Origin: Aestuariispira insulae
Lineage (GTDB): Bacteria > Pseudomonadota > Alphaproteobacteria > UBA8366 > Aestuariispiraceae
DNA: 64,000 nt
NCBI RefSeq assembly: GCF_003385955.1
Contig: NZ_QRDW01000006.1
Span: 124,001 to 188,000 of the forward strand
Direction of reading: 5' to 3'
Shown in pieces: positions 1-64,000 of this stretch. The notes under the pieces were generated by a model, which saw nothing but the letters and a program-made list of their open reading frames with translations, did not search any database and was not told where the DNA came from. Position numbers and translations under genes: made by a program. Position 1 is the stretch's first letter, and the number at the start of each line of letters is the position of its first letter.

Positions 1-2
1 TC

Positions 3-323
3 GGCATGCTGCCATCCGCCAGCCTGGGCGCGGCAGACGAAAACGGTCAGCGCAAGGCGCTTTACGAGCCGGTACACGGATCCGCCCCGGATATTGCCGG
101 CCAGGACCTGGCAAACCCCAGCGCCATGCTGCTGAGTTTTGCCATGATGCTGCGCTACAGCTTCGGCCTGTTGAAAGATGCCGACATGGTTGAAAACGCC
201 ATTCAGAATGTTCTGAAATCCGGCATCCGCACCGGTGATATCATGGCCCCGGGTTGCACCCAGGTGGGCACTACCGGCATGGGGGACGCCATCCTGGCGG
301 AACTGGACAAACTGGTCGGATAA
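3..323 (+). CDS. leuB: 3-isopropylmalate dehydrogenase, C-terminal part (cut by window edge)
   Basis: Only the last ~106 residues are in the window; the reading frame is already open at base 3 and the gene starts outside. The visible part contains the conserved C-terminal block of isocitrate/isopropylmalate dehydrogenases, with [15 protein letters not shown] followed by [15 protein letters not shown], which supplies NAD-binding and dimer contacts. The enzyme oxidatively decarboxylates 3-isopropylmalate in leucine biosynthesis in the cytoplasm. A strong hairpin terminator lies just after the stop codon, so asd downstream is probably a separate transcription unit. The identity of the fragment as LeuB rather than another family member rests on overall resemblance and is very likely. 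Confidence 0.93.
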
Positions 324-345
324 TCCGCCATCGGCTTCAGACGAT

Positions 346-374
346 AAACGGGCGCTGTTATTGCGCCCGTTTTT
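346..374 (+). terminator. Intrinsic terminator after leuB
   Basis: The inverted repeat AACGGGCGC / GCGCCCGTT encloses a 7-base loop (TGTTATT) and is followed by a T run. It sits 23 bases after the leuB stop codon and separates leuB from the asd leader region. Confidence 0.85.
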
Positions 375-447
375 CATATGATGGGAAATAAAATTTCACG
401 TTCCCGCGATAAATTGAATGGAGCCGTCATTTTTCCGCATTGCCCGC

Positions 448-476
448 TTGATTTTTTGCAGCGCACAGCGTAGAAC
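448..476 (+). promoter_or_regulatory. Candidate sigma-70 promoter for the asd leader
   Basis: TTGATT at 448-453 and TAGAAC at 471-476 are separated by exactly 17 bases, a good match to a housekeeping -35/-10 pair. Transcription would begin near 483, about 27 bases before the leader peptide start at 510. The position fits an attenuated transcription unit that reads the leader peptide, the hairpin and then asd. It is a motif match only. Confidence 0.5.
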
Positions 477-509
477 AGCCCCGGTTTGGTTTTGAAGGGC
501 CTAGGATTA

Positions 510-620
510 ATGGCATTCGCAATGGACAGCATGATGATGGTTGCGCAGAAAATGCGCCACATATCCGCTGTATCCAAAACCACCACCACCAAAACCAAAA
601 CCACCAAGACCGGCAGATAG
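510..620 (+). CDS. Aspartate-family leader peptide upstream of asd
   Basis: A 36-codon ORF begins ATG at 510 and ends TAG at 618-620. It encodes seven Met residues, five of them in the stretch MDSMMMVAQKM, and ends KTTTTKTKTTKTGR, with seven Thr codons (all ACC) and five Lys codons in the whole peptide. Thr, Met and Lys are the end products of the aspartate pathway in which Asd acts. Purine-rich GAAGGG at 494-499 is a plausible ribosome binding site 10 bases upstream. A terminator hairpin follows 33 bases after the stop codon and asd starts at 727. The design matches transcription attenuation as in the enterobacterial thr operon leader: a ribosome stalled on scarce charged tRNA would favour an antiterminator. 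The peptide itself is probably only a sensor. The composition is seen directly; regulation is inferred. Confidence 0.75.
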   Translation: MAFAMDSMMMVAQKMRHISAVSKTTTTKTKTTKTGR

Positions 621-623
621 CCG

Positions 624-681
624 CGAACCTCCGCATGTGCAGACTGAAAGCAGGCCGGGGTTCGAGAACTCCGGCTTTTTT
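624..681 (+). terminator. Attenuator: antiterminator and terminator hairpins before asd
   Basis: The terminator stem GCCGGGGTT (654-662) pairs with AACTCCGGC (667-675) around a CGAG loop: nine pairs including one G-U, followed by six Ts (676-681). An alternative pairing, CGAACCTC (624-631) with GGGGTTCG (657-664), uses the 5' half of the terminator and so excludes it. The upstream arm lies 3 bases after the leader stop codon, where a ribosome finishing the peptide would cover it and permit termination. This is the classic geometry of ribosome-dependent attenuation. Confidence 0.75.
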
Positions 682-726
682 GGTTTGTACGGTATTTTTA
701 AACTGAGATGCAGATTGGTATGAACA

Positions 727-1743
727 ATGGGATACAAGGTAGCAGTAGTCGGCGCCACGGGTAATGTGGGCCGCGAGATTCTCAAAACGATGGCCGAACG
801 CGGCTTCCCGGCCAAGGAAGTTGTGGCCCTGGCCTCTTCCCGCTCTGTGGGCGTGGAAATCTCCTATGGCGAAGACAAGACCCTGAAATGCCAGGACCTG
901 GCTACCTTTGATTTCACCGGCACCGACATTGTTCTCTCTTCCCCCGGCGGCAAGATCTCTGCTGAATTTTCCCCAAAGGCAGCTGCGGCCGGCGCGGTCG
1001 TGATCGACAATACCTCCCACTTCCGCATGGATCCCGAAGTGCCGCTGGTTGTGCCGGAAGTTAACCCGGAAGCACTCGAAGGCTGGCGCAAAAAAGGTAT
1101 CATCGCCAACCCGAACTGCTCCACCATCCAAATGGTCGCGGCCCTAAAGCCCCTACATGAAAAATTTGGCATCAAGCGCGTGGTGGTTTCCACCTACCAG
1201 TCCGTTTCCGGCGGCGGCAAGGAAGCCATGGATGAGCTGTTCACCCAGACCCGCGCGATTTATGTGAACGATCCGATCGTGAAGGAAAAATTCACCAAGC
1301 AGATCGCCTTCAACGTGATCCCCCATATCGATGTCTTCATGGATGACGGCTCGACCAAGGAAGAATGGAAGATGGTGGTCGAAACCAAGAAGATCCTGGA
1401 TCCGAAAATCAAGGTCAGCGCCACCTGTGTGCGCGTCCCGGTTTTTGTCGGCCATGCGGAAAGCATCAACATCGAATGTGAAAAGGAAATCACGACCGAA
1501 TCTGCCCGCGAAGCCTTCAAGGAAGCCGACGGTGTGACCGTGGTCGATTTCCGCCAGGATGAAGGCTATGTCACCCCGGAAGAATGCGCCGGTGAAGACG
1601 CGGTCTATGTCAGCCGTATCCGCGAAGATATCTCGGTAGAGAACGGCCTGAACTTCTGGTGCGTTTCCGATAACCTGCGTAAGGGCGCTGCCCTCAACAC
1701 GGTTCAGATCGCTGAAGAGCTGATCAAACGCGACCTGTTGTAA
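727..1743 (+). CDS. asd: Aspartate-semialdehyde dehydrogenase
   Basis: The 338-residue protein begins with an NADP-binding glycine motif (VVGATGNVG, residues 7-15) and carries the nucleophilic cysteine in NPNCSTIQ (Cys131), both diagnostic of Asd. It reduces aspartyl phosphate to aspartate semialdehyde in the cytoplasm, the branch point to lysine, diaminopimelate, methionine and threonine. Length and motif spacing are normal for the family. The gene is preceded by a Thr/Lys/Met-rich leader peptide and attenuator (510-681), which suggests control by charged tRNAs of its own end products. The ATG at 727 has no strong Shine-Dalgarno sequence. The next gene (1804) starts 60 bases later and may be co-transcribed. 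Confidence 0.97.
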   Translation: MGYKVAVVGATGNVGREILKTMAERGFPAKEVVALASSRSVGVEISYGEDKTLKCQDLATFDFTGTDIVLSSPGGKISAEFSPKAAAAGAVVIDNTSHFRMDPEVPLVVPEVNPEALEGWRKKGIIANPNCSTIQMVAALKPLHEKFGIKRVVVSTYQSVSGGGKEAMDELFTQTRAIYVNDPIVKEKFTKQIAFNVIPHIDVFMDDGSTKEEWKMVVETKKILDPKIKVSATCVRVPVFVGHAESINIECEKEITTESAREAFKEADGVTVVDFRQDEGYVTPEECAGEDAVYVSRIREDISVENGLNFWCVSDNLRKGAALNTVQIAEELIKRDLL

Positions 1744-1803
1744 TATTTGAAAAAATCGCAACCAACACTCGACCAGTGACACCGGGCCGGTTAAAGTCTT
1801 TTC

Positions 1804-3273
1804 ATGGAAAATGAGAAGACCGAAACCGGCCCGGCTCATTCCGGCGCCCCAGAAAGCCCGCAACCGGCAGGCACCTCGCAGGTGACCGCGCGGCCGGATG
1901 GCAATGCTTTACTGCAACAGGCGATCGCCCATCATCACAAGGGCCATATCCCTGAAGCCGCCAAATTCTATCGCTCCGCCCTGAAAATCGACCCGAGCCT
2001 GGCACCGGCCTGGATCAATCTTGGCGTGCTGCTCCGGCGGGATAACAAACTTGAATCCGCCGTCATGTGCATGCGGCGCGGTCTGCAGCTATCCCCAGAT
2101 GATGGCTCCAGCTGGTCCAATCTCGGCAATGCTTTGCGCGCCCTTAATCGCCTTGATGAAGCGCAGGAGGCACAGAATCGTGCCCTGGCCCTCAACCCGG
2201 AAGCCGCCCAGATCCATTACAATTGTGCGCTCATTCAGCGCGACCGGGGCTGCCTGGATGATGCCCTTCATTCCTTCCGCCGGGCGGAGATGCTGGGCTA
2301 TGGCAAGCCGGAACTTGAATGGGACCGCTCCCTCACCTTGCTCTTGAAAGGTGAGCTGGAAGAGGGGTTCGAGGCATATGAGGCACGTTGGCAGTTGCCG
2401 GAGAGCCCACCGCGCCACCCATCCGTCCCGATCTGGAAAGGGGCGAAGCTGGAAGGCCAGACATTGTTGGTCAGCGCCGAACAGGGCATGGGTGACAGCC
2501 TGCAATTCTGCCGCTACCTGCCGATGATCAAGGATCTTGCCGACCGGGTGGTTTTTGAATGCCAACCGCCGCTCGCGCGTCTTCTGCGCAACAGCCCGGA
2601 AATGGAGGGGATCGAAATACTCGAGCGGGATGAAACACAACCCGTCGCGGCGCTGGAAAAACAGATCGACATGGATGCGGTCATCCCCCTGCTCAGCCTG
2701 CCAAGGATTTTGAAGACCGGCACGGACAACCTGCCCGACAAAGTGCCCTATCTTCATGCCCCCACTGAAGACGCGCCGCGGTTGAAACCCCGCACCGACG
2801 GGATCGCGCGTGTCGGTCTGGTCTGGGCCGGAAAACCCTCGCACAAAAATGACCGTAACCGGTCGGTTGGCCTGGAACGGTTCAGCACTCTGCTGGAAAT
2901 GCCCAATGTACGCTTTTTCAGCTTTCAAAAGGGCGGTCCAGAAGGCCGTATCGAACAGCTGGGCCTGGAGCCAATCATACAGGATCTGTCACCGCATCTG
3001 CGTGATTTTGCCGATACGGCGGCCCTACTTGAGGATATGGATCTCCTGATTTCGGTGGATACATCCGTAGCCCATATGGCAGGTGCCCTGGCGCGCCCGG
3101 TCTGGGTCCTGCTGCCCTATGCACCGGACTGGCGTTGGCAGATCTGGCGCGATGACAGCCCCTGGTATCCCAGCATGACCCTGTTCCGGCAAACCAGCCC
3201 CGGTGACTGGACCGAGGTCTTCCAAAGAGTGCGCACCGCGCTGCGCCAGTTTATTCAGGAAAACCTGGACTAA
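1804..3273 (+). CDS. TPR protein with glycosyltransferase-9-like C-terminal domain
   Basis: The 489-residue protein has an unstructured N-terminus, about four tetratricopeptide repeats (roughly residues 35-175; for example PAWINLGVLLRR and SSWSNLGNALRALNR), then a GT-B-type domain resembling glycosyltransferase family 9/heptosyltransferases. The latter shows GQTLLVSAEQGMGDSLQFCR in its first half and RVGLVWAGKPSHKND, then LLISVDTSVAHMAGAL and a PVWVLLPY segment in its second half. Such TPR-GT fusions occur widely in proteobacteria, often near surface polysaccharide or flagellar glycosylation genes, but the acceptor is not evident here. There is no signal peptide, so it is probably cytoplasmic. 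It lies 60 bases after asd on the same strand and converges on dabA. Confidence 0.8.
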   Translation: MENEKTETGPAHSGAPESPQPAGTSQVTARPDGNALLQQAIAHHHKGHIPEAAKFYRSALKIDPSLAPAWINLGVLLRRDNKLESAVMCMRRGLQLSPDDGSSWSNLGNALRALNRLDEAQEAQNRALALNPEAAQIHYNCALIQRDRGCLDDALHSFRRAEMLGYGKPELEWDRSLTLLLKGELEEGFEAYEARWQLPESPPRHPSVPIWKGAKLEGQTLLVSAEQGMGDSLQFCRYLPMIKDLADRVVFECQPPLARLLRNSPEMEGIEILERDETQPVAALEKQIDMDAVIPLLSLPRILKTGTDNLPDKVPYLHAPTEDAPRLKPRTDGIARVGLVWAGKPSHKNDRNRSVGLERFSTLLEMPNVRFFSFQKGGPEGRIEQLGLEPIIQDLSPHLRDFADTAALLEDMDLLISVDTSVAHMAGALARPVWVLLPYAPDWRWQIWRDDSPWYPSMTLFRQTSPGDWTEVFQRVRTALRQFIQENLD

Positions 3274-3291
3274 CGCAATTTGACGCCCGGC

Positions 3292-3319
3292 CTCTCAATC
3301 ACGAGATACCAGGCGTTTT
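3292..3319 (+). terminator. Weak hairpin between convergent TPR gene and dabA
   Basis: ACGCCCGG (3292-3299) can pair with CCAGGCGT (3309-3316) with one mismatch, followed by a short T run. It sits between the stop codons of two convergent genes, so it may end the asd-TPR transcript. Confidence 0.4.
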
Positions 3320-3322
3320 GTT

Positions 3323-5728
3323 TCAAGCGGCCGCTGATTGCGATGTCGCTGGCTGGTCTTTTACCGGCTCCCAGGAAAGATCCCTGTCATAGCGCCAGAC
3401 CATATGGCCCTGATCATCCAACGCAAAAAGATGCAGCCATCCATTGTCGAACAGGGCTTTGACATCTTCATGCTGTTTCAGAATACGGTTCATGGCATCG
3501 CGAGGGGCCTCAATACAAACAGTCAGCCTCAGCGGATCATGGATAAAACGGCTGCCGTCATGGACCGACTGCCAGGGCAGCCCCGCCCGGAGCGAACCGC
3601 CATTCCCCTCCACCACACCAATGCCGCCCGTGACATTGTGCAAAAGCTTGTTCCCGCCACCAAAAACCCTTGGTGACACGGTGGAGCCGTAATATTGCAG
3701 GCTGATCCAGCTGGCCACCACGACCGGGGCGGTCATGATCAATTCCAGCACGGAGAACCCGTCATCCGCGCGCCAGTCATAATCATGCAGGAATGCACTG
3801 CCATCCAGCTTCTTGCCGGCAGTTTTCTGCCTCGGCGCCGCAATGAAAGCACTGCATCTCGCCAGGGCCCATTCCGGGCGTATTTCCGACCAGTCCCGGC
3901 TGCGTTTCAACAGGTCCTTTTCGGTTTTCGCCCCCGGCAGACGCAGCATGCGTTCGGCCCGGGATGCTTTAGCGGCCCCGTCCAGCCAGGCTTGCACTTT
4001 TACCAGCTGTTCGCCCGACGCCTTCCCGCCAAAATCATTAAACAAGGTGACCTTGTCGGTCGTGCTGTCATGCAAGGCGGCGACAAACACCGTGTCTGCC
4101 GGTATTTCAATGCCTTTGCCGACAAGCCCGGCCCTCACATCCGACTGATTCAGCAGTCCGGCCAGCAGACGGGCGCTGACATCGCCTGCATGCCCGCCGC
4201 AGGCGCCACAGTTCAAGGCACTGGCATGGGGGTTATTCTCAACAGTGGCCCCATGCCCAGCCAGAAGAACGACCGACGCAAACTCAGTGGTCAGCGACAT
4301 GGCGCGCAGCACTTTTTCCGCAATCGCCAGCCTCGTTTCAAGATCCGGCATAGGATCGAAGACGGGACAGGGTGAAACCGTTTTCACACCCGCCGCGCCA
4401 AAGATGGAATCCTTGCACAGCTTGACCAGATATAGCGGCCCCGCCGCCTCGACAAAGGCAAAGGAAGAGACCGCCGCCAACTTGAAACGGCCCCATGCCC
4501 TTTTGGCCCGTGCCAGATAGCGGGCCTTCAAATCTGAGGCCTCATCCGTCTGGTCACGGCTTTCCAGTGCAGGGGAAAGCAGGACCGGCAAGCGCCGTTC
4601 CGCCTCGTCGGAGGCAAAGCCATGATGCAGGGCGGGAAGGCCGAAAAACCCCGCAAACCCCATCGTCCGGATTTTCGGATCCATGTTTTCCAACGCGCGC
4701 CGAAACACTTCGGAACGCACATCAATGCAAAAAGCGGCAATCAGGTCCGGACGTGTTTCCTGTTTCGGGGAAGTTGGCGCCGCCAAGGTTTCACCCAGCC
4801 GCCGCTGAGCCGCGATTTCCGCCGCTTCCTGGAAAATCACGTCTATTACCAGGTCCTGATTGGGTTGAAGAGGAGCGGCGTGGGCGGCGCGGGCCGCCAA
4901 CCATTCGCCTGCGATCGCGTCCCCACAAAGCTCAAACAGCGCCTCTTCCCAGACAAGACGAATGGCCAGCAGATCGATCAGGACCGTGCTGCGGTCGCCT
5001 TCCAGTTCTGCCTGCCAAAGCTCATAACGTGCCAGCTGCGCCCATCCGCCCAGCGACATCAACAGCCGGTGGAAATAGGTCGGCAACTCAGCCTCCTGCA
5101 GGCCCAGCCGTTCCACAGCCCGGGTAATGGCCCCGGCGGCGGTTTGCGGCGCTTCATCCACATGTGGGGCAAACCCTTGGATCCCCAGAATACCCGGCGT
5201 CAGATCACGCGAGGCAAAAGCCCGCCATTGGTGATAGGCACCACCTTCCTTTGGCGCGCTCCACATTGCCTGCCCCGCATCAAAATAGCTGGCCGCCCAG
5301 GCCCCGATACGCTCGGCAACCAGCTCCGTACATTCAATATCCAGATGAGCCGTTGCCAACTCCGCCATTGTAGGAACCGCCCGGGGGGCTTCACTTTCCT
5401 GGCGCATCGCTGCCTTAAGGATTTCCAGAGTTTTTGGTTTTTCTTCCAGCACCGAGGCCAGCCTGGCCTTTTCAAGATCATCATCCCTGATCTGTCCCTC
5501 CGCCCATTGCCGGGCATACCAGGATCGGGGCATAGCGACCCGCGCGCCCGCCACACGGCCAAGGCGCGCACCGGCCATGGTCAGATCCACTTGCGTCTGT
5601 CCGAGATAGGGGTTGACGGCAACCGAGGATGAAAGCGGCCACATGGGCGGGATCGCCCGGCCCGCTTCTTCCGCCGCGCGAAGGCAGGCGGCCATAGCCC
5701 GGGGCGGCAGGTTCACACTGTCAAACAT
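3323..5728 (-). CDS. dabA: Inorganic carbon transporter subunit DabA (UPF0753/DUF2309)
   Basis: The 801-residue protein carries the beta-carbonic-anhydrase-like zinc site of DabA: Cys334 and Asp336 in AFCIDVRSE, His492 in [12 protein letters not shown] and Cys507 in [13 protein letters not shown]. The 15-residue His-Cys spacing agrees with the characterised Halothiobacillus protein. DabA is a peripheral cytoplasmic subunit that works with the membrane protein DabB to hydrate CO2 vectorially and accumulate bicarbonate. I chose ATG at 5728 because it follows a strong Shine-Dalgarno (AAGGAGGT) by seven bases; the frame stays open for 56 more codons upstream but that stretch overlaps dabB and is not family-like. 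It lies 1 base after the dabB stop codon, so the two are translationally linked. Confidence 0.95.
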
Positions 5729-5729
5729 C

Positions 5730-7316
5730 TCAAATACCTCCTTCACTGCCGGCTTCAGCGCTGGGTGTGCGCTTGGCGACCCAGCCCCCCAGAAGCCGGT
5801 CAAAAACCGCTTTGACATAAAGACCGTTTGCCAGATGGACCCGAATGTCGCGGGCCGCCGGATGGCTGGACCAGGCCGGAAACATGGATTGCGCAAAAGC
5901 CACCAATCCGAAACTGATCAGCGATAGAATGATCAGCGCCCATTCCAGGGGCCGGGGGGCGGGCGGAGCCGGCAGCAGATCCTGGGTAAGCCAATAGGTG
6001 GCACTTTGCAGGGCGAAATAGCTGACCGAGGCAATCACCGCATAAAGGGCGGTTTTGACGGTCAAAGGCATCGGCGCCTCATCGGCAAAGCCCTGGGCCA
6101 CCAAATAGGCAACCCCAAAAATCAGGATACCGCCCAAAGCAATGGCCTGCGGTGTTTTTTCCACCAGGCCAAAGACCAGTCCGATCACCAGATATAGACC
6201 GAAAGAGACCGTAATCGCCCTGCCGACAGCCCAAGCATTTGGGGCAGCGACAGGACCGGGCCGCCGGATCGCCGCGACATTCAACACCGCATTGCCCGCC
6301 GACAGGAACGCATGTGCCTTATAAAGGGAATGGGCCAGGATATGCAGCAGCGCCAACGGGAATAATGCCAGACCGCATTGGAAAATCATAAACCCCATCT
6401 GGGCAATGGTGGACCAGGCCAGCGAGGTTTTCACTGTGGGCTGAGTCAGCATCACCAGGCTGGCAAAAAGCGCCGTAAAGCCGCCAATGATGGCCAAAAC
6501 TGCCAGAACGCTCGGATTGAGCAGCATGATGTCCGCAAACCGGATCAACAGGAAACCGCCCGCATTGATCAGCCCTGCATGCAACAGGGCGGAGACCGGG
6601 GTCGGCGTTTCCATCACTTCGGTCAACCAGCCATGGGTCGGAAACTGCGCGGATTTCAACATCGCGGCGACTGCCAGGAAACCACAGGCGACAACAGGGC
6701 CGTTGGCGGCGGCACCACTAGCGGCATTCTCAAGGATGAAGGCAATATCGCCCGTGCCGTAACCGGCCCCCAGCAACCCAACCGCAATCAACAATGACAG
6801 GTCGGAGAGCCTGGCTGTCATACGCTTCTTTCGTGCCGCGCGCCGGGCATGCATCCGGCCCGGATAGAATAACAGCAATTGGTTGAATGACAGGCTGGTG
6901 CAGATCCAGGCAAACAATAGCTGGACCAGGTTGCCGGCGGTTACCAACAGCATGACCGCCGCGATCGTCAATGATATCCAGCCGACAAACTGTGCCTGCC
7001 CCGGTTCACCGCGCAGATAGGTTCTTGAATAGCGCAGCACAATCCAGCCGACCGTCGCCACCAACAGGAGCATGGCCATGCTGAGCACATCAACACGCGA
7101 TGAAAACCCAAACCCGTGAAAGGTCAGATCAAGCCCGGTTCCCGTGCCGGAAATCCCCAGCAACACTGTAGAAGCCATAGCCACAAACACGGACAGGACT
7201 GCCGCTGTTTCACAAAGCCCCGCCGCCTTGCCACCGCCAATATTCCTGAAACCAAGAGAGATTGCCGACGCAAGAAGCAGCGACAGGACCGCGCCATAGG
7301 GTAATAAATACAACAC
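5730..7316 (-). CDS. dabB: Inorganic carbon transporter membrane subunit DabB (NuoL/MrpA-like)
   Basis: A polytopic membrane protein of the proton-translocating NuoL/MrpA family, about 13 helices. Diagnostic segments are [20 protein letters not shown] and [18 protein letters not shown], which carry the conserved His and Lys residues of the proton channel. With DabA immediately downstream it forms the DAB complex that couples a cation gradient to one-way CO2 hydration. The first ATG in frame is at 7355 but has no ribosome binding site; GTG at 7316 follows AGAGGG by seven bases and leads straight into a hydrophobic helix, so I prefer it. The gene is divergent from a LysR regulator at 7419. Confidence 0.9.
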
Positions 7317-7400
7317 CTGATTTCCCTCTGCCTGATACCAAACTCGCGGGACCATAACAGAAGCATTTCATATTAAAAAAATCATTGTTTATTCATAATC

Positions 7401-7417
7401 GTTCCATAAAATAGAAC
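7401..7417. promoter_or_regulatory. Candidate LysR operator between dabB and its divergent regulator
   Basis: GTTCCATAAAATAGAAC is an imperfect palindrome (GTTC...GAAC arms with inner AT/AT) of the T-N11-A size bound by LysR proteins, next to the LysR start codon at 7419. A second, larger inverted repeat, TCATTGTT (7382-7389) with AACAATGA (7415-7422), surrounds it. The A+T-rich gap also must hold the dabB promoter. Confidence 0.5.
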
Positions 7418-7418
7418 A

Positions 7419-8324
7419 ATGAATCATCTCAATTATCATCACCTTCGCTATTTTCGAGCGGTCGCGCATGACGGCAACCTAACCCGCACTGCCGGGCGTT
7501 TGAACCTGTCTCAATCCGCGCTCTCCACCCAGATCAGGCAATTGGAAGACAGCATCGGCCATGCTCTGTTCGAGCGCCGGGGCCGGCAATTGGCCCTGAC
7601 CGAAGTCGGGCGGATCACCCTGGACTATGCCGATGTCATTTTTACCACCGGGGAGGAATTGCTGGTCACTCTGCAAGGGGCCGGGGCTGTCCGCAAGGCC
7701 ATCCGGATCGGAGCCATGGCGACCCTCTCCCGGAACTTCCAGATCACCTTTCTCCAGCCGTTGCTGGGTCGGGATGATGTGGATATCATTTTGCGATCCG
7801 GCACAACCCGTGAATTGCTCCGGGAGTTGGAGGCACTGAATCTGGACATCGTGCTGATGAACCAGCCCTGGCTGCGCGACGCAACAACGAACTTTGTCTC
7901 TCATCGCCTGGCCGAGCAGCAGGTCAGCTTGATCGGACGGCCGGATTGTTTTGCCCCGGATGATGATATTGCCAGGCTTCTTGAAAGCTCGCCGGTGATC
8001 ATACCCACATTGGACAGTAATATCCGTCTGGAATTTGATGCGCTCATAGACCGGCTGGGCATCCAGGCAACCATCGCCGCCGAGGTGGATGACATGGCGA
8101 TGATGCGCCTGTTAGCCCGTGAGGGGGTCGGTTTGGCCGCCATTTCACCCATCGTCGTCAAGGATGAGCTCAGCACTGGCATGCTGATCGAATATCATCA
8201 ACTTCCCAATCTCACGGAATCCTTTTATGCGGTTGTACCTGAACGCAAATTCCCCAACCCGATGATCCAGGAACTGCTCCGGCAGAATATGGCGGCCAGG
8301 CAGGCATTCCAGCCCCAATCATGA
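7419..8324 (+). CDS. LysR-family transcriptional regulator (NhaR-like), probable dab regulator
   Basis: The 301-residue protein has the N-terminal LysR winged helix (residues 3-62; AGRLNLSQSALSTQIRQLE is the recognition helix) and a substrate-binding-like effector domain from about residue 90. The N-terminal sequence NYHHLRYFRAVAHDGNLTRTA resembles the NhaR branch of the family. It is divergent from dabBA across a 100-base gap that contains two nested inverted repeats, the usual arrangement for a LysR protein controlling its neighbour. Control of dabBA, perhaps by sodium, pH or CO2 status, is inferred from position only. Confidence 0.9.
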   Translation: MNHLNYHHLRYFRAVAHDGNLTRTAGRLNLSQSALSTQIRQLEDSIGHALFERRGRQLALTEVGRITLDYADVIFTTGEELLVTLQGAGAVRKAIRIGAMATLSRNFQITFLQPLLGRDDVDIILRSGTTRELLRELEALNLDIVLMNQPWLRDATTNFVSHRLAEQQVSLIGRPDCFAPDDDIARLLESSPVIIPTLDSNIRLEFDALIDRLGIQATIAAEVDDMAMMRLLAREGVGLAAISPIVVKDELSTGMLIEYHQLPNLTESFYAVVPERKFPNPMIQELLRQNMAARQAFQPQS

Positions 8325-8372
8325 GTCAGCCTTAAAGACTTTTCACGAACTCAAATTAAATCGCTTGAAATA

Positions 8373-8388
8373 ATATCGTGCACGATAT
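8373..8388. promoter_or_regulatory. OhrR operator upstream of ohrR
   Basis: ATATCGTGCACGATAT is a perfect 16-base palindrome 11 bases before the ohrR start codon. The same core, ATCGTGCACGAT, recurs upstream of ohr at 8944, which points to a shared regulator, most simply OhrR repressing both genes including its own. Confidence 0.8.
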
Positions 8389-8399
8389 ATATTCGCCTC

Positions 8400-8876
8400 A
8401 TGACAGAGAAACAGGACATATCCCCCTCCGATGACCGTCGGTCGATTGACCCGCTGCTGCTGGACTCACAGCTTTGCTTTTCGCTGTATTCCACTATGCA
8501 TGCCTTCAACAAGACTTATCGCCGTGTTTTGAAGGGCCTGGACCTGACCTATCCGCAATATCTGGTTATGCTGGTTCTTTGGGAGCGGGATGAGCTGAAT
8601 GTTTCCGATATTTGTGATCGGCTGCGTCTGGAAACCACCACGGTAACCCCCCTGTTGAAACGGTTGGAAGGCCGTGGCGTGTTGCGCAGGGAACGGTCCA
8701 AGCAGGATGAGCGCCAGGTGATCATCAGCTTGACCGATGTCGGCCGGACACTGAAAGAACAAGCCCGCAATATACCGCATTGCATGGCGGAAGCCCTTGA
8801 ATGCAGCCTGGATGAAATGATCGACCTGCAGGGGCGGCTTGACCGGATCCGGGAAAATCTGTCCAAGCATTTGTAA
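8400..8876 (+). CDS. ohrR: MarR-family organic peroxide sensor OhrR
   Basis: A 158-residue MarR-type winged-helix repressor. The reactive cysteine is Cys26 in LDSQLCFSLYS, the position of the peroxidatic cysteine in OhrR proteins, and Cys128 in NIPHCMAEALE matches the resolving cysteine of the two-cysteine type known from Xanthomonas. The DNA-binding helix region is around residues 67-100 (DICDRLRLETTTVTPLLKRLE) followed by the RRERSKQDERQ wing. Organic hydroperoxides oxidise Cys26 and release the repressor from DNA. Its target gene ohr lies 133 bases downstream on the same strand, and both genes carry near-identical palindromes in front. Confidence 0.93.
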   Translation: MTEKQDISPSDDRRSIDPLLLDSQLCFSLYSTMHAFNKTYRRVLKGLDLTYPQYLVMLVLWERDELNVSDICDRLRLETTTVTPLLKRLEGRGVLRRERSKQDERQVIISLTDVGRTLKEQARNIPHCMAEALECSLDEMIDLQGRLDRIRENLSKHL

Positions 8877-8943
8877 TCTAAACTTAACCTGTCAAAGAGA
8901 ATGTTTCCCTGAAAGGAACCAAATTCAAATTTCATTATTTTAT

Positions 8944-8970
8944 ATCGTGCACGATTTTATATCGTACGAT
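8944..8970. promoter_or_regulatory. Tandem OhrR operators upstream of ohr
   Basis: ATCGTGCACGAT (8944-8955) and ATCGTACGAT (8961-8970) are two adjacent palindromes sharing half-sites with the box at 8373. Their centres are 16 bases apart, which would allow two repressor dimers to bind. They lie 40-66 bases before the ohr start, over the likely promoter. Confidence 0.75.
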
Positions 8971-9009
8971 TAATGGAGGCGATGCCTCCTTTTTTAAGGA
9001 GAGAAGACC

Positions 9010-9435
9010 ATGACTGTTGAAAACGTACTTTACAAAACCACCATGAAATCCAGCGGCGGTCGGGAAGGCAGCTCGCAGGCGGAAGATGGCAGCCTGGAAC
9101 TGACCCTGTCGACGCCGAAGGAATTGGGCGGTGCCGGGGGCAACGGTACCAACCCGGAACAGCTTTTTGCCGCCGGATACAGCGCCTGCTTCCTGGGCGC
9201 GATGAAATTCGTCGCACAACGCGACAAACTGCCGATCTCACCGGATGTTTCGGTGCAGGCCACTGTTGGCATCGGCACGATCCCGACCGGTTTTGGCATC
9301 GAGGTTGATCTACTGATCGATTTGCCCGGTGTTGAGCGTGAACAAGCCCAGGAATTGATCAATCGCGCCCATATCGTCTGCCCCTATTCCAACGCGACCC
9401 AGGGCAATATCAATGTGCGCCTGAGCCTTGCCTGA
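9010..9435 (+). CDS. ohr: Organic hydroperoxide resistance protein Ohr
   Basis: The 141-residue protein has both cysteines of the thiol peroxidase pair: Cys60 in GYSACFLGAM and Cys124 in HIVCPYSNATQGN, with the catalytic Arg18 (GGREG) and Glu50 (NPEQLFAAGY) that activate Cys60. Ohr detoxifies organic and fatty-acid hydroperoxides in the cytoplasm, using lipoylated proteins as reductant in studied species. A strong AAGGAGA site precedes the ATG at 9010. Regulation by OhrR is supported by the operators at 8944-8970, and a hairpin terminator follows the gene. Confidence 0.96.
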   Translation: MTVENVLYKTTMKSSGGREGSSQAEDGSLELTLSTPKELGGAGGNGTNPEQLFAAGYSACFLGAMKFVAQRDKLPISPDVSVQATVGIGTIPTGFGIEVDLLIDLPGVEREQAQELINRAHIVCPYSNATQGNINVRLSLA

Positions 9436-9484
9436 GCTCTACCCTGCCCTAACACCATATCAACAAACTGGATTCAGGATACAG

Positions 9485-9513
9485 AAAGGTCCGGGAGAAA
9501 CGCCCGGGCCTTT
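9485..9513. terminator. Terminator between convergent ohr and fghA
   Basis: AAAGGTCCGGG (9485-9495) pairs with CCCGGGCCTTT (9503-9513) with one G-U, around a 7-base loop. T-rich sequence follows on the plus strand (TTTATTTATT). It may act in both directions, as the fghA stop lies 25 bases beyond. Confidence 0.8.
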
Positions 9514-9537
9514 ATTTATTCCCTATATGTCAGACAA

Positions 9538-10377
9538 TTAAGCTTTCAACCGCTTGGCATGCCAGGCAATGTGATCTTCGATGAAAGAGGCAATGAAATA
9601 GTAGCTGTGATCATAACCTTCCTGCATCCGCAGGGTCAGCGCCACCGATTTGCGCTCGCAAGCCCGGACAAAAACATCCGGCAATAGCTCTGTTTCCAAG
9701 AAGGTATCCGATGCCCCCTGATCGATCAGGATATCCCCGGACCAGCCAAAGGTTTCCACCAGCGCGCTGGCATCATTCTGGCCCCAGGTCGCGATATTAT
9801 CACCCAGATAATTATTAAACGCTTTTTGACCCCAAGGGCAGTTTGCCGGCGAAACGATCGGCGCAAAAGCGGAGAGGGTTTTAAACAGATCGGGATTTTT
9901 AATCGCCAGGGTCAATGCCCCATGGCCGCCCATGGAATGACCGGTGATCCCCATGCGATCAAGATCAACCGGAAAATTATTGGCCAGCACAGCCGGCAAT
10001 TCCTTCACCACATAATCTTCCATGCGATAATGTTTTGCCCAAGGATCTTCGGTGGCGTTGAGATAAAAACCCGCCCCTTTGCCCAGGTCATAGGCTTGAT
10101 CATCCGCCACGCCTTCCCCTCTGGGGCTGGTATCGGGCGCAACGACAATCACGCCATGTTCCGCTGCATAGCGCTGGGCGCCTGCCTTGGTGGTGAAATT
10201 TTCCCAGGTACAGGTCAGACCGGATAGAAACACCAAAACCGGCAATGGTTTCTTGGCCGCCTCGGCAGGCTGGAATACCGCAAATTCCATATCCGTACCG
10301 GTGCTGCTGCTCTGGTGGCGGTATACACCTTGGATTCCACCGAAGCATTTTTGCTCGCTGAGGGTTTCTATGGTCAT
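9538..10377 (-). CDS. fghA: S-formylglutathione hydrolase
   Basis: A 279-residue esterase-D-type alpha/beta hydrolase. The nucleophile is Ser148 in the elbow GHSMGGHGA, the acid is in IDQGASDTFLE, and the base is His257 in GYDHSYYF; the oxyanion region shows FLSGLTCTWENF. The enzyme hydrolyses S-formylglutathione to formate and glutathione, the second step of glutathione-dependent formaldehyde oxidation, and partners with the S-(hydroxymethyl)glutathione dehydrogenase at 12683 on the same strand. Two unrelated plus-strand genes lie between them, so they are not a simple operon. The length is normal. Confidence 0.95.
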   Translation of the reverse strand: MTIETLSEQKCFGGIQGVYRHQSSSTGTDMEFAVFQPAEAAKKPLPVLVFLSGLTCTWENFTTKAGAQRYAAEHGVIVVAPDTSPRGEGVADDQAYDLGKGAGFYLNATEDPWAKHYRMEDYVVKELPAVLANNFPVDLDRMGITGHSMGGHGALTLAIKNPDLFKTLSAFAPIVSPANCPWGQKAFNNYLGDNIATWGQNDASALVETFGWSGDILIDQGASDTFLETELLPDVFVRACERKSVALTLRMQEGYDHSYYFIASFIEDHIAWHAKRLKA

Positions 10378-10739
10378 CTCTGTCGGTCCATTCTGAACTA
10401 ATTCCTTGTTTTCCTGTTACATTCTTTTGACGCCATTGTCCATTCCAGCTTTCACGACGACCTGAGTCCCAGACATCAGCCGCTTAACCCGAATCTCGAA
10501 TACTTGGTCACAGGCCAATCAAACGCAAACAACAGAAAATCAAATAATGCATTCTATAATTCCGGATAGGAATCGCATAGAATAATCTATAGAATATTTA
10601 TAGCATGAAGTAGGATTATTCTCAAAATACTAGAATTCAGCAAGAATTCTCTTAGTGAATATCAAATACTGACTTGGTGTCAGAAACCTGTCTTCCGGTC
10701 TCCGGTGCCACAACAACGTCAATAGACCCGGGTGGAAAC
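10378..10739. other. A+T-rich divergent upstream region with inverted repeats
   Basis: This 362-base gap has no supported gene. It must hold the promoters of fghA (minus) and of the methyltransferase gene (plus). The stretch from about 10545 to 10670 is much richer in A and T than the neighbouring genes and contains nested repeats: ATTCTAT (10551) with ATAGAAT (10577), ATTCC (10559) with GGAAT (10569), and several ATAGAAT/TATAG copies up to 10605. AGAATTC also occurs twice near 10633-10650. These may be binding sites for an unknown regulator. Confidence 0.45.
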
Positions 10740-11516
10740 ATGATCATCAGCAATGGCAATCAGGGCCGCATCCTGCCGAAAATTGATGGACAGATATTGC
10801 AGGTGCTGATGGATATCCTGGACCAATATCCGGATGAGGCGCTGCAGATCCCACGCATGATTGAAATGCTTGCCGCCGCACGCATCTCCCTGCTCAAGGA
10901 AGAGGACATCTCTGTTGCCGACCCCGAGGCAGGCGGCGTCGCGGATTACGCCATCTCCCACAACCTAAACCAACTGAAGGAAATGATCGCACTGGACCGG
11001 CCACTGCACCTGATCAATCCCCTGCGTTCCATCGCCCTGGTTATGGAAAGGGTCAAATCATTGAAGGTCCTGACCGTTGGCCCGCGGACCGAGGTGGAAA
11101 TCTACGGCCTGATCGCCTGTGGATTTGACCCTGTCAATGTCACCGGCCTGGATCTGATCTCCTATTCGCCCTTCATCGATGTCGGCGACATGCATGCCAT
11201 GCCCTATCCGGACAATAGCTTTGATGTGCTGGTCATGGGTTGGGTCCTAGCCTATTCAACCGATCATGAAACAGCAGCACGCGAAGCCTTGCGCGTCACC
11301 AAACCGGGCGGATTTTTTGCGATCGGCTGCCAATATGTCCCCCCCAATGCCGAAGGCGGCTACGACACGCCCAGCAAGAAACTCTTTAATCACACGGATG
11401 ATATCCTGGCCCTGTTCGGCGACGAGATCGAAGCGGTGTTCTTCCGCCATGACATCCACCCCACCCGCCTCGACAAACCAGGTGCGGTCATGACAATTTT
11501 CCAGCGCAAGGGCTGA
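10740..11516 (+). CDS. Class I SAM-dependent methyltransferase-like protein
   Basis: The 258-residue protein has a C-terminal methyltransferase fold: a motif-I-like strand VLTVGPRTEVEIYGL, the acidic loop VTGLDLISY, the DMHAMPYPDNSFDVLVMGWVL segment and the post-motif ALRVTKPGGFFAIGC. The glycine-rich loop is degenerate (GPRTEVE instead of GxGxG), so SAM binding may be altered. The first ~90 residues have no family I recognise. I chose ATG at 10740, preceded by GGGTGG; a TTG at 10674 is the only longer option. A dioxygenase gene starts 16 bases after its stop, so they likely act on one substrate, which is unknown. Confidence 0.7.
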   Translation: MIISNGNQGRILPKIDGQILQVLMDILDQYPDEALQIPRMIEMLAAARISLLKEEDISVADPEAGGVADYAISHNLNQLKEMIALDRPLHLINPLRSIALVMERVKSLKVLTVGPRTEVEIYGLIACGFDPVNVTGLDLISYSPFIDVGDMHAMPYPDNSFDVLVMGWVLAYSTDHETAAREALRVTKPGGFFAIGCQYVPPNAEGGYDTPSKKLFNHTDDILALFGDEIEAVFFRHDIHPTRLDKPGAVMTIFQRKG

Positions 11517-11532
11517 GAGAGGCTGTTTTAGC

Positions 11533-12624
11533 ATGACAAGCACCAGCAGCTATGAAGATATCAGGCTCTGGTATAACGGGTTGCAGGACTTGATCGAGCG
11601 GGATCCTCAATTCACGCCGCTCCGCACTCTTCTGCCCGCTGACGAAGAGGCCAGAAGCCAAGCCGGCAACATGTATCGTCTGCATATGAATGCCATGGCC
11701 GCCTGCTATGACGACAATGCCGTCATTGACCTGATGGGTAAAGCCATCGACCGTTACCTGTCCCACGAGATCGCCGTTGGCGGGCTGACCAAAATCCATG
11801 AAGGCGTTTCCGAGGAACAATGGCAAGTTTTTTGGGAAAAGGGACTTCATACCGCCACCTCCCTGTCCGCCCCTCAGGTTTCCGACATGATTGCCTTTCT
11901 GGAACAACTGCCTGTGCTCGCCAATCGCAGGCATCCCCTGGAACAGGCCGTGGAACGAAAAGCGCTGATCGGACACAGCAATGTCGGCTATGTTCCCCCG
12001 CGATTAATGGTCAACTGCCCCGGCCTGTGGGAACTGGCACTGTCTCCGGAAATCATTGCCCTGGCAGGCCGCCTGATGGGCTGTATCCCGACCATTACGG
12101 ATATCAATGCCTGGTGGAGTTTTGCCGAGGCCACAGATGCTCGCGACGCTCAGCAATTCCATCTGGATTTGGACAGTTATCGTTTCTGCAAACTATTCTT
12201 GTATCTTACCGATGTAGATGCCACCGGCGGCCCCCATATATTCGTCGAAACAACCCATGACCCGGACCAACTTGCCCGGCACCGGCCATCCGATCCCGCG
12301 CAAGCTGCGGAATTTGACCATTGGCTGAAGGCGCAGTTGCGCAAGACGGATCAGGAAGTGGAACATTATCTGCAGATCGCGCCGACCGAACTGACCGGGC
12401 CAAAAGGCAGCTGTTTCCTGGTCAATACCAAGGGCATTCACAAAGGAAAACTGCCGGAGAATAAAGACCGGTTGATTGTCGCGGTCGAATATGCGCCGGT
12501 CCCCAGCCTGCATATGCCGGTCATACCCGTGGGCCCAGACGAGCCATTCACACAGAATATTCCCTTCGACACCTTAACCGCCCAACAACGCTATATGACG
12601 CGGATGCATCTGTTACCCAAATAA
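11533..12624 (+). CDS. Phytanoyl-CoA dioxygenase-like Fe(II)/2-oxoglutarate oxygenase
   Basis: The 363-residue protein has the double-stranded beta-helix facial triad: His210 and Asp212 in QQFHLDLDSY and a distal His303 in NTKGIHKGKL, with Arg313 (KDRLIVAVEY) placed to bind 2-oxoglutarate. YLTDVDATGGPHIFV between them is typical of the PhyH family. It would hydroxylate an unknown small molecule or lipid. It forms a tight pair with the methyltransferase-like gene upstream (16-base gap) and ends at a strong bidirectional terminator. The pair sits between fghA and adhC but on the opposite strand, so a link to formaldehyde, for example from oxidative demethylation, is possible but speculative. 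Confidence 0.75.
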   Translation: MTSTSSYEDIRLWYNGLQDLIERDPQFTPLRTLLPADEEARSQAGNMYRLHMNAMAACYDDNAVIDLMGKAIDRYLSHEIAVGGLTKIHEGVSEEQWQVFWEKGLHTATSLSAPQVSDMIAFLEQLPVLANRRHPLEQAVERKALIGHSNVGYVPPRLMVNCPGLWELALSPEIIALAGRLMGCIPTITDINAWWSFAEATDARDAQQFHLDLDSYRFCKLFLYLTDVDATGGPHIFVETTHDPDQLARHRPSDPAQAAEFDHWLKAQLRKTDQEVEHYLQIAPTELTGPKGSCFLVNTKGIHKGKLPENKDRLIVAVEYAPVPSLHMPVIPVGPDEPFTQNIPFDTLTAQQRYMTRMHLLPK

Positions 12625-12659
12625 AAGCCCGCTTCCCCCATGACGGAAAGCGGGCTTTT
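12623..12659. terminator. Bidirectional terminator between dioxygenase gene and adhC
   Basis: AAAAGCCCGCTT (12623-12634) and AAGCGGGCTTTT (12648-12659) form a perfect 12-pair stem with a 13-base loop. Flanking A and T tracts make it work on both strands between two convergent genes. Confidence 0.9.
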
Positions 12660-12682
12660 CTTCAACGCGAAACGCCGAATAA

Positions 12683-13795
12683 TCAGTCGAAGGTCACCAC
12701 CGACCGGATGGATTTGCCTTCATGCATCAGATCAAAGGCGGTGTTAATCTCGTCGAGCGGCATGGTGTGGGTGATCATGCTGTCGATCTCGATCTTGCCA
12801 TCCATGTACCAGTCGACAATTTTCGGCACATCAGTCCGACCGCGCGCGCCGCCAAAGGCAGTGCCCCGCCAGGACCGGCCGGTGACCAGTTGGAACGGAC
12901 GGGTGGAGATTTCCTGGCCCGCACCGGCAACGCCGATGATGATGCTCTCGCCCCAGCCTTTATGCGCGCATTCCAACGCCTGACGCATGGTATCGGTCCG
13001 GCCGATACATTCAAAGCTGTAATCAGCCCCGCCACCGGTCAGATCCACCAGATAGGGCACCAAATCCCCTTCCACTTCCAGCGGGTTGACAAAATGGGTC
13101 ATACCATAGCGCTCGGCCAAGGCTTTTTTGTCCGGGTTGATATCAACACCAACAATCATGTTGGCCCCCGCCAGGCGCGCACCCTGGATCACATTGAGAC
13201 CGATACCGCCCAGGCCAAAGACCACCACATTGGAGCCGATCTCAACCTTTGCGGTATTGATGACCGCGCCAATACCGGTGGTCACCCCACAGCCGATATA
13301 GCAAACCTTGTCAAAAGGCGCGTCGGAACGGATTTTCGCCAAAGCGATTTCAGGCAGAACCGTGTGGTTGGAGAAAGTCGAGCACCCCATGTAATGTAAT
13401 ACCGGCTCGCCATTGATGGAAAAGCGGCTGGAACCATCCGGCATCAGGCCCTGGCCCTGGGTAGAGCGGATCGACTGGCACAGGTTGGTTTTCGGATTGA
13501 GGCAATATTCGCATTCCCGGCATTCCGGTGTATAGAGAGGAATGACATGATCACCCGGCTTCAGGGATTTCACCCCGGGGCCAACGTCGACGACAACACC
13601 AGCACCCTCATGGCCCAGAATAGCCGGGAACATGCCCTCGGGGTCCTCACCAGACAGGGTAAAAGCGTCAGTATGGCACACACCGGTCGCCTTGATTTCA
13701 ACCAGAACCTCTCCCTCACGCGGACCATCGACGGTCACGCTTTCAACAGACAGCGGCTTACCTGCCTGGAATGCGACTGCGGCACGTGTTTCCAT
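12683..13795 (-). CDS. adhC: S-(hydroxymethyl)glutathione dehydrogenase / class III alcohol dehydrogenase
   Basis: The 370-residue zinc alcohol dehydrogenase shows the catalytic zinc ligands Cys40 ([10 protein letters not shown]) and His62 (GHEGAG) and the structural zinc cysteines at 92, 95, 98 and 106 (CRECEYC...NLC), plus the [14 protein letters not shown] and [10 protein letters not shown] segments of class III enzymes. It oxidises S-(hydroxymethyl)glutathione to S-formylglutathione with NAD and also reduces S-nitrosoglutathione. Its product is the substrate of FghA, encoded at 9538 on the same strand. The ATG at 13795 is preceded by an AGAGGGAT ribosome binding site. Confidence 0.96.
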
Positions 13796-13911
13796 TTTTC
13801 ATCCCTCTAGTATTGTCGTTAAATCTCTGATCGGTCATGACTGTTCAGACAGACCTTTGCAAAGATAAATTACCCCTGCAAGCCGAAACCGGTCTGTTCA
13901 GACCCTGACAG

Positions 13912-13923
13912 ATTTGGCCAAAT
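13912..13923. promoter_or_regulatory. Palindrome in the adhC upstream region
   Basis: ATTTGGCCAAAT is a perfect 12-base palindrome 117 bases upstream of adhC, in an A+T-rich stretch, followed closely by a related GCGCCAATTT half-site. It could be an operator for adhC; no regulator is identifiable nearby. Confidence 0.35.
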
Positions 13924-14011
13924 TTGCGCCAATTTGATAATTATCCCTGCCGTGATGAAAATCACTGACGCCCCAGGGCCACTCTGCTACTATACTCGGA
14001 TATATGTGTAT

Positions 14012-14137
14012 CCCGACAGAGCAAACCATCGGTAACGGTGGGACGCAAAGTCACCGGCCCGCGTCATTCTTGCGCCATTTTCCCAATCGGAAAGGTGATA
14101 AAAAATGACCGAAAGCGCGGGCAGCGGGACTGCCGAA
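14012..14137 (+). promoter_or_regulatory. Cyclic-di-GMP-I riboswitch (GEMM-I)
   Basis: The sequence contains the GEMM-I core in order: CAGAGCAAACC, a hairpin CCATCG-GTAA-CGGTGG with a GNRA tetraloop, GGGACGCAAAGTCACCGGCC, a second variable helix (CCCGCGTCATT with AATGAC...GCGCGGG) and the 3' element GGCAGCGGGACTGCCGA. These match the c-di-GMP-I aptamer consensus, including the ACGCAAAG strand that sandwiches the ligand. The 3' end abuts the AAGGAGA ribosome binding site of the gene at 14148, so control is probably at translation initiation; no expression-platform terminator with a T run is visible. The direction (on or off) cannot be read from sequence. Confidence 0.88.
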
Positions 14138-14147
14138 GGAGAGTTTG

Positions 14148-14699
14148 ATGGCAGCTGAAAAGCAAAATAACAACCGGGCATTGCTGATGGCGGTGCTGCT
14201 TGTGCTGGGGTTGGCATTCCCAACCGCAGTCGTCTATTTTGCAATAGAGTTTGTCCCCCGCTTCAAAGAGCTCGGCTCCGGTGGCAGTTCGGCCAAATAC
14301 CATCAATCCGACCTGTACGATCCCGGCGCCGCCTGGCTGCAAACACGCCCCATCATGATCCCGGACGGCCATAAAGGATATCTGATTTTGCGGGCTTATT
14401 TGCGCACCAACAATCGCCGTGCCGCGGAATTCATCTGTGTGCATCACCCGCGATTGGCTGATGAGATCCAGGAATTACTGCAGGACAGGCCGGATATTGT
14501 CGAAGCCGCCTATTATGGAGAAACCAGCGCGAACCGATTTGTGCAAAAGGCCCTTACAGAGCGGATCGGGTCCGACCTTTTCAACAATACCCTGGTCTCC
14601 AACGGCGAAAAGGAAATGATGGCACCGACCGACACCTCCCGTTACGAATGCCATAAGGAGGGCCTGCGCATGGTATTCCGAAAAAAAAGCCGCTCCTGA
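14148..14699 (+). CDS. Membrane-anchored protein of unknown function under c-di-GMP riboswitch
   Basis: The 183-residue protein has one transmembrane helix near the N-terminus (about residues 11-35: ALLMAVLLVLGLAFPTAVVY) followed by a soluble domain, presumably periplasmic, with two cysteines (ICVHHP and RYECHKE). I recognise no domain. The start at 14148 is set by AAGGAGA five bases before; a TTG lies one codon earlier. It is a single-gene unit: a c-di-GMP-I riboswitch lies directly in front, and the next gene is convergent. By analogy with other GEMM-I targets it may take part in the switch between motile and attached life, but nothing in the protein itself shows this. Confidence 0.8.
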   Translation: MAAEKQNNNRALLMAVLLVLGLAFPTAVVYFAIEFVPRFKELGSGGSSAKYHQSDLYDPGAAWLQTRPIMIPDGHKGYLILRAYLRTNNRRAAEFICVHHPRLADEIQELLQDRPDIVEAAYYGETSANRFVQKALTERIGSDLFNNTLVSNGEKEMMAPTDTSRYECHKEGLRMVFRKKSRS

Positions 14700-14715
14700 C
14701 GGTATCAAAAAGAAA

Positions 14716-14737
14716 CGGGGCCGGATAACCGGCCCCG
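14716..14737 (-). terminator. Terminator for the minus-strand AsmA-like gene
   Basis: CGGGGCCGG and CCGGCCCCG form a perfect 9-pair stem around ATAA. On the minus strand it is followed by TTTCTTTTT; the plus strand lacks a T run, so it mainly serves the gene at 14777. Confidence 0.8.
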
Positions 14738-14776
14738 CATCATTTCTGAAAGATCAGATCATTCAGCGACAGGTTC

Positions 14777-15592
14777 TTAGTTGCTGTCACCGCCAAAAAG
14801 GCCTTTGACCGCATCAGCAGCGCCCTCAACAGCGCCGCCCACGCTCTCGCCGGCACCTTCGGTAACCCCTTTAACAGCGTCCCCGGCCCCTTCCATAACG
14901 GCACCGGCACCTTCAACCATGCTGCCCAAATCCAGGGTGGCAACAGATGAAATCACCGCCGTGCTGATGGCATCCAGAACCTTCGCTGCCACTTCCGCCG
15001 GGGTCGCCCCGCCGGAATCTTTGCCGATATCGGTCAGGTGGATTTCCGGCAGGCCAACACCCATTTTTTCCCCATCCAGGAAGCCGGCACTGACCGCAAC
15101 CTCACCATTGCGGATATAGAGATTTTCAATCACGACCTTGGCCCCTTCTTCGGTAGATTCCGCACTGGAACCGCCCGAGCCGCCCATCGCGCTGGTAAAG
15201 CTCTCAACATTCTTTTGAATGGCCGCAATGTTGCTGTCCGTGCCGGACAGCTCGTAAATGATGGCCGGGCCATCCACAACCACTTCCCGAACGACGATCA
15301 CATCCTGACCGACTGAAGAGGTATCCACGGACACGCTCACCGTGCCGAGCGCCATGGCATAGTCGGTTTTAAAACCATCCGGGTTGCCTACCTGCAGACC
15401 ATTGAGCGCCGCATTGCCTTCGGTAAGTTCCAGGCGCACCCCATCCAGCGTCACATCAACCTTGGTCACCTGGCTGCCCGCTTCTTCAACAGCCGTTTCG
15501 ACGATTTTGTCCAGGTTCGAGAAAACGTAATAGGCACCACCGGCAATCACCGCGACGATAACCACCAGGCCAATCAGTATCTTTTTCATCAT
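14777..15592 (-). CDS. AsmA-like membrane-anchored protein with repetitive C-terminus
   Basis: About 271 residues. A single N-terminal helix (KILIGLVVIVAVIAGGAYYVF) is followed by a region like the AsmA/DUF748 fold (VDVTLDGVRLELTEGNAALNGLQVGNPDGF, written here in parts: VTKVDVTLDGVRLELTEG then LNGLQVGNPDGF), typical of bridge-like proteins tied to the inner membrane and facing the periplasm. A Gly/Ser-rich linker (GGSGGSSAES) precedes a second beta section, and the last ~50 residues repeat an EGAGDAVKG/EGAADAVKG motif, likely amphipathic helices. ATG at 15592 is preceded by GGAG; an upstream ATG gives 17 more residues without a ribosome site. Function is unknown; a role in envelope lipid traffic is only suggested by the fold. 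Confidence 0.65.
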   Translation of the reverse strand: MMKKILIGLVVIVAVIAGGAYYVFSNLDKIVETAVEEAGSQVTKVDVTLDGVRLELTEGNAALNGLQVGNPDGFKTDYAMALGTVSVSVDTSSVGQDVIVVREVVVDGPAIIYELSGTDSNIAAIQKNVESFTSAMGGSGGSSAESTEEGAKVVIENLYIRNGEVAVSAGFLDGEKMGVGLPEIHLTDIGKDSGGATPAEVAAKVLDAISTAVISSVATLDLGSMVEGAGAVMEGAGDAVKGVTEGAGESVGGAVEGAADAVKGLFGGDSN

Positions 15593-15712
15593 CCACTCCG
15601 GAGAACTAGTCTCTGTTAAAAGCAAAAATCTGTTTACCATCATAGTGATTTGCCCATCAGAGGCAAAATAGAATCCTGCGACGTCGCAAAGATTTAACCG
15701 ACCTCCCCCACC

Positions 15713-18010
15713 ATGGTTGACAGAGACAGCATAACTGTAGAATGCTCTTCTCCAATCAATGAGGGGCGCGCAGGATCGCTCCCGTTTTTTCTACAGGGAC
15801 AGAGTATGGTTCCCCATAGGGGATGTGGGATCATACATATGGGTTGCACGCCATTGAGTGAAAATGCGGATTTGACTTCCGCGACAGCGTCTGGTGCCAC
15901 AGACGCCGCGGATCGTGACTGGAAAACCGCGCGCCGGAAACCGGCCGCCATCAGCTGTTTGGAATTTCTCGATTCCATGCGCCAGGCCGCCCTGCAGGTG
16001 ACCGAAGATGGCGATGTGGTCGCTGCCAACAGGCACGCCGCCCGCATGACCGGGCGGCATATTGATGCGCTGCGCAATAAACCTTTAGATCTGATCCTGC
16101 CCTGGCTCAATCCTGAGAATACTGCCCGTTGGCTGCTGGAACTGGCCCAGCATGATATTCCGTTGGAAACCGAGATCCTGCAATTCAACGGCACGCGCAT
16201 GCCCGTATTTCTGCAAGTCCGCAAACCGGATATCCTGGCTGCCGACCATTATCTTCTGAGTCTGCAGGAACGCCCCCAGCAAGAACAGATGCCGGAAGAC
16301 CTGCTGCTTTCCGAACAGCGCCTGCGCCAGGCGGTCGAGATTTTTGACCTCTGCCATTTCGATTGGGAGCTGGATAACGGTCGCGCAACCTATGATGGGG
16401 AATGGCCCCGGTTGACCGGGCTGACTCCAGAAACCCACGATCCGCTGGATATCCATTGGCTTCTGGATCTGTTACACGCGGAAGACCACGGCATGGTCTT
16501 CATGGAACTGACCGCTTTGCGGCAGGGAAGAAAGCGGCGGTTTGACTGTGAAGTGCGGCTCGAGGCGGATAAAGGTGAAGAAGACCGCTGGTACCGCATG
16601 CGCGCCCAGGCAATCCGAGGGGAGAATGGCAAGCCCGAGCGCGTGATCGGCGCATTACAAGACATCTCCACCTATAAATCCACCGAACAGCAGGCCGCCC
16701 TCATCGTGCAACAGGACGCACTGACCGGGCTGCCCAACCGACAACATCTGCTCAACCAGATCCATCGTGTCATGGATACGGGAGATGCGGGCGCAAAAAC
16801 GCCCTTTGCACTGATCATGATCGATGTGGACCGGTTCCGTTATGTCAACGAAAGCCTGGGGCATGAATTAGGGGATTCCATCCTGCGCATTCTAGCCACA
16901 AGGATCCAGAAACATCTGCGCCAGGAAGATCTGGTCGCACGCCTGTCCGGCGATCAGTTCGCCGTGTTGGCGCAGGGGGTCAGCCCCGGCCGCGCAGTCC
17001 AGGCACGCATCATACGCATTCGCCGCAAGATCGCCGAAACCCTGCATGTAACCGACGAGATTCCGGTCAATCTGGATATCAATGTCGGCATCCGTTACTG
17101 GAATGGCAAAGAACGGCTTTCCGCCGAGGAAATTCTGCGCGATGCCAGCGTCGCCCTGCATCATGCCAAAGAAACCGGCACCACCCGTGTGGTCGAATAT
17201 TTCCCGGAATTGCAACGCCGGATGATGGAAACCGTCCGGTTCGAAAATGATATCCGCGAAGCCATCCGCAATGACGGCGTGGAAGTCCATTATCAGCCGA
17301 TCATCGAAGCCCATACCGGGCGACCGATCGGCTTTGAAGCTCTGGTGCGGATGCGCCATCCCGAGCGCGGCCTGATCCCGCCGGCCGACTTTATCGGCAT
17401 CGCCGAAGAAACCGGTCTGATTGGTGACCTCTCACGGATTGTGCTGAAAAAGGCGACCCGCCAGCTCGCGGCCTGGAAACGGGAATTCCCCTCCCTGAAC
17501 GGCCTGACCGTCGCGATTAATCTTTCCCCCAGTCAGTTCGATGACCCTGCCATCATTGATCAGATTGCCAAGGCCCTCGAGAAATCAGGCCTCAGCGGCG
17601 ACGATATCAAGATCGAGGTGACGGAAAGCATGCTGATGGAGAATACCAGCCAGACCGTCACCATCATGGAAGATATGAAGGATCGCGGCATCCGGATCTG
17701 CATTGACGATTTCGGCACCGGCTATTCCTCGTTTTCCCATCTGCGTAATCATGCCTTCGACACGTTGAAAATAGACCGCAGCTTCATCATGCGCATCACC
17801 GAAGACAAAAGGGATGCTGAATTGGTCCGCACCATTTTGCAGCTGGGTCAGAATATTGGAATGAATATCATTGTGGAAGGCGTGGAAACCAAGGACCAGC
17901 GCACCCTGCTCAGCGATCTTGGTGCTCATCACATGCAGGGCTTTTTGTTCGGCAAACCTCTGCCGGCAAAAGCCATTTCCGACTGGTTAAGCGACTGGGT
18001 GCCGGGCTGA
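15713..18010 (+). CDS. PAS-GGDEF-EAL protein, probable c-di-GMP phosphodiesterase
   Basis: The 765-residue cytoplasmic protein has two PAS domains (about residues 80-175 and 205-320), a GGDEF domain (about 335-495) and an EAL domain (about 505-760). The GGDEF signature is degenerate (RLSGDQFAVL), so diguanylate cyclase activity is unlikely. The EAL domain keeps its active-site motifs: FEALVRMRHP, NLSPSQF, EVTESMLM, IDDFGTGYSS and IVEGVET, consistent with c-di-GMP hydrolysis to pGpG. No transmembrane segment is seen, so the signal is probably sensed inside the cell. ATG at 15806 has a better ribosome site (AGGGAC) than 15713, and the extra N-terminus has no recognisable domain. A c-di-GMP riboswitch lies 1.6 kb upstream. 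Confidence 0.92.
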   Translation: MVDRDSITVECSSPINEGRAGSLPFFLQGQSMVPHRGCGIIHMGCTPLSENADLTSATASGATDAADRDWKTARRKPAAISCLEFLDSMRQAALQVTEDGDVVAANRHAARMTGRHIDALRNKPLDLILPWLNPENTARWLLELAQHDIPLETEILQFNGTRMPVFLQVRKPDILAADHYLLSLQERPQQEQMPEDLLLSEQRLRQAVEIFDLCHFDWELDNGRATYDGEWPRLTGLTPETHDPLDIHWLLDLLHAEDHGMVFMELTALRQGRKRRFDCEVRLEADKGEEDRWYRMRAQAIRGENGKPERVIGALQDISTYKSTEQQAALIVQQDALTGLPNRQHLLNQIHRVMDTGDAGAKTPFALIMIDVDRFRYVNESLGHELGDSILRILATRIQKHLRQEDLVARLSGDQFAVLAQGVSPGRAVQARIIRIRRKIAETLHVTDEIPVNLDINVGIRYWNGKERLSAEEILRDASVALHHAKETGTTRVVEYFPELQRRMMETVRFENDIREAIRNDGVEVHYQPIIEAHTGRPIGFEALVRMRHPERGLIPPADFIGIAEETGLIGDLSRIVLKKATRQLAAWKREFPSLNGLTVAINLSPSQFDDPAIIDQIAKALEKSGLSGDDIKIEVTESMLMENTSQTVTIMEDMKDRGIRICIDDFGTGYSSFSHLRNHAFDTLKIDRSFIMRITEDKRDAELVRTILQLGQNIGMNIIVEGVETKDQRTLLSDLGAHHMQGFLFGKPLPAKAISDWLSDWVPG

Positions 18011-18073
18011 GCCTATTTGCAATTTCCCAATTAACCCTTGCCTCACCGTCCTTGGGTATGGCTTATTACCCTC

Positions 18074-18541
18074 ATGAAAGAACAAACAGGAAACATAACC
18101 CGTCCCGAAACCACTATTGCGGTCACTCGCGGTGTCATCCGCCTGTTTCATCATATGGGGCTCAACTGCGTGACCGAGCTCAGTCTGATAAACGGCCGAC
18201 GGGTAGATGTTATGGGGCTGGACCGGAAAGGACAGTTTTCGGTTGTCGAAGTTAAATCCTCGGTCGAGGATTTCCGCACCGACGGCAAATGGGAAGAATA
18301 TCTTCCCTTTTGCGACCATTTTTATTTTGCGGTCGGCTCGGATTTTCCAACCGAGATCCTGCCCCGCGAAACCGGTCTGATCATGGCCGACAGCTACGGT
18401 GCCGAAATCCTGAAACCCAGCCTGCCGGGTGAGATGAACCCGGCCCGGCGCAAAGCCTTAACCTTGCGCTATGCCCGGCATGCCGCAGCACGCTTGATGT
18501 CTATTGGCGGGCTGGATGCCATCCTGCCGGAAGAAGGCTGA
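18074..18541 (+). CDS. mmcB: MmcB-family DNA repair nuclease
   Basis: The 155-residue protein resembles MmcB (formerly DUF1052), a PD-(D/E)XK-fold putative nuclease found in alphaproteobacteria and induced with the SOS response in Caulobacter. The catalytic core is visible as RVDVMGLDRKGQFSVVEVKSS, a Asp...Glu-Val-Lys arrangement, followed by FRTDGKWEEYLPFCDHFYFAV. It likely acts in repair of mitomycin-type crosslinks, from knowledge of the family. ATG at 18074 is chosen; a longer frame from 18038 adds residues without support. It converges on hldE with a 3-base gap. Confidence 0.88.
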   Translation: MKEQTGNITRPETTIAVTRGVIRLFHHMGLNCVTELSLINGRRVDVMGLDRKGQFSVVEVKSSVEDFRTDGKWEEYLPFCDHFYFAVGSDFPTEILPRETGLIMADSYGAEILKPSLPGEMNPARRKALTLRYARHAAARLMSIGGLDAILPEEG

Positions 18542-18544
18542 GGG

Positions 18545-20017
18545 CTATTTATCGCCATTCATCTTGGCAATGGTGTTGGTTGTGGACTGGCCTTGAACCA
18601 GATCGGCCAATATGACCTTGCCGCCCCAGCTCTGCACCTCCTGTGCCCCAACCACGGTTTCAATCGTATAATCCGCACCCTTGATCAACACATCCGGCTT
18701 GAGGCTGTTGATCACGGTCATCGGGGTATCCTCGCCAAAAACCACAACCGCATCCACATTGGCAAGCGACGCCAGCACCGTGGCGCGGCTGACCTCATTC
18801 TGCAAGGGTCGGCTATCGCCCTTTAGCCGTTTGACAGAGGCGTCACTGTTCAGCCCAACGACCAACCGGTCGCAGGCCGCCCTCGATTGATCGATCAGGG
18901 AAATATGCCCCGGATGCAGCAGGTCGAAACAGCCGTTGGTGAAACCGACTTTCAGTCCCTGTCGTTTCCAGGTCTGCACCCGGTCCGCCACGGCCGCCAG
19001 CGGCGCAACCTTTTCTTCGCTGGCGCGCCAACGCTCACCATGGACCGCTTTCATGATCTCATGGGGATAGGCTACGGCAGTACCCGCCTTGGCCACAACG
19101 ACCCCCGCCGCAACATTGGCAAGGGTTGCCGCGTCCAGCATATCAAAACCGGCAGCAAGACCGGCTGCGAAGGTGCCAATCACGGTGTCACCCGCGCCCG
19201 CCACATCAAAAACCTCCAATGCTTCTGCGGAGAGATGATGCAGCTTCTCGCCCTCGGCTCCGTGATGGACCAGGGTCATGCCCTGTTCGGAGCGGGTCGC
19301 CAGCAGGCCCTGAACCCCGCAGCTGTTCATGATATGGTGGCAGGCCATAACAATCTCCGCATCATTGGATACCGGCATATGGGCTGCCAGCGCCAATTCC
19401 TTGCGGTTCGGCGTCAGTAAGGTCGCACCGCGATATTTGTGGAAATCCTCGCCCTTGGGATCAACCAGGACCGGCAGATGCTTCAGATGGGCCGCCTCAA
19501 TGACTGCGGCAATCACCCGGTTGGACAGAATGCCTTTGCCATAATCGGACAGGATCACCGCGCCGCAATCCTCCATAGCTTCCGCGCAAGCCGCAATCAC
19601 ATGATCTTCCTGCTCCGGCCCCAGCGGCCCGGTTGCTTCCCGGTCCACGCGCAAAAGATGCTGACCACCCGCCAAATAGCGGACCTTGACCGTTGTCGGG
19701 CGGCCTTTCAACGTCTGTAATTCCGGTACAACGCCCGGCAATTCCGCAAAAAGGGCCAGCGTCTCCTTCCCTGCGGCATCATCCCCGATTGCCGCTACCA
19801 GGCGGCAGCCGACACCCAGCGCCGACAGGTTGCGCGCCACATTGCCCGCCCCACCCAAATGGGATTTTTCACGCGCCACATTCATCACCGGAATCGGTGC
19901 TTCCGGTGAAATGCGGTCCACCGCCCCTTCCACGAAGCTGTCGAGCATCAGATCCCCGACACAAAGGACCTTCGCTTTTTCCAGTTTTTCCAGTTGCCCG
20001 GCAATATCTGCGCCCAT
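18545..20017 (-). CDS. hldE: Bifunctional heptose-7-phosphate kinase / heptose-1-phosphate adenylyltransferase
   Basis: The 490-residue protein joins a PfkB/ribokinase-type kinase (residues 1-330; LCVGDLMLDSFVEG, GGAGNVARNL and the catalytic DVAGAGDTVIGTFAAG) to a nucleotidyltransferase (about 355-485; GFTNGCFDLLHPGHISLI with the HxGH motif). It makes ADP-D-glycero-beta-D-manno-heptose precursor from heptose 7-phosphate for lipopolysaccharide inner core in the cytoplasm. Order and length match HldE of enteric bacteria. Other heptose genes (gmhA, hldD) are not in the window. Its upstream side carries a terminator of the stress-protein/TRAP operon, so it has its own promoter. Confidence 0.95.
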   Translation of the reverse strand: MGADIAGQLEKLEKAKVLCVGDLMLDSFVEGAVDRISPEAPIPVMNVAREKSHLGGAGNVARNLSALGVGCRLVAAIGDDAAGKETLALFAELPGVVPELQTLKGRPTTVKVRYLAGGQHLLRVDREATGPLGPEQEDHVIAACAEAMEDCGAVILSDYGKGILSNRVIAAVIEAAHLKHLPVLVDPKGEDFHKYRGATLLTPNRKELALAAHMPVSNDAEIVMACHHIMNSCGVQGLLATRSEQGMTLVHHGAEGEKLHHLSAEALEVFDVAGAGDTVIGTFAAGLAAGFDMLDAATLANVAAGVVVAKAGTAVAYPHEIMKAVHGERWRASEEKVAPLAAVADRVQTWKRQGLKVGFTNGCFDLLHPGHISLIDQSRAACDRLVVGLNSDASVKRLKGDSRPLQNEVSRATVLASLANVDAVVVFGEDTPMTVINSLKPDVLIKGADYTIETVVGAQEVQSWGGKVILADLVQGQSTTNTIAKMNGDK

Positions 20018-20090
20018 TTCGGTGCGGTTCCCGTCTTTATCCTTAAACCTATTGTTTGCCTACTCCAGCAACGCGCAAGCGTCAAAGAGA

Positions 20091-20113
20091 AAACGGGGGC
20101 TGACCAGCCCCCG
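20091..20113 (-). terminator. Terminator after the TRAP-usp operon
   Basis: CGGGGGCT (94-101) pairs with AGCCCCCG (106-113) around GACC; on the minus strand the stem is followed by TTTTC. It lies 32 bases past the stop of the universal stress protein gene. Confidence 0.8.
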
Positions 20114-20144
20114 CTTCAAAATCTGCAGCCATAACTTGGCGGCT

Positions 20145-20573
20145 TCAGCCCCGGACCACCAGGACCGAACAGTTTGCATGACGGACCACCCGCGCCGCAT
20201 TCGGCCCCAACAGGTAATCCTGCATTTTTGGCCGATGCGAGCCTAAGATAATCAGGTCACAATTGATATCCTCACTGACCCGCAGGATTTCCTCATAGGC
20301 CGTACCGTGGCCCACGATATGCTGGACCGGGATGCTGTCGGGAATATTCTGCTTCACGAAGTCATGCAGCTGATTATTGGCCTCGGTCAGCATCTTACCT
20401 TCATGTTCCTTCGGGAAGAAAGAACCGACAATGCTCATGCCGAAATCAGGCACTACGGTCATCACATGAAGTGTGCTGCCAAATTTCTGGGCATATTCGA
20501 TGGCATTGGGCAGGGATTTTTCATAGGCCTTCGGCTGCCCCAGGTCGATTGCCAACAGAATGTGATTAAACAT
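20145..20573 (-). CDS. Universal stress protein (UspA family), TRAP-associated
   Basis: The 142-residue protein shows the Usp fold: an N-terminal strand ILLAIDLGQPKAYEK and the C-terminal ATP-binding signature LGSHRPKMQDYLLGPNAARVVRHA, close to the consensus G-2x-G-9x-G(S/T). ATG at 20573 follows AAGGAGAGA. It begins 16 bases after the fused TRAP permease gene. Usp genes are regularly found at the end of TRAP operons; TeaD of Halomonas, an ATP-binding regulator of the TeaABC TRAP transporter, is the known example. Regulation of the adjacent transporter is therefore likely but inferred. Confidence 0.9.
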   Translation of the reverse strand: MFNHILLAIDLGQPKAYEKSLPNAIEYAQKFGSTLHVMTVVPDFGMSIVGSFFPKEHEGKMLTEANNQLHDFVKQNIPDSIPVQHIVGHGTAYEEILRVSEDINCDLIILGSHRPKMQDYLLGPNAARVVRHANCSVLVVRG

Positions 20574-20589
20574 ATTCTCTCTCCTTCCC

Positions 20590-23412
20590 TCAGGCTGTCG
20601 CCGCATTCAGGCCTTGCGCCTGCATGCGCCGCCGCTGCAACAAAATGATCAGGCCCAGCAACAGCAACGCCGGAATGTAAAACAATTCCTTGGCCGGCTG
20701 CGCCGCCGGCACCAGAACCGTCAGGATTTTCTGATCAAAATCAAACCCCGCATTCTGGGCCGGGCTGTCATAGGTGGCGTTATCCACAATCACCTCATCC
20801 CCGTTTTCCAGCAGTTCCAGGCCAAAATCAAACAGGCGGTCCTGGCCGGAACCGGCGGGCCCCAGATTAACGATCGCGGTGAAGACGCGGACGTCCCCCA
20901 CGTCATCCAACCCTTCGACAATCAGACGCATCTCCGCCCCTTCGGGCAGGTTCTCCGCCGCTTGGAAGACCTGGGCAGGTGCCTGCTCTTCATAGGGCGG
21001 AACGGCGATATCCATCCAGAAACCCGGACGGAACAGGGTGAAGGCGATCAGAATGAGGGCCAGGCTCTCCCACAATTTGGAACGAGCAAAGAAATAGCCC
21101 TGGCTGCCTGCAGTAAAGAGCAACATAGCCGCTGTCGCCACAATGAAGACAATCACCCCTTCCATCGGCGTCACATCAATCAAGAGCAGATCGGTGTTGA
21201 AGATGAACAGGAATGGCAGCAGGGCCGTGCGAAGGCTGTAGAAGAAGGCCACAAACCCGGTCCGGATCGGGTCGCCCCCGGAAACGGCAGCGGCGGCAAA
21301 ACTGGCCAGCCCCACCGGCGGGGTCACATCCGCCATAATGCCGAAATAGAAAACGAAGAGATGCACCGCGATCAGCGGCACAATCAGCCCGTTTTCCAGC
21401 CCCAGCTCCACAATCACCGGCGCCAGCAAAGACGAGACAACGATATAGTTCGCCGTCGTCGGCAGGCCCATGCCCAAGATCAGGCTCAGGATCGCGGTGA
21501 AGATCAGGATCAACATGATCTGCCCCATGGAGATGATCTCCACAATATCGACAAACACACTGCCGACACCGGTCTGGGAGACAGCACCAACGATAATGCC
21601 GGCCGCAGCGGTTGCGATACCGATACCGATCATGTTGCGTGCGCCCGAAATCATGCCGTCAATCAGATCCCGGAAACTCTCCTCCAGCTTGCCAACCGTG
21701 CTCTCGCCCCGGAACATGGCAAAAAGATGCTTCTGGGTCAGCAGGATAAAGATCATCAGCGCCACCGCCCAAAATGCGGACAGGCTCGGCGAGAGACGCT
21801 CTACCATCAGGCACCAGATCAAAACACCAACCGGCAGCAGGAAATGCAGACCAGACCGAATGGTTGGCCCCGGTTCCGGCAATGAAATAATCGGACTATT
21901 CGGATCATCCACTTCCAGATCAGGCTCTTTCGCACATCTTGAGGCCAGCCAGACATAAGTGGCAATCAAGAGCATACCGACCACATAGGGGGTGGCCGTT
22001 CCGCCCAGATGGGTTCGGATCAGATCCAGCAGGAAAGCGATCCCGAAGGAGATGACAACCGCATTACCCAGAACCAGGGCAAAGGTGGAAATCACCTTCA
22101 TCTTCACATCTTCACCGGCCTTGTTGAAATAAACCGTTTTCAAGATCAACTGAACCGCCACAATCCCAACAACCGCCAACAGACGGGCAATGTTGCTTTC
22201 CAGCGCCAGCCAGGCTTCCATGATCCAGTAAACGCCACCAGCCAGGGCCAGAATACCCGTCGCCGACATCAGGAAAGAAATCGCGGCCCATTTCGCGGGC
22301 TTCGGCTCGCCCGCACGCGGCAGGCCCTCCATGCCCTTTTTCATGGCTTCCAGATGCACGATATAGACCAGCGCGATATAGGAAATCACCGCCGGAATGA
22401 AGGCATGCTTGACCACGTCGAAATAGGGGATATTGACATATTCCACCATCAGGAAAGCCGCAGCCCCCATGACCGGCGGCATGATCTGGCCGTTAACGGA
22501 AGAAGCCACTTCCACCGCCCCGGATTTCTCGCGTGAGAATCCCACCCGTTTCATCATCGGAATGGTAAAGGTACCCGTGGTCACAACATTGGCAATGGAG
22601 GACCCAGAAATCAGACCGGTCATACCGGACGCCACCACAGCCGCCTTGGCCGGGCCGCCACGCAAATGCCCCATCAGGGAGAAAGCAACTTTAATGAAAT
22701 AGTTCCCGGCCCCGGCCTTATCAAGGAGCGCACCAAACAGCACGAACAGGAAAACCAGATCCGTGGAAACGCCCAGCGCAATCCCGAAAACCCCTTCGGT
22801 CGAGATCCATTGGTGATAGGCAACGGAATCAAAGCTGGCCCCTTTCCAGGCCAGAATGCCCGGCGCATGCGGCCCCAGGAAAGTATAGGCCAGGAAAATC
22901 ATCGCCACCACCATCAACGGTGGGCCAAGCGCACGCCTTGTCGCCTCCAACAGCAGCAAAATGCCGACGCAGGCGACAATCACATCCATGGTGTTGGCCG
23001 CATTCGGTCGGTCCGACAGGCGGGTTCCGACGATGGAACCAACAAATTCAGTATTAAAAAGGAACAAATAAAACGCACAAAGCGCGCCCATGATCGCCAA
23101 CACCCAATCGGCCAGCGGAATACGACGGCGCGGCGACATTTTGAACGCCGGATAGGCCATGAATGCCAAACCAATAGCAATGGCAAGATGGATCGAACGC
23201 ATCTCGCCACTATTGAAAACGCCAACCCCCAGCGCATAGGAGAATGGCGCGGAATACCAGATTTGCAACAAAGACCAGAACAGAGCGACACCCGCCATCA
23301 GCTTGACCACCGCTTGGTTGGTGGGCTGACGTCCCCCGGTATCGGTTGAGGCAACCAGATCCTCCAATTCGTCATTGGAAAGCTGGGTGCTGGGATTGTT
23401 TTGCTCGCTCAT
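20590..23412 (-). CDS. TRAP transporter fused permease (DctQM-type, TAXI class)
   Basis: The ~940-residue polytopic protein fuses the small (4-helix) and large (12-helix) TRAP membrane subunits. Typical segments are GMTGLISGSSIANVVTTGTFTIPMMKR, given here as ASGMTGLISGSSIANV and TGTFTIPMMKRVG, then NGQIMPPVMGAAAFLMVEY and LGMGLPTTANYIVVSSLLAP, all hallmarks of the DctM part of 4TM/12TM fusions. A soluble periplasmic-looking segment occurs near residues 830-910 before the last helix. It imports an organic anion with sodium, using the TAXI binding protein encoded upstream at 23565. ATG at 23412 follows GGGGGT; a longer start at 23427 is possible. The 150-base gap from the binding protein contains a terminator hairpin, expected to lower permease expression. 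Confidence 0.93.
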   Translation of the reverse strand: MSEQNNPSTQLSNDELEDLVASTDTGGRQPTNQAVVKLMAGVALFWSLLQIWYSAPFSYALGVGVFNSGEMRSIHLAIAIGLAFMAYPAFKMSPRRRIPLADWVLAIMGALCAFYLFLFNTEFVGSIVGTRLSDRPNAANTMDVIVACVGILLLLEATRRALGPPLMVVAMIFLAYTFLGPHAPGILAWKGASFDSVAYHQWISTEGVFGIALGVSTDLVFLFVLFGALLDKAGAGNYFIKVAFSLMGHLRGGPAKAAVVASGMTGLISGSSIANVVTTGTFTIPMMKRVGFSREKSGAVEVASSVNGQIMPPVMGAAAFLMVEYVNIPYFDVVKHAFIPAVISYIALVYIVHLEAMKKGMEGLPRAGEPKPAKWAAISFLMSATGILALAGGVYWIMEAWLALESNIARLLAVVGIVAVQLILKTVYFNKAGEDVKMKVISTFALVLGNAVVISFGIAFLLDLIRTHLGGTATPYVVGMLLIATYVWLASRCAKEPDLEVDDPNSPIISLPEPGPTIRSGLHFLLPVGVLIWCLMVERLSPSLSAFWAVALMIFILLTQKHLFAMFRGESTVGKLEESFRDLIDGMISGARNMIGIGIATAAAGIIVGAVSQTGVGSVFVDIVEIISMGQIMLILIFTAILSLILGMGLPTTANYIVVSSLLAPVIVELGLENGLIVPLIAVHLFVFYFGIMADVTPPVGLASFAAAAVSGGDPIRTGFVAFFYSLRTALLPFLFIFNTDLLLIDVTPMEGVIVFIVATAAMLLFTAGSQGYFFARSKLWESLALILIAFTLFRPGFWMDIAVPPYEEQAPAQVFQAAENLPEGAEMRLIVEGLDDVGDVRVFTAIVNLGPAGSGQDRLFDFGLELLENGDEVIVDNATYDSPAQNAGFDFDQKILTVLVPAAQPAKELFYIPALLLLGLIILLQRRRMQAQGLNAATA

Positions 23413-23526
23413 CGCGACTACCCCCATTTATTGATTATTTTCAATTATTTCCGGCCTCCCCTATCATTCCCTTGGAACCGGAAATGCGGCGATCATGGCC
23501 GCTTCATTATATTCTATAATGCAAAA

Positions 23527-23548
23527 CGGGCGGGGTCACCCCCGCCCG
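23527..23548 (-). terminator. Hairpin between TAXI receptor and TRAP permease genes
   Basis: CGGGCGGGG and CCCCGCCCG form a 9-pair stem with a TCAC-type loop. On the minus strand a TTTTGC tail follows. Its place between the two genes suggests partial termination, giving more receptor than permease. Confidence 0.75.
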
Positions 23549-23564
23549 CAAGATCAGATCCGGA

Positions 23565-24533
23565 TTACATCCAGCCCTGTTCTTTATAATATTTGACCGC
23601 ACCCGGATGCAGCGGAGCGGACAGGTTGTTTTTGATCATGTTCTCTGCTTTCAGGTGACCAAAAGCCGGATGCATCTTTTTGAAACGGTCCAGATTATCG
23701 AAAACAGCTTTCACGATCTGGTAAACGGTTTCGTCATCGGTGTTGGTGGAAGCAACGAAGGTTGCACCAACACCAAAGGTGGTGACGTCTTCATCGTTGC
23801 CGTTATACATGCCGCCCGGAACAGTCGCGAAGGCATAATAATCAGCGCCTTCAACAAGGCCGCGAACCGCATCGTTATCGACAGTTACCAAGTTGCTGTC
23901 ACAAGAGGTCGTGGCTTCCTTGATGGAACCGTTCGGATGGCCTGCGGTGAAGACGATGGCATCCACTTTGTTATCGCAAAGGGCAGCCGCCTGTTCGGAG
24001 GATTTCAGCTCGGAAGCGAGCGCAAAATCATCCATGGTCCAGCCCATTTTCTCCATGACGACTTCCATGGTGCCGCGCTGGCCGGAACCCGGGTTGCCAA
24101 CGTTCACGCGCTTGCCTTTCAGATCGTCAAAGGTCTTGATGCCGGCATCTTTGCGCGCCAGAACGGTGAACGGCTCCGGATGCACGGAGAATACCGCCCG
24201 CAACTCTTCAAAAGCGCCTTCCGGGAATTTGTCAGGTGCGGTGCCGTTATAGGCATGATACTGCCAATCGGACTGGGCAACCCCCATATCCAGGTCGCCC
24301 TTGCGGATCCCGTTGATGTTAGCAACGGAACCACCGGTGGTGTGGGTGCATTTGATGTCGTGATCGCTGGTGCCACGATTGACCAGACGGCAGATCGCGC
24401 CGCCAACCTGATAATAAACGCCGGTCTGACCGCCGGTGCCGATGGTGATGAACTTTTCGGCCTGCGCGGTGGCAGCGACCATGGTCAACCCTGCCAAAGC
24501 GGCTGCAGCCACTGAAAGTTTCCTGATAAGCAT
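23565..24533 (-). CDS. TAXI-family TRAP transporter solute receptor
   Basis: The ~322-residue protein has a signal peptide (positively charged start, hydrophobic AAAALAGLTMVAA, cleavage near TAQA-EK) and the TAXI family opening FITIGTGGQTGVYYQVGGAIC, noted here by its core GTGGQTGVYY. It also has THTTGGSVANINGI, MGVAQSDWQYHAY and VNVGNPGSGQRGTMEVV, typical of TAXI receptors. It binds the substrate in the periplasm and delivers it to the permease encoded downstream. ATG at 24533 follows AAGGAG by seven bases. Ligands of this subfamily include glutamate, glutamine and other acids but cannot be told from sequence; the neighbouring aminotransferase-BKACE pair makes an amino or keto acid plausible. 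Confidence 0.92.
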   Translation of the reverse strand: MLIRKLSVAAAALAGLTMVAATAQAEKFITIGTGGQTGVYYQVGGAICRLVNRGTSDHDIKCTHTTGGSVANINGIRKGDLDMGVAQSDWQYHAYNGTAPDKFPEGAFEELRAVFSVHPEPFTVLARKDAGIKTFDDLKGKRVNVGNPGSGQRGTMEVVMEKMGWTMDDFALASELKSSEQAAALCDNKVDAIVFTAGHPNGSIKEATTSCDSNLVTVDNDAVRGLVEGADYYAFATVPGGMYNGNDEDVTTFGVGATFVASTNTDDETVYQIVKAVFDNLDRFKKMHPAFGHLKAENMIKNNLSAPLHPGAVKYYKEQGWM

Positions 24534-24881
24534 TCCCAAACTCCTTAACGCTTGTCTGTTCCCTGTGGTTATTGAACAGGTTCCTGCGATTTATGCGGAA
24601 ACCCGATCTTTTTCCGGCGGATGATCCATACAGGACCAGGCCATCCACCCCACCGGCTCCCTTAATTGGAAACCGGTAACTTGATAAAAGAGAAACGCGT
24701 ACAAAATTCAGCTATCAGAAGGGCCGCCGGATCAAACCGGCTTTGTGATCCCCCGATCTTTCCGGCCCAAAAACCCGCCGGAATAACGGCCCCCAAAAGG
24801 CCCGCGCCAAAACACTGAGGGAAATTATGGCCTTATGCCCTTGTCAGCGTCAACCTTGCACACATACTCCCTTTCAAAACC
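24534..24881. other. Intergenic region before the TAXI receptor gene
   Basis: No gene is supported in this 348-base gap. It lies between the BKACE stop and the TAXI receptor start, both on the minus strand, so it should hold the promoter of the TRAP operon. The AAGGAG at about 24541-24546 is the receptor's ribosome site. I see no clear terminator for the BKACE gene: G+C-rich inverted pieces near 24755-24810 pair poorly. Confidence 0.5.
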
Positions 24882-25703
24882 CTATCCCATGCCCAGGAGC
24901 TTCCGGGCTTCCGCCGCCGATGCGACAGAACGTCCCATAAACCCTGCCTGACCGCCCACCTGGGCCACCAAAGCCGCATTATCCGGCGCAATCGTGCCGT
25001 CCGCCAGCAACAGATTATTCTCGAACCCGACCCGGCAATGCCCGCCAAGACCGGCCGCGGTCAGTGCGCAAGCCCCTTCCAGGGCACCGAATGCACAAAC
25101 CGACCAGTCACAATCCATTCCATCCGCGGCCGCAAGAAACGGCAACAGATCCGATGGATCAGAGGTCATGCCGGGCGAATACCGGCCCAGCACAAAAAGC
25201 ACATGAGGACCGGGGTCAGGAATAACCCCGGACGTTAGGAGGTCCCGGAAATAACGGATATCCTCCTTAGAATAAAGAATATATTGCGGGAATATTCCCG
25301 CATCCCGCAAATGGGTGAAAAAGGCAGCGGCTTTTTCCTCCATCGCCGGGCCGGGACAGATCTCCCGGATCGCCAGCGAGACCGCTTCCGGTGCCAGTTC
25401 CCTTACCATCACCATCTGCTGATCGGCGTTATAGATCCCCACCGATTCCGTGGTCGCCTGGATGATCAGATCCTTGCCCACCCGATTGCGGACAGCACGA
25501 ATCGCCGCGCGATAGGCCTCCACATCCAGGCTGTGCCGCCCCTCTTCATCCCGGACATGCAGATGAATCATCGCAGCCCCTGCCTCAAGGCAATCCGCCG
25601 CGGTTTGCGCCAGTTCATCGGGACTGATCGGCAGGGCCGCATGATCCGTTTTCAGTTTGCGCGCGCCATTGGGCGCGACCGTGATGATCAACGGATCGGG
25701 CAT
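24882..25703 (-). CDS. BKACE-family beta-keto acid cleavage enzyme (DUF849)
   Basis: The 273-residue TIM-barrel protein has the zinc motif IHLHVRDEEGRHS (His47, His49), the opening ITVAPNGAR and the C-terminal RVGFENN glutamate typical of the 3-keto-5-aminohexanoate cleavage (Kce/BKACE) family. These enzymes condense a beta-keto acid with acetyl-CoA and split it into acetoacetate and a new CoA ester. Its ATG overlaps the TGA of the upstream aminotransferase (ATGA), implying coupled translation. The likely scheme is that the aminotransferase makes the beta-keto acid that this enzyme cleaves. Which beta-keto acid is used cannot be read; the family is known to be very diverse. Confidence 0.9.
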   Translation of the reverse strand: MPDPLIITVAPNGARKLKTDHAALPISPDELAQTAADCLEAGAAMIHLHVRDEEGRHSLDVEAYRAAIRAVRNRVGKDLIIQATTESVGIYNADQQMVMVRELAPEAVSLAIREICPGPAMEEKAAAFFTHLRDAGIFPQYILYSKEDIRYFRDLLTSGVIPDPGPHVLFVLGRYSPGMTSDPSDLLPFLAAADGMDCDWSVCAFGALEGACALTAAGLGGHCRVGFENNLLLADGTIAPDNAALVAQVGGQAGFMGRSVASAAEARKLLGMG

Positions 25704-27040
25704 CACGCCACCCCGGCGGCACGAAGCGCCGCCTCTATGGAATCGCCCAGCTTTTCCGTAATCTCTGCCACGTGGGTTTCATTGATAATAAATGGTGGTG
25801 CCAACAGCACATGATTGCCCTGTTTGCCATCAATGGTCCCACCGCCCGGATAACAGATCAGGCCGCGTTCCATGGCTTCCCGCTTGATCAGGCCGTCAAT
25901 CTTGAGCCCCGGGTCCAGCGGTTCCTTGCTCACCCGGTCTGCCACCAGTTCAATGCCCCGGAACAGACCGCGTCCGCGGATATCACCAATATTGGCATGA
26001 TTGCCCAGTCTGTCATGTAGGGCCGCATCCAGTTTGTCACCCATGGTCCGCACATTGGCCAAAAGGTCATCTTCCTCAATGGCCCGCTGAACCGCCAATG
26101 CCGCCGCACAGGCGGTCGGGTGCCCCATATAGGTATGGCCATGCTGGAAGAACCCGCTGCCATTGCGGATGGTGTCATAAATTTCTGAAGTGCACATCAT
26201 CGCGCCGATCGGCATATAGCCGGCCCCAAGCCCTTTTGCGGTGGCCAGCAGGTCCGGCGCTACCCCATCCTGTTCACAGGCAAAAAGCGTTCCGGTGCGG
26301 CCCATACCGCACATCACCTCATCCAGGATCAACAGGATGCCGTTTTTATCGCAGATCTCGCGAATGCGTTTGAAATAGCCGGGCACGGGGGCCAGCGCTC
26401 CGGCTGTCGCGCCCACCACCGGTTCCGCCACAAAGGCGATCACCTTTTCCGGACCGACTTCTTTCAGCCGGCTTTCCAATTCATCAGCAACGCGCAAGCC
26501 ATAGGCCTCGTCACTCTCGTCTGGCTGACGGTCACGATAACCATAACAGGGACTGACATGTTCCGCGTCAATCAGCATCGGCGCAAACGGCGTACGCCGC
26601 CATTCATTGCCGCCAACGGAGAGCGCCCCCAGCGTATTGCCGTGGTAACTCTGCCGCCGGGCGATGAACAGACTGCGCTGGCCTTCGCCTTTTTCCAGGA
26701 AATATTGCCGCGCGAGTTTGAGGGATGCTTCCACCGCTTCGGAGCCGCCGGAGACAAAATAGACATGATTGATCTGGCCGGGCGCACGGGAGACCAGGTG
26801 ATCCGCCAGTTGTTCTGCCGGTTCACTGGTGAAGAAACCGGTATGGGCAAAGGCGATCTGATCCACCTGGTCCTTGATGGCCTGAATAACGCGCGGATGC
26901 GAATGACCAAGACAGGACACGGCGGCCCCGCCAGACGCATCAATGTATTTTTTTCCCTCCGTATCCACGATATACGGGCCGTCCCCTTTGGCAGCGACGG
27001 GCATGGCAGCCTTTAGCTGCCGATGGAAGACATGTGTCAT
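25703..27040 (-). CDS. Class III (omega) aminotransferase
   Basis: The 445-residue PLP enzyme shows the class III features: PYIVDTEGKKYIDASGGAAV (start SGGAAVSCLGHSHP), YFVSGGSEAVEASLKLARQ for phosphate binding, ILLILDEVMCGMGRTG carrying the cofactor-contacting Asp, and the Schiff-base lysine in LLATAKGLGAGYMPIGA. It is closest in look to aspartate aminotransferase-fold omega-amino acid:pyruvate transaminases. ATG at 27040 has AGAGGT nine bases upstream; the frame continues 15 codons further without support. It is directly coupled to the BKACE gene, so a beta-amino acid substrate is likely (inference). A LysR regulator gene lies 155 bases upstream on the same strand. Confidence 0.92.
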   Translation of the reverse strand: MTHVFHRQLKAAMPVAAKGDGPYIVDTEGKKYIDASGGAAVSCLGHSHPRVIQAIKDQVDQIAFAHTGFFTSEPAEQLADHLVSRAPGQINHVYFVSGGSEAVEASLKLARQYFLEKGEGQRSLFIARRQSYHGNTLGALSVGGNEWRRTPFAPMLIDAEHVSPCYGYRDRQPDESDEAYGLRVADELESRLKEVGPEKVIAFVAEPVVGATAGALAPVPGYFKRIREICDKNGILLILDEVMCGMGRTGTLFACEQDGVAPDLLATAKGLGAGYMPIGAMMCTSEIYDTIRNGSGFFQHGHTYMGHPTACAAALAVQRAIEEDDLLANVRTMGDKLDAALHDRLGNHANIGDIRGRGLFRGIELVADRVSKEPLDPGLKIDGLIKREAMERGLICYPGGGTIDGKQGNHVLLAPPFIINETHVAEITEKLGDSIEAALRAAGVA

Positions 27041-27195
27041 TGAACCTCTACTACACTCACGCGCCTGTCTCAGGCGTAATCCCATGCTTAAAATCCTGCG
27101 GACCTTCCCGCAGACGTTTCCAAGAGCCTAGGGTGAAGTTCAATAGGCGGGCAATCGAATTATTTTCGCTATCTCTGTGATTTTTTCTCACAGCA

Positions 27196-28128
27196 CTATT
27201 CGGTCTGAAGCAGATTTTCGACCGTTTGTCGTTCCAATTGGTAACGCGCTACGGTGCCAGACAGCCAGCGCCGGAAAGCGGCTACCTTTTCGGTCTTTTC
27301 ATGATGCAGAGGGTAATAGAGGCAATAGACATGGCGCGCTTTGATCACCGGCCCAAAAGGGACCGATAACCGTCCGTCAATCAGGGCGCGGGCCGCAAGC
27401 ACGCTGCCTGCGGCGATCACACCTTGCCCGTCCACAGCTGCCTGTAGAGCCAGTTGGGAGTCGGAATAAAAACGCCCTCTGGAAAAATCAGGTGCCGTCA
27501 GGCCTGCCGCACGGAACAGGGCACGCCAGGCTTCGCCATCATCATCGTGAATAAGCATCTGCGCCTGAAGGCCTGACGGGTCTTCAATGCCCTTTCCGGC
27601 CAATAATCCCGGCGCACAGGCGGCAAAAGTATCCACTTCAATCAGTGGATCGGCCCCCAGTCCCGCCATCGGTGGCGCGTCCCAGCGGATTGCCAAGTCA
27701 AATAATCCTTCGGCAAATCCCTGCGGATTGAATTTCCGAGACGGGCTCAGGCTCAGCGTCAGGTCAGGATGTTCCGCCTGAAACTCCGACAGCCGGGGCA
27801 TGAGCCAGAGCGCGGCAAAGGCGGAGGTGACATTGATCGACAGGCCTTCACCCGTTCCCTGTTGCAGCAGATGGCGTGACGTTTCCTCCAGCTCGCCCAG
27901 GATTTTTTCGACCGTCTGGAACAAGCGCTGGCCTGCGGCATTCAGCTTGATACGCCCCTTGACCCTTGAAAAGAGCGGCTGGCGATACCAGTCTTCCAGG
28001 CTTTTCACCTGGCGGCTGATCGCACCGTGGGTAACATGCAATTCTTCCGCTGCACGGGTGAAACTGGCGTGGCGCGCCGCCGCTTCAAAGGATCTCAAGG
28101 CATTCAGGGGCGGTAACGGTCGCCTCAC
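27196..28128 (-). CDS. LysR-family regulator (GcvA-like)
   Basis: The 310-residue protein begins RRPLPPLNALRSFEAAARHASFTRAA, noted by its core LNALRSFEAAARHASFTRAA, the N-terminus typical of GcvA-type LysR regulators, with recognition helix HVTHGAISRQVKSLE. The effector domain starts near residue 92. It follows the Mla lipoprotein gene by 4 bases and precedes the aminotransferase-BKACE genes by 155 bases, all on the minus strand. GcvA relatives often control amino-acid catabolism, so regulation of the aminotransferase pair is more likely than of the lipid operon, but position alone does not decide it. Confidence 0.9.
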   Translation of the reverse strand: MRRPLPPLNALRSFEAAARHASFTRAAEELHVTHGAISRQVKSLEDWYRQPLFSRVKGRIKLNAAGQRLFQTVEKILGELEETSRHLLQQGTGEGLSINVTSAFAALWLMPRLSEFQAEHPDLTLSLSPSRKFNPQGFAEGLFDLAIRWDAPPMAGLGADPLIEVDTFAACAPGLLAGKGIEDPSGLQAQMLIHDDDGEAWRALFRAAGLTAPDFSRGRFYSDSQLALQAAVDGQGVIAAGSVLAARALIDGRLSVPFGPVIKARHVYCLYYPLHHEKTEKVAAFRRWLSGTVARYQLERQTVENLLQTE

Positions 28129-28132
28129 GTTA

Positions 28133-28783
28133 TCAACTCCCTACCCGGCCCTTGTCGCGCCAGACTTCTTCCCCGGACTTTAACGCCCAGCCAACAATCC
28201 GCTTCATGACTTTGCCAAGTGCTTCGTCATAAGCAACAATCACCATGTCCAAATTCTTATCTTCTGCCTTTACCGTCTTTTCCACGGTTTTGGAAGCGAC
28301 GATCACCCGTTCCGGCATCTTGATCAGTTTGGCATTCATCCGGACCCGCACCGTCGGCCCGGCACCATCTCCATCCAAATATTCCGCCTGAAATTCCCGT
28401 AAATCCGACTGCATGATGAAATCAGCACGAAGACCAATCGTCTGCCGACCAACCGAGACGATCTTGCCGGAGTTTTCAAACGATTCGATCAGCAGCGCCT
28501 GAATCATCTTCGGTGCCGAATCGGTCCAGTTGGCATGACTATAATATTTCAACTCCATCGCCGTCTGGCGCAGCGCGATCCTGGAATTGCCGATACCATT
28601 TGCCGTGATCGGCACATCTACCAACAGCTGCCAATCCACGGTTGGCAGGCCTTCTTCAAAGGTGCTTTTCGGGCTCAGGACAAAAATCCGTCCCGGATCG
28701 CCGCCGCCCGGCAATTCGACCGAACAGGCCGTGAACGCGGCCAACAATCCCAGGACCGCCATCTTATTCAGAATGTTCCTCAT
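28133..28783 (-). CDS. ABC-type transport auxiliary lipoprotein of the Mla-like system
   Basis: The 216-residue protein has a lipoprotein signal (LLAAFTACS, lipidated Cys20) and a body resembling the PqiC/ABC_trans_aux family: RIFVLSPKSTF near the start, then IALRQTAMELKYYSHANWTDSAPKMIQ in parts (ALRQTAMELKYYSHANWTDS), and RADFIMQSDLREFQAEY. These outer-membrane-facing lipoproteins work with MCE proteins in intermembrane lipid transport. Its ATG overlaps the end of the MCE gene by 4 bases, completing an operon of permease, ATPase, MCE and lipoprotein. Confidence 0.88.
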   Translation of the reverse strand: MRNILNKMAVLGLLAAFTACSVELPGGGDPGRIFVLSPKSTFEEGLPTVDWQLLVDVPITANGIGNSRIALRQTAMELKYYSHANWTDSAPKMIQALLIESFENSGKIVSVGRQTIGLRADFIMQSDLREFQAEYLDGDGAGPTVRVRMNAKLIKMPERVIVASKTVEKTVKAEDKNLDMVIVAYDEALGKVMKRIVGWALKSGEEVWRDKGRVGS

Positions 28784-29817
28784 TCCAGATCATATCCCTG
28801 CTGGTTGTCGCCAAAGAAAAAACGGGCCGGATCCCGTTCGATCTCGGCAGAAAGATGAGTCAGGTTGGAAACCAATAAGCGCGTTTCCGCCATCAATTGG
28901 GTGAATTCATAAAGCCCAGCATTGGTGAAATGGTCCACTTGCTCGCGATTGTCGGACAGAATATCGCCCGCCTCCGTCGCGGCATAGGTAATGGATTTCG
29001 CCGCTGCATCCATATTCTCGGCCACCTGGCGCATTTGCCGGGCCACCTCCACCATTTCATCCATGGTGACACGCGCCTTCCTGGCAGTCGGCCCAACCTC
29101 CGGCCGCAATTCCGCGGTCAGGGTCGAAATATCGCGCATGGTGCTATCGGCATTTTCCAAAATCGGCCGGACCCGCAACAAGGTTTCATTCATTTCCGCA
29201 GTCAATTTCCGGGCGTCGGCCAGCAATTGCTTCATCTCCCCCGATCCTTCCGCCAGCGCGCCGGAAAAGGCACTGACATTTTCCAGGGTTTTCGCGATAT
29301 TTTCCTGATTGGCGGGGTTAAGCAGCAGATTGGCCCGGTCCACCAGGGCAATGAATCGATTGATCAGTTCCGGCGCCTGGTCAAAAACCTCCTGCAATTG
29401 GGAAGAGGTCGCCTGGATCACCGGGTACTTTTCACCCTTTCCGGCTTTCAGATCGGGCGCATCGTGGGTCCCGCCAGAAATCTGGACATACCCGACCCCG
29501 GTCAGCCCCTGAAATTCCATACTGGCGCTGGCATCCTCCTTGATCGGGGTGTCCGATTGGATCTCGATCGTGACCCGCACCTGCTCCACATTATCCTTAT
29601 TGATGCCAATATCATGGACAACTCCGACCGGCACCCCGCGATAGCGCACCGGATTGCCTTCCTTCAATCCGGTGACCGACCCTTCGAAGAGAATATCGTA
29701 AAAGGCTGACTTCTGATCCAGCTCCGAACCTGAAAGCCAGATGATCGCCGCGACTAAGGTCACCAGACACCCCAGAACGAACGAGCCCACCAGAATATAA
29801 CTTGCTTTCGTTTCCAT
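28780..29817 (-). CDS. MlaD-like MCE-domain protein
   Basis: The 345-residue protein has an N-terminal helix (YILVGSFVLGCLVTLVAAII) and one MCE domain (about residues 38-118; YDILFEGSVTGLKEGNPVRYRGVPVG), then a long helical C-terminal region (about 150-330) with many heptad-like segments. MCE proteins form hexameric rings in the periplasm that carry phospholipids between membranes. The long helical tail is larger than in E. coli MlaD and resembles needle-forming or Mce-type variants. It sits between the ATPase gene (2-base gap) and the lipoprotein gene (4-base overlap). Confidence 0.92.
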   Translation of the reverse strand: METKASYILVGSFVLGCLVTLVAAIIWLSGSELDQKSAFYDILFEGSVTGLKEGNPVRYRGVPVGVVHDIGINKDNVEQVRVTIEIQSDTPIKEDASASMEFQGLTGVGYVQISGGTHDAPDLKAGKGEKYPVIQATSSQLQEVFDQAPELINRFIALVDRANLLLNPANQENIAKTLENVSAFSGALAEGSGEMKQLLADARKLTAEMNETLLRVRPILENADSTMRDISTLTAELRPEVGPTARKARVTMDEMVEVARQMRQVAENMDAAAKSITYAATEAGDILSDNREQVDHFTNAGLYEFTQLMAETRLLVSNLTHLSAEIERDPARFFFGDNQQGYDLE

Positions 29818-29819
29818 CG

Positions 29820-30602
29820 TCAGCGCGCTCCCGTCATGTGGCCAGCCCCGGAAGCGGAAACCGCCCGGGCGCGGGGACCGTGGAAATAGGCCTGGATCCA
29901 GGGATGATCATCCTTCATATGATCCGCCAGGGTCGAGACCCGGACCTTGCCATCCACCAGCACCGCAATACGGTCACAGATCGCGGCAAGGCTGTCGAGA
30001 TCATGGGTCACCATGAACACTGTCAGACCCAGGCTGGCCCGCAAGTCCAGGATCAACTGGTCAAAGGCCGCCGCCCCGATCGGATCCAGACCGGCGGTCG
30101 GCTCATCTAAGAACAGGATTTCAGGATCCATTGCCAACGCACGGGCGAGGCCCGCCCGTTTGCGCATGCCCCCCGATAACTGGGCGGGCAACTTGGCCCC
30201 GGCTTCAGGTGCCAACCCCACCATGGCAATCTTCATCGCGGCAATCCGGTCCAGAAGTCCTTCGGGCAGGGAGAGATTTTCCCGCAGCGGCACCTGAATA
30301 TTCTCCGCCACCGTCAGGGATGAAAACAAAGCACCATCCTGGAACAAAACCCCGATCCGGCTGCGCACCGCCTCGACTGCAGCGGGATCAGCCGCCTCGA
30401 TATCATGATCCAGCAGGCGTATATGGCCGGCACTTGGCTTTTGCAGGCCGATCACACTGCGTAACAAAACCGATTTCCCGGCCCCCGATCCGCCGACCAG
30501 CCCCATGATCTCGCCGCGTCGAACGATCAGATCGACACCTTTATGGACCTGATGCGCGCCAAACCGGTTCTCAAGACCCGATATTTCAATCACCCCATCC
30601 AT
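29820..30602 (-). CDS. MlaF-like ABC transporter ATP-binding protein
   Basis: The 260-residue ATPase has Walker A GGSGAGKS, the signature LSGGMRKRAGLARAL, Walker B EILFLDEPTAGLD and the H-loop MVTHD. The LSGGM(R/K)KR signature with the RFGAHQVHKGVDL start is typical of MlaF/Ttg2A ATPases of lipid transporters. Its ATG overlaps the TGA of the permease gene (TGATG). It powers phospholipid movement through the MlaE-like permease at the inner membrane. Confidence 0.93.
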   Translation of the reverse strand: MDGVIEISGLENRFGAHQVHKGVDLIVRRGEIMGLVGGSGAGKSVLLRSVIGLQKPSAGHIRLLDHDIEAADPAAVEAVRSRIGVLFQDGALFSSLTVAENIQVPLRENLSLPEGLLDRIAAMKIAMVGLAPEAGAKLPAQLSGGMRKRAGLARALAMDPEILFLDEPTAGLDPIGAAAFDQLILDLRASLGLTVFMVTHDLDSLAAICDRIAVLVDGKVRVSTLADHMKDDHPWIQAYFHGPRARAVSASGAGHMTGAR

Positions 30603-31792
30603 CAGCGTATCCCCAGAACCGACATCAAAATGGCGAAAACCGCCGTCGCCAGGATTACCAGCACAATGGATTCCACCACCGACAATGTTGTCATCCGACC
30701 GACACTTTCCGCACTGCGCTCCACCTTCAAACCTTCATAACAGCCGACAAGGGCAATGATCATCGCATGGACCGGCGCCTTGACCATACCGATCAGGAAA
30801 TCCCGCACATGAACCGCCTCCTGCAATTGTCGCAGATATTGCGGGAAGCTAATATCCAGTGCCGTCACGGTCGCCAGCGCACCGCCCAGAAGGCCGCATA
30901 AATCGGCAAAAAAGGTGAGCAGCGGTAGTGTGATCATCATTGCCAGAACTCGGGGCAGCACGAGGACCTCAATCGGATCCATGCCCAGGGTCTGCAAGGC
31001 GTCAATCTCCTCATTCACGCGCATGGTGCCAATCTGCGCGGTAAAGGCGGATCCGGAGCGCCCGGCCAACAGGATCGCGGTGATCAACACACCCGCTTCC
31101 TGCAAAATCGTCAGGCCGATCAGATTAACCGTAAACACTTCCGCGCCGAATTTGCGAAACTGATCTGCCATCAGATAGGCCAACACCACGCCGATCAGGA
31201 ATTGCAGCAGCCCGACGATCAACATGGCGTCCAGGCCGGTCTGTTCTATCTGGGTGATCAGGGCTTTGGGCCTGAATCGTCTGGGCTGGCGGACCGCGCG
31301 CCAGAATACGATAGTCACCAACCCCAGGAAATTTAAGAGGTCCCGCCCTTCCCGCAAAGCCTCAATGCTTCTGCGACCGACATTGCTGACCAGATCGCCC
31401 AAACCTGTATGTTTGCTATGCACATCCAGATGCCGGCCGGGGCTGCCCGCATCGCCAACTTGCGCCATCAAGGGTACATAGCGGTCAGAAATGCCATGAA
31501 AACCGATCTCGCATCCGTGCCCTTTGAGCATGTGGCCGGCCTGATGCAGCAGCATGGCCCCAGTTGAATCCAATTGGTTAACCTGGCCAAGGTTGATGAT
31601 CACCTGGCGGCCTTTGAAGTCCCTCAGGCGGCAGATTTCTTCCTCAAGAAAACGGCCATGACCAATCGTCCAGCGACCATTCGCCGACACCTGAAGCCGT
31701 GCGCCCTCCTCAACGATATCCAGCCATCCGCCGCTTCGTTCCACCCAGCCTCCCCTTTTTGTGCCTGGTCTCCAGATTGCGAAATGCTGCAT
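30602..31792 (-). CDS. MlaE-type permease with N-terminal STAS domain
   Basis: The 396-residue protein fuses a STAS domain (about residues 20-115; RQVIINLGQVNQLDSTGAMLL) to an MlaE/YrbE permease of about six helices (residues 145-395; FLIGVVLAYLMADQFRKFG and AILLAGRSGSAFTAQIGTMRVNEEID, quoted in part as LLAGRSGSAFTAQIGTM). In E. coli the STAS protein MlaB is separate and binds MlaF; here it is built into the permease, as in several other bacteria. First gene of the four-gene operon; the start lies 95 bases from the divergent apt gene. Confidence 0.92.
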   Translation of the reverse strand: MQHFAIWRPGTKRGGWVERSGGWLDIVEEGARLQVSANGRWTIGHGRFLEEEICRLRDFKGRQVIINLGQVNQLDSTGAMLLHQAGHMLKGHGCEIGFHGISDRYVPLMAQVGDAGSPGRHLDVHSKHTGLGDLVSNVGRRSIEALREGRDLLNFLGLVTIVFWRAVRQPRRFRPKALITQIEQTGLDAMLIVGLLQFLIGVVLAYLMADQFRKFGAEVFTVNLIGLTILQEAGVLITAILLAGRSGSAFTAQIGTMRVNEEIDALQTLGMDPIEVLVLPRVLAMMITLPLLTFFADLCGLLGGALATVTALDISFPQYLRQLQEAVHVRDFLIGMVKAPVHAMIIALVGCYEGLKVERSAESVGRMTTLSVVESIVLVILATAVFAILMSVLGIR

Positions 31793-31887
31793 TTGTGATT
31801 AGGTTAGGACCCAATCATTAAATTTGTGCTTATTCTGTCTTGGTACAGAACAGCAGTATCTCAATTTAAACAGGATGTTAAGTCCCG

Positions 31888-32403
31888 ATGGATCTTAAAG
31901 ACCATATCCGAACCGTGCCCGATTTCCCCAAACCGGGCATTCTGTTCTACGACATCTCCACACTTCTGGCCCATCCGGCAGCTTGGCGGGAATGTGTCAA
32001 TCAATTGAAAACGATCATCGCACCGATGAAGCCGGATCTGCTGATCGGCATTGAATCCCGAGGCTTCCTGCCCGCCGCCCCTCTGGCCCTGGAGCTGGGC
32101 GTAGGCTTTACCATGGTGCGCAAGAAGGGCAAGCTTCCCGGCGAATGCATTTCCCACGAATATGACCTGGAATACGGGTCAGATATTGTCCAGATCCAGG
32201 CGGATGCGGTGAAACCCGGGCAGAAGGTCGTGATCCTGGACGACCTGCTGGCAACTGGCGGCACGTTGCGCGCCGCCATCGAATTATCGCAGAAGGTCGG
32301 CGCGGATGTGGCCGGCGCCGCCTGCATCATCGAGCTTTTGGGCCTTGGTGGCCGGGACGGCCTGAATGCACCGTTCCATTCCCTGATTTCATACGAAATC
32401 TGA
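31888..32403 (+). CDS. apt: Adenine phosphoribosyltransferase
   Basis: The 171-residue purine salvage enzyme has the PRPP-binding motif [17 protein letters not shown], the N-terminal [18 protein letters not shown] and the [16 protein letters not shown] segment typical of Apt. It converts adenine and PRPP to AMP in the cytoplasm. It is divergent from the Mla-like operon. Its TGA abuts the reverse-complement stop codon of the amidase gene (TGATCA), and a perfect 11-pair hairpin lies just past it inside the amidase gene. Confidence 0.96.
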
Positions 32404-33612
32404 TCAAGCCTCCAGCAGCGGCGCCAGGCCGCTGCTGGCCATTCCCGAGATTTCACTGGCGATGTCCAACAGGGTTTCATCACAACCACGCGCCGCGATG
32501 ATCGACAGCCCAACCGGGCATCCCGCCACCCGCCCCAGCGGCAGGTTCATCTGTGGCACGCCGGTCAGGACGGAAATGCCGGTCAGCTGCAGCGCGCGAT
32601 AACGGAAATTCTCTAACTGCTCTGCGGACTGACCGCGCAGGGGTGCAATACCCGGCGCAGTCGGGATAGCCATCACCACCCCTTCCGGCAGACGCGCCGC
32701 CAATTCGGCGGTTATCCTGGCCCGGATCTCCATTGCCTTGTCGCGTTCTTCACGCGTGATGGTTGCCACCCAGTTGAACCGGTCAGAAACACCCGGCCCG
32801 AATTTCGGCTTATTGTTAGTGATCCAATCCCCGTGGCAATGCCAGATCTCATAGCCCTGGCAGATCCGGAAGGGCATGAACCAGTCTTCCAAGCTGCCGG
32901 ATCGGGCCAGGTCCGTTTCATCCGCGCCACCGGTCATCGCCGCCAAGCGCATGACCGCCGGGGCAAGCGCTTCCCTGGTTTCCGCATCCGCGAGCGACCA
33001 GACATCCTCCGGCAGCCAGAGCTTGACAATGCCCGGCGCCCGGTCGTTCCAATCATCGAACAAAAACTGCCCGACCTGCTGCATTAAAGATGGATCACGA
33101 GCAAACCAGCCAATGGTATCAAAGCTAGGGGCCAGCGGTAAAACCCCTTCCAGGGCGATCCGGTCATGGGTCGGACGCAGGCCAAAGATCCCGCAATAGC
33201 TGGCCGGCACGCGCACAGAGCCGCCGGTATCAGTGCCAAGCGCAAAATCGACACACTCGCCGGCAACCGCGGCAGCGGATCCACTGCTGGATCCGCCGGG
33301 GATGCGTCCCGGCGCATTGGGATTTTCCGGCGTGCCGTAATGGGCATTTTCCCCATTCAGGGAAAAGGCAAATTCATCAGTGTGGGTTTTGCCGCGCACA
33401 GACGCCCCTGCCGCCAAAAGCTTCTGCACCACCGGCGCATGGGCGGCTTCCGCCTGATGGCGTTCCCGCCACAGCGGGTGGCCAAAGCCCGTGACTTGGC
33501 CTTTCACATGGAAGAGATCCTTCACCGCAAAACTGCGCCCCGAGAGAGCGCCGCCATCGATACCGTCCAAAGCCAAATCGGCATCAATGAATGCGTCATG
33601 CCAGTTTTTCAT
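32404..33612 (-). CDS. Amidase-signature-family hydrolase
   Basis: The 402-residue protein has the Ser-cisSer-Lys triad of the family: Lys31 (SFAVKDLF), the GGSSSGSAAA loop with cis-Ser around 109, and nucleophile Ser132 in GTDTGGSVRVPASYCG. The family covers bacterial amidases, GatA and fatty acid amide hydrolase; the length is short for GatA, and gatBC are absent. The substrate is unknown. It lies 73 bases downstream of the catalase-like gene on the same strand, so it may belong with the haem enzyme cluster, which makes an acyl amide substrate an attractive but untested idea. Confidence 0.9.
   Translation of the reverse strand: MKNWHDAFIDADLALDGIDGGALSGRSFAVKDLFHVKGQVTGFGHPLWRERHQAEAAHAPVVQKLLAAGASVRGKTHTDEFAFSLNGENAHYGTPENPNAPGRIPGGSSSGSAAAVAGECVDFALGTDTGGSVRVPASYCGIFGLRPTHDRIALEGVLPLAPSFDTIGWFARDPSLMQQVGQFLFDDWNDRAPGIVKLWLPEDVWSLADAETREALAPAVMRLAAMTGGADETDLARSGSLEDWFMPFRICQGYEIWHCHGDWITNNKPKFGPGVSDRFNWVATITREERDKAMEIRARITAELAARLPEGVVMAIPTAPGIAPLRGQSAEQLENFRYRALQLTGISVLTGVPQMNLPLGRVAGCPVGLSIIAARGCDETLLDIASEISGMASSGLAPLLEA
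32412..32438. other. Perfect 11-pair hairpin just past the apt stop codon
   Basis: CCAGCAGCGGC (32412-32422) and GCCGCTGCTGG (32428-32438) flank GCCAG. It lies within the last codons of the amidase gene and 9 bases after the apt stop. No T run follows on either strand, so it is not a standard terminator, but it may protect or help end the convergent transcripts. Confidence 0.45.
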
Positions 33613-33685
33613 GAGAGGGCGATCCTTTGTTCAAGCCTGCAGCAGCCACTCCCCGTGAATGGCGGCGCAATCTCCCTGATAGCCG

Positions 33686-34747
33686 CTATGGGCGGTTCGC
33701 CTCAAGTCTTCTTCTCGCCATTTCCAGATAAACATCGCGCCGGGCGCGGTTCACATGCCCCAACGGCCGGTGGGCGACAAGTCCGTTCCAAGGAGAGAAA
33801 GCCAGCTGTTCGGCCCTGGACATACTTTGTGCCACCGCCGTTTGATCGTGAGCGTCAATCACGATCCTCGCCAAAGGAATGAAGGCGGTCCCCTCCGGAT
33901 CCCAATGCACTGTGGCATCTTCAATCGGATGAGATTCGGGATCACGATGCAGATGAATGCCAAACTCGAATTGCCATCCCTTATCGGCCAAACGCTTTGC
34001 CAGATCTTCGCTAAACCCATTCCTGGAAATAACTGCCGCGCCGTTGCCTCTTGCGGGCAATGGCCCAGCCCGATCCAGTTCAATTGGCCGAACCATGTAT
34101 TTTACCGCAAGGTCATCCCCATGCGCATATGGCGTGGTGCTCCAATAACAGCTGGTCAGCAAAGACACCGGAGAGGCACTGGCAAAAGCCTGTGAACGGC
34201 GCAGCATCCCGCCATGACACAGCCTCAGCATCAACCATCCCTGCACCATCCAGAATAACCGGGGCAAAAACCGGATCGGATCCTTCCATTTTTTCAAAAA
34301 TGCCAGAATCCTGGTGAAATACCGGTTGAAGATCCTGTATTCCTCCAGGCTTCGCGTGAAGAAAACGGGATGATCCACCAACAGGAAATCCTGCTCGTTC
34401 GGGGCTCCAAAGCCAAGATGTTCCCCCGTCACGCCCTCCAGTTTGATCGACATGCCATGCGCATCAGCCTTGCGGTCATCATACCAGGTCCCGTTTGACA
34501 ACCGGACCCAGGCCTTGAACCGATCCGGTCTGGCAAAAATGCCATGTTTCAGATGATCGGGCAGATCGTCCCGGATGATAAAGCAGGCCGAAAGACAGCC
34601 GTGATGTTTGCCATGCTGCCCCCGTTGAGTGACGCCCTCCCGTTTGGCCAGGGTTTTGAAATTATCATCCACAATAGCCGAAATGATGCTTTCTTCATTC
34701 GGCGGGATTTCCTCAAATCCACCGCCGATATCTGTGGCCTCGCTCAC
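33686..34747 (-). CDS. Catalase-like haem protein (short catalase family, allene-oxide-synthase-like)
   Basis: The 353-residue protein is shorter than true catalases but keeps the haem core: distal histidine His45 in QRGQHGKHHG (compare RGFHAKG of catalases), WVRLSNGTWYDDRKADAHGMS noted by DDRKADAHGMSIKLEG, DHPVFFTRS, and an RxxxY proximal motif in RRDVYLEMARR near the C-terminus. Members of this mini-catalase group include coral allene oxide synthase and bacterial peroxide-using oxygenases acting on organic substrates. GTG at 34745-34747 is the start, directly after the cytochrome stop codon and with AAGGG seven bases ahead, so the two are co-translated. A fatty hydroperoxide substrate is inferred from the neighbouring COX-like gene. 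Confidence 0.8.
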   Translation of the reverse strand: MSEATDIGGGFEEIPPNEESIISAIVDDNFKTLAKREGVTQRGQHGKHHGCLSACFIIRDDLPDHLKHGIFARPDRFKAWVRLSNGTWYDDRKADAHGMSIKLEGVTGEHLGFGAPNEQDFLLVDHPVFFTRSLEEYRIFNRYFTRILAFLKKWKDPIRFLPRLFWMVQGWLMLRLCHGGMLRRSQAFASASPVSLLTSCYWSTTPYAHGDDLAVKYMVRPIELDRAGPLPARGNGAAVISRNGFSEDLAKRLADKGWQFEFGIHLHRDPESHPIEDATVHWDPEGTAFIPLARIVIDAHDQTAVAQSMSRAEQLAFSPWNGLVAHRPLGHVNRARRDVYLEMARRRLEANRP

Positions 34748-36154
34748 TTAAAGACCCTTCAGATATTCAAGCAGCGCCCGTTTTTCATCCGAAGGCAAAT
34801 CCGTGCCATAAACATGGCCTCCATTATTGTTGCCGGGTAAGGTCACATCGAACAGGAAACCGGTTTGGCAATCGGGTCCGACCCGGTCCAGGTCAAATTC
34901 GGCACATCCCCGGTAGAAGCGCGCTGAACGGTTAGATGGCTTCTTCAAGAGATCCGCCAAATTCGGCACGGAGCCGTTATGCAGATAGGGCCCTCGCGCC
35001 CAGATGCCGTCCAGTGGCGCGTTCACATATCCTTCGGTCGCCCGGTAATTGGAGAATTGATAGGAATAGCCCCGGCCAACATTGCTGAAATATTCCACCA
35101 TCTTCGGCGAGAAAAGATCCGCCCGTGCGGTGTCGGTCGCCAGCAAATCCTGATGGGTGACCTGTCCCAGTTTCACCGCCCCCGTATCATGGCAGACACC
35201 GCATCCGGCCTTGCGGTAAATCTGCTCGCCCCGTGCGGCCAGCCCCTGGTCGATCTCGCCCGGGAAAGGCGGCGGTGGCAGATCCCGAAGCCAATCCGCA
35301 ACCCGTTCCACGCTTGAATGTTCAAACAGCCATTCCGATGCCCCCCCGGCCAGGGCCGCCGAAATATTGCGTTCCGTGAGCGAGGCGTTATTGCCGTCCC
35401 AATGGAACCAGCCATCTTCGCGGATGCCCTGGTTCCAGACCGAAGGGAAATCCACGGCCCCAACCAAACCATCCTGTTCCGGAGCCAGCCCCCAGCGGGC
35501 ACGCCAGAAATTGCCGGCATCCGTGCGGCCCGGACCGTGATCCGGACGCTTGTCCATCCAGGCCAGGCTGGCGACCAATCCGCCGACTTCTTCTTCCAGC
35601 CGGTTAAAAACCACATAGCGGAACGCCAATTTGTTGAACCAACTGAAAGGGCGGCCATTTTTCTCAGCACTTTCAAAAACCGCGTCCGGGGTCAACCTGG
35701 GATCGCGGCTGGCCGCCACCAGGAACCGGATATAGGCCTGCAGGTCGAGGCCGTTGGCAGGCGCACCCATGATCAGGCGCGGCTCGCCCGCCACCATCAC
35801 CTGATCCGTATGGCAGGTCGCGCAATTGAAACCGACGCGCTGGACACCATATCGGCGCACACTGACACCAATTGGCAGCTCCTGCCCCTCTTCCTGGAGA
35901 AAGCCGAAATCCGCATAACCGCCTGGCAATTGGTCCTTAAAAATCTCCGGCAGTTCCCGCCAGATGAGATAGGGATAACCATCCACCTCCGCACCGATGG
36001 AACCGTACTTGAAATGGTCGGTCACATCATCGAAATGGGCCGGCGGCCACGGTTTGATGGTCAGTCGTTTAAACTCCAGGGTCAGAACCGCCCCCAGCAG
36101 GATCAATACATAGAGCAGCGCCAGCCAGCCCATTGTGCCTTTTTCACGCTTCAC
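34748..36154 (-). CDS. Membrane-anchored dihaem cytochrome c protein
   Basis: About 468 residues: an N-terminal helix (WLALLYVLILLGAVLTLEF) anchors a periplasmic domain with two haem c sites, NCATCHTDQ (residues 111-115) and GCGVCHDTG (318-322). The layout, with YNAPLDGIWARGPYLHNGSVP-like sequence (APLDGIWARGPYLHNGSVPN), resembles dihaem peroxidase/thiol-oxidase relatives, but no known subfamily is certain. GTG at 36154 is chosen because AAGGAG lies ten bases ahead; ATG at 36133 would remove only seven residues. The frame is open much further upstream, into the divergent gene, but that stretch is not coding. It likely passes electrons to or from the catalase-like or COX-like haem proteins. 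Confidence 0.8.
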   Translation of the reverse strand: MKREKGTMGWLALLYVLILLGAVLTLEFKRLTIKPWPPAHFDDVTDHFKYGSIGAEVDGYPYLIWRELPEIFKDQLPGGYADFGFLQEEGQELPIGVSVRRYGVQRVGFNCATCHTDQVMVAGEPRLIMGAPANGLDLQAYIRFLVAASRDPRLTPDAVFESAEKNGRPFSWFNKLAFRYVVFNRLEEEVGGLVASLAWMDKRPDHGPGRTDAGNFWRARWGLAPEQDGLVGAVDFPSVWNQGIREDGWFHWDGNNASLTERNISAALAGGASEWLFEHSSVERVADWLRDLPPPPFPGEIDQGLAARGEQIYRKAGCGVCHDTGAVKLGQVTHQDLLATDTARADLFSPKMVEYFSNVGRGYSYQFSNYRATEGYVNAPLDGIWARGPYLHNGSVPNLADLLKKPSNRSARFYRGCAEFDLDRVGPDCQTGFLFDVTLPGNNNGGHVYGTDLPSDEKRALLEYLKGL

Positions 36155-36235
36155 GGCCACCGCACTCCTTATTAATTGAGTTTGATCACCAAACACTATA
36201 TACAATTTATAGAAGAAATCCATGGGAGCATTTAT

Positions 36236-38200
36236 ATGAAAACGATAAGTGCGACTTCCAAGAGACGGCTTCTCAACCTGATCTGTGTGATCGTCGGCAC
36301 CATGATGCTCTATCGCGGCCTGATTAATCTGACGCAATATCCGGGAAATTGGGAACGTATCCTGTTGGGGCCGATCTTTCTGGGCGGTGTCTACGGCATT
36401 TATCTCATGTACCGGCGCAAACGCATCGGCTTTTGGATCTTCACTGCCCTCAATTTCCTGGTCGGGATCTGGTTCATTTATATCCTGGAGGATATCTGGT
36501 CTCATCATGTCCTGCCCCATATCGTTTTTTCGGCAATCTTTCTGCCCTTCTATTGCGACATGGAACCCGGCAGCGGTCGGCTTGGCCAATTTTTGGGAAA
36601 GTCTGGCCGCCGGTTGGTCAATATCGAGATTATTACCCGGCTGATCATCGCGCTTCCCTGGCTGCATAAACTGGTGAACCGGCTGATCATTGATGGTTTG
36701 GTAAGCATTGTGCGCACAAGGCCGCACCCCTGGAGCACGGTCCATGATTATGTATCCTGGCGCGGGTTGACGGACCGGAATTGGAGTGCGCGGCACATGC
36801 CGCCAACCGATGCCCCCCACAGCGGCAAGCCAGCGCCAAAAGATCTGGCCGCTCTGTTTAGCCGGGGAACGAGACCTCAGGCCCATTGCCCAAAATCAAC
36901 GCTGTTATTCCCGACTTTTGCGCAATATCTGACCGACGGTTTCATCCGGACCGTCTCCGACCAATCCGACCCTGATTTTTTCAAGAAGAATACATCCAAT
37001 CATCAGATCGATCTCTGCCCGCTATACGGCCGCACTGTCGAACAGACCCAGGTCTTGCGGGTGAATAATCCGCAGCGCCAGGATTTCGGGAAACTGAAAT
37101 CGCAAATGATCGGGGACGAGGAATTCGCCCCCTATCTTTTTCTAAACGGCAAACCTGACCCTCAATTTACCACCCTGGATGAACCTTTGGGCCTGGACGA
37201 TATTCTGAAACAATGCAACAGCAGCGATCCAAAGATCAAAAATCACGCAATTCTGCGGCGCGACCACCTTTTCGCCTTTGGCGGGGACCGGGTGAATTCA
37301 GTGCCCCAGGCATCAATGCTGAACACCTTGTTATTGCGGGAACATAACCGCTTGGCCGGGGAATTCGTGACCAGAAATCCAGAATGGGATGATGACCGGG
37401 TCTTTGAGACCGCACGCAATGTGGTGATTGTAGAATTCATCAAAATTGTCGTTGAGGAATATATCAACCATATCGCGCCGCTGCGTCTTCCCCTGATGGC
37501 TGATCCTTCCATCGCCTGGCAGGCACCCTGGAACAAACCGAACTGGATCACCACTGAATTCAGCCTGCTTTACCGCTGGCATTCGCTGATCCCCGACACC
37601 GTCACCTGGGGCGGCTCCGACTATCCCGTCGAACTGACATTCATGAACAACCTGCCCTTGATCAATGGCGGCATGCTTCAGGGTTTTTTGGATATGAGCG
37701 CGCAAAAGGCCGGTGCTTTGGGGCCGTTTAACACCAATAAAAGCCTGGTCGAACGGATCGAGGTTCCCTCCATAGAACAGGGCCGGGCCTGCCAGTTACA
37801 GTCCTTCGTCAATTATCAAGGCTATATCCAGCGCACGCCTCCGGCCAGTTTCGCGGAATTGTCCAGCGACCCGGCGGTTGTGCAATTACTGGACACACTC
37901 TATGACGGGCGGATCGAGGATATGGATTATTACATCGGCCTGTTTGCGGAAGACCGGATTGAAAATTCACCCCTGCCGCAAACCATCCTGACCATGGTGG
38001 CCATTGATGCCTTCTCCCAGGCATTAACAAACCCGCTCTTATCGGAGCATGTGTTTAACAGCGAGACTTTTTCCGATTATGGCTGGGAACAATTGCGGGG
38101 GGTTTCCTGTCTTGCCGATCTGCTAGCGCGGAATAGCAGTGCCTCGCCGGAACAATTACGAGATGTCCACATGACCCGTCGGGATTGGCGTTTTAAGTGA
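36236..38200 (+). CDS. Membrane-anchored cyclooxygenase-like haem peroxidase
   Basis: The 654-residue protein starts with about four hydrophobic helices (residues 12-107) and continues into an animal-type haem peroxidase domain like prostaglandin synthase. FPTFAQYLTDGFIRT matches the distal-haem region, NTSNHQIDLCPLYGRT the next block, MLNTLLLREHNRLAGEF the signature helix, and FSLLYRWHSLIPDT holds the proximal His449 and Tyr446, which align with His388 and radical Tyr385 of COX-1. The distal His207 of COX is Asp234 here, while the adjacent Gln (Gln230) is kept. ATG at 36236 is set by GGGAG eight bases before. The usual membrane-binding EGF part is replaced by the N-terminal helices. It probably oxygenates a fatty acyl substrate, inferred from family. 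Confidence 0.85.
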   Translation: MKTISATSKRRLLNLICVIVGTMMLYRGLINLTQYPGNWERILLGPIFLGGVYGIYLMYRRKRIGFWIFTALNFLVGIWFIYILEDIWSHHVLPHIVFSAIFLPFYCDMEPGSGRLGQFLGKSGRRLVNIEIITRLIIALPWLHKLVNRLIIDGLVSIVRTRPHPWSTVHDYVSWRGLTDRNWSARHMPPTDAPHSGKPAPKDLAALFSRGTRPQAHCPKSTLLFPTFAQYLTDGFIRTVSDQSDPDFFKKNTSNHQIDLCPLYGRTVEQTQVLRVNNPQRQDFGKLKSQMIGDEEFAPYLFLNGKPDPQFTTLDEPLGLDDILKQCNSSDPKIKNHAILRRDHLFAFGGDRVNSVPQASMLNTLLLREHNRLAGEFVTRNPEWDDDRVFETARNVVIVEFIKIVVEEYINHIAPLRLPLMADPSIAWQAPWNKPNWITTEFSLLYRWHSLIPDTVTWGGSDYPVELTFMNNLPLINGGMLQGFLDMSAQKAGALGPFNTNKSLVERIEVPSIEQGRACQLQSFVNYQGYIQRTPPASFAELSSDPAVVQLLDTLYDGRIEDMDYYIGLFAEDRIENSPLPQTILTMVAIDAFSQALTNPLLSEHVFNSETFSDYGWEQLRGVSCLADLLARNSSASPEQLRDVHMTRRDWRFK

Positions 38201-38359
38201 TGGGCACGCATTCTTGCGACAATGGCTGGCGGTTGTTTTGCCCATTTTTCTGAACACGGCCCCTACTTGACCAGTGCTCATAGGGCGGTTGCATGGAACC
38301 GGTTTCCGAAATAGCCTGTGCACCTATCCTCATTTCTGCCGAATTGTCAGACCTGCCCC

Positions 38360-39181
38360 ATGAAATGCACCATCAATAATGCCGAAATCCATTATGAAAT
38401 CCGCGGAGAAGGCCGGCCGATTGTTCTGATCCATGGATTTTGCCTGGACCGGCGGGCCCTGACCCATCCCCTGGAGCCGATCCTGGAGGCGCAAGGCGGT
38501 TGGAAACGGATTTATCTGGATCTGCCCGGCATGGGCCGCAGCCCCGCCTCCAAATCCATTGAAAACTCGGATCAGATGCTGGCCAGTGTCTCGGCCTTCA
38601 TTGGCCAGATTCTGGGCGACGAGACCTACACGCTTTTTGGCTATTCCTACGGCGGCTACCTGGCCCAGGGTTTGGTGCGGGAACAGCCGGAACGCATCAC
38701 GGGTGTGGCCCTGCTCTGCCCTGTTATCTTCGCCCCGCATGAGGAACGAAGCCTGCCGCCGGAAACCTGCCTGGTCCGAGACGATGCCTTCTTGGATGCC
38801 ATCCCCGCGGACCAGCGCGCGGAATTTGAAACCAATACCGTGATCCAGACGCAAGCCGTTTGGGAACGGACCCAACGGGAGATCCAAGCCGGGCTTGATT
38901 GTGCAAAAGGGGATTATTGCGACCGGCTCCAGGCTTTGGGATACCGGTTTTCCTTTCCGGTTTTTCCCCTGTCCAAACCCTTTGATAAGCCATCTTTGGT
39001 CCTGACCGGGCGGCAGGATAACATTGTCGGCTCCCTCGACCAATTCAACCTGGCGGAAAGCTACCCGCGCGCCACTATCGCCAGCCTGGACCGGGCCGGC
39101 CACCACCTGCAGATCGAGCAGGATCGCCTGTTTGATATCCTGGTGGCGGACTGGCTGGAGCGCGTTCGCCTGGAAAGGTGA
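38360..39181 (+). CDS. Alpha/beta hydrolase
   Basis: The 273-residue protein has the alpha/beta hydrolase plan: oxyanion region LIHGFCLDRR, nucleophile Ser96 in FGYSYGGYLAQ, acid in LTGRQDNIVGS and base in DRAGHHLQIEQ. The start at 38360 is chosen over 38318 because the upstream stretch has no similarity; no strong ribosome site is visible. It follows the COX-like gene by 158 bases on the same strand and may act on the same lipid pathway, for example as an esterase, but the gap leaves this open. It converges on the LprI-like gene. Confidence 0.85.
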   Translation: MKCTINNAEIHYEIRGEGRPIVLIHGFCLDRRALTHPLEPILEAQGGWKRIYLDLPGMGRSPASKSIENSDQMLASVSAFIGQILGDETYTLFGYSYGGYLAQGLVREQPERITGVALLCPVIFAPHEERSLPPETCLVRDDAFLDAIPADQRAEFETNTVIQTQAVWERTQREIQAGLDCAKGDYCDRLQALGYRFSFPVFPLSKPFDKPSLVLTGRQDNIVGSLDQFNLAESYPRATIASLDRAGHHLQIEQDRLFDILVADWLERVRLER

Positions 39182-39203
39182 TAGAAAGGATCAGTGCAGA
39201 AAA

Positions 39204-39662
39204 TCAATGCCTGACGTTTTCGCCGCCGATCACTGATCCGCCACAGACGTTGCCCTCCTGCACACCATTAAGCCACAGGCCCAATTCATCAATCCGCTTT
39301 TCCGTCATCTGCTGCCGGATTCCAGTGACGCACATGCCGTAGATCGATCCGTATTCCACCCTAGGGTCCGCCGCCGGGAACCGAAGGTGCAACTGGCTGT
39401 CCCGATAGCTTTCCCAAGCCTTCTGATTAACCGCAAGTGCCTCGAGGAAAACCGGATCATCCGCATGGATCGCCTTAATCCTCCTCAATACCGCCTCAAG
39501 ATACTCATCCGCAGAAGCACTCTCAGCCAGGCCGCAATCTTCCAAAGCGCGCATGGTGAACGCCTCCGGCCAGCATAGATCAGAAGAGAGCGCCGGTTGG
39601 CTAAACCAAAATGTCAAAACCAGCAAAAATCCGGCACCGAACCCTGCCCCAGTTCTTGTCAT
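39204..39662 (-). CDS. LprI-family (DUF1311) secreted protein
   Basis: A 152-residue exported protein: signal peptide (FLLVLTFWFSQPALSS, cleavage near residue 27) and four cysteines spaced as in the LprI/DUF1311 family (CWPEAFTMRALEDC early; CVTGI and CGG late), likely two disulfides. The middle motif NQKAWESYRDSQL is the family hallmark. Family members inhibit lysozyme in Mycobacterium (LprI); most others are uncharacterised. Its ATG overlaps the TGA of the upstream kinase gene (ATGA), so they are translated together. Confidence 0.8.
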   Translation of the reverse strand: MTRTGAGFGAGFLLVLTFWFSQPALSSDLCWPEAFTMRALEDCGLAESASADEYLEAVLRRIKAIHADDPVFLEALAVNQKAWESYRDSQLHLRFPAADPRVEYGSIYGMCVTGIRQQMTEKRIDELGLWLNGVQEGNVCGGSVIGGENVRH

Positions 39663-40174
39663 TTCAACGCCTCCAACCGGGTCAATAATTTGTCCAACTG
39701 TCCCTGGCTGTCTTCCTGAGCGGTATCCACGCGGATAACATCCTCCTGCCAGGGTTCATATTCCCGACGGATAACCGCCTCCCAATCCGGTTGATATTCA
39801 CTTTTGTCGGTTCTGTGACGATGTTCAACCCGACGGCGGTGTTCCATTTCATCCGAACAGATCACCTCGATATTGACCAAAGCCGCCTCGGCCTTCCCGG
39901 CCGCGGCCTGAAACATGGCGCGGCTGAGCGCGATCGGATTCACGCAATCGGTGACAACATCCAGGCCGATCCTGAGATTATCAACCGCCAGGTCACAGGC
40001 GGCCAGATAACCGGCATCTTCCGCACCAGTTACTTTCAGCTCGGAATGTTTGATTGCTTCCTCAATCGTATCGATACGCAGATAGAGCGCGCCAAGCCGT
40101 TTGGCCAGTGCCCGGGCCAAGGTGGTTTTTCCGGTGCCCGGCAGGCCTGAAAAGGCCATTAATTTCGGCTGCAT
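39659..40174 (-). CDS. P-loop kinase-like protein (AAA_33 family)
   Basis: The 171-residue protein has Walker A FSGLPGTGKTTLARAL near residues 8-23 and the small-molecule/polynucleotide kinase layout, with IDTIEEAIKH and TDCVNPIALSR (the D-x-x-N switch) and the lid-like RRRVEHRHRT. Comparable proteins phosphorylate small molecules or nucleotides; the substrate is unknown. It is 24 bases after the HlyD gene and overlaps the LprI-like gene, so it may be the tail of the secretion operon or independently kept. Confidence 0.8.
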   Translation of the reverse strand: MQPKLMAFSGLPGTGKTTLARALAKRLGALYLRIDTIEEAIKHSELKVTGAEDAGYLAACDLAVDNLRIGLDVVTDCVNPIALSRAMFQAAAGKAEAALVNIEVICSDEMEHRRRVEHRHRTDKSEYQPDWEAVIRREYEPWQEDVIRVDTAQEDSQGQLDKLLTRLEALK

Positions 40175-40198
40175 AGATTTCCCCTGCCTGTTGCCGCT

Positions 40199-41518
40199 TT
40201 AGCGTTCGCGCAAAGCGTTGTCTTTTGCTTTCAGGATGGGCTTCATGAGGTAATCAAGGACGGTTTTTTGCCCGGTCAGGATGTCGACCGTGGCGGTCAT
40301 CCCGGTCCGGATCGGCTTGTCCGCGCCCAGTTTGGTATCCGCCGTGCGGAGCCGAATTCGGTAAAAGGTCTCACCCTGTTCATCTGTGATGGTATCGGGA
40401 CTGATATCCACCAGGGTCGCGTCCAGACCGCCATAAATTGAAAAATCATAGGCGCTGACCTTGACCACCGCCGGCAGACCAGGCCAAAGCTGGGCCCGGT
40501 CGGCGGGTCGGATTCGGGCTTCAACCAAAAGCTTGTCTTCCAGCGGTACGATCTCAACCAGATCATCACCAGGCCGGACCACGCCGCCGATGGTGTTTTT
40601 CAACACCTGTTTGACGGTGCCACGCACTGGAGAACGCACATCGGTCCGGACCGCGCGATCCACACCGGCGGTGATCGCTTCTTCCAGCGCGGAGGCTTCC
40701 ACCTGCACCTGGTTCAACAATTGCTGAGCCTCGGTCCGGAAGGCCTGGCGTTTCTCGTCCACGCGGCCCTTGGCTTCGGCCACCTGGGTCCGGGTTCTGG
40801 GTATAGCCAGCTGCACACTGGAAATCTCGGAATTCAGATCCTGCAGCTTCTGCTCCACCCGATAAAGATCCAGGATCGGGGAGATCCCCTCATCCACCAG
40901 CGGTTTCAGCAGGTCATATTCCTTCTGGGCAATCTGGCGGGATTTGCGCAATTGCGTAATCCGGGCATTCAGCTCGTTCAATTCCTGCAGCTTCTGTTGA
41001 TGCTGATTGGCCAGGATTTTCACCTGTTGGGCCAGTTGCGAGCGCCTGGCCTCAAACAGGGACTGTTCCTGGCGGGCGATATCCGGCGCGGTATCCACAA
41101 CGATATCCGGGAAATCGATCTCCATCGCGCCGCTGATCTCGGCTTTGAGACGGGCAATCTGCCCCTGGAGGTTCATGGATTGCTTGCGTTTTTCTTCCAA
41201 CTCGGCTTCGGCGGACCGGTTTTCAATGCGCAACAGGACTTCTCCCGCCTGCACTTCCTGGCCTTCCTGGATCAGGAGATCGCTGATGATGCCGCCTTCC
41301 AGATGCTGAACCACCTTGGTCTGGCCTGAGGGGATGATTTTCCCTTCGCCCCGCGTCACCTCATCCAGCTCAGCATTATACGCCCAGATGACAAAAATCG
41401 CGAAAAAGGCGACGATGAAAAACAGCAACAGATGCGCAACGCGGCTAGTGCCGCGCCCGACAATCGGCCCCATCTCACTATCGGCTATATCCCTTTCCCA
41501 GCTTCTATCATCCGTCAT
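40199..41518 (-). CDS. Type I secretion membrane-fusion protein (HlyD family)
   Basis: The 439-residue protein has a short cytoplasmic tail, one helix (LLLFFIVAFFAIFVIWAYNAE), a biotinyl-lipoyl half-motif VVQHLEGGIISDLLIQEGQEV, long coiled-coil arms (about residues 95-285) and a C-terminal beta-barrel domain with VRSPVRGTVKQVL. This is the HlyD/LapC plan, linking the ABC exporter (gene 46 bases upstream) to TolC across the periplasm. The presence of the giant adhesin gene in the same block supports its cargo as that adhesin. Confidence 0.95.
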   Translation of the reverse strand: MTDDRSWERDIADSEMGPIVGRGTSRVAHLLLFFIVAFFAIFVIWAYNAELDEVTRGEGKIIPSGQTKVVQHLEGGIISDLLIQEGQEVQAGEVLLRIENRSAEAELEEKRKQSMNLQGQIARLKAEISGAMEIDFPDIVVDTAPDIARQEQSLFEARRSQLAQQVKILANQHQQKLQELNELNARITQLRKSRQIAQKEYDLLKPLVDEGISPILDLYRVEQKLQDLNSEISSVQLAIPRTRTQVAEAKGRVDEKRQAFRTEAQQLLNQVQVEASALEEAITAGVDRAVRTDVRSPVRGTVKQVLKNTIGGVVRPGDDLVEIVPLEDKLLVEARIRPADRAQLWPGLPAVVKVSAYDFSIYGGLDATLVDISPDTITDEQGETFYRIRLRTADTKLGADKPIRTGMTATVDILTGQKTVLDYLMKPILKAKDNALRER

Positions 41519-41564
41519 CGGATATCTTCCTTCATCGCCCCATCCATAATGGAGCTATATTCTA

Positions 41565-44108
41565 TCACACTTTGGCTGTCTGGATTCGGCCGCTGGCCAA
41601 TGCTTCCATCACCGCGTCCTTCGGCCCGTCCGCCACCACCCGGCCACCATCCATGACGATCAAGCGGTCCACCAGGCTGAGCAGGGAACCGCGATGGGTC
41701 ACCATGATCAGGGTCTTGCCAGTCAGGATCGTGCCCAGCCGGGCCTTGAAACGGCTTTCGGACGTGTTGTCCATGGAGCTGGTCGGCTCATCAAACAACA
41801 GGATTGGCGGATCGGCCAGCAGGGCGCGTGCCACGGCCACCGCCTGGCGCTGACCGCCCGACAGATTGGCCCCGCGTTCGCCCACGGGCATATCCAAGCC
41901 CATGGGATGCTTGGAAGCAAATTCATCCACACCGGCAATGCGGGACGCCCGTAAAATTGCCGCATCATCGGCATAGGGCATGCCCAGCGCGATATTTTCC
42001 TTCACTGACCCGAAGAAGAGATAAGAATCCTGTGGCACGGTGCCGATATTGCGGCGCAGATCCGCCGGATCCACCTGTCGGGTATCGGTGCCGTCAATCA
42101 TGACCGATCCCTCAGTCGGGTCATGCAGTCCCATGATCAGACGTTCAACCGTGCTTTTCCCCGATCCGATCCGGCCGATAATCCCGATTTTTTCACCCGC
42201 CTCGATATTGAAGCTGACATCGGTCAATGCCTGGGTCTGGGCATCGGGATAGCCGAAGGAGACATTCTTGAATTCAATATGGCCGGCAAAATTCGGCCGG
42301 GTCACGAAATTGCGCCCCTGGGGCCGCTCGACCGGAATCTGCATCATGTCATTCAGGCCGGACAAAGCCTGCTTCGCCTGATGGAACCGGGTCGCGATCG
42401 CCGCTACCTGGCCAAGTGGCGCCAGCGCGCGGCCCGACAGGATGGTACAGGCCACCAGCGCGCCCACGGTCATCTCGCCTTCCTGGATCTGATAAACCCC
42501 GATCACAACAACACCAACGGTCACGAACTGCATGGCGGCACCGGAGAAATTCATCGCCGCCTGCGCCCATCTGGTCGACAGCATGGAGGATTTCGCGGTC
42601 TTGTTGACAAAAACCTCCCAGGCGCGCTGCATCTTACTTTCCGCCGCGGTCAATTTGATGGTTTCAATACCGGTGATGGCCTCTACCAAGATCGCGTGTT
42701 TCTGCTGGCTTTCCCGCTGGGTTTCCTTGACCACACGCTGCATCGGCACCTGCATGATCAGGCCGACCACAACCACCATGAAGACCACCGCCGCCGGCAC
42801 GGCAACGATATACCCGTTGCCGATGACATATACGATCGCCAGGAACAGAAAGATGAAGGGAAGATCGATCAGGGCGGTCAGGGTGCTGGAAGTGAAGAAA
42901 TCCCGGAGGCTTTCAAATTCCCGCATGGAGTTGGCCAGGGCCCCCGCCGATTGCGGGCGATGGGCCATTTTCATGCCCAGCATCTGCTGGAACAATCGTG
43001 CCGCGATCCGCGTATCCGCCGTCTTGCCCGCCACATCCACCAGATAGCCGCGCAGCAGTTTCAGAACAAAATCAAACGTAAAGACAATGCCGACCCCGGC
43101 GGCCAGCACCCAAAGGGTTTCTTCCGCGAAATTGGGCACCACCCGGTCATAGACATTCATCACAAAGAGCGGGCTGGCGATGGCAAAGGAGTTGATCACC
43201 AGAGCCGCCACAATCACTTCGATATAAAGCGGCCAGGAGGCAAAAACCGTTCCCCAAAACCACCCTTTGGGATCGGCGATTTTTGTATCTTCCGCCCGGG
43301 TGTCATAAATGAATTCCGGCCGTGCAAAAAGCGAATAGCCGATATATTCCCGCTGCAGTTCGTCAAAGGCGACCACCTGGCTGCCTGATCCCATTTCCGG
43401 CAGAATGATCGTGGCTTTCTGGCCGGCGGAAATCTGGGTCAGCACCGCCGCCCTCTGACCGGACAGCAGAATCACACAAGGCAGGGCCAATCGGGTGATG
43501 TTGGTAAGCTCCCGGCGTTGCAACTTTGCGGAAATGCCCGCACGCTCCGCGGCCCGGACAAACAGATCCGGTGTCAGGTGGCCTTCATCCATCGGCAAAC
43601 CGGAGGTGAGCGCATCGGATGAGATCGGCCGGTCAAGCAGCGAACAAAGGATCGTCAAACAACCCAAAAGTGGATCATCATTAAGCCCAGGCTGCGGCTT
43701 TACCTGCCAACTGGGGCCTTTTTCCCGGTCGGTTTTACCCGTCTCATCGGATTTCTGGTCTTCCGGATCTTGCGGAACCCGCTTCGTTTCCGTCTGTCCG
43801 ATCCCGGTATCAGCCTTGTTTTCATCCGTCACGCCTGCCGGTTTTGGCACGGCAAGCAGGTCCCTTGGCCCTTTTCCGGCATTGGCATCATTGGCAGCAG
43901 GCGGGGTGTTGAGCAGACCGTCGCCCTCAGTTTTCGGGCGGCCATGGGGTCTGTCCCCGACGCCCGCCGGCTGGCCTTTTACAGCGGAATCCGTTGATTT
44001 TTCAGACTCTTTCGCCCCTTTCCGGCCATCGGCCATAGCCGATGTCACGGAATTCAGCACTTCCGCCAATTTCCTGGCCTCTTCCTGAGGTGACTTGCTT
44101 TCGCTCAC
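41565..44108 (-). CDS. Type I secretion ABC exporter with C39-like domain (LapB type)
   Basis: The 847-residue protein has a long disordered, charged N-terminus (residues 1-140, rich in Lys, Asp, Pro), a peptidase C39-like domain (about 142-270) whose active cysteine motif is replaced (DDPLLGCLTILCSLL), six helices (about 295-560) and an ATPase domain: Walker A GRIGSGKST, signature NLSGGQRQAVAVARAL, Walker B ILLFDEPTSSMD. A degenerate C39 domain is typical of LapB/RaxB-like exporters of RTX adhesins that hold the substrate without cleaving it. The long N-terminal extension is unusual. It exports the adhesin encoded just upstream at 44300. Confidence 0.95.
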   Translation of the reverse strand: MSESKSPQEEARKLAEVLNSVTSAMADGRKGAKESEKSTDSAVKGQPAGVGDRPHGRPKTEGDGLLNTPPAANDANAGKGPRDLLAVPKPAGVTDENKADTGIGQTETKRVPQDPEDQKSDETGKTDREKGPSWQVKPQPGLNDDPLLGCLTILCSLLDRPISSDALTSGLPMDEGHLTPDLFVRAAERAGISAKLQRRELTNITRLALPCVILLSGQRAAVLTQISAGQKATIILPEMGSGSQVVAFDELQREYIGYSLFARPEFIYDTRAEDTKIADPKGWFWGTVFASWPLYIEVIVAALVINSFAIASPLFVMNVYDRVVPNFAEETLWVLAAGVGIVFTFDFVLKLLRGYLVDVAGKTADTRIAARLFQQMLGMKMAHRPQSAGALANSMREFESLRDFFTSSTLTALIDLPFIFLFLAIVYVIGNGYIVAVPAAVVFMVVVVGLIMQVPMQRVVKETQRESQQKHAILVEAITGIETIKLTAAESKMQRAWEVFVNKTAKSSMLSTRWAQAAMNFSGAAMQFVTVGVVVIGVYQIQEGEMTVGALVACTILSGRALAPLGQVAAIATRFHQAKQALSGLNDMMQIPVERPQGRNFVTRPNFAGHIEFKNVSFGYPDAQTQALTDVSFNIEAGEKIGIIGRIGSGKSTVERLIMGLHDPTEGSVMIDGTDTRQVDPADLRRNIGTVPQDSYLFFGSVKENIALGMPYADDAAILRASRIAGVDEFASKHPMGLDMPVGERGANLSGGQRQAVAVARALLADPPILLFDEPTSSMDNTSESRFKARLGTILTGKTLIMVTHRGSLLSLVDRLIVMDGGRVVADGPKDAVMEALASGRIQTAKV

Positions 44109-44233
44109 TTTTTACTTTCCGCGACTTACTGAAACAGCCATTGTTTGATTAAGAATATAGGGGAACTGCCGCAATAAGCCAAAGTAAAACAAAGAAAAGC
44201 TGTTGAAATAATAATACAGGCTCTCCGCCCTTA

Positions 44234-44267
44234 AAAAAACTGTGGCGGCCCCCGAGGGAGCCGCCAC
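44234..44267 (-). terminator. Terminator after the adhesin gene
   Basis: GTGGCGGC (44242-44249) pairs with GCCGCCAC (44260-44267). On the minus strand, TTTTTTT follows (44234-44240 in plus coordinates). It lies 33 bases after the adhesin stop, ahead of the exporter genes. Confidence 0.85.
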
Positions 44268-44299
44268 CTACCGACGAACGGTCTGGTCTGAGGGGCAGT

Positions 44300-47200
44300 T
44301 TAGACAGGTTGCTCGTCGGAATTCTCACTCAATTTCAAATCTGGCTCGCTGGGTGCCACCAGCACGATCCCCGCATCCTGCGGGGCAGGCGCCGCTGTGG
44401 CACCGTCAAAAAGGTCATCGCGCAGCGATAGCAATTCATCCGCATTCAAGGTTCCATTATCATCACTGTCCGCATCAAAATTGGCGATGTTGCCGTCTTG
44501 GCCGAGCTCACTGGCATCCACACCGATCAACTTGATCGCTTCACCGTCATCACCAAGCTTGATGATGGTGTCCTGGCCGTCAGCAATGAATGTCATATCC
44601 TCACGGTCATAACCGCTGATCACCAATTGATCGATACCCAGCTCAAAATCATGGATCGTATCCACACCATCGCCTTCCCGGAAGAAGAAGACATCCTGTT
44701 CCCCATCTCCCGGGACCGTGATTTCAATGTCATCCAGTTGGCTGTCATACCCCTGTGCACCGGTCGCGGAGGCTACCGGCTGCCAGCCGCCGTTGCCGTC
44801 CGGCTGTTCCAGCTGATAGACCGCCCCCGCGCCATGGCCATCCAACAACAGGTATAGCTGTTCTCCTGGGGCGACCGTGACGTCACGCGATCCTGCCTCC
44901 CAGGTGAAGATATCATCACTGCCGGCGTCCCAGCGGATACGGAAACTCTCACTGCCGCCCTGGTTAAAAAGGCTCAGAACCTGCCCCGCCGGCAATCCGC
45001 CATCCGTCAAAACGCCGTGGGATTCAATGGCCGTGTCAACACCATCGACAGACACCTGCCCCACACTGGCTTCACCCCGTTCCGCCAGGCGCTCGGTCAC
45101 GGATAGCTCACGGCCCCCGACCTCACCGCCCCAGAGCTGATCCCCGCCGACGATTTGGGAAAGGGAGGTATCGTAATCCACATCCAGAACGGCATCATTG
45201 AAATCAAGGTCTCCGCCACCTTTAAGATCTTCGAATCCTATCCTGCCATCGTCACCGATCCGCGCGTGGATGATGCCATCCGGATTCATTTCGGACCCGC
45301 CGGAGAAATAAGCCGGATTGCCCGTGCCTTTCAGGGGAACGCCGTCATGGGTTACCTCCCACTGGCCTTTGTTATTCTCGGCAAAACCGACGTCATCTCC
45401 ATCTTCCAGGCCCTTATTCTTCCGCCCCCCGTTAGGCACCAGGAAAAAGCCGATCCGCGCCGGGTCAACCCCGTCCAGGGCAATCGTCGCCACCGATCCA
45501 ATCGGGGTCTGATGCAGGTTTGCCCAGATGACTTCGCCGACAACCGGCTCACCTGCTTCATTCATCAGGTAATAGCCGACCGTGTTGCTGTAGCCTGCGG
45601 ATGCGCCCGGATAGGTCAGGGTCAGCCCATTGACAAAAGAAGCCTCACCCTTGTCCCCCAATTCGATCGAACCGGCATCACCAGACCCCATGATCCAATC
45701 ATTGCCGTTGCCGCCAGACAACAAATCATCCCCGTCCGTGCCCTCGACAATATTATCCGGTGTCAAATCAATCCAGATGGTGGCAGCGCCAACCGCCTGA
45801 CTGTCTCCATCATGGGATGTTGCGGAAACAGTCAGCTCGAAATCCTGATCGATGGTTGCGGGCACATTCAACCGCAAGCCCCCCAGGTCATCCTCCGTCA
45901 CGGTCCAACTGCCATCAGCATTCTGGCTGCCGGCCGACAAGGCGGCCCCTTCCGGCAACCCGCCGATGACAATCGCGCCAAGGCTCTCAGAACCGTCAAG
46001 ATCCGTGAGCCCCACCATCAGGTCGATCGGATAGGAAAGCCCGCCGTCCATCGGATCGAGAAGGGTCGCTTCCACCCGTTCGACCACATAATCACTGGTG
46101 TCATTGCCTTGGACCGTGCCGTTGGAATAGGTACCACTGGCCCGGAATATAATCTGATCAAAACCGTTGCCGTCATCCGCGCGCAGATCCAGTTCTGCCC
46201 GGTTGCCTTTGCCGCCTGAGAATTCACCGCCGCCGACCGGCGCCCCCTCACGGAACAATTCATAACTGCCGGCTTCATGGCCACCCCGGCCGCCCTCATT
46301 CTGGAACAGTCGGCCAATGGTCACCGCCGCGGCTGCAACCGCCTGATCAAAATTGACCAGCAATTCCTCAGAGACATCATGGCCTAGGTCATAACCCAAT
46401 TGTCCGTCCGGCCCGGCATTGCTGCCCTCGGGCGCAAAACCATTGCGCTCAGGGTTCAGATGATCTGCACTGGCATCGCTGAGCGTGCCATCCGGCGTGA
46501 CAATTCTGCCCAGCACTTCGAAACCCGCGTCGGTCGCCAAATAGTTGTTCTGGGTGATCGTCACAGAGACAGGATCAATCGAAATGTCGCTCGGCATCCC
46601 AACCGACAACGTAACAAGCGGGGCATCGGCAACGGGATTGACCTCAATATTGCCGCCGGCCGATACGGTCTCGCGGCCATCGGTCACATCATAGGTCAGA
46701 TGAACATTGCCGCTAAAATCCGCATCCGGGGTATAGGTCCAGGTCCCATCCCCATTATCGGTGATTGATCCGCTGCTCACCGCCAGATTTTCAACCAGCA
46801 ACGTATCCCCATCCGCATCGGAGATGATGGACAACAATGTATCACTGTCGAGGATGATACTGTTATCCTCAGCCGTTTCGAAGGAAAGATCACCAGAAAC
46901 GGTCGGGGCCACATTGAGATCCACCTCCAAAGTGACTTCCCGGCTGGCTGTGGTGCCATCTTCCGAAGCCATCGCCTTAACGGTCAGGTCAAAATCATCG
47001 GTCACACCCGGTTGAACCCGAAGCTCAAGCCCGTCCAGGTCATTAGGTCCCAGCGACCAGCTGCCATCTGCATTCCGGGTGCCGGCAGAAAGTGCCACCC
47101 CTTCCGGCAAGCCCTCCAGTTGAAACGTCAGTTCCTCGGATCCATCCAGATCCGTCAGCGCGGCCTCAATCTCAAGCGGATAACCGGTGCCGCCAGCCCA

Positions 47201-48988
47201 GGGATCAAGGAGGCTGGCCTGAATGTCGGTGATCACATAATCACTGGCGTCATCGACACCCACCTGGCCGTTGTAATAGGTTCCCCAAGCGGAAAAGACG
47301 ATCTGATCAAAGCCCTGCCCATCATCAGCCGTTAACACCCTGGAACGCTCACCGTTGATATTGCCGTAGAAATCACCGCTGCCCACCAGAAGCCCATCAC
47401 GATACAGCTCAAAATGCGCCATTTCGTGGGTACCATATCCGGCTACGTTCAAATTCAGTTGGGCAACTGACACAATGGCATCCGAAACCAAATGATCGAA
47501 GTTAATCTGCAACTGCTCGGACAGGTTATGATCAAGGCTGTATCCCAACTGGCCGTCGTCGCCAGCATTGGGCCCGCTGGTCGCAAAACCACCCCCATGG
47601 GCGGCCACATGATCCGCCGAGGGATCACTCAGGGTACCATCGGCATCAACAATCCGGCCCAACACCGTATAACCGCTGCCCGAGGCAAAATTGCCCTGGT
47701 TGATCGAGAGCGAATCCGTTCCCCCCTCAATCGTTGTGCCTTCACCCAGTTGCGCTACCAAATCAGGTTGGTCGGCAATACCAGAAACGACAATATCACT
47801 GGCACCAGCCGTCCGGGCGATCCCGTCCGTGATCTCATAGGTTAGATTGACAGTGCCGCTAAAATCCTGTCCTGGTGTGAAAGTCCAGGTGCCATCACCG
47901 TTATCTGTGAGGGTCCCGCTATCCGTTGCCAGATTGTCAATCGATAGTCCATCGCCATCAATATCGTTGGCTGAGGCCAGGATTTGCGCCTCCGCGATGA
48001 TCAGGGAATGATCTTCCTGACCGGTTAAATGGATGCTGGATACTTCCGGCGCATCATTGGTTCCGGTGATGGTGACCTCCACCGTTTCCGTCACCGCGGC
48101 CCCTGCAACCCGGACCTGAAAGGTCTCTGTGACAGTTTCACCCTGCTTGAGCTGCTGTACCGTCAGCAGATCATTATCCAGATCATAAGACCACGCCCCG
48201 TCGGCGCCGATCGTGAAGCTGCCATAACTGCCGTCAATCGTTCCGGGCTGGAAAAGATTTGAGCCACTGACCGTTAATTGATGACTATCGGTCAGTTGCA
48301 GATCTTCCATCACAGCCGCCAACATTTCACCGGTTATGACCGGCAGATCATCACCATCATTGGGATCTCCCTCCGGCAGGTCCGGAAGGCTACCACCGTC
48401 ATCCGGCAGGTTGGGCACCCGTCCCAACGGCTCAAATTCCCGCGGCAGCGCCCCCGGCAGAGGCAAACCACGGCCGCCGGCCAGCTCGTTGACCGGAAAA
48501 CCGCCACCCAGATCAAAGCCCCCTTCACCGAATTTCAGCGTATCGGCATAATTGGTGACCGGTGCGGCATAGCCTTCACCGGCTTCCGTCTCGACCCCTT
48601 CCAACACTTCCGCCAATGCATCGATGATCCCGAAATCCTCGAGAAGCTGATCCGCTGTCATGAGATTGCCATCCGGCAACAGCAAGACAGGGGGCTGATC
48701 GGAGAAGGCAGCATCAATCATGGAGCTGAAAATAATCCGGGAACCATCGGCAAACTGCAGAATGATATCATTCTCAGTCTGCGTTATCTCAGCTTCCTCC
48801 AGATTGAAACCGAGCTTCAAAGGCTGGCCGGGCGCGATCAGATAGCGGTCCTGCGCGCCTGCTTCCGGCCGATCAACAAAAATAGTACGCGCCTCCAATT
48901 CGGCACGGTTTTCCGTCCCGATTTCGAAAGGCGCTTCCCTTGGCGGCATCGTCTCCAGGGACGTATCAATGTCTTTGGTATCAACCAT
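44300..48988 (-). CDS. Giant type I secreted Ca-binding adhesin
   Basis: The 1562-residue acidic protein has a non-repetitive N-terminal module (1-150), a VCBS repeat (about 240-330), cadherin-like blocks with NGDGTWTFTP and NGDGTWTYTPDADFSG, and a duplicated ~235-residue module (see repeats). One RTX stretch, EGTDGDDLLSGGNGNDWIMG, binds calcium. A DUF4114 domain follows (RIGFEDLKGGGDLDFND), then the C-terminal secretion region: GVDTIHDFELGIDQLVISG, an EF-hand-like DADSDDNGTLNADE, and the end. The secretion signal at the C-terminus and the flanking TolC, exporter and HlyD genes make type I export sure. I see no LapG cleavage motif (TAAG) near the N-terminus, so cell-surface retention by LapD control is not supported. 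The start may be ATG 48988 or GTG 48991. Confidence 0.93.
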   Translation of the reverse strand: MVDTKDIDTSLETMPPREAPFEIGTENRAELEARTIFVDRPEAGAQDRYLIAPGQPLKLGFNLEEAEITQTENDIILQFADGSRIIFSSMIDAAFSDQPPVLLLPDGNLMTADQLLEDFGIIDALAEVLEGVETEAGEGYAAPVTNYADTLKFGEGGFDLGGGFPVNELAGGRGLPLPGALPREFEPLGRVPNLPDDGGSLPDLPEGDPNDGDDLPVITGEMLAAVMEDLQLTDSHQLTVSGSNLFQPGTIDGSYGSFTIGADGAWSYDLDNDLLTVQQLKQGETVTETFQVRVAGAAVTETVEVTITGTNDAPEVSSIHLTGQEDHSLIIAEAQILASANDIDGDGLSIDNLATDSGTLTDNGDGTWTFTPGQDFSGTVNLTYEITDGIARTAGASDIVVSGIADQPDLVAQLGEGTTIEGGTDSLSINQGNFASGSGYTVLGRIVDADGTLSDPSADHVAAHGGGFATSGPNAGDDGQLGYSLDHNLSEQLQINFDHLVSDAIVSVAQLNLNVAGYGTHEMAHFELYRDGLLVGSGDFYGNINGERSRVLTADDGQGFDQIVFSAWGTYYNGQVGVDDASDYVITDIQASLLDPWAGGTGYPLEIEAALTDLDGSEELTFQLEGLPEGVALSAGTRNADGSWSLGPNDLDGLELRVQPGVTDDFDLTVKAMASEDGTTASREVTLEVDLNVAPTVSGDLSFETAEDNSIILDSDTLLSIISDADGDTLLVENLAVSSGSITDNGDGTWTYTPDADFSGNVHLTYDVTDGRETVSAGGNIEVNPVADAPLVTLSVGMPSDISIDPVSVTITQNNYLATDAGFEVLGRIVTPDGTLSDASADHLNPERNGFAPEGSNAGPDGQLGYDLGHDVSEELLVNFDQAVAAAAVTIGRLFQNEGGRGGHEAGSYELFREGAPVGGGEFSGGKGNRAELDLRADDGNGFDQIIFRASGTYSNGTVQGNDTSDYVVERVEATLLDPMDGGLSYPIDLMVGLTDLDGSESLGAIVIGGLPEGAALSAGSQNADGSWTVTEDDLGGLRLNVPATIDQDFELTVSATSHDGDSQAVGAATIWIDLTPDNIVEGTDGDDLLSGGNGNDWIMGSGDAGSIELGDKGEASFVNGLTLTYPGASAGYSNTVGYYLMNEAGEPVVGEVIWANLHQTPIGSVATIALDGVDPARIGFFLVPNGGRKNKGLEDGDDVGFAENNKGQWEVTHDGVPLKGTGNPAYFSGGSEMNPDGIIHARIGDDGRIGFEDLKGGGDLDFNDAVLDVDYDTSLSQIVGGDQLWGGEVGGRELSVTERLAERGEASVGQVSVDGVDTAIESHGVLTDGGLPAGQVLSLFNQGGSESFRIRWDAGSDDIFTWEAGSRDVTVAPGEQLYLLLDGHGAGAVYQLEQPDGNGGWQPVASATGAQGYDSQLDDIEITVPGDGEQDVFFFREGDGVDTIHDFELGIDQLVISGYDREDMTFIADGQDTIIKLGDDGEAIKLIGVDASELGQDGNIANFDADSDDNGTLNADELLSLRDDLFDGATAAPAPQDAGIVLVAPSEPDLKLSENSDEQPV
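45865..46575 (-). repeat. Adhesin internal module, copy 2
   Basis: This copy encodes a ~235-residue module that begins QNNYLATDAGFEVLGRIV, includes SYELFREGAPVGGGEF and NGFDQIIFRASGTYSNG, and ends GLPEGAALSAGSQNADGSW. Copy 1 (47010-47715) has the same order of motifs. The two are related but diverged at the protein level, so the duplication is old. Bounds are approximate. Confidence 0.7.
47010..47715 (-). repeat. Adhesin internal module, copy 1
   Basis: The module begins NQGNFASGSGYTVLGRIV, has HFELYRDGLLVGSGDF and QGFDQIVFSAWGTYYNG, and ends GLPEGVALSAGTRNADGSW. It matches copy 2 (45865-46575) throughout. The shared core resembles a lectin-like beta-sandwich; no family name is certain. Bounds are approximate. 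Confidence 0.7.
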
Positions 48989-49221
48989 CACGCGGTAACA
49001 ATCCGTTATCCGGAGCCCATCAACTGGTCAGCTTAATCATTGAGCAAAACAGGGGCTTCGGGTTCGACAAGGTGATGGATAGCATATCCCCCCTACAAAC
49101 AACACAATAATTTCATAAAATTTTAAGTATATTTTAGAATTATTTTATATATACAGGCAAAAGGTTAGGTCCTGTGTTCACAGGAAACGGCTACACGCAA
49201 GCTGTTAAACAAATGCCCTAA

Positions 49222-51318
49222 TCAGGATGGGTCTTCGCCAATGACCTCGAAATCTGGCAATTCCTGAAACATCCCATAGGGTAATTCGGCCCGGACCGTT
49301 AAAATTGTCGGTCGGCCCCCCTCTGAGGCATCAGCCCCTGAAGCGCGAACAGGCAATGGCTTGGGCTGCTCTAGTCCATAGGGGGCGATCGGCTGGACAG
49401 CCCCCAAACTGTAGGGTGACGATTGGGCCGAGGTGAAAGCGGCACCGGCCAGGGATTGGTCCGGACGGATCAAAGACGCCTCCGGCGGCAGCATATCCTG
49501 ATTGGGGTCGAGAATTTCCAGCTCCGGCTGGACAGGCGCCACCGGATTGGAAGCAGGCGCCGGAGCATTCAATCCGGGAACGGACGGGTCAATCAGGTCC
49601 CCCTCCCCTTCATCCAAAAATGCGTCCGGATCAAGAATTTCGCTTTCCGGACTCAACAGATCCAATTCAGGATCAAGAAGGTCCGCGTCAGGGTCCAGAA
49701 TCTCGGCATTCGGATCCAGAAGGTCCGCACCAGGGTCCAAAACATCATTTTCCGGACCGAGCAGATCCGCATTGGGATCAAGAAACTCGGCATTGGGGTC
49801 AAGAATGTCAGCACCCGGATCAAGAATTTCGGCATTTGGATCCAGGATATCCGCATCCGGATCCAGCAGTCCCTCGACCTCACCACCCGGCTCCGGTCGC
49901 AAAGAAGGATCAACCGATACAGGCGTGATAGGATCCAGCGGCACATCAGCCTCAGCCACCGGCTCCACATTCAACACGCTGAGCAGGATGCCACATTGGC
50001 TGAGGATCCGATAAACCGCGAAGATCTCGAGATATTGGGTCGTGACAAGGTTCCCCTTGGACAAGAACAGCTCGTTTTCGGCATCCAGCAACTCAAGTAG
50101 GTTGCGTCCGCCCAGATCAAACTGCCGCCGATATGTTTCGCTGACGGTTGCATTGGCGTCGACTTCCCGCTGCTGGACGGCAGCACGTTCGCGCGCACTG
50201 TCCAAAGCATTCCAAGCCAGCCGCATCTCTTCTTCCGAGACCCGCAAAACCCTGTTGTAACGCTGGCGGGCCTCGGCAATGCGTGCAATGAATTCGTTGC
50301 GCCGATTGATATCCGCGCCGCCATTATAGAGGTTATAATTCATCGTCAGCAAAGCAGAGGCATCATAATCACCGCCCCGTGTACCATCCACGTTCCGGCT
50401 TGCATTGCCCGCCAATTCAAAGCTGAGTGTCGGCCAAAAGCTGCTATTGGTGCCCCGATAATCCTGCAGCGCCGTATCCAGATCTGCCTTGGTCACCGAG
50501 ATGCTTGGATTATTGCTCAAAACCAGTCCAATGGCCGCTTCCAAATTCTTCGGCAGTGCCCAGGCCGGCGGGTCCGGTCGGACAATGCCCTTGGGCCGCT
50601 CACCAACGATGCGGGAATAAGTGGTATCGGCATCGCGAAGGCGTGACTGTGCCTCCTGCAGGGTTGCCTGGGCGGATGCCAGCCTGGAACGGGCTTGCTG
50701 CACATCGGCAACGGTGGCCGCACCACCTTGCGCCTTTCGTTCAACCAAGGACACATTGCGTTCATTTAGCGAGACATTCACCTCCGCCAGCTCGGTCAAC
50801 TCCCGCTGGCGCAGCGCTTCGAGATAGGCCTCGATGGCATCCAGGCCGATCTGACCAGAGGTTTCCCGGACCCGGCGGGAGGCAGACACCAGGCGGCTTT
50901 GCTGGCGGGCGACCGCAGAATCCGTTGCATAGCCATCAAACAGCATTTGCGAGAGCGTCAGGCCCATTTCATACCGCGGCAGCCCGACATATCGCTTACC
51001 GTCATTTTGATCTGCGGCGGCACGGGTCGTGGTGTCATTGGTCCATTGATAGCCGGTGGAAGATGTGACATCGACGCTAGGCCGGTATCCTGCCCTGGCC
51101 TGCTCCAATTCATACCCGACGGCACGCTGGTTTTCCGCGACAATCCCGACATCCGGGTTCGTTTGCAATGCCGTCCGGACAGCTTCTTCAATGGAAGTGG
51201 CCCAGGCCGCATCCCCGCCGGCCAGCAGCCCCATTATCGGCACAAGCATCACCGTTCGCTGTCCCCGCTTTACGGGTACAACGGCGGTTTGCCGCAGAAA
51301 TCGCGCCAATATCGTCAT
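49222..51318 (-). CDS. tolC: TolC-family outer membrane channel with heptapeptide-repeat extension
   Basis: The 698-residue protein has a signal peptide (LVPIMGLLAGGDAAWA), two TolC halves (about residues 45-460; MGLTLSQMLFDGYATDSAVA and MNYNLYNGGADINRRNEF are the two hairpin motifs) and a 200-residue C-terminal tail not present in standard TolC. The tail opens with twelve 7-residue repeats of the form LDPxAxx (residues 485-568), then a Pro-rich stretch and an AELPYGMFQELPDFEV ending. It gives the outer-membrane exit for the adhesin secretion system. ATG at 51318 has a poor ribosome site; ATG at 51249 would leave a shorter signal peptide. Gene order suggests it is the first gene of the secretion block. 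Confidence 0.92.
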   Translation of the reverse strand: MTILARFLRQTAVVPVKRGQRTVMLVPIMGLLAGGDAAWATSIEEAVRTALQTNPDVGIVAENQRAVGYELEQARAGYRPSVDVTSSTGYQWTNDTTTRAAADQNDGKRYVGLPRYEMGLTLSQMLFDGYATDSAVARQQSRLVSASRRVRETSGQIGLDAIEAYLEALRQRELTELAEVNVSLNERNVSLVERKAQGGAATVADVQQARSRLASAQATLQEAQSRLRDADTTYSRIVGERPKGIVRPDPPAWALPKNLEAAIGLVLSNNPSISVTKADLDTALQDYRGTNSSFWPTLSFELAGNASRNVDGTRGGDYDASALLTMNYNLYNGGADINRRNEFIARIAEARQRYNRVLRVSEEEMRLAWNALDSARERAAVQQREVDANATVSETYRRQFDLGGRNLLELLDAENELFLSKGNLVTTQYLEIFAVYRILSQCGILLSVLNVEPVAEADVPLDPITPVSVDPSLRPEPGGEVEGLLDPDADILDPNAEILDPGADILDPNAEFLDPNADLLGPENDVLDPGADLLDPNAEILDPDADLLDPELDLLSPESEILDPDAFLDEGEGDLIDPSVPGLNAPAPASNPVAPVQPELEILDPNQDMLPPEASLIRPDQSLAGAAFTSAQSSPYSLGAVQPIAPYGLEQPKPLPVRASGADASEGGRPTILTVRAELPYGMFQELPDFEVIGEDPS
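49615..49866 (-). repeat. Twelve 21-base repeats encoding LDPxAxx heptapeptides
   Basis: In the TolC-like tail, twelve units of exactly seven codons follow without a break: LDPDADI, LDPNAEI, LDPGADI, LDPNAEF, LDPNADL, LGPENDV, LDPGADL, LDPNAEI, LDPDADL, LDPELDL, LSPESEI, LDPDAFL. The Asp/Glu-rich pattern with fixed leucine-Asp-Pro could bind calcium or form a rod; the third-base variation indicates selection on protein sequence. Confidence 0.9.
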
Positions 51319-51582
51319 TCCTAATCCGTATCCGGACCTAAAAATGATGCCAGGAGCAGGCTTGATTTAGTTGAGAATCCTTCGCTGCCCCCAGACATCG
51401 CACCAAACAAATTACTGCATTTATTACCGTAACCGACGCAAGAGTCAGTAGGCAATCTTTTTTCAACATTTTTTACTTGTTGTTTTTATGGGATTCACTG
51501 TGGAATTACTTAGATTCCAAGCAACGAAGAGACGCTCGACGAGCGTATCGGAGTAAAAATATGCAGTCGTGGTTTTTACTAT

Positions 51583-52074
51583 TCAGTCTTCGCTGACCAG
51601 GCGATCCAGCGGATACCCTGCGAATTCCTTGGTATGGGCCAAAACAACATGACTGCTGATCCGGAACAACCCCTTGGTTCGCGCAAGCATCTGATCGCTC
51701 AATTCATGATAATGCTCTACCGTCGGACATTCAAAGCGTAGAAGATAATCAAATGCGCCGCTTACCTTGGAACATTCGACGATCTCAGGCGTTTCGTTGA
51801 CAATCGCCTCAAAAGCCTGAAAATCCTCATAATCGTGATCACTTAATGTCACTGTACCGATGACAGTGACACGCGGGCATATGCGCCCAAGGGCAATCTG
51901 GGCCATATAACCGCTGATCACACCTGCCTCTTCCAACCGGCGCAATCGCTGCAGACAGGGACTGGGGGATAAGCCGACATGATCCGCCAGCGCCTGATTG
52001 GTGATCCGCCCCTCCCGCTGCAGAGTCTTGATGATGTTGATATCAATCCGGTCCAGCTTTATTGTTTTCGCCAT
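51583..52074 (-). CDS. Lrp/AsnC-family regulator
   Basis: The 163-residue protein has the AsnC helix-turn-helix (residues 10-60; LSPSPCLQRLRRLEEAGVI) and the RAM effector domain (about 70-150; VSGAFDYLLRF contains the ligand pocket). The start LDRIDINIIKTLQREGRITN is typical. It lies divergent from a polar amino-acid ABC transporter, a common arrangement in which the regulator senses the amino acid and controls its uptake or metabolism. No operator could be assigned. Confidence 0.93.
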   Translation of the reverse strand: MAKTIKLDRIDINIIKTLQREGRITNQALADHVGLSPSPCLQRLRRLEEAGVISGYMAQIALGRICPRVTVIGTVTLSDHDYEDFQAFEAIVNETPEIVECSKVSGAFDYLLRFECPTVEHYHELSDQMLARTKGLFRISSHVVLAHTKEFAGYPLDRLVSED

Positions 52075-52506
52075 TTAACACAGTTTCCCGTAGTGAATTC
52101 CACCAATGATAGAGCGTTGGATCGCATCAGCTGATTCTGCTGTCATCGGCCGATGTTCGGTAGGATATGCCACACTCACCAGGATTTTGAAAACATCTGC
52201 CAACGCCAATATGGCAGTTTGTCATAAAAGATGAGGCCGATAATCATTTGAGAAACCGGCCCATTAAAACGAATAGAACAGGGATCGGCTGACAAGCGCT
52301 TCTTATTCTGGCTTGACGAGTCAGGATTGGCTGTGGTCACTCTATCCGGCAAATCGAACAACAACCGCTGCAATCCGCCGCCATGCCACGGCTTTGTTCT
52401 TGCAGCAGGCGGCCAAAATGTCCAATATTCCGGGCAACGCCCGCGGTATCAAGGACGGGACCATACAGGGGAGCATAAGAGTTTGGCATCTGCTGACAAT
52501 TCCACC
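52075..52506. other. Divergent promoter region between lrp-type gene and ABC transporter
   Basis: No gene is supported in these 432 bases; a longer reading frame that extends the ATPase upstream lacks family similarity. One perfect palindrome, CATCGGCCGATG, lies at 52144-52155 and is a possible Lrp-type site. The rest should carry both promoters. I see no clear riboswitch. Confidence 0.4.
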
Positions 52507-53265
52507 ATGCTGAAGGTGGAAGATCTTCATAAGAATTTCGGCAATATCGAGGTATTGAAAGGCGTTTCCCTGACCGCCCGCAAAGGTGATGTGGTTTCCA
52601 TGCTGGGCTCTTCCGGCTCGGGCAAGAGCACTTTCCTGCGCTGTATCAATCTGTTGGAAATGCCCAATTCGGGAACCGTGACGGTCAATAACGAGGTCAT
52701 CAACATGACCACGGACCGCGTTGGCGAACCCAAGCCCGCCGATCAGAAACAGGTGGAGCGGATCCGGTCCAAACTGGCGATGGTGTTCCAGAGCTTCAAT
52801 CTCTGGTCCCATATGACAGTTCTGGAAAATATCATTGAGGCGCCGGTTCATGTGCTGGGCCTTTCCAAGGCCGAGGCCATCGAAAAGGCGGAAGCATTGA
52901 TGCACAAGGTGGGCATCTATGAGCGCCAGCATTATTACCCTGCCCATATGTCCGGCGGCCAGCAACAGCGCGCAGCCATTGCCCGTGCGCTCGCCATGGA
53001 CCCGGATGTGATGTTGTTTGATGAACCCACATCCGCACTGGATCCCGAATTGGTCGGCGAGGTGCTGGGTGTCATGCGCGGCCTGGCCGAAGAAGGCCGG
53101 ACCATGATTGTCGTTACCCATGAGATGGGTTTTGCCCGCGATGTCAGCTCCGATGTGATTTTCCTGCATCAGGGCCGCATTGAGGAACAAGGCCCGCCAT
53201 CCGAAGTTTTCACCAATCCGAAGTCGGAGCGGTTCCGTCAGTTCCTGGCCCGTACAAGGGACTGA
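52507..53265 (+). CDS. Polar amino-acid ABC transporter ATP-binding protein
   Basis: The 252-residue ATPase has Walker [10 protein letters not shown], the signature [15 protein letters not shown], Walker [15 protein letters not shown] and the H-loop [11 protein letters not shown]. The MGFARDV and [11 protein letters not shown] blocks place it with the HisP/OccP/ArtP group. It is followed by a periplasmic binding protein and two permeases: a complete importer for a basic or polar amino acid such as arginine, ornithine or histidine (the exact ligand is unknown). ATG at 52507 lacks a strong ribosome site. Confidence 0.95.
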
Positions 53266-53331
53266 TCCACCCAACAATGAATAATCAGGTCCGGTGGGGT
53301 GGCCGGACCGGTATCGAAGGGAGAGAACCCA

Positions 53332-54108
53332 ATGTTCAAGAAGATCACCATGGCCGCTGCAGGCCTGGCAATGACTTTTGCCGCTTCCTCCGCCATGGCG
53401 GACGGCCACATGCTCAAAATCGGGGTCGAGGGCGCTTATCCTCCGTTCTCCGAAAAGACCGCTGATGGCACCCTGGTCGGCTTCGACGTCGACATCGCCA
53501 TGGCGCTTTGTGAGAAAATGGGCAAGAAATGCGAACTGGTCGAACAGGACTGGGACGGCATCATTCCGAACCTGCTGAACAAGAAATATGACGCAATCAT
53601 CGCCTCCATGTCCATCACGGAAGAGCGTAAGAAGAAAGTCGATTTCTCCGAAAAATACTACAACACCCCGTCCCGGTTCGTCGCAAAAGAAGGCGTTGAC
53701 TGGGCTGACACCAACGAAGGCCTGGCCGGCAAGACCGTTGGCGTTCAGCGCGGCACCATCCAGCATGACTATCTGCTGGCTGTATATCCGGATGCGGACG
53801 TCAAACCCTATGGCACCGCAGAAGAAGCCTATCTGGACATCGAAGCCGGCCGCCTGGACGCCATTCTGGTGGACAGCCTGGCCGTTGACGGCGGTTTCCT
53901 GAAAACTGATGCCGGCAAAGGCTTTGCCTTCTTCGGCGGCGATCATTCCGATCCGAAATATTTCGGTGACGGTGCCGGCGTTGCTGTACGCAAGGGCGAA
54001 GAAGAGCTGCGCGATGCCTTCACCAAGGCAATCCAGGAAATCCGTGCCGATGGCACCTATGAAAAAATCAACATGAAGTATTTCGACTTCGATATCTACG
54101 GCGGCTAA
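53332..54108 (+). CDS. Periplasmic amino-acid binding protein
   Basis: The 258-residue protein has a signal peptide (MFKKITMAAAGLAMTFAASS, cleavage near AMA-DG) and the family-3 solute-binding pattern: IGVEGAYPPFSEKTADG, GFDVDIAMALCEKMG, IIASMSITEERKKKVDFS and the late AFTKAIQEIRADGTYEKI. The combination of Glu-Gly-Ala-Tyr-Pro-Pro-Phe and the basic-ligand-type pocket is close to arginine/ornithine receptors. It feeds the permeases at 54193 and 54886. A strong terminator-like hairpin after it probably limits the downstream permease genes. Confidence 0.93.
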   Translation: MFKKITMAAAGLAMTFAASSAMADGHMLKIGVEGAYPPFSEKTADGTLVGFDVDIAMALCEKMGKKCELVEQDWDGIIPNLLNKKYDAIIASMSITEERKKKVDFSEKYYNTPSRFVAKEGVDWADTNEGLAGKTVGVQRGTIQHDYLLAVYPDADVKPYGTAEEAYLDIEAGRLDAILVDSLAVDGGFLKTDAGKGFAFFGGDHSDPKYFGDGAGVAVRKGEEELRDAFTKAIQEIRADGTYEKINMKYFDFDIYGG

Positions 54109-54119
54109 GCCTGTGGATC

Positions 54120-54150
54120 GGGGCGGAGGCCTAACCTCCGCCCCATTTTT
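54120..54150 (+). terminator. Partial terminator between binding-protein and permease genes
   Basis: GGGGCGGAGG (54120-54129) and CCTCCGCCCC (54135-54144) form a perfect 10-pair stem with a CCTAA loop, followed by ATTTTTATTT. It likely gives excess binding protein relative to the permeases. Confidence 0.85.
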
Positions 54151-54192
54151 ATTTCTTCATTCATTTGTTTTATCATTAATCCGGTCTGGACC

Positions 54193-54882
54193 ATGGAAAC
54201 AGTCATTGATTACAGCCCTGCCATCTTAAGAGGGACGGGTGTCACAATCTTTCTGGCGATCTGCTCCTTGATGGTTTCCATGAGCCTTGGGCTTATTGCA
54301 GCCTGGGGCAAGCTTTCGTCTTCGCCAATCGGCTCCCGGGTGGCCAACAGCTATACGACCTTGATCCGGGGTGTTCCTGATCTGGTGTTGATGATGCTGA
54401 TCTATTTTGGCCTGCAAAGGCTGCTAAATTTTGTTGGCGACTATACCGGGCTCTGGGGCTATATCGAGATCAATACATTTGTTGCGGGCTTTGTGACCAT
54501 CGGCTTTGTGATCGGGGCCTATATGACCGAGACCTTCCGAGGCGCCATCCTTGCCATTCCGCGCGGCCAGATCGAGGCAGGCATCGCCTGCGGCATGTCC
54601 AAAAGCCTGATTTTCCGACGCATTATCTGGCCCCATCTGGTGCGCCTGGCATTGCCCAGCTTTACCAATAACTGGCTGGTCCTGCTGAAAACAACAGCCC
54701 TTGTTTCGGTCATCGGCCAGAAGGACCTGGTTTATGAAGCCTTTACCGCCGGCCGGTCCACCCGCCAGCTTTTCACCTTCATGTTTGTGGTTCTGATCAT
54801 CTACCTGATCATGACGGCCGCCTCCCAAACCGCCCTAGGCTTAGTTGAACGGCGCTACAATGTCGGCGTGCGGAGGGCCTGA
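54193..54882 (+). CDS. Amino-acid ABC transporter permease (HisQ type)
   Basis: The 229-residue permease has five helices or so and the EAA-type loop FRGAILAIPRGQIEAGIACGMSK, given here as GQIEAGIACGMSKSLIF, that docks the ATPase. The RGVPDLVLMMLIYFGLQ start of the second block is typical of the HisQ/OccQ subunit. It is followed three bases later by the second permease gene. Confidence 0.93.
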   Translation: METVIDYSPAILRGTGVTIFLAICSLMVSMSLGLIAAWGKLSSSPIGSRVANSYTTLIRGVPDLVLMMLIYFGLQRLLNFVGDYTGLWGYIEINTFVAGFVTIGFVIGAYMTETFRGAILAIPRGQIEAGIACGMSKSLIFRRIIWPHLVRLALPSFTNNWLVLLKTTALVSVIGQKDLVYEAFTAGRSTRQLFTFMFVVLIIYLIMTAASQTALGLVERRYNVGVRRA

Positions 54883-54885
54883 TCC

Positions 54886-55599
54886 ATGGAATTCATCATC
54901 GAATATTTCACGCTGATCCTAGGCGACGGCAACTGGAAATTCTGGCTGGAGGGCATCTCCCTCACCTTGATGTTTGTAAGCCTCTCCTTGCTGATCGGCG
55001 GCGTGCTTTCCATTCCCCTGGCCATCGCCCGGGCAAACCGCCATCCCATCTTCAACCCGATGGTCTGGTCCTTTACCTATTTCTTCCGCGGCACACCGCT
55101 GTTGGTGCAGACATACCTGCTCTATTACGGCTTGCCACAGTTTGATTTCGTCAAAGACAGTTTCATGTGGCCAATGCTGCGGGAAGCCACCTGGTGTGCA
55201 TTGATCGCCTTCACCTTGAATACCGCCGCCTACACCACGGAGATCTTCCGCGGTGCGATTGAAGCGGTTCCCCATGGCGAGATCGAGGCGGCGAAGGCCT
55301 GCGGCATGTCACCCTTTAAACGGATGCGCCGGATCATCCTGCCCAGCGCGCTTCGAATCTCGCTGCCGGCCTATTCCAATGAAGTGATCTTCATGCTGCA
55401 TGGCTCGGTTATTCTCGGCGTCCTGCCAATCATCGACATCTTTGGGGCGGCCAAGACCATCAATTCACGGTATTATGTGTCATTTGAGGGCTTTATCCCC
55501 TGCGCGATCCTCTACATGATCCTGGTTTTTGGGATTACACGGATTTTCAGGATGCTGGAAAAACGCTATCATGCGCATCTGCGCCCCCGCACCAGCTAA
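54886..55599 (+). CDS. Amino-acid ABC transporter permease (HisM type)
   Basis: The 237-residue permease has the HisM/OccM features FFRGTPLLVQTYLLYYGLPQ and the EAA loop EIEAAKACGMSPFKRMRRI. It pairs with the HisQ-like protein to form the membrane channel. A clear terminator follows at 55616, closing the four-gene importer unit. Confidence 0.93.
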   Translation: MEFIIEYFTLILGDGNWKFWLEGISLTLMFVSLSLLIGGVLSIPLAIARANRHPIFNPMVWSFTYFFRGTPLLVQTYLLYYGLPQFDFVKDSFMWPMLREATWCALIAFTLNTAAYTTEIFRGAIEAVPHGEIEAAKACGMSPFKRMRRIILPSALRISLPAYSNEVIFMLHGSVILGVLPIIDIFGAAKTINSRYYVSFEGFIPCAILYMILVFGITRIFRMLEKRYHAHLRPRTS

Positions 55600-55615
55600 C
55601 CAAGAAAAGACAAGT

Positions 55616-55652
55616 AAAAAGCCAGACATCGAATGAATGTTTGGCTTTTTTT
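55616..55652 (+). terminator. Terminator after the amino-acid importer operon
   Basis: AAAAAGCCAGACAT pairs with ATGTTTGGCTTTTT (one G-U) around CGAATGA, with a run of seven Ts. It ends the operon 16 bases past the last stop codon. Confidence 0.9.
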
Positions 55653-55725
55653 ATATTCTATGTTGGAATATTACCCATTGAATTACTAATCGCATCTTTG
55701 TGCGATTACCCTGACAGTATTTGAC

Positions 55726-56769
55726 ATGAATAAAAAAGACATGACATCACAAAGTGATGTGGCACGGGATTCCGCAGAAGCGAAAAAACCCATGCGATCC
55801 AGCCGAGGCAGCGATGTCTCTTCCATCCGTTATTTTCCCGTCACCATGTTCGCGGGCATTCTTGGCCTGTGCGGTACGGGGCTTGCCTGGCGCAAGGCGG
55901 CGGAAGTCCTGGATTTGCCCTTTATCATCTCCAAACTGCTCTTCGGATTTGGCCTCGGCTATGCTCTGGCGGTGCTGGTGCTCTATGGCTTCAAGCTGGG
56001 CCGGCACCCCAAACTGGTCATGGCCGACCTCACCCATCCGGTGCGCGGCAATTATCTGCCCGCCGCACCGCTCGGTCTGCTCCTGATTGCGGAAATACTG
56101 AGCGCGCAGTTGCCCCTCATTTCGGATATTTTCTGGCTGACCGGCGTGGCCGCTACTCTCGCATTGACCGTATTGATCCTGAATCAATGGATTGATGGCC
56201 GCTATAAACCCCATGAAATCACCCCTGCCTGGTTTGTCCCCTCGGTTGCATTATTGGTGGCCCCGGTCACCGGCGCCCCGCTGGGGTTTCAGGATCTTTC
56301 CTGGATGATGCTGGCAATCGGATTGATTTTCTGGATCACGTTAATGCCGATCACGCTGCACCGTCTGTTTTTTCGCCGTGCGATCTCGCCCTCCCTCGCG
56401 CCTTCGCTTTTCATCTTCACGGCTCCACCGGCCCTGGCCTGCGTTGCGGTGACAAGACTGGGCCACGGCTATATGGACGGGTTTGCGAAATTCCTTTTGG
56501 GTGCGGCGCTCTTTACCTTCTTCATGGTCCTGCCGCGCTGGCGGCGCTTTGTTGGTCTGCCTTTCGGCATGTCCTGGTGGGCCTATACCTATCCGACAGC
56601 GGCCCTGGCGACGGCCTGCCTCCATTATCACGACCAGACCGGCAGCCTGCTGTCCGGCTGGCTGGCGGGCTTAACTTTGCTTTTGGCGAGCCTCGCCACC
56701 CTGGTGGTCACAGCCTGCACCTTGAACGCCTTTGCCCAGGGGCATCTGTTCAGAGGGCCAAAATCCTGA
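55726..56769 (+). CDS. SLAC1/TehA (TDT) family transporter
   Basis: The 347-residue protein has about ten helices and the TDT-family pattern: YFPVTMFAGILGLCGTGLAW near the start, VLILNQWIDGRYKPHEITPAWFVP (in part, NQWIDGRYKPHEITPAWFV) in the middle and PFGMSWWAYTYPTAALATA near the end, where the conserved aromatic gate lies. TDT proteins include TehA, plant SLAC1 anion channels and malate exporters; the substrate is not clear here. A monocistronic unit between a terminator and pyrE. Confidence 0.88.
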   Translation: MNKKDMTSQSDVARDSAEAKKPMRSSRGSDVSSIRYFPVTMFAGILGLCGTGLAWRKAAEVLDLPFIISKLLFGFGLGYALAVLVLYGFKLGRHPKLVMADLTHPVRGNYLPAAPLGLLLIAEILSAQLPLISDIFWLTGVAATLALTVLILNQWIDGRYKPHEITPAWFVPSVALLVAPVTGAPLGFQDLSWMMLAIGLIFWITLMPITLHRLFFRRAISPSLAPSLFIFTAPPALACVAVTRLGHGYMDGFAKFLLGAALFTFFMVLPRWRRFVGLPFGMSWWAYTYPTAALATACLHYHDQTGSLLSGWLAGLTLLLASLATLVVTACTLNAFAQGHLFRGPKS

Positions 56770-56858
56770 CCAAATGATCAGCGAACAATTGTTGCGCGGG
56801 ACGGCGCAATCCCTATGATGCGTGAAATTCCAGTGCATCCAGATTTGGAGAAGACCCC

Positions 56859-57527
56859 ATGGCGCTTACCCCCGCCCGCATTGCCGCGCGCATTCTGATT
56901 GAAACCCAATCCGTGCTGTTCCGCCCGGAAGATCCCTTCATCCTGACCAGTGGTCGCGCCAGCCCGGTTTACGTAGATTGCCGCAAATTGATCGCATTTC
57001 CGCGCGCGCGCCGTCGCCTGATGCAGATGGGTGCCGCAGCGATTGAGGAGCGCGTCGGCTTTGAAAGCCTGGATGTGGTCGCCGGCGGCGAAACCGCGGG
57101 CATTCCCTTTTCCGCCTGGATCGCCGATCAACTGATGCTGCCCATGGCCTATATCCGCAAGAAACCGAAAGGTTTTGGTCGCAACGCCCGCATCGAGGGC
57201 CATGTGAAAGAAGGCGACCGGGTCCTCCTGGTGGAAGATATGACCACCGATGGCGGCTCCAAGGTCAGCTTTGTACAGGGCATCCGGGATGCCGGTGCGG
57301 AATGTGGCCATTGTTTCGTGGTATTTGAATATGGCATTTTCCCCGAAGGCATTGAAGCCTTGGAAAAGGAACATGGCGTTAAGTTGCATTCCCTAACCAA
57401 CTGGTGGGAAGTGCTCGCCTGCGCCCGTGAGGAAGGATATTTCAGCGCCGAGGCAACCGACCAGGTCGAGGCCTTCCTGAAAGACCCCAAAGCCTGGTCC
57501 CTGGCTAACGGCGGCAAGGAAGATTGA
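56859..57527 (+). CDS. pyrE: Orotate phosphoribosyltransferase
   Basis: The 222-residue enzyme has the PRPP-binding motif VLLVEDMTTDGGSKVSF and the FILTSGRASPVYVDCRKLI opening typical of the alphaproteobacterial PyrE type. It makes orotidine monophosphate in de novo pyrimidine synthesis. A GGAGAAGACCCC region gives the ribosome site. The hairpin pair after the gene may serve as its terminator. Other pyr genes are not nearby. Confidence 0.96.
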   Translation: MALTPARIAARILIETQSVLFRPEDPFILTSGRASPVYVDCRKLIAFPRARRRLMQMGAAAIEERVGFESLDVVAGGETAGIPFSAWIADQLMLPMAYIRKKPKGFGRNARIEGHVKEGDRVLLVEDMTTDGGSKVSFVQGIRDAGAECGHCFVVFEYGIFPEGIEALEKEHGVKLHSLTNWWEVLACAREEGYFSAEATDQVEAFLKDPKAWSLANGGKED

Positions 57528-57540
57528 GAACATCGCGAAA

Positions 57541-57625
57541 GATCCCCGGGTCAAACCCGGGGATGACGTTTTTATCCAATATTTGATAGGAAGATACGTC
57601 ATGGCCGGGCTTGACCCGGCCATCT
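57541..57625. repeat. Pair of REP-like palindromes in inverted order
   Basis: TCCCCGGGT/ACCCGGGGA (57543-57563) is a hairpin followed by TGACG; ATGGCCGGG/CCCGGCCAT (57601-57623) is preceded by CGTC. The outer tags GATGACG and CGTCATG mirror each other, so the two elements face each other like a BIME. Such CCGGGTCAA...CCCGGGGATGACG units occur in many alphaproteobacterial genomes. Confidence 0.75.
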
Positions 57626-57702
57626 TATTGCCCTCACACTGAGGCCGCAAAACCGGGCAGAAGCCCCGGATCCAAGAATCAGATAGACAGGGGAATAAGT
57701 CC

Positions 57703-58446
57703 ATGCAACTGAGCCTGATGACCTGGCAGGAAGTCGAAGCTTATCTGACGGATAGGTCCGCCATCATCCTGCCCATCGGCTCCCAGGAACAGCATGGTCC
57801 CATGGGATTGATCGGCACCGACGCACAAACGGCTGAGGCCATCGCACATAAAGTCGGTGCAGAGCGGGAAATCGTCGTCGGCCCGACCATTTCGGTCGGC
57901 ATGGCCCAGCATCATCTGGGCTTCACCGGCTCCATGACCCTGCGCCCGACCACCCTGATTGCCCTCATTGTGGATTACATTACATCGTTGAGCCGACATG
58001 GTTTCGACCAATTCTATTTTGTTAACGGACATGGCGGCAATATCACAACGGTCCAGACCGCCTTCCAGGAAATCTACGCGGAATACAGCCTGGCTGGTGC
58101 TGACTGCCCGATCCGCTGCCGTCTGGCGAATTGGTTTGCTATGAAGGATGTGGTCAACCTCACCCAGGAACTTTATGGCGACAAGGAAGGCATGCATGCC
58201 ACCCCGTCGGAGGTTGCCCTAACCCAATATCTGTTCCCGGACCATATCAAATCCATGGCCCCCAGCGACGCGGCGCCGATCAAACGCATGTTCACGGATG
58301 CCAGCGACTATCGCGCCCTCTTCCCCGATGGGCGCATGGCCGCCGCATCGGAACTGGCCAATCCCGAAGATGGGAAGCGGTTTCTCGAAATTGCGGCAAA
58401 GGCAATCAATAAGGATCTAAGCGCCTTTCTGGCCGGAGAAAAATAA
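57703..58446 (+). CDS. Creatininase-family metal-dependent amidohydrolase
   Basis: The 247-residue protein has the creatininase metal ligands: GSQEQHGPMG (Glu29, His31), GTDAQTAEAIA (Asp40), and FVNGHGGNITTVQTA, with a late Glu in GMHATPSEVALTQY. The family covers creatinine amidohydrolase, mycofactocin MftE and others that open small ring amides or cleave peptides. There is no mycofactocin or creatinine context, so the substrate is open. It follows the REP pair by 78 bases and is not clearly part of an operon. Confidence 0.85.
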   Translation: MQLSLMTWQEVEAYLTDRSAIILPIGSQEQHGPMGLIGTDAQTAEAIAHKVGAEREIVVGPTISVGMAQHHLGFTGSMTLRPTTLIALIVDYITSLSRHGFDQFYFVNGHGGNITTVQTAFQEIYAEYSLAGADCPIRCRLANWFAMKDVVNLTQELYGDKEGMHATPSEVALTQYLFPDHIKSMAPSDAAPIKRMFTDASDYRALFPDGRMAAASELANPEDGKRFLEIAAKAINKDLSAFLAGEK

Positions 58447-58539
58447 GCGCCAATCCAACCGATTTCATTAGCCTCTTTAATTATTCCTTAAAAACCGTCT
58501 GCAATGATGCGCAGAACATGGCTTAAGGCGGATAGTTAG

Positions 58540-59499
58540 ATGGTATTCAAGAAGTTGGTGCATGGCCTATTGATCCTCGTAGCCCTGGGGCTGAGCGGCT
58601 GCGACGACAGCAGCACGGAAGAGGAAACCCAACAGCAAAGCAAGGCGGAAAAAGAAACCCGGATCGCGCTGGTGATGAAAACCCTCACCAACCCGTTTTT
58701 TGTCTCCATGGAAAAGGGGGCCAGAAAGGCGGAAAAGGAACTGGGCATTGAGTTGATTGTCCGCACGGCCGCAGAGGAAACATCCGCCAACCAACAGATC
58801 CGCATTGTCGAACAGTTGGTTGATGACGGGAACATCCAAGCCATCGTCATCGCGCCAGCCGATTCCGTGGGCTTGATCCCCGCCCTGAAGAAAGCGCAGG
58901 ACGAAGGTATTATTGTCGTCAATCTCGACAATCGCCTGGATCAGGCCTTCTCGCAAAAGGCCGGGTTGGAAAATGTCCCTTTCATCAGCATCGATAACAA
59001 ACTCAGTGCGTATCGATCGGCAAAATTTATCGCCGACCAGGCGACAGGACCTTCCAAGGCCGTCATTATCGAGGGCATTCGCGAAGCGCAAAACGCCCTC
59101 GACCGGCGTGACGGTGCAACGCAGGCCTTTGAGGAAAACAGCAATATCGACGTCGTGGCCAGTGAATCTGCCCGCTGGATGATTGATGAGGCCAATGAAC
59201 TGATCAAAACCCTTTTCGAGAATGAACCGGACATCACACTTATTTTTTGCGCCAATGACATGATGGCTTTGGGTGTCATCGAATATCTGCAAAGCACCAA
59301 TCGCAAGGATGTGCTGGTCGCCGGCTTCGATGCGATTGAAGAAGCCCGGCAAGCCATCAAACAGGGAAGCCTGCAGGTCACCATCGATCAACAGCCAGCC
59401 CTGCAGGGCTATATGGGGATCAAGGCCGCCCATGACCTTATCAACGGCCAAGATGTTGACGCGCTGATCATGCTGGACGGCCTTCTGGTCAGCAATTGA
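58540..59499 (+). CDS. Periplasmic binding lipoprotein, RbsB-like (sensor partner)
   Basis: The 319-residue protein has a lipoprotein signal ending LGLSGCDDS (Cys21) and a type-I periplasmic binding fold like ribose/galactose receptors: [39 protein letters not shown] and [19 protein letters not shown]-like [18 protein letters not shown]. No ABC permease or ATPase gene is near. The next gene, 10 bases downstream, is a sensor histidine kinase, so this receptor likely loads a ligand and signals to it, as LuxP does to LuxQ. The ligand, a sugar, inositol or autoinducer-2-like molecule, is unknown. Confidence 0.88.
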
Positions 59500-59509
59500 C
59501 GGTCCCCCG

Positions 59510-61834
59510 ATGACCCCCATGATTTTCCGGCCCGGCATTGCCAAGAAATTTGTGCTTTACCTGATGCTGTTCGGTATTCTGCCACTACTCACCGTCGGTG
59601 GGGCTTCTTACTATTTTTCCAGCAAGGCCATCCATGACCAGGCCATCGGATTTGCCCAGGAAACTGTCGAACGACGGCGTGACACGCTTGATCTCTATCT
59701 GGCCCAGGTGGAGAATCTCATTGTCGACATTTCAGGGGTTGGCGAAATCGTCGAAGCCATCCGCCTCAAGAAAGAGGAATTCAGCACCTATACGCAATTG
59801 GCGACAAAGGCCCGTATCGGATACATCCTCAACAGTTATCTCTATTTGGATGGCGTTCTTTCCCTGGATATCTACACCATCGAAGGGGCACATTTTCATG
59901 TTGGGGACAGCCTGGTCACACCGGAAAGCCAGCAGGCCTTTACCAACCAGTTGATCCGGGAAACGACCCAAAGCAATGAGTTCATCTACTGGGCCGGCGT
60001 GCGCGACAATATCAACCTGTCCACACCCCAGGAACGCGTGATCAGCGCCAGCAGCCTGATCCGGGAGGTTAACCGCGAAACCCTGGAACAGGAGCCACGC
60101 GCCCTGATCGTTGCCAATTACAGCCTTGAAGTTTTCACCGATCATCTGAAGCAATCGGACCACGTGCCGGGATCATTTTTTGTTGTCATGGACCAAAATG
60201 GGTATCTCGTCGCCCACCCTGACCCGGCATTGCGGGGTGCCCTCGCCCCGACGTCGCTCAAGACATTGCTTGATAGGAAACAGTCGTTGGCCTCCTTTGA
60301 GATCGCCGGCGAGGAATTCCTGGCCAATATGACCAATTTGCGCAGCAACAATTGGCGGATCGCTTATTTTGTCCCCGTGGCGACCCTGAATAAATCCGCC
60401 CGAAATATCGGCACCATCACGCTTGGATTGCTCGGCATGTGCCTGCTGATTATCACTGCCGCCGCACTCCGGTACTCCCGGCAGGTCGTGCGCCCGATCC
60501 GTCAGGTCACCAATGCTTTCGAAGCCTTTGAAAAAGGCACCCTGGATCCGGCGGCACGCCTGGAACCGGAGGGTGAGGATGAAATCGCCGAACTGGTACG
60601 ATGGCATAATGCCTTTCTGCGCGTAAGTGAGCAGCAACAGCGCGCCCAGGCGGAACTTATTCTCTCGCAAAACCGTTTCAAGGATTTTGTCGAAGCCTCG
60701 TCAGACTGGCAGTGGGAAACCGATGAGAATTTTGTCTTCACATCCGTGTCACGCCGCTATTTCGAAACACTGAATGTGGCCGAGGAAGATGTGATCGGAC
60801 AGTCCCGGCGCAATCTGGTTCGGCATTTCAACCAGGATCAGGATAGGGATCACTGGGAAAACCATCTGACCGACCTGGAAAACCATAAACCCTTCCGGAT
60901 CATCTATCCCATGGAAGGCCGCAACGGCCAGACCTACTATATCCGGTCCAGCGGCAAACCCTTTTATGATCAAGATGACCAATTCATCGGTTATCGCGGC
61001 ACGGATACGGATGCCACCAAGGAAATCGAGGCCGAGCGGGCCCTGGTCGAGATTAACCGGACTCTGGAGCAGCACGTAGCAGAGCGCACTGCGGAATTGC
61101 GCGTGGCCAAGGAACGTGCCGAGATCGCCAACCGCAGCAAAACCGAATTCATGAATAATATGAGCCATGAGTTGCGCACACCTTTGAATGCGATCATCGG
61201 CTTTTCCGACATCATGAAGAATGGCCTCTTTGGCGAGATCGAGAATGACCGATATCGCAATTACATCACCGATATCCATGCCTCCGGTAGCTATCTCCTG
61301 GAGATTATCAGCGACATCCTGGATGTCTCCAGAATTGAGGTTGGCAAACTGGAGTTGGATGAGAGCGAGTTGGACATCAGCGAACTTATCCATTCTCTCC
61401 ATGGCATGATCGACACCAGGCTTCGAGAGGGCAACCTTTGCCTGACCGTGGACTGCCCTGATGACTTGCCCAAATTCAAGGGCGATGCCCGGCGCGTGAA
61501 ACAGATCCTGGTCAATCTTTTGACCAACGCGATCAAATTCACCCGGCCGGGCGGCAAAATCTCCCTGACCGCCACGAGATCGGAGGATGGCGGGCTGTGC
61601 CTGGAGGTTCATGATAACGGCATCGGAATCGCGCCGGAAAACCAGGAGCGGGTCTTCGAACCTTTTGGCAAGGTTGAAGACAGCTTTGTCCGCTCATACG
61701 AAGGGATCGGGCTTGGCCTGCCGATCGTCAAATCCCTGGTTGAAATGCATGGCGGCCGTATCACCCTGGAAAGTGAGGTCGGGGTCGGTACGTCTGTGCG
61801 GATTTTCCTGCCGGCCAAGCGGTTGATTTCATAA
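59510..61834 (+). CDS. Sensor histidine kinase with Cache, HAMP and PAS domains
   Basis: The 774-residue protein has helix 1 (about 13-35), a periplasmic Cache-type domain (about 38-300), helix 2 (about 303-326), a HAMP domain ([21 protein letters not shown]), a PAS domain (about 390-515), a coiled coil and a kinase core: H-box [16 protein letters not shown] with phospho-acceptor His553, N-box [15 protein letters not shown]1 DNGIGIAPE and G2 GIGLGLPIV. No receiver domain is fused and no response regulator gene lies next to it. It is probably paired with the upstream binding lipoprotein, sensing a ligand in the periplasm. Its TAA overlaps the stop codon of the convergent LysR gene. Confidence 0.93.
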
Positions 61835-62752
61835 CCCGAACAACTGTCCAACCGCCTCCTGTTGCAGAGAAAACTGGTCCATCAGCCATGCTTTAACCGC
61901 CTCGGTAGCCGGTGTGGAGGCAACGTTTCCCGGCTGGACAAACCAATAGGCATAGCTGGCTTCCAGAAACACATCAAAGGGAGCAACCAAGCGCCCGGCG
62001 GCAATATCCTCCGCCACCAGAAGAGACCGCCCCAACGCAACCCCCTGATGCTCGACAGCCGCTTGCAGGATGGCACCATCATCCCCCAGGCGCGGCCCGA
62101 CGGGGAGCACGGTTCCGATACCGGCTGCCTCGAACCAGGCGGACCAATCTTCCGGGAGATCACCGCACAAGAGCGTAACATGGCTCAAATCCGCTGCCCT
62201 TTTCAGGTCATGATCACGCGCATATTCAGGTGAACAAACCGGCAGAATGATTTCCACGCCAAGCTTTACAGCCAGAAGATCCCCCTGAGGCGCGGGACTG
62301 TAGCGGATCGCAGCATCAACAGCTTCCGCAGCGAAATCCACCAGATGCCGTGACGCCGTGATGCGAAGGTCTATTTCCGGATTCACCGCCAGGAATTCCC
62401 CAAGACGCGGCGCAAACCACCGGGTTGCCACCGACGGCAGCATCGACAAAGTCACCACCTGATCAGACCGCCTGGCGTCGGCCACAGCGGTCCTGGCTCG
62501 TGCAAGGACATCAGCCAGTTGCACAGCCAATCGCTCTCCAGCCGGTGTGATCTTGAGCCGTGCTCCATTCCGGATGAACAGGGCAACCCCCAACACCGCC
62601 TCCAGATCTGATACCTGCCGCGATACGCCACTTTGCGTGATCCCAAGCTCGTCTCCAGCGGCCGTGAAATTGCCGTTTCTGGCGGCAGCTTCAAAAACCT
62701 GAAGCGACCTTAGTGGCGGCATGGCATGAGTTATAGGCATGCTAACTCTCAT
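61829..62752 (-). CDS. LysR-family regulator (GcvA-like)
   Basis: The 307-residue protein starts with a short extra stretch then [22 protein letters not shown], the GcvA-type LysR N-terminus, with recognition helix [15 protein letters not shown]. The effector domain begins near residue 100. It is divergent from the GntP-like permease gene across a 69-base gap that holds a perfect palindrome, so it probably regulates that transporter. Its end overlaps the kinase gene by six bases. Confidence 0.9.
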
Positions 62753-62760
62753 ATTTTCTC

Positions 62761-62778
62761 ATTATGACGTATCATAAT
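62761..62778. promoter_or_regulatory. Candidate LysR operator
   Basis: ATTATGACGTATCATAAT has perfect 7-base arms (ATTATGA/TCATAAT) around CGTA, fitting the T-N11-A LysR pattern. It lies between the divergent starts of the LysR gene (62752) and the permease gene (62822). Confidence 0.6.
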
Positions 62779-62821
62779 TCGATTCTATCATGATCTATAC
62801 TCAATTTGGAACCAGGCTGTC

Positions 62822-64000
62822 ATGACGGATACACAGACAACATCTTCCCCTGCCGCAAGTTTAAACCGCGCCCTTCCCGATCTGCCCCTGGTGATTTGGA
62901 TGGTCTTGTTAACCATCGCGGTTGGACTGGGAACCGGTTTGGGGGCGGAACGGATCATCACGGAATTCAATTTGGGCTTTGGCCGGGCGCTTGGAGAATT
63001 TGCACTGATCCTGTTGCCTTCTTTCACCCTGGCAGCGGCCCTCGCCCGGCAGCATGTCATCTCTGAGACAGCCGGCCGGACAGCGATGTTTCTCTCGCCG
63101 GTCGCCGGGGCGGGCATGGTTTGCCCCGATACCGCATACGCAGCCCTCTCGCCCGCGGCCGGGCGGTATAAACTGGCTGTCGCCTATGGGGCGTATGCGG
63201 GGTTCAAACTGCTCTATCCCGCCGGGCCGCTCATCGTGGCGGCCGGACTCGGCGTTTTGGGTCATGACGGGACCACACCGGGAAGGTTGTTACTGTGCGG
63301 CCTGTTATTGATGGTGCCAATCCTGGCGACGGGAATATTCTGGGGGCGTCTAAAAAAACCTCTTGTTCAAAAGACGGCCCACATGCGCACCGCCTCCGGT
63401 GATTCCCGGCGATTGCTTGTTTCTTTCATCCCCTTCATCATCATGACCGGGCTGTTGATATTGGGCAGTATCATAGGACCGACGGAGATTGGACCTGTCG
63501 ATTTCCTATTGATGCCCAAAGGAGCGCTTTTGGCTGCTGCAGCCGTGGCTATGGCACAAACGCCGGCGGATGAACGCCGCGCCTGTCTGGACAGCGCCGT
63601 GCGACGGACAGGCGCATTATTATTGGTCATCGGCGTCGCCAGTGCCTTTGGTGTGGTTCTCACCGGACAGATATCACCCGATCGTTTTCTGTTATCGGGC
63701 GGCGGTATATCCGCCCTTTTGTTGCTGTTCGGCCTAACAGCGCTTTTCAAACTTGCACAAGGATCGTCCATGGCAACCTTTGCGGCGGTCACCCCGGTCG
63801 CGGCCCCCGTGGTGATGACAAACGATGTCAATGCGACCATGGCGGTGTTTGCGGTCTGTCTCGGCTCTTTCATCGCAATCCTGCCCAACGACAGCTACTA
63901 TTGGCTCTTGCGCGACGATACCTTTGCCGAGGAAAAAAGTGACCGGCACGTCATACGCATCCTGGCAACCGGGGTGTCTCTCCAGGCCATAGTCGGCATG
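62822..64000 (+). CDS. GntP-like permease, N-terminal part (cut by window edge)
   Basis: The frame stays open from ATG at 62822 to the end of the window, giving 393 residues with no stop. It contains roughly nine hydrophobic segments. The strongest family clue is FKLAQGSSMATFAAVTPVAAPVV, quoted in part as LAQGSSMATFAAVTPVA, close to the QGSAT motif of the GntP family of gluconate and related-acid H+ symporters, and LGFGRALGEFALILLP resembles the GxLG start of such permeases. The substrate is unknown. The LysR gene is divergent across a short gap with an operator-like palindrome. The assignment is fair but not certain, because the C-terminal part is missing. Confidence 0.75.
   Translation, partial: MTDTQTTSSPAASLNRALPDLPLVIWMVLLTIAVGLGTGLGAERIITEFNLGFGRALGEFALILLPSFTLAAALARQHVISETAGRTAMFLSPVAGAGMVCPDTAYAALSPAAGRYKLAVAYGAYAGFKLLYPAGPLIVAAGLGVLGHDGTTPGRLLLCGLLLMVPILATGIFWGRLKKPLVQKTAHMRTASGDSRRLLVSFIPFIIMTGLLILGSIIGPTEIGPVDFLLMPKGALLAAAAVAMAQTPADERRACLDSAVRRTGALLLVIGVASAFGVVLTGQISPDRFLLSGGGISALLLLFGLTALFKLAQGSSMATFAAVTPVAAPVVMTNDVNATMAVFAVCLGSFIAILPNDSYYWLLRDDTFAEEKSDRHVIRILATGVSLQAIVGM

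Follow-up and report, generated by a model that had tools for sequence, protein, structure and literature searches.

A COX-like haem protein, a catalase-related protein and a dihaem cytochrome form a candidate membrane-linked oxylipin locus in Aestuariispira insulae

We analysed a 64,000-nt stretch of the Aestuariispira insulae genome (assembly GCF_003385955.1, contig NZ_QRDW01000006.1, 124,001-188,000; hereafter the window), and all coordinates are positions within it. The initial annotation had placed three haem-protein genes at 33686-38200, and ORF coordinates together with profile and fold matches confirm that they are genuine and correctly positioned. A predicted membrane-anchored, COX-family haem dioxygenase of 654 aa is encoded on the forward strand (36236..38200; PF03098, PDB, AF2/Foldseek). 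On the reverse strand lie a RoxA/CcP-type dihaem cytochrome c (34748..36133, 461 aa; NF040606, PF21419, CXXCH, hydropathy) and a catalase-related mini-haemoprotein (353 aa, 33686..34747; profile, Foldseek, VIA, hydropathy). The COX-like and cytochrome genes are divergent, their start codons separated by a common intergenic region of 102 bp (36134..36235), and the mini-catalase starts with a GTG directly after the cytochrome TAA, with no gap, as had been claimed. The genome holds a single member each of PF03098 and of our cytochrome profile A3.

The COX-like protein matched PF03098 in a Pfam search (E = 2.9e-36), and its best solved relatives in a PDB sequence search were PGHS-1/2 (6.8e-48). 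Its AF2 model (pLDDT 90) returned COX-2 structures as top Foldseek matches (3.8e-29, TM-score on target 0.79-0.82). We compared the protein with the motifs printed in PMC13049297 for the Nostoc punctiforme linoleate 10S-dioxygenase (10S-DOX, UniProt B2J5P4; FTDSF, Y305, FxxxY342, DA487FxQA), an enzyme that works with a distinct, catalase-related lyase for the 10S-hydroperoxide (Brash et al. 2014, cited in PMC13049297). In addition to a PF03098 domain with the COX fold, the window protein carries the distal haem motif Q230-Y-L-T-D234 (36923..36937, forward strand), in which the family alignment and the Nostoc FTDSF place an Asp, within LTDGF, at the position of COX His207. Y446-R-W-H449 (37571..37582, forward strand) provides the equivalents of the catalytic Tyr385 and the proximal His388 of COX in the alignment with PGHS-1, Y409 corresponds to Tyr348, and D591-A592-F-S-Q-A matches the terminal DAFxQA. 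Q230, D234, Y409, F442, Y446, R447, W448, H449, D591 and A592 are invariant in 45/45 family rows. Two of the printed Nostoc residues are missing from the window protein, which has Val588 instead of Ile483 and a Tyr, in DYYIGL, instead of the Phe at COX position 504. We take these to be differences in specificity that do not define the family, and because of them 10S chemistry cannot be assumed.

Judged from its sequence, the COX-like protein thus carries most published signatures of the Nostoc enzyme, including the replacement of the distal His by Asp. The prostaglandin-synthase identity first suggested for it did not hold: His207 is replaced by Asp234 and Ser530 by Ala592, and PGHS Arg120 aligns with Leu155 in the HMMER alignment, on COX residue numbers that we presume for Ser530 and Arg120. 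By these residues, the protein is not a prostaglandin synthase.

As in Nostoc, the COX-like gene of the window has a separate catalase-related partner gene. Searched as a single sequence, the mini-catalase matched nothing in Pfam or NCBIfam at E <= 0.01, and hence did not reach the PF00199 cut-off of true catalases; the corresponding PDB search listed only a designed TIM barrel, matched weakly and repeatedly. The family profile found 3e4w in the PDB at 1.2e-15, Foldseek matched the model to 3e4y (1.2e-10) and to coral allene oxide synthase 1u5u (6.9e-9), and comparison with catalase-related structures gave VIA Z values of 21.7 and 20.0. The model is therefore nearest to the catalase-fold protein MAP-2744c (3e4w/3e4y) and to the Plexaura homomalla allene oxide synthase-8R-lipoxygenase (1u5u/3dy5), in which the same fold is fused to a fatty-acid oxygenase. 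The structural comparison with COX-2 and the coral enzyme that had been proposed thus bore out both likenesses, and added MAP-2744c. Unlike the coral system, the window catalase is partnered by a COX-family enzyme and not by a lipoxygenase.

Its catalase fold includes a distal His and a proximal Tyr; H45 and Y340 are invariant in profiles A2 and A7, and Y340 would be the haem ligand. Relative to human catalase, Asp125 takes the place of the distal Asn and Gln44 precedes the distal His, so that the pocket differs from that of a true catalase. The distal Asn is present in L067, L079 and L084 and in the coral enzyme, and an assignment as an allene oxide synthase in particular is not supported. 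MAP-2744c is an organic-peroxide-dependent peroxidase, and its proximity to the model is consistent with a role of the locus in peroxide defence, with the cytochrome and the mini-catalase removing organic hydroperoxides and the COX-like protein acting as a peroxidase partner or as a mere source of peroxide. We consider this possible, if rather unlikely, given that in the COX-like family the distal His is missing while the dioxygenase radical-site residues are retained.

The cytochrome scored 186.9 bits against NCBIfam NF040606 'di-heme-cytochrome C peroxidase' (8.4e-55; cut-off 150), and its CXXCH motifs at residues 104 and 311 complete the features of that group. It also matches PF21419 above cut-off in the Pfam search, carries PYLHNGSVP at residue 382 and has one N-terminal hydrophobic anchor by hydropathy. 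Two CXXCH motifs, PYLHNGSV and a RoxA-like C-terminal domain link it to the rubber oxygenase RoxA and to the fatty-acid dihaem peroxidases PA2077/PA2078 (FadCcp) of Pseudomonas aeruginosa (PMC4496055); for a close relationship to FadCcp, PYLHNGSV was the one shared mark observed. The dihaem protein might accordingly be a periplasmic fatty-acid oxygenase or diol synthase itself, like PA2077/PA2078, in series or in parallel with the COX-like enzyme. Its membership of the same RoxA-like dihaem group, the spacing of its haem motifs (207 residues, compared with 199 printed for RoxA) and its N-terminal anchor, by which it would be exported as PA2077/PA2078 are (PMC4496055), all favour such a role. 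We nevertheless judge it improbable: the cytochrome retains a WDG..LxE segment that is shared with bacterial CcP in the alignment but gapped in RoxA, and its 461 aa make it shorter than RoxA and, by description, than PA2077/PA2078. It scores 57-73 bits against RoxA/RoxB/RoxC equivalog cut-offs of 900-1000.

As an N-terminally anchored c-type cytochrome, the protein is probably periplasmic, whereas the COX-like protein and the mini-catalase, which shows no hydrophobic anchor by hydropathy, are probably cytosolic; a simple supply of electrons is therefore unlikely. The bacterial oxylipin pathway proposed in the initial annotation accordingly survives in its dioxygenase/catalase-related pair, supported by 10S-DOX motifs, fold matches and the fusions described below, but not in a cytochrome that merely donates or accepts electrons.

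The locus departs from the Nostoc pair in two further respects, the dihaem cytochrome as a third gene and an additional four-helix membrane domain in the COX-like protein (aa 1-113; 36236..36574, forward strand). The domain was delimited from AF2 helices (aa 6-33, 44-59, 63-82 and 88-101), charge pattern and conservation, and subfamily comparison highlighted the motif W88-S-HH-VLP-H95 (36497..36520, forward strand) at the putative periplasmic start of helix 4. Seven of the 13 members of the membrane-anchored subfamily have the cytochrome, six of these seven with an intact adjacent catalase. WxHHVLPH occurs in 7/7 members with the cytochrome and in 0/6 without it. Membrane-domain identity to the window is 64-70% in the former and 26-41% in the latter, compared with catalytic-domain identities of 56-59% and 55-58%, respectively; the membrane domain is thus the more conserved of the two where the cytochrome is present, and has decayed where it is absent. 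An A3-type cytochrome (E <= 1e-10) was also absent from all seven genomes whose clade member has no cytochrome. Because the six members without it belong to a single clade, roughly one event underlies the co-conservation. This pattern points to a coupling of the membrane domain with the exported cytochrome. Across 190 genomes of the class, no other carrier of the domain was found at E <= 0.001 except a weak match in L233 (E = 2.6e-4), which we rejected as lying in a frame named by eye as ABC permease-like.

Co-conservation with the membrane domain would also fit a dihaem enzyme that oxidises or matures residues of that domain in the manner of MauG, which shares the WDG..LxE motif. We know of no precedent for MauG-like maturation of such a domain, no specific target residue was identified, and this role appears very improbable.

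We then surveyed the COX-like genome loci of the best 79 of 394 relatives, together with 12 plasmid records. Partner calls with profiles A2, A7, A3 and A5 at E <= 0.01 reproduced the same set of loci; the catalase profile was built from trimmed domains, the untrimmed version having recruited catalase-COX fusion proteins. A weak cytochrome match in L050 (E = 0.0017) was left out of the counts, and so was a neighbour clustering that merged COX, catalase and unrelated frames of L069 and L071. The divergent three-gene layout of the window is found in 5/79 loci (L022-L025 and L032; best 79 of 394), three of which belong to one genus, Mameliella; it thus recurs in Rhodobacteraceae. The set is rearranged in Paracoccus yeei, which like the window and these five loci has all three genes, and in Ramlibacter, where the catalase is degenerate. 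Absence of the arrangement from most relatives would fit three accidental neighbours; its recurrence in separate genera, where the gene order differs, and decay of the membrane domain where the cytochrome is absent, already disfavour this reading, to which we give hardly any credence.

An intact catalase adjoins or is fused to the COX-like gene in 11/79 genome loci (best 79 of 394), including two in-frame fusions, and in 7/12 plasmid records. The catalase state switches at least seven times on the COX tree, with remnant loci and L038 scored as catalase; this tree was built quickly and drew warnings of long branches, including one for the window with L021. In one clade of five, a P450 gene directly upstream of COX takes the place of the catalase. 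Fungal linoleate diol synthases, which are dioxygenase-P450 fusions (PMC13049297), similarly combine a COX-family dioxygenase and a haem enzyme that acts on the hydroperoxide; they differ in that the window partner is catalase-like and the P450 of the relatives is a separate gene whose product retains a GAIET motif like that of monooxygenases. L092 and L093 were rejected as fusions, their long COX ORFs apparently being over-extended frames.

In 64/79 loci (best 79 of 394), the retrieved DNA gave no match to a catalase, P450 or cytochrome, a count that reflects profile matches to these three families, may miss other partners, and comes with rough ORF picking in GC-rich loci and some short contigs. 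A mini-catalase at E <= 1e-20 was present in only 6/37 genomes tested, a set that includes L038 (catalase nearby) and L092 and L099 (P450). Together, these counts indicate that the COX-like family does not need these partners. Among 190 genomes of the class, COX occurs in two and the catalase in eight, with both only in the window's genome; across 299 genomes from the phylum, an adjacent cytochrome accompanies 12 of 36 catalase loci, and only that of the window also has COX. The refuting condition of the initial annotation, rare co-occurrence of the three families, thus half applies: it describes the COX-like family at large and the 11/12 cytochrome-catalase pairs without a neighbouring COX, but not the membrane-anchored subfamily.

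These COX-free pairs favour peroxide defence, as do the N-terminal hydrophobic segments on 9/9 family-f166 catalases and 4/4 f166 cytochromes inspected among them, and the DyP-like protein cluster that adjoins mini-catalases in 5/36 loci. No lipid gene common to ten neighbours of such pairs was seen. An export signal is, however, missing from 8/8 COX-linked catalases inspected by eye, and the catalase-COX fusions suggest direct hand-over of a product.

Computation shows the family and fold assignments, the key residues, the recurrent neighbourhoods, the fusions and the membrane domain-cytochrome co-conservation, and the locus is best read as a bacterial oxylipin step. More specifically, we lean modestly towards a membrane-tethered oxylipin unit that combines a 10S-DOX-type dioxygenase, catalase-related hydroperoxide processing and a cytochrome working with the membrane domain. 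The COX-like protein would be a 10S-DOX-type fatty-acid haem dioxygenase, with presumed substrate and regiochemistry. Peroxide would oxidise its haem, the resulting Tyr446 radical would abstract a hydrogen from the fatty acid, and addition of O2 would yield a hydroperoxide, which the cytosolic catalase-related protein may cleave, isomerise or reduce. On the predicted topology, the exported CcP/RoxA-type cytochrome, whose role is the weakest step of this scheme, would work with the four-helix domain at its periplasmic side; it might use hydroperoxide that has been released or undergo redox exchange with the His cluster of the membrane domain. A transmembrane haem relay, in which H90/H91/H95 would exchange electrons or radicals with the cytochrome, so that this periplasmic enzyme controls the cytosolic dioxygenase through its radical state or peroxide tone, and in which the dioxygenase product would pass to the catalase-like enzyme, is speculative and in our view unlikely.

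The COX-catalase pair itself is already known and, to our knowledge, has been characterised only in a cyanobacterium. No description of the three-gene set or of the membrane domain was found in titles and abstract openings of the open-access papers searched. New are the layout recurring in Rhodobacteraceae and rearranged in Ramlibacter and Paracoccus yeei, the catalase-COX fusions and P450 replacement, and membrane-domain conservation that tracks the presence of the cytochrome. In Proteobacteria the partner of the COX-like enzyme varies, from a catalase or a fused catalase to a P450 or none at all; one subfamily adds an unusual membrane-linked partner, a third haem protein associated with a membrane domain. 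These natural variants may help to explain how COX-family dioxygenases gain hydroperoxide-processing partners, how a distal-Asp enzyme becomes activated, and whether bacteria link lipid oxygenation to periplasmic redox enzymes.

The gene coordinates bear out the divergent cluster of the initial annotation, including its gapless junction between cytochrome stop and mini-catalase start. The dihaem cytochrome gene (34748-36133, minus strand, 461 aa) passes the NF040606 and PF21419 cut-offs, and the mini-catalase gene (33686-34747, minus strand, 353 aa) begins with a GTG directly at the cytochrome's stop codon. Divergent from this pair, the cyclooxygenase-family (COX-like) gene (36236-38200, plus strand, 654 aa; PF03098, 2.9e-36; PGHS-1, 6.8e-48) lies 102 bp from the cytochrome start, and its product was the only PF03098 member in a scan of the 4.82 Mb host genome. 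An alpha/beta hydrolase gene (38318-39181; PF00561, 3.4e-18) follows 117 bp downstream in the same direction and encodes a possible co-transcribed esterase. The window also contains an Mla/MCE-type lipid transport operon (28133-31792; MlaE permease, ATPase, MlaD and auxiliary lipoprotein), about 2 kb from the mini-catalase gene, and a type I secretion-like HlyD-type adaptor and ABC exporter pair (40199-44108).

The AF2 model of the COX-like protein (pLDDT 90, 43 rows) was compared with solved structures using Foldseek. COX-2, the comparison initially proposed, gave the best matches (3.8e-29; TM-score on target 0.79-0.82), followed by plant alpha-dioxygenases near 1e-17. Residues invariant across 45 family rows include Q230, D234, Y409, F442, Y446, R447, W448, H449, D591 and A592; the YRWH motif is presumably shared by Nostoc. 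Aligned with PGHS-1, in COX numbering, D234 corresponds to distal His207, Y446 to Tyr385, H449 to His388 and A592 to Ser530. The Nostoc genes for linoleate 10S-dioxygenase (10S-DOX) and a catalase-related 10S-hydroperoxide lyase are probably adjacent. According to PMC13049297, the cyanobacterial 10S-DOX has FTDSF in place of COX FTHQF and ends in the motif I483GxDA487FxQA, with Y305 and Y342 as counterparts of COX Tyr348 and Tyr385. Citing Brash et al. 2014, PMC13049297 also states that a catalase-related lyase encoded by a separate gene can act on the Nostoc 10S-hydroperoxide. The window's protein matches these distal, Tyr and terminal motifs, but has Val588 in place of Ile483 and retains Tyr at COX position 504, where 10S-DOX has Phe. 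Apart from these two positions, the motif agreement places it, by sequence, among 10S-DOX-like dioxygenases as a class, although its regiochemistry need not be that of 10S-DOX. Bacterial cyclooxygenases were putative only as of 2015, according to PMC4420034.

Single-sequence searches of Pfam, NCBIfam and the PDB with the mini-catalase gave no library match. A 15-row family profile did recover relatives: the PDB entry 3e4w at 1.2e-15, coral allene oxide synthase (AOS) at 1.3e-10, and true catalases, the strongest of them at 9.5e-12. For the middling model (pLDDT 74, 12 rows), the top Foldseek matches were MAP-2744c (1.2e-10) and then coral AOS (6.9e-9), and VIA returned 3e4y at Z 21.7 (rmsd 3.6, 282 aligned) and coral AOS at 20.2 (3dy5) and 20.0 (1u5u), with catalases at no more than 19.2, a small margin below MAP-2744c and coral AOS. 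Despite its quality, the model clearly predicts a catalase-related fold, and the likeness to coral AOS suggested for comparison is recovered. H45 and Y340 are invariant in both mini-catalase alignments (A2, A7). Relative to human catalase, Gln44 stands at Val74 and Asp125 at the distal Asn148; the distal Asn is retained in the catalases of loci L067, L079 and L084. The mini-catalase is not an ordinary catalase and, judged by these residues, not simply a version of coral AOS either.

The cytochrome carries haem motifs at residues 104 and 311 and PYLHNGSVP at 382. By hydropathy, the sole anchor seen is one hydrophobic segment at its N-terminus, spanning aa 2-20 of the frame used. The family profile of the cytochrome matched rubber oxygenase RoxA (4b2n) at 1.5e-28 and bacterial cytochrome c peroxidase (CcP) at 7e-4, with HWDGNNASLTER aligned to WDG..LAEQ of the latter. 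PMC4496055 includes the oleate 10S-DOX PA2077 and the diol synthase PA2078 in the RoxA-like dihaem group and describes both as periplasmic, with the PYLHNGSV signature that the window's cytochrome shares.

A COX alignment scan of species genomes yielded 394 relatives, and the following locus counts rest on the best 79 of these 394. The expectation that the partners of a putative oxylipin pathway co-occur held in part: cytochrome adjoins COX in 6 loci (L021-L025, L032) and intact catalase is present in 11 (L022-L025, L032, L038 at 1.3 kb, L067, L068, L079, L081, L084), but profile searches of the locus DNA detected no catalase, P450 or cytochrome in 64 of the 79. Two of the 11 catalase loci encode in-frame catalase-COX fusions, L068 (888 aa) and L084 of Methylorubrum rhodesianum (881 aa); since Chem Rev 2024 (PMC11719350) mentions a cyanobacterial catalase-haem dioxygenase fusion, such a fusion may not be new. 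Two further loci hold only degenerate catalase remnants adjoining intact COX-like genes (L021, 13526-14044; L078, 425-769), which suggests repeated loss of this partner. P450 occurs in two of the 79, L092 and L099; in their clade, with L012, L013 and L014, a P450 with FGxGHHECLG and GAIET motifs replaces catalase directly upstream of the COX-like gene. On a quick 92-row COX tree, with remnant loci and L038 scored as catalase, the catalase state changes at least 7 times and the P450 state once. Among 12 plasmid records with a COX-like gene, seven have an adjacent catalase (four Paracoccus yeei, M. currus, two Ruegeria), three rhizobial ones a P450 (by annotation, and in L012 by profile), and two from Acaryochloris neither catalase nor P450 detected beside the gene. 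In P. yeei, the catalase gene is preceded by one for a dihaem protein related to the window's cytochrome (1.3e-27). Of 37 genomes, made up of that of L038 and 36 in which no intact catalase adjoins COX, 6 have a mini-catalase at any position (E <= 1e-20). Across 190 genomes of the class, COX-like genes occur in 2 (E <= 1e-20) and mini-catalase in 8 (E <= 1e-15), both in the window's alone.

The cytochrome-catalase pair also exists without COX. At E <= 1e-20, 299 genomes of the phylum gave catalase (profile A2) in 30, cytochrome (profile A3) in 27 and COX in 3; only the window's genome and G228 hold all three, COX in G228 lying on a separate contig from its cytochrome-catalase genes. Cytochrome adjoins 12 of the 36 catalase loci from this set (the window and 11 fetched); nine of these pairs come from one family (f166), and COX is alongside in the window's only. 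Inspection by eye found a hydrophobic N-terminal segment in 9/9 f166 catalases and in the 4 f166 cytochromes inspected, and no such start segment in the 8 COX-linked catalases inspected. Other neighbourhoods were also observed. On pNGR234a, the symbiotic plasmid of Sinorhizobium fredii NGR234 (L231, 5956-12009), a catalase gene is directly followed by a small gene and then by genes for dihaem CcP and a patatin-like phospholipase, the patatin Pfam match being slightly below cut-off. In genome G263 (L222; 2767-4311, 4790-6646, 8979-10559), a gene for a cytochrome related to the window's (1.5e-115) lies divergent from one for another kind of peroxidase, which is full-length and animal-type (PF03098, 4.8e-109). 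A second dihaem cytochrome gene is close by, and the locus lacks a mini-catalase. In L211, L212, L214, L215 and L216, mini-catalase genes adjoin members of protein cluster c3, of which that in L214 is DyP-peroxidase-like (TIGR01413, 1.4e-22, below that model's cut-off).

The window's clade on the quick COX tree (14 rows, SH-aLRT 92) carries a four-helix membrane domain in 13 rows; the N-terminus of the fourteenth, L083, is unlike it. A cytochrome adjoins seven of the 13 carriers (the window, L021-L025, L032); the remaining six have none beside them (L026-L030, L066). Catalytic domains (aa 140-654) are 56-59% identical between the window and the six other cytochrome-bearing rows and 55-58% identical to the six cytochrome-less rows, whereas membrane domains (aa 12-113) are 64-70% and 26-41% identical, respectively. 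The motif WxHHVLPH is present in 7/7 rows with cytochrome and 0/6 without. At E <= 1e-10, the A3 cytochrome was absent from all seven genomes of L026-L030, L066 and L083 and single-copy in 4/4 bearer genomes tested. L021 retains the membrane domain beside a catalase remnant, another mini-catalase being located elsewhere in its genome; the domain therefore tracks the cytochrome, not the adjacent catalase. This co-conservation, computed as were family, fold and motifs, amounts to about one evolutionary event, because the six cytochrome-less members form one clade. The dioxygenase-catalase tandem is already known; searches of an open-access library, judged by titles and abstract starts, turned up no description of the three-gene variant, of the membrane domain or of how its conservation follows the cytochrome.

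We infer topology from charge: most rows have a basic N-terminus, basic residues near the helix 2-3 loop and a basic segment past helix 4, which suggests that the membrane domain has its two termini on the cytosolic side and, therefore, that the catalytic domain is cytosolic, consistent with the anchorless catalase and the catalase-COX fusions. The same orientation would put the His cluster at the periplasmic side, where c-type cytochromes mature. For the catalytic steps, all of which we likewise infer, a cytosolic dioxygenase would work with a hydroperoxide-processing catalase-like enzyme, and the membrane domain would couple this pair to a periplasmic dihaem peroxidase.
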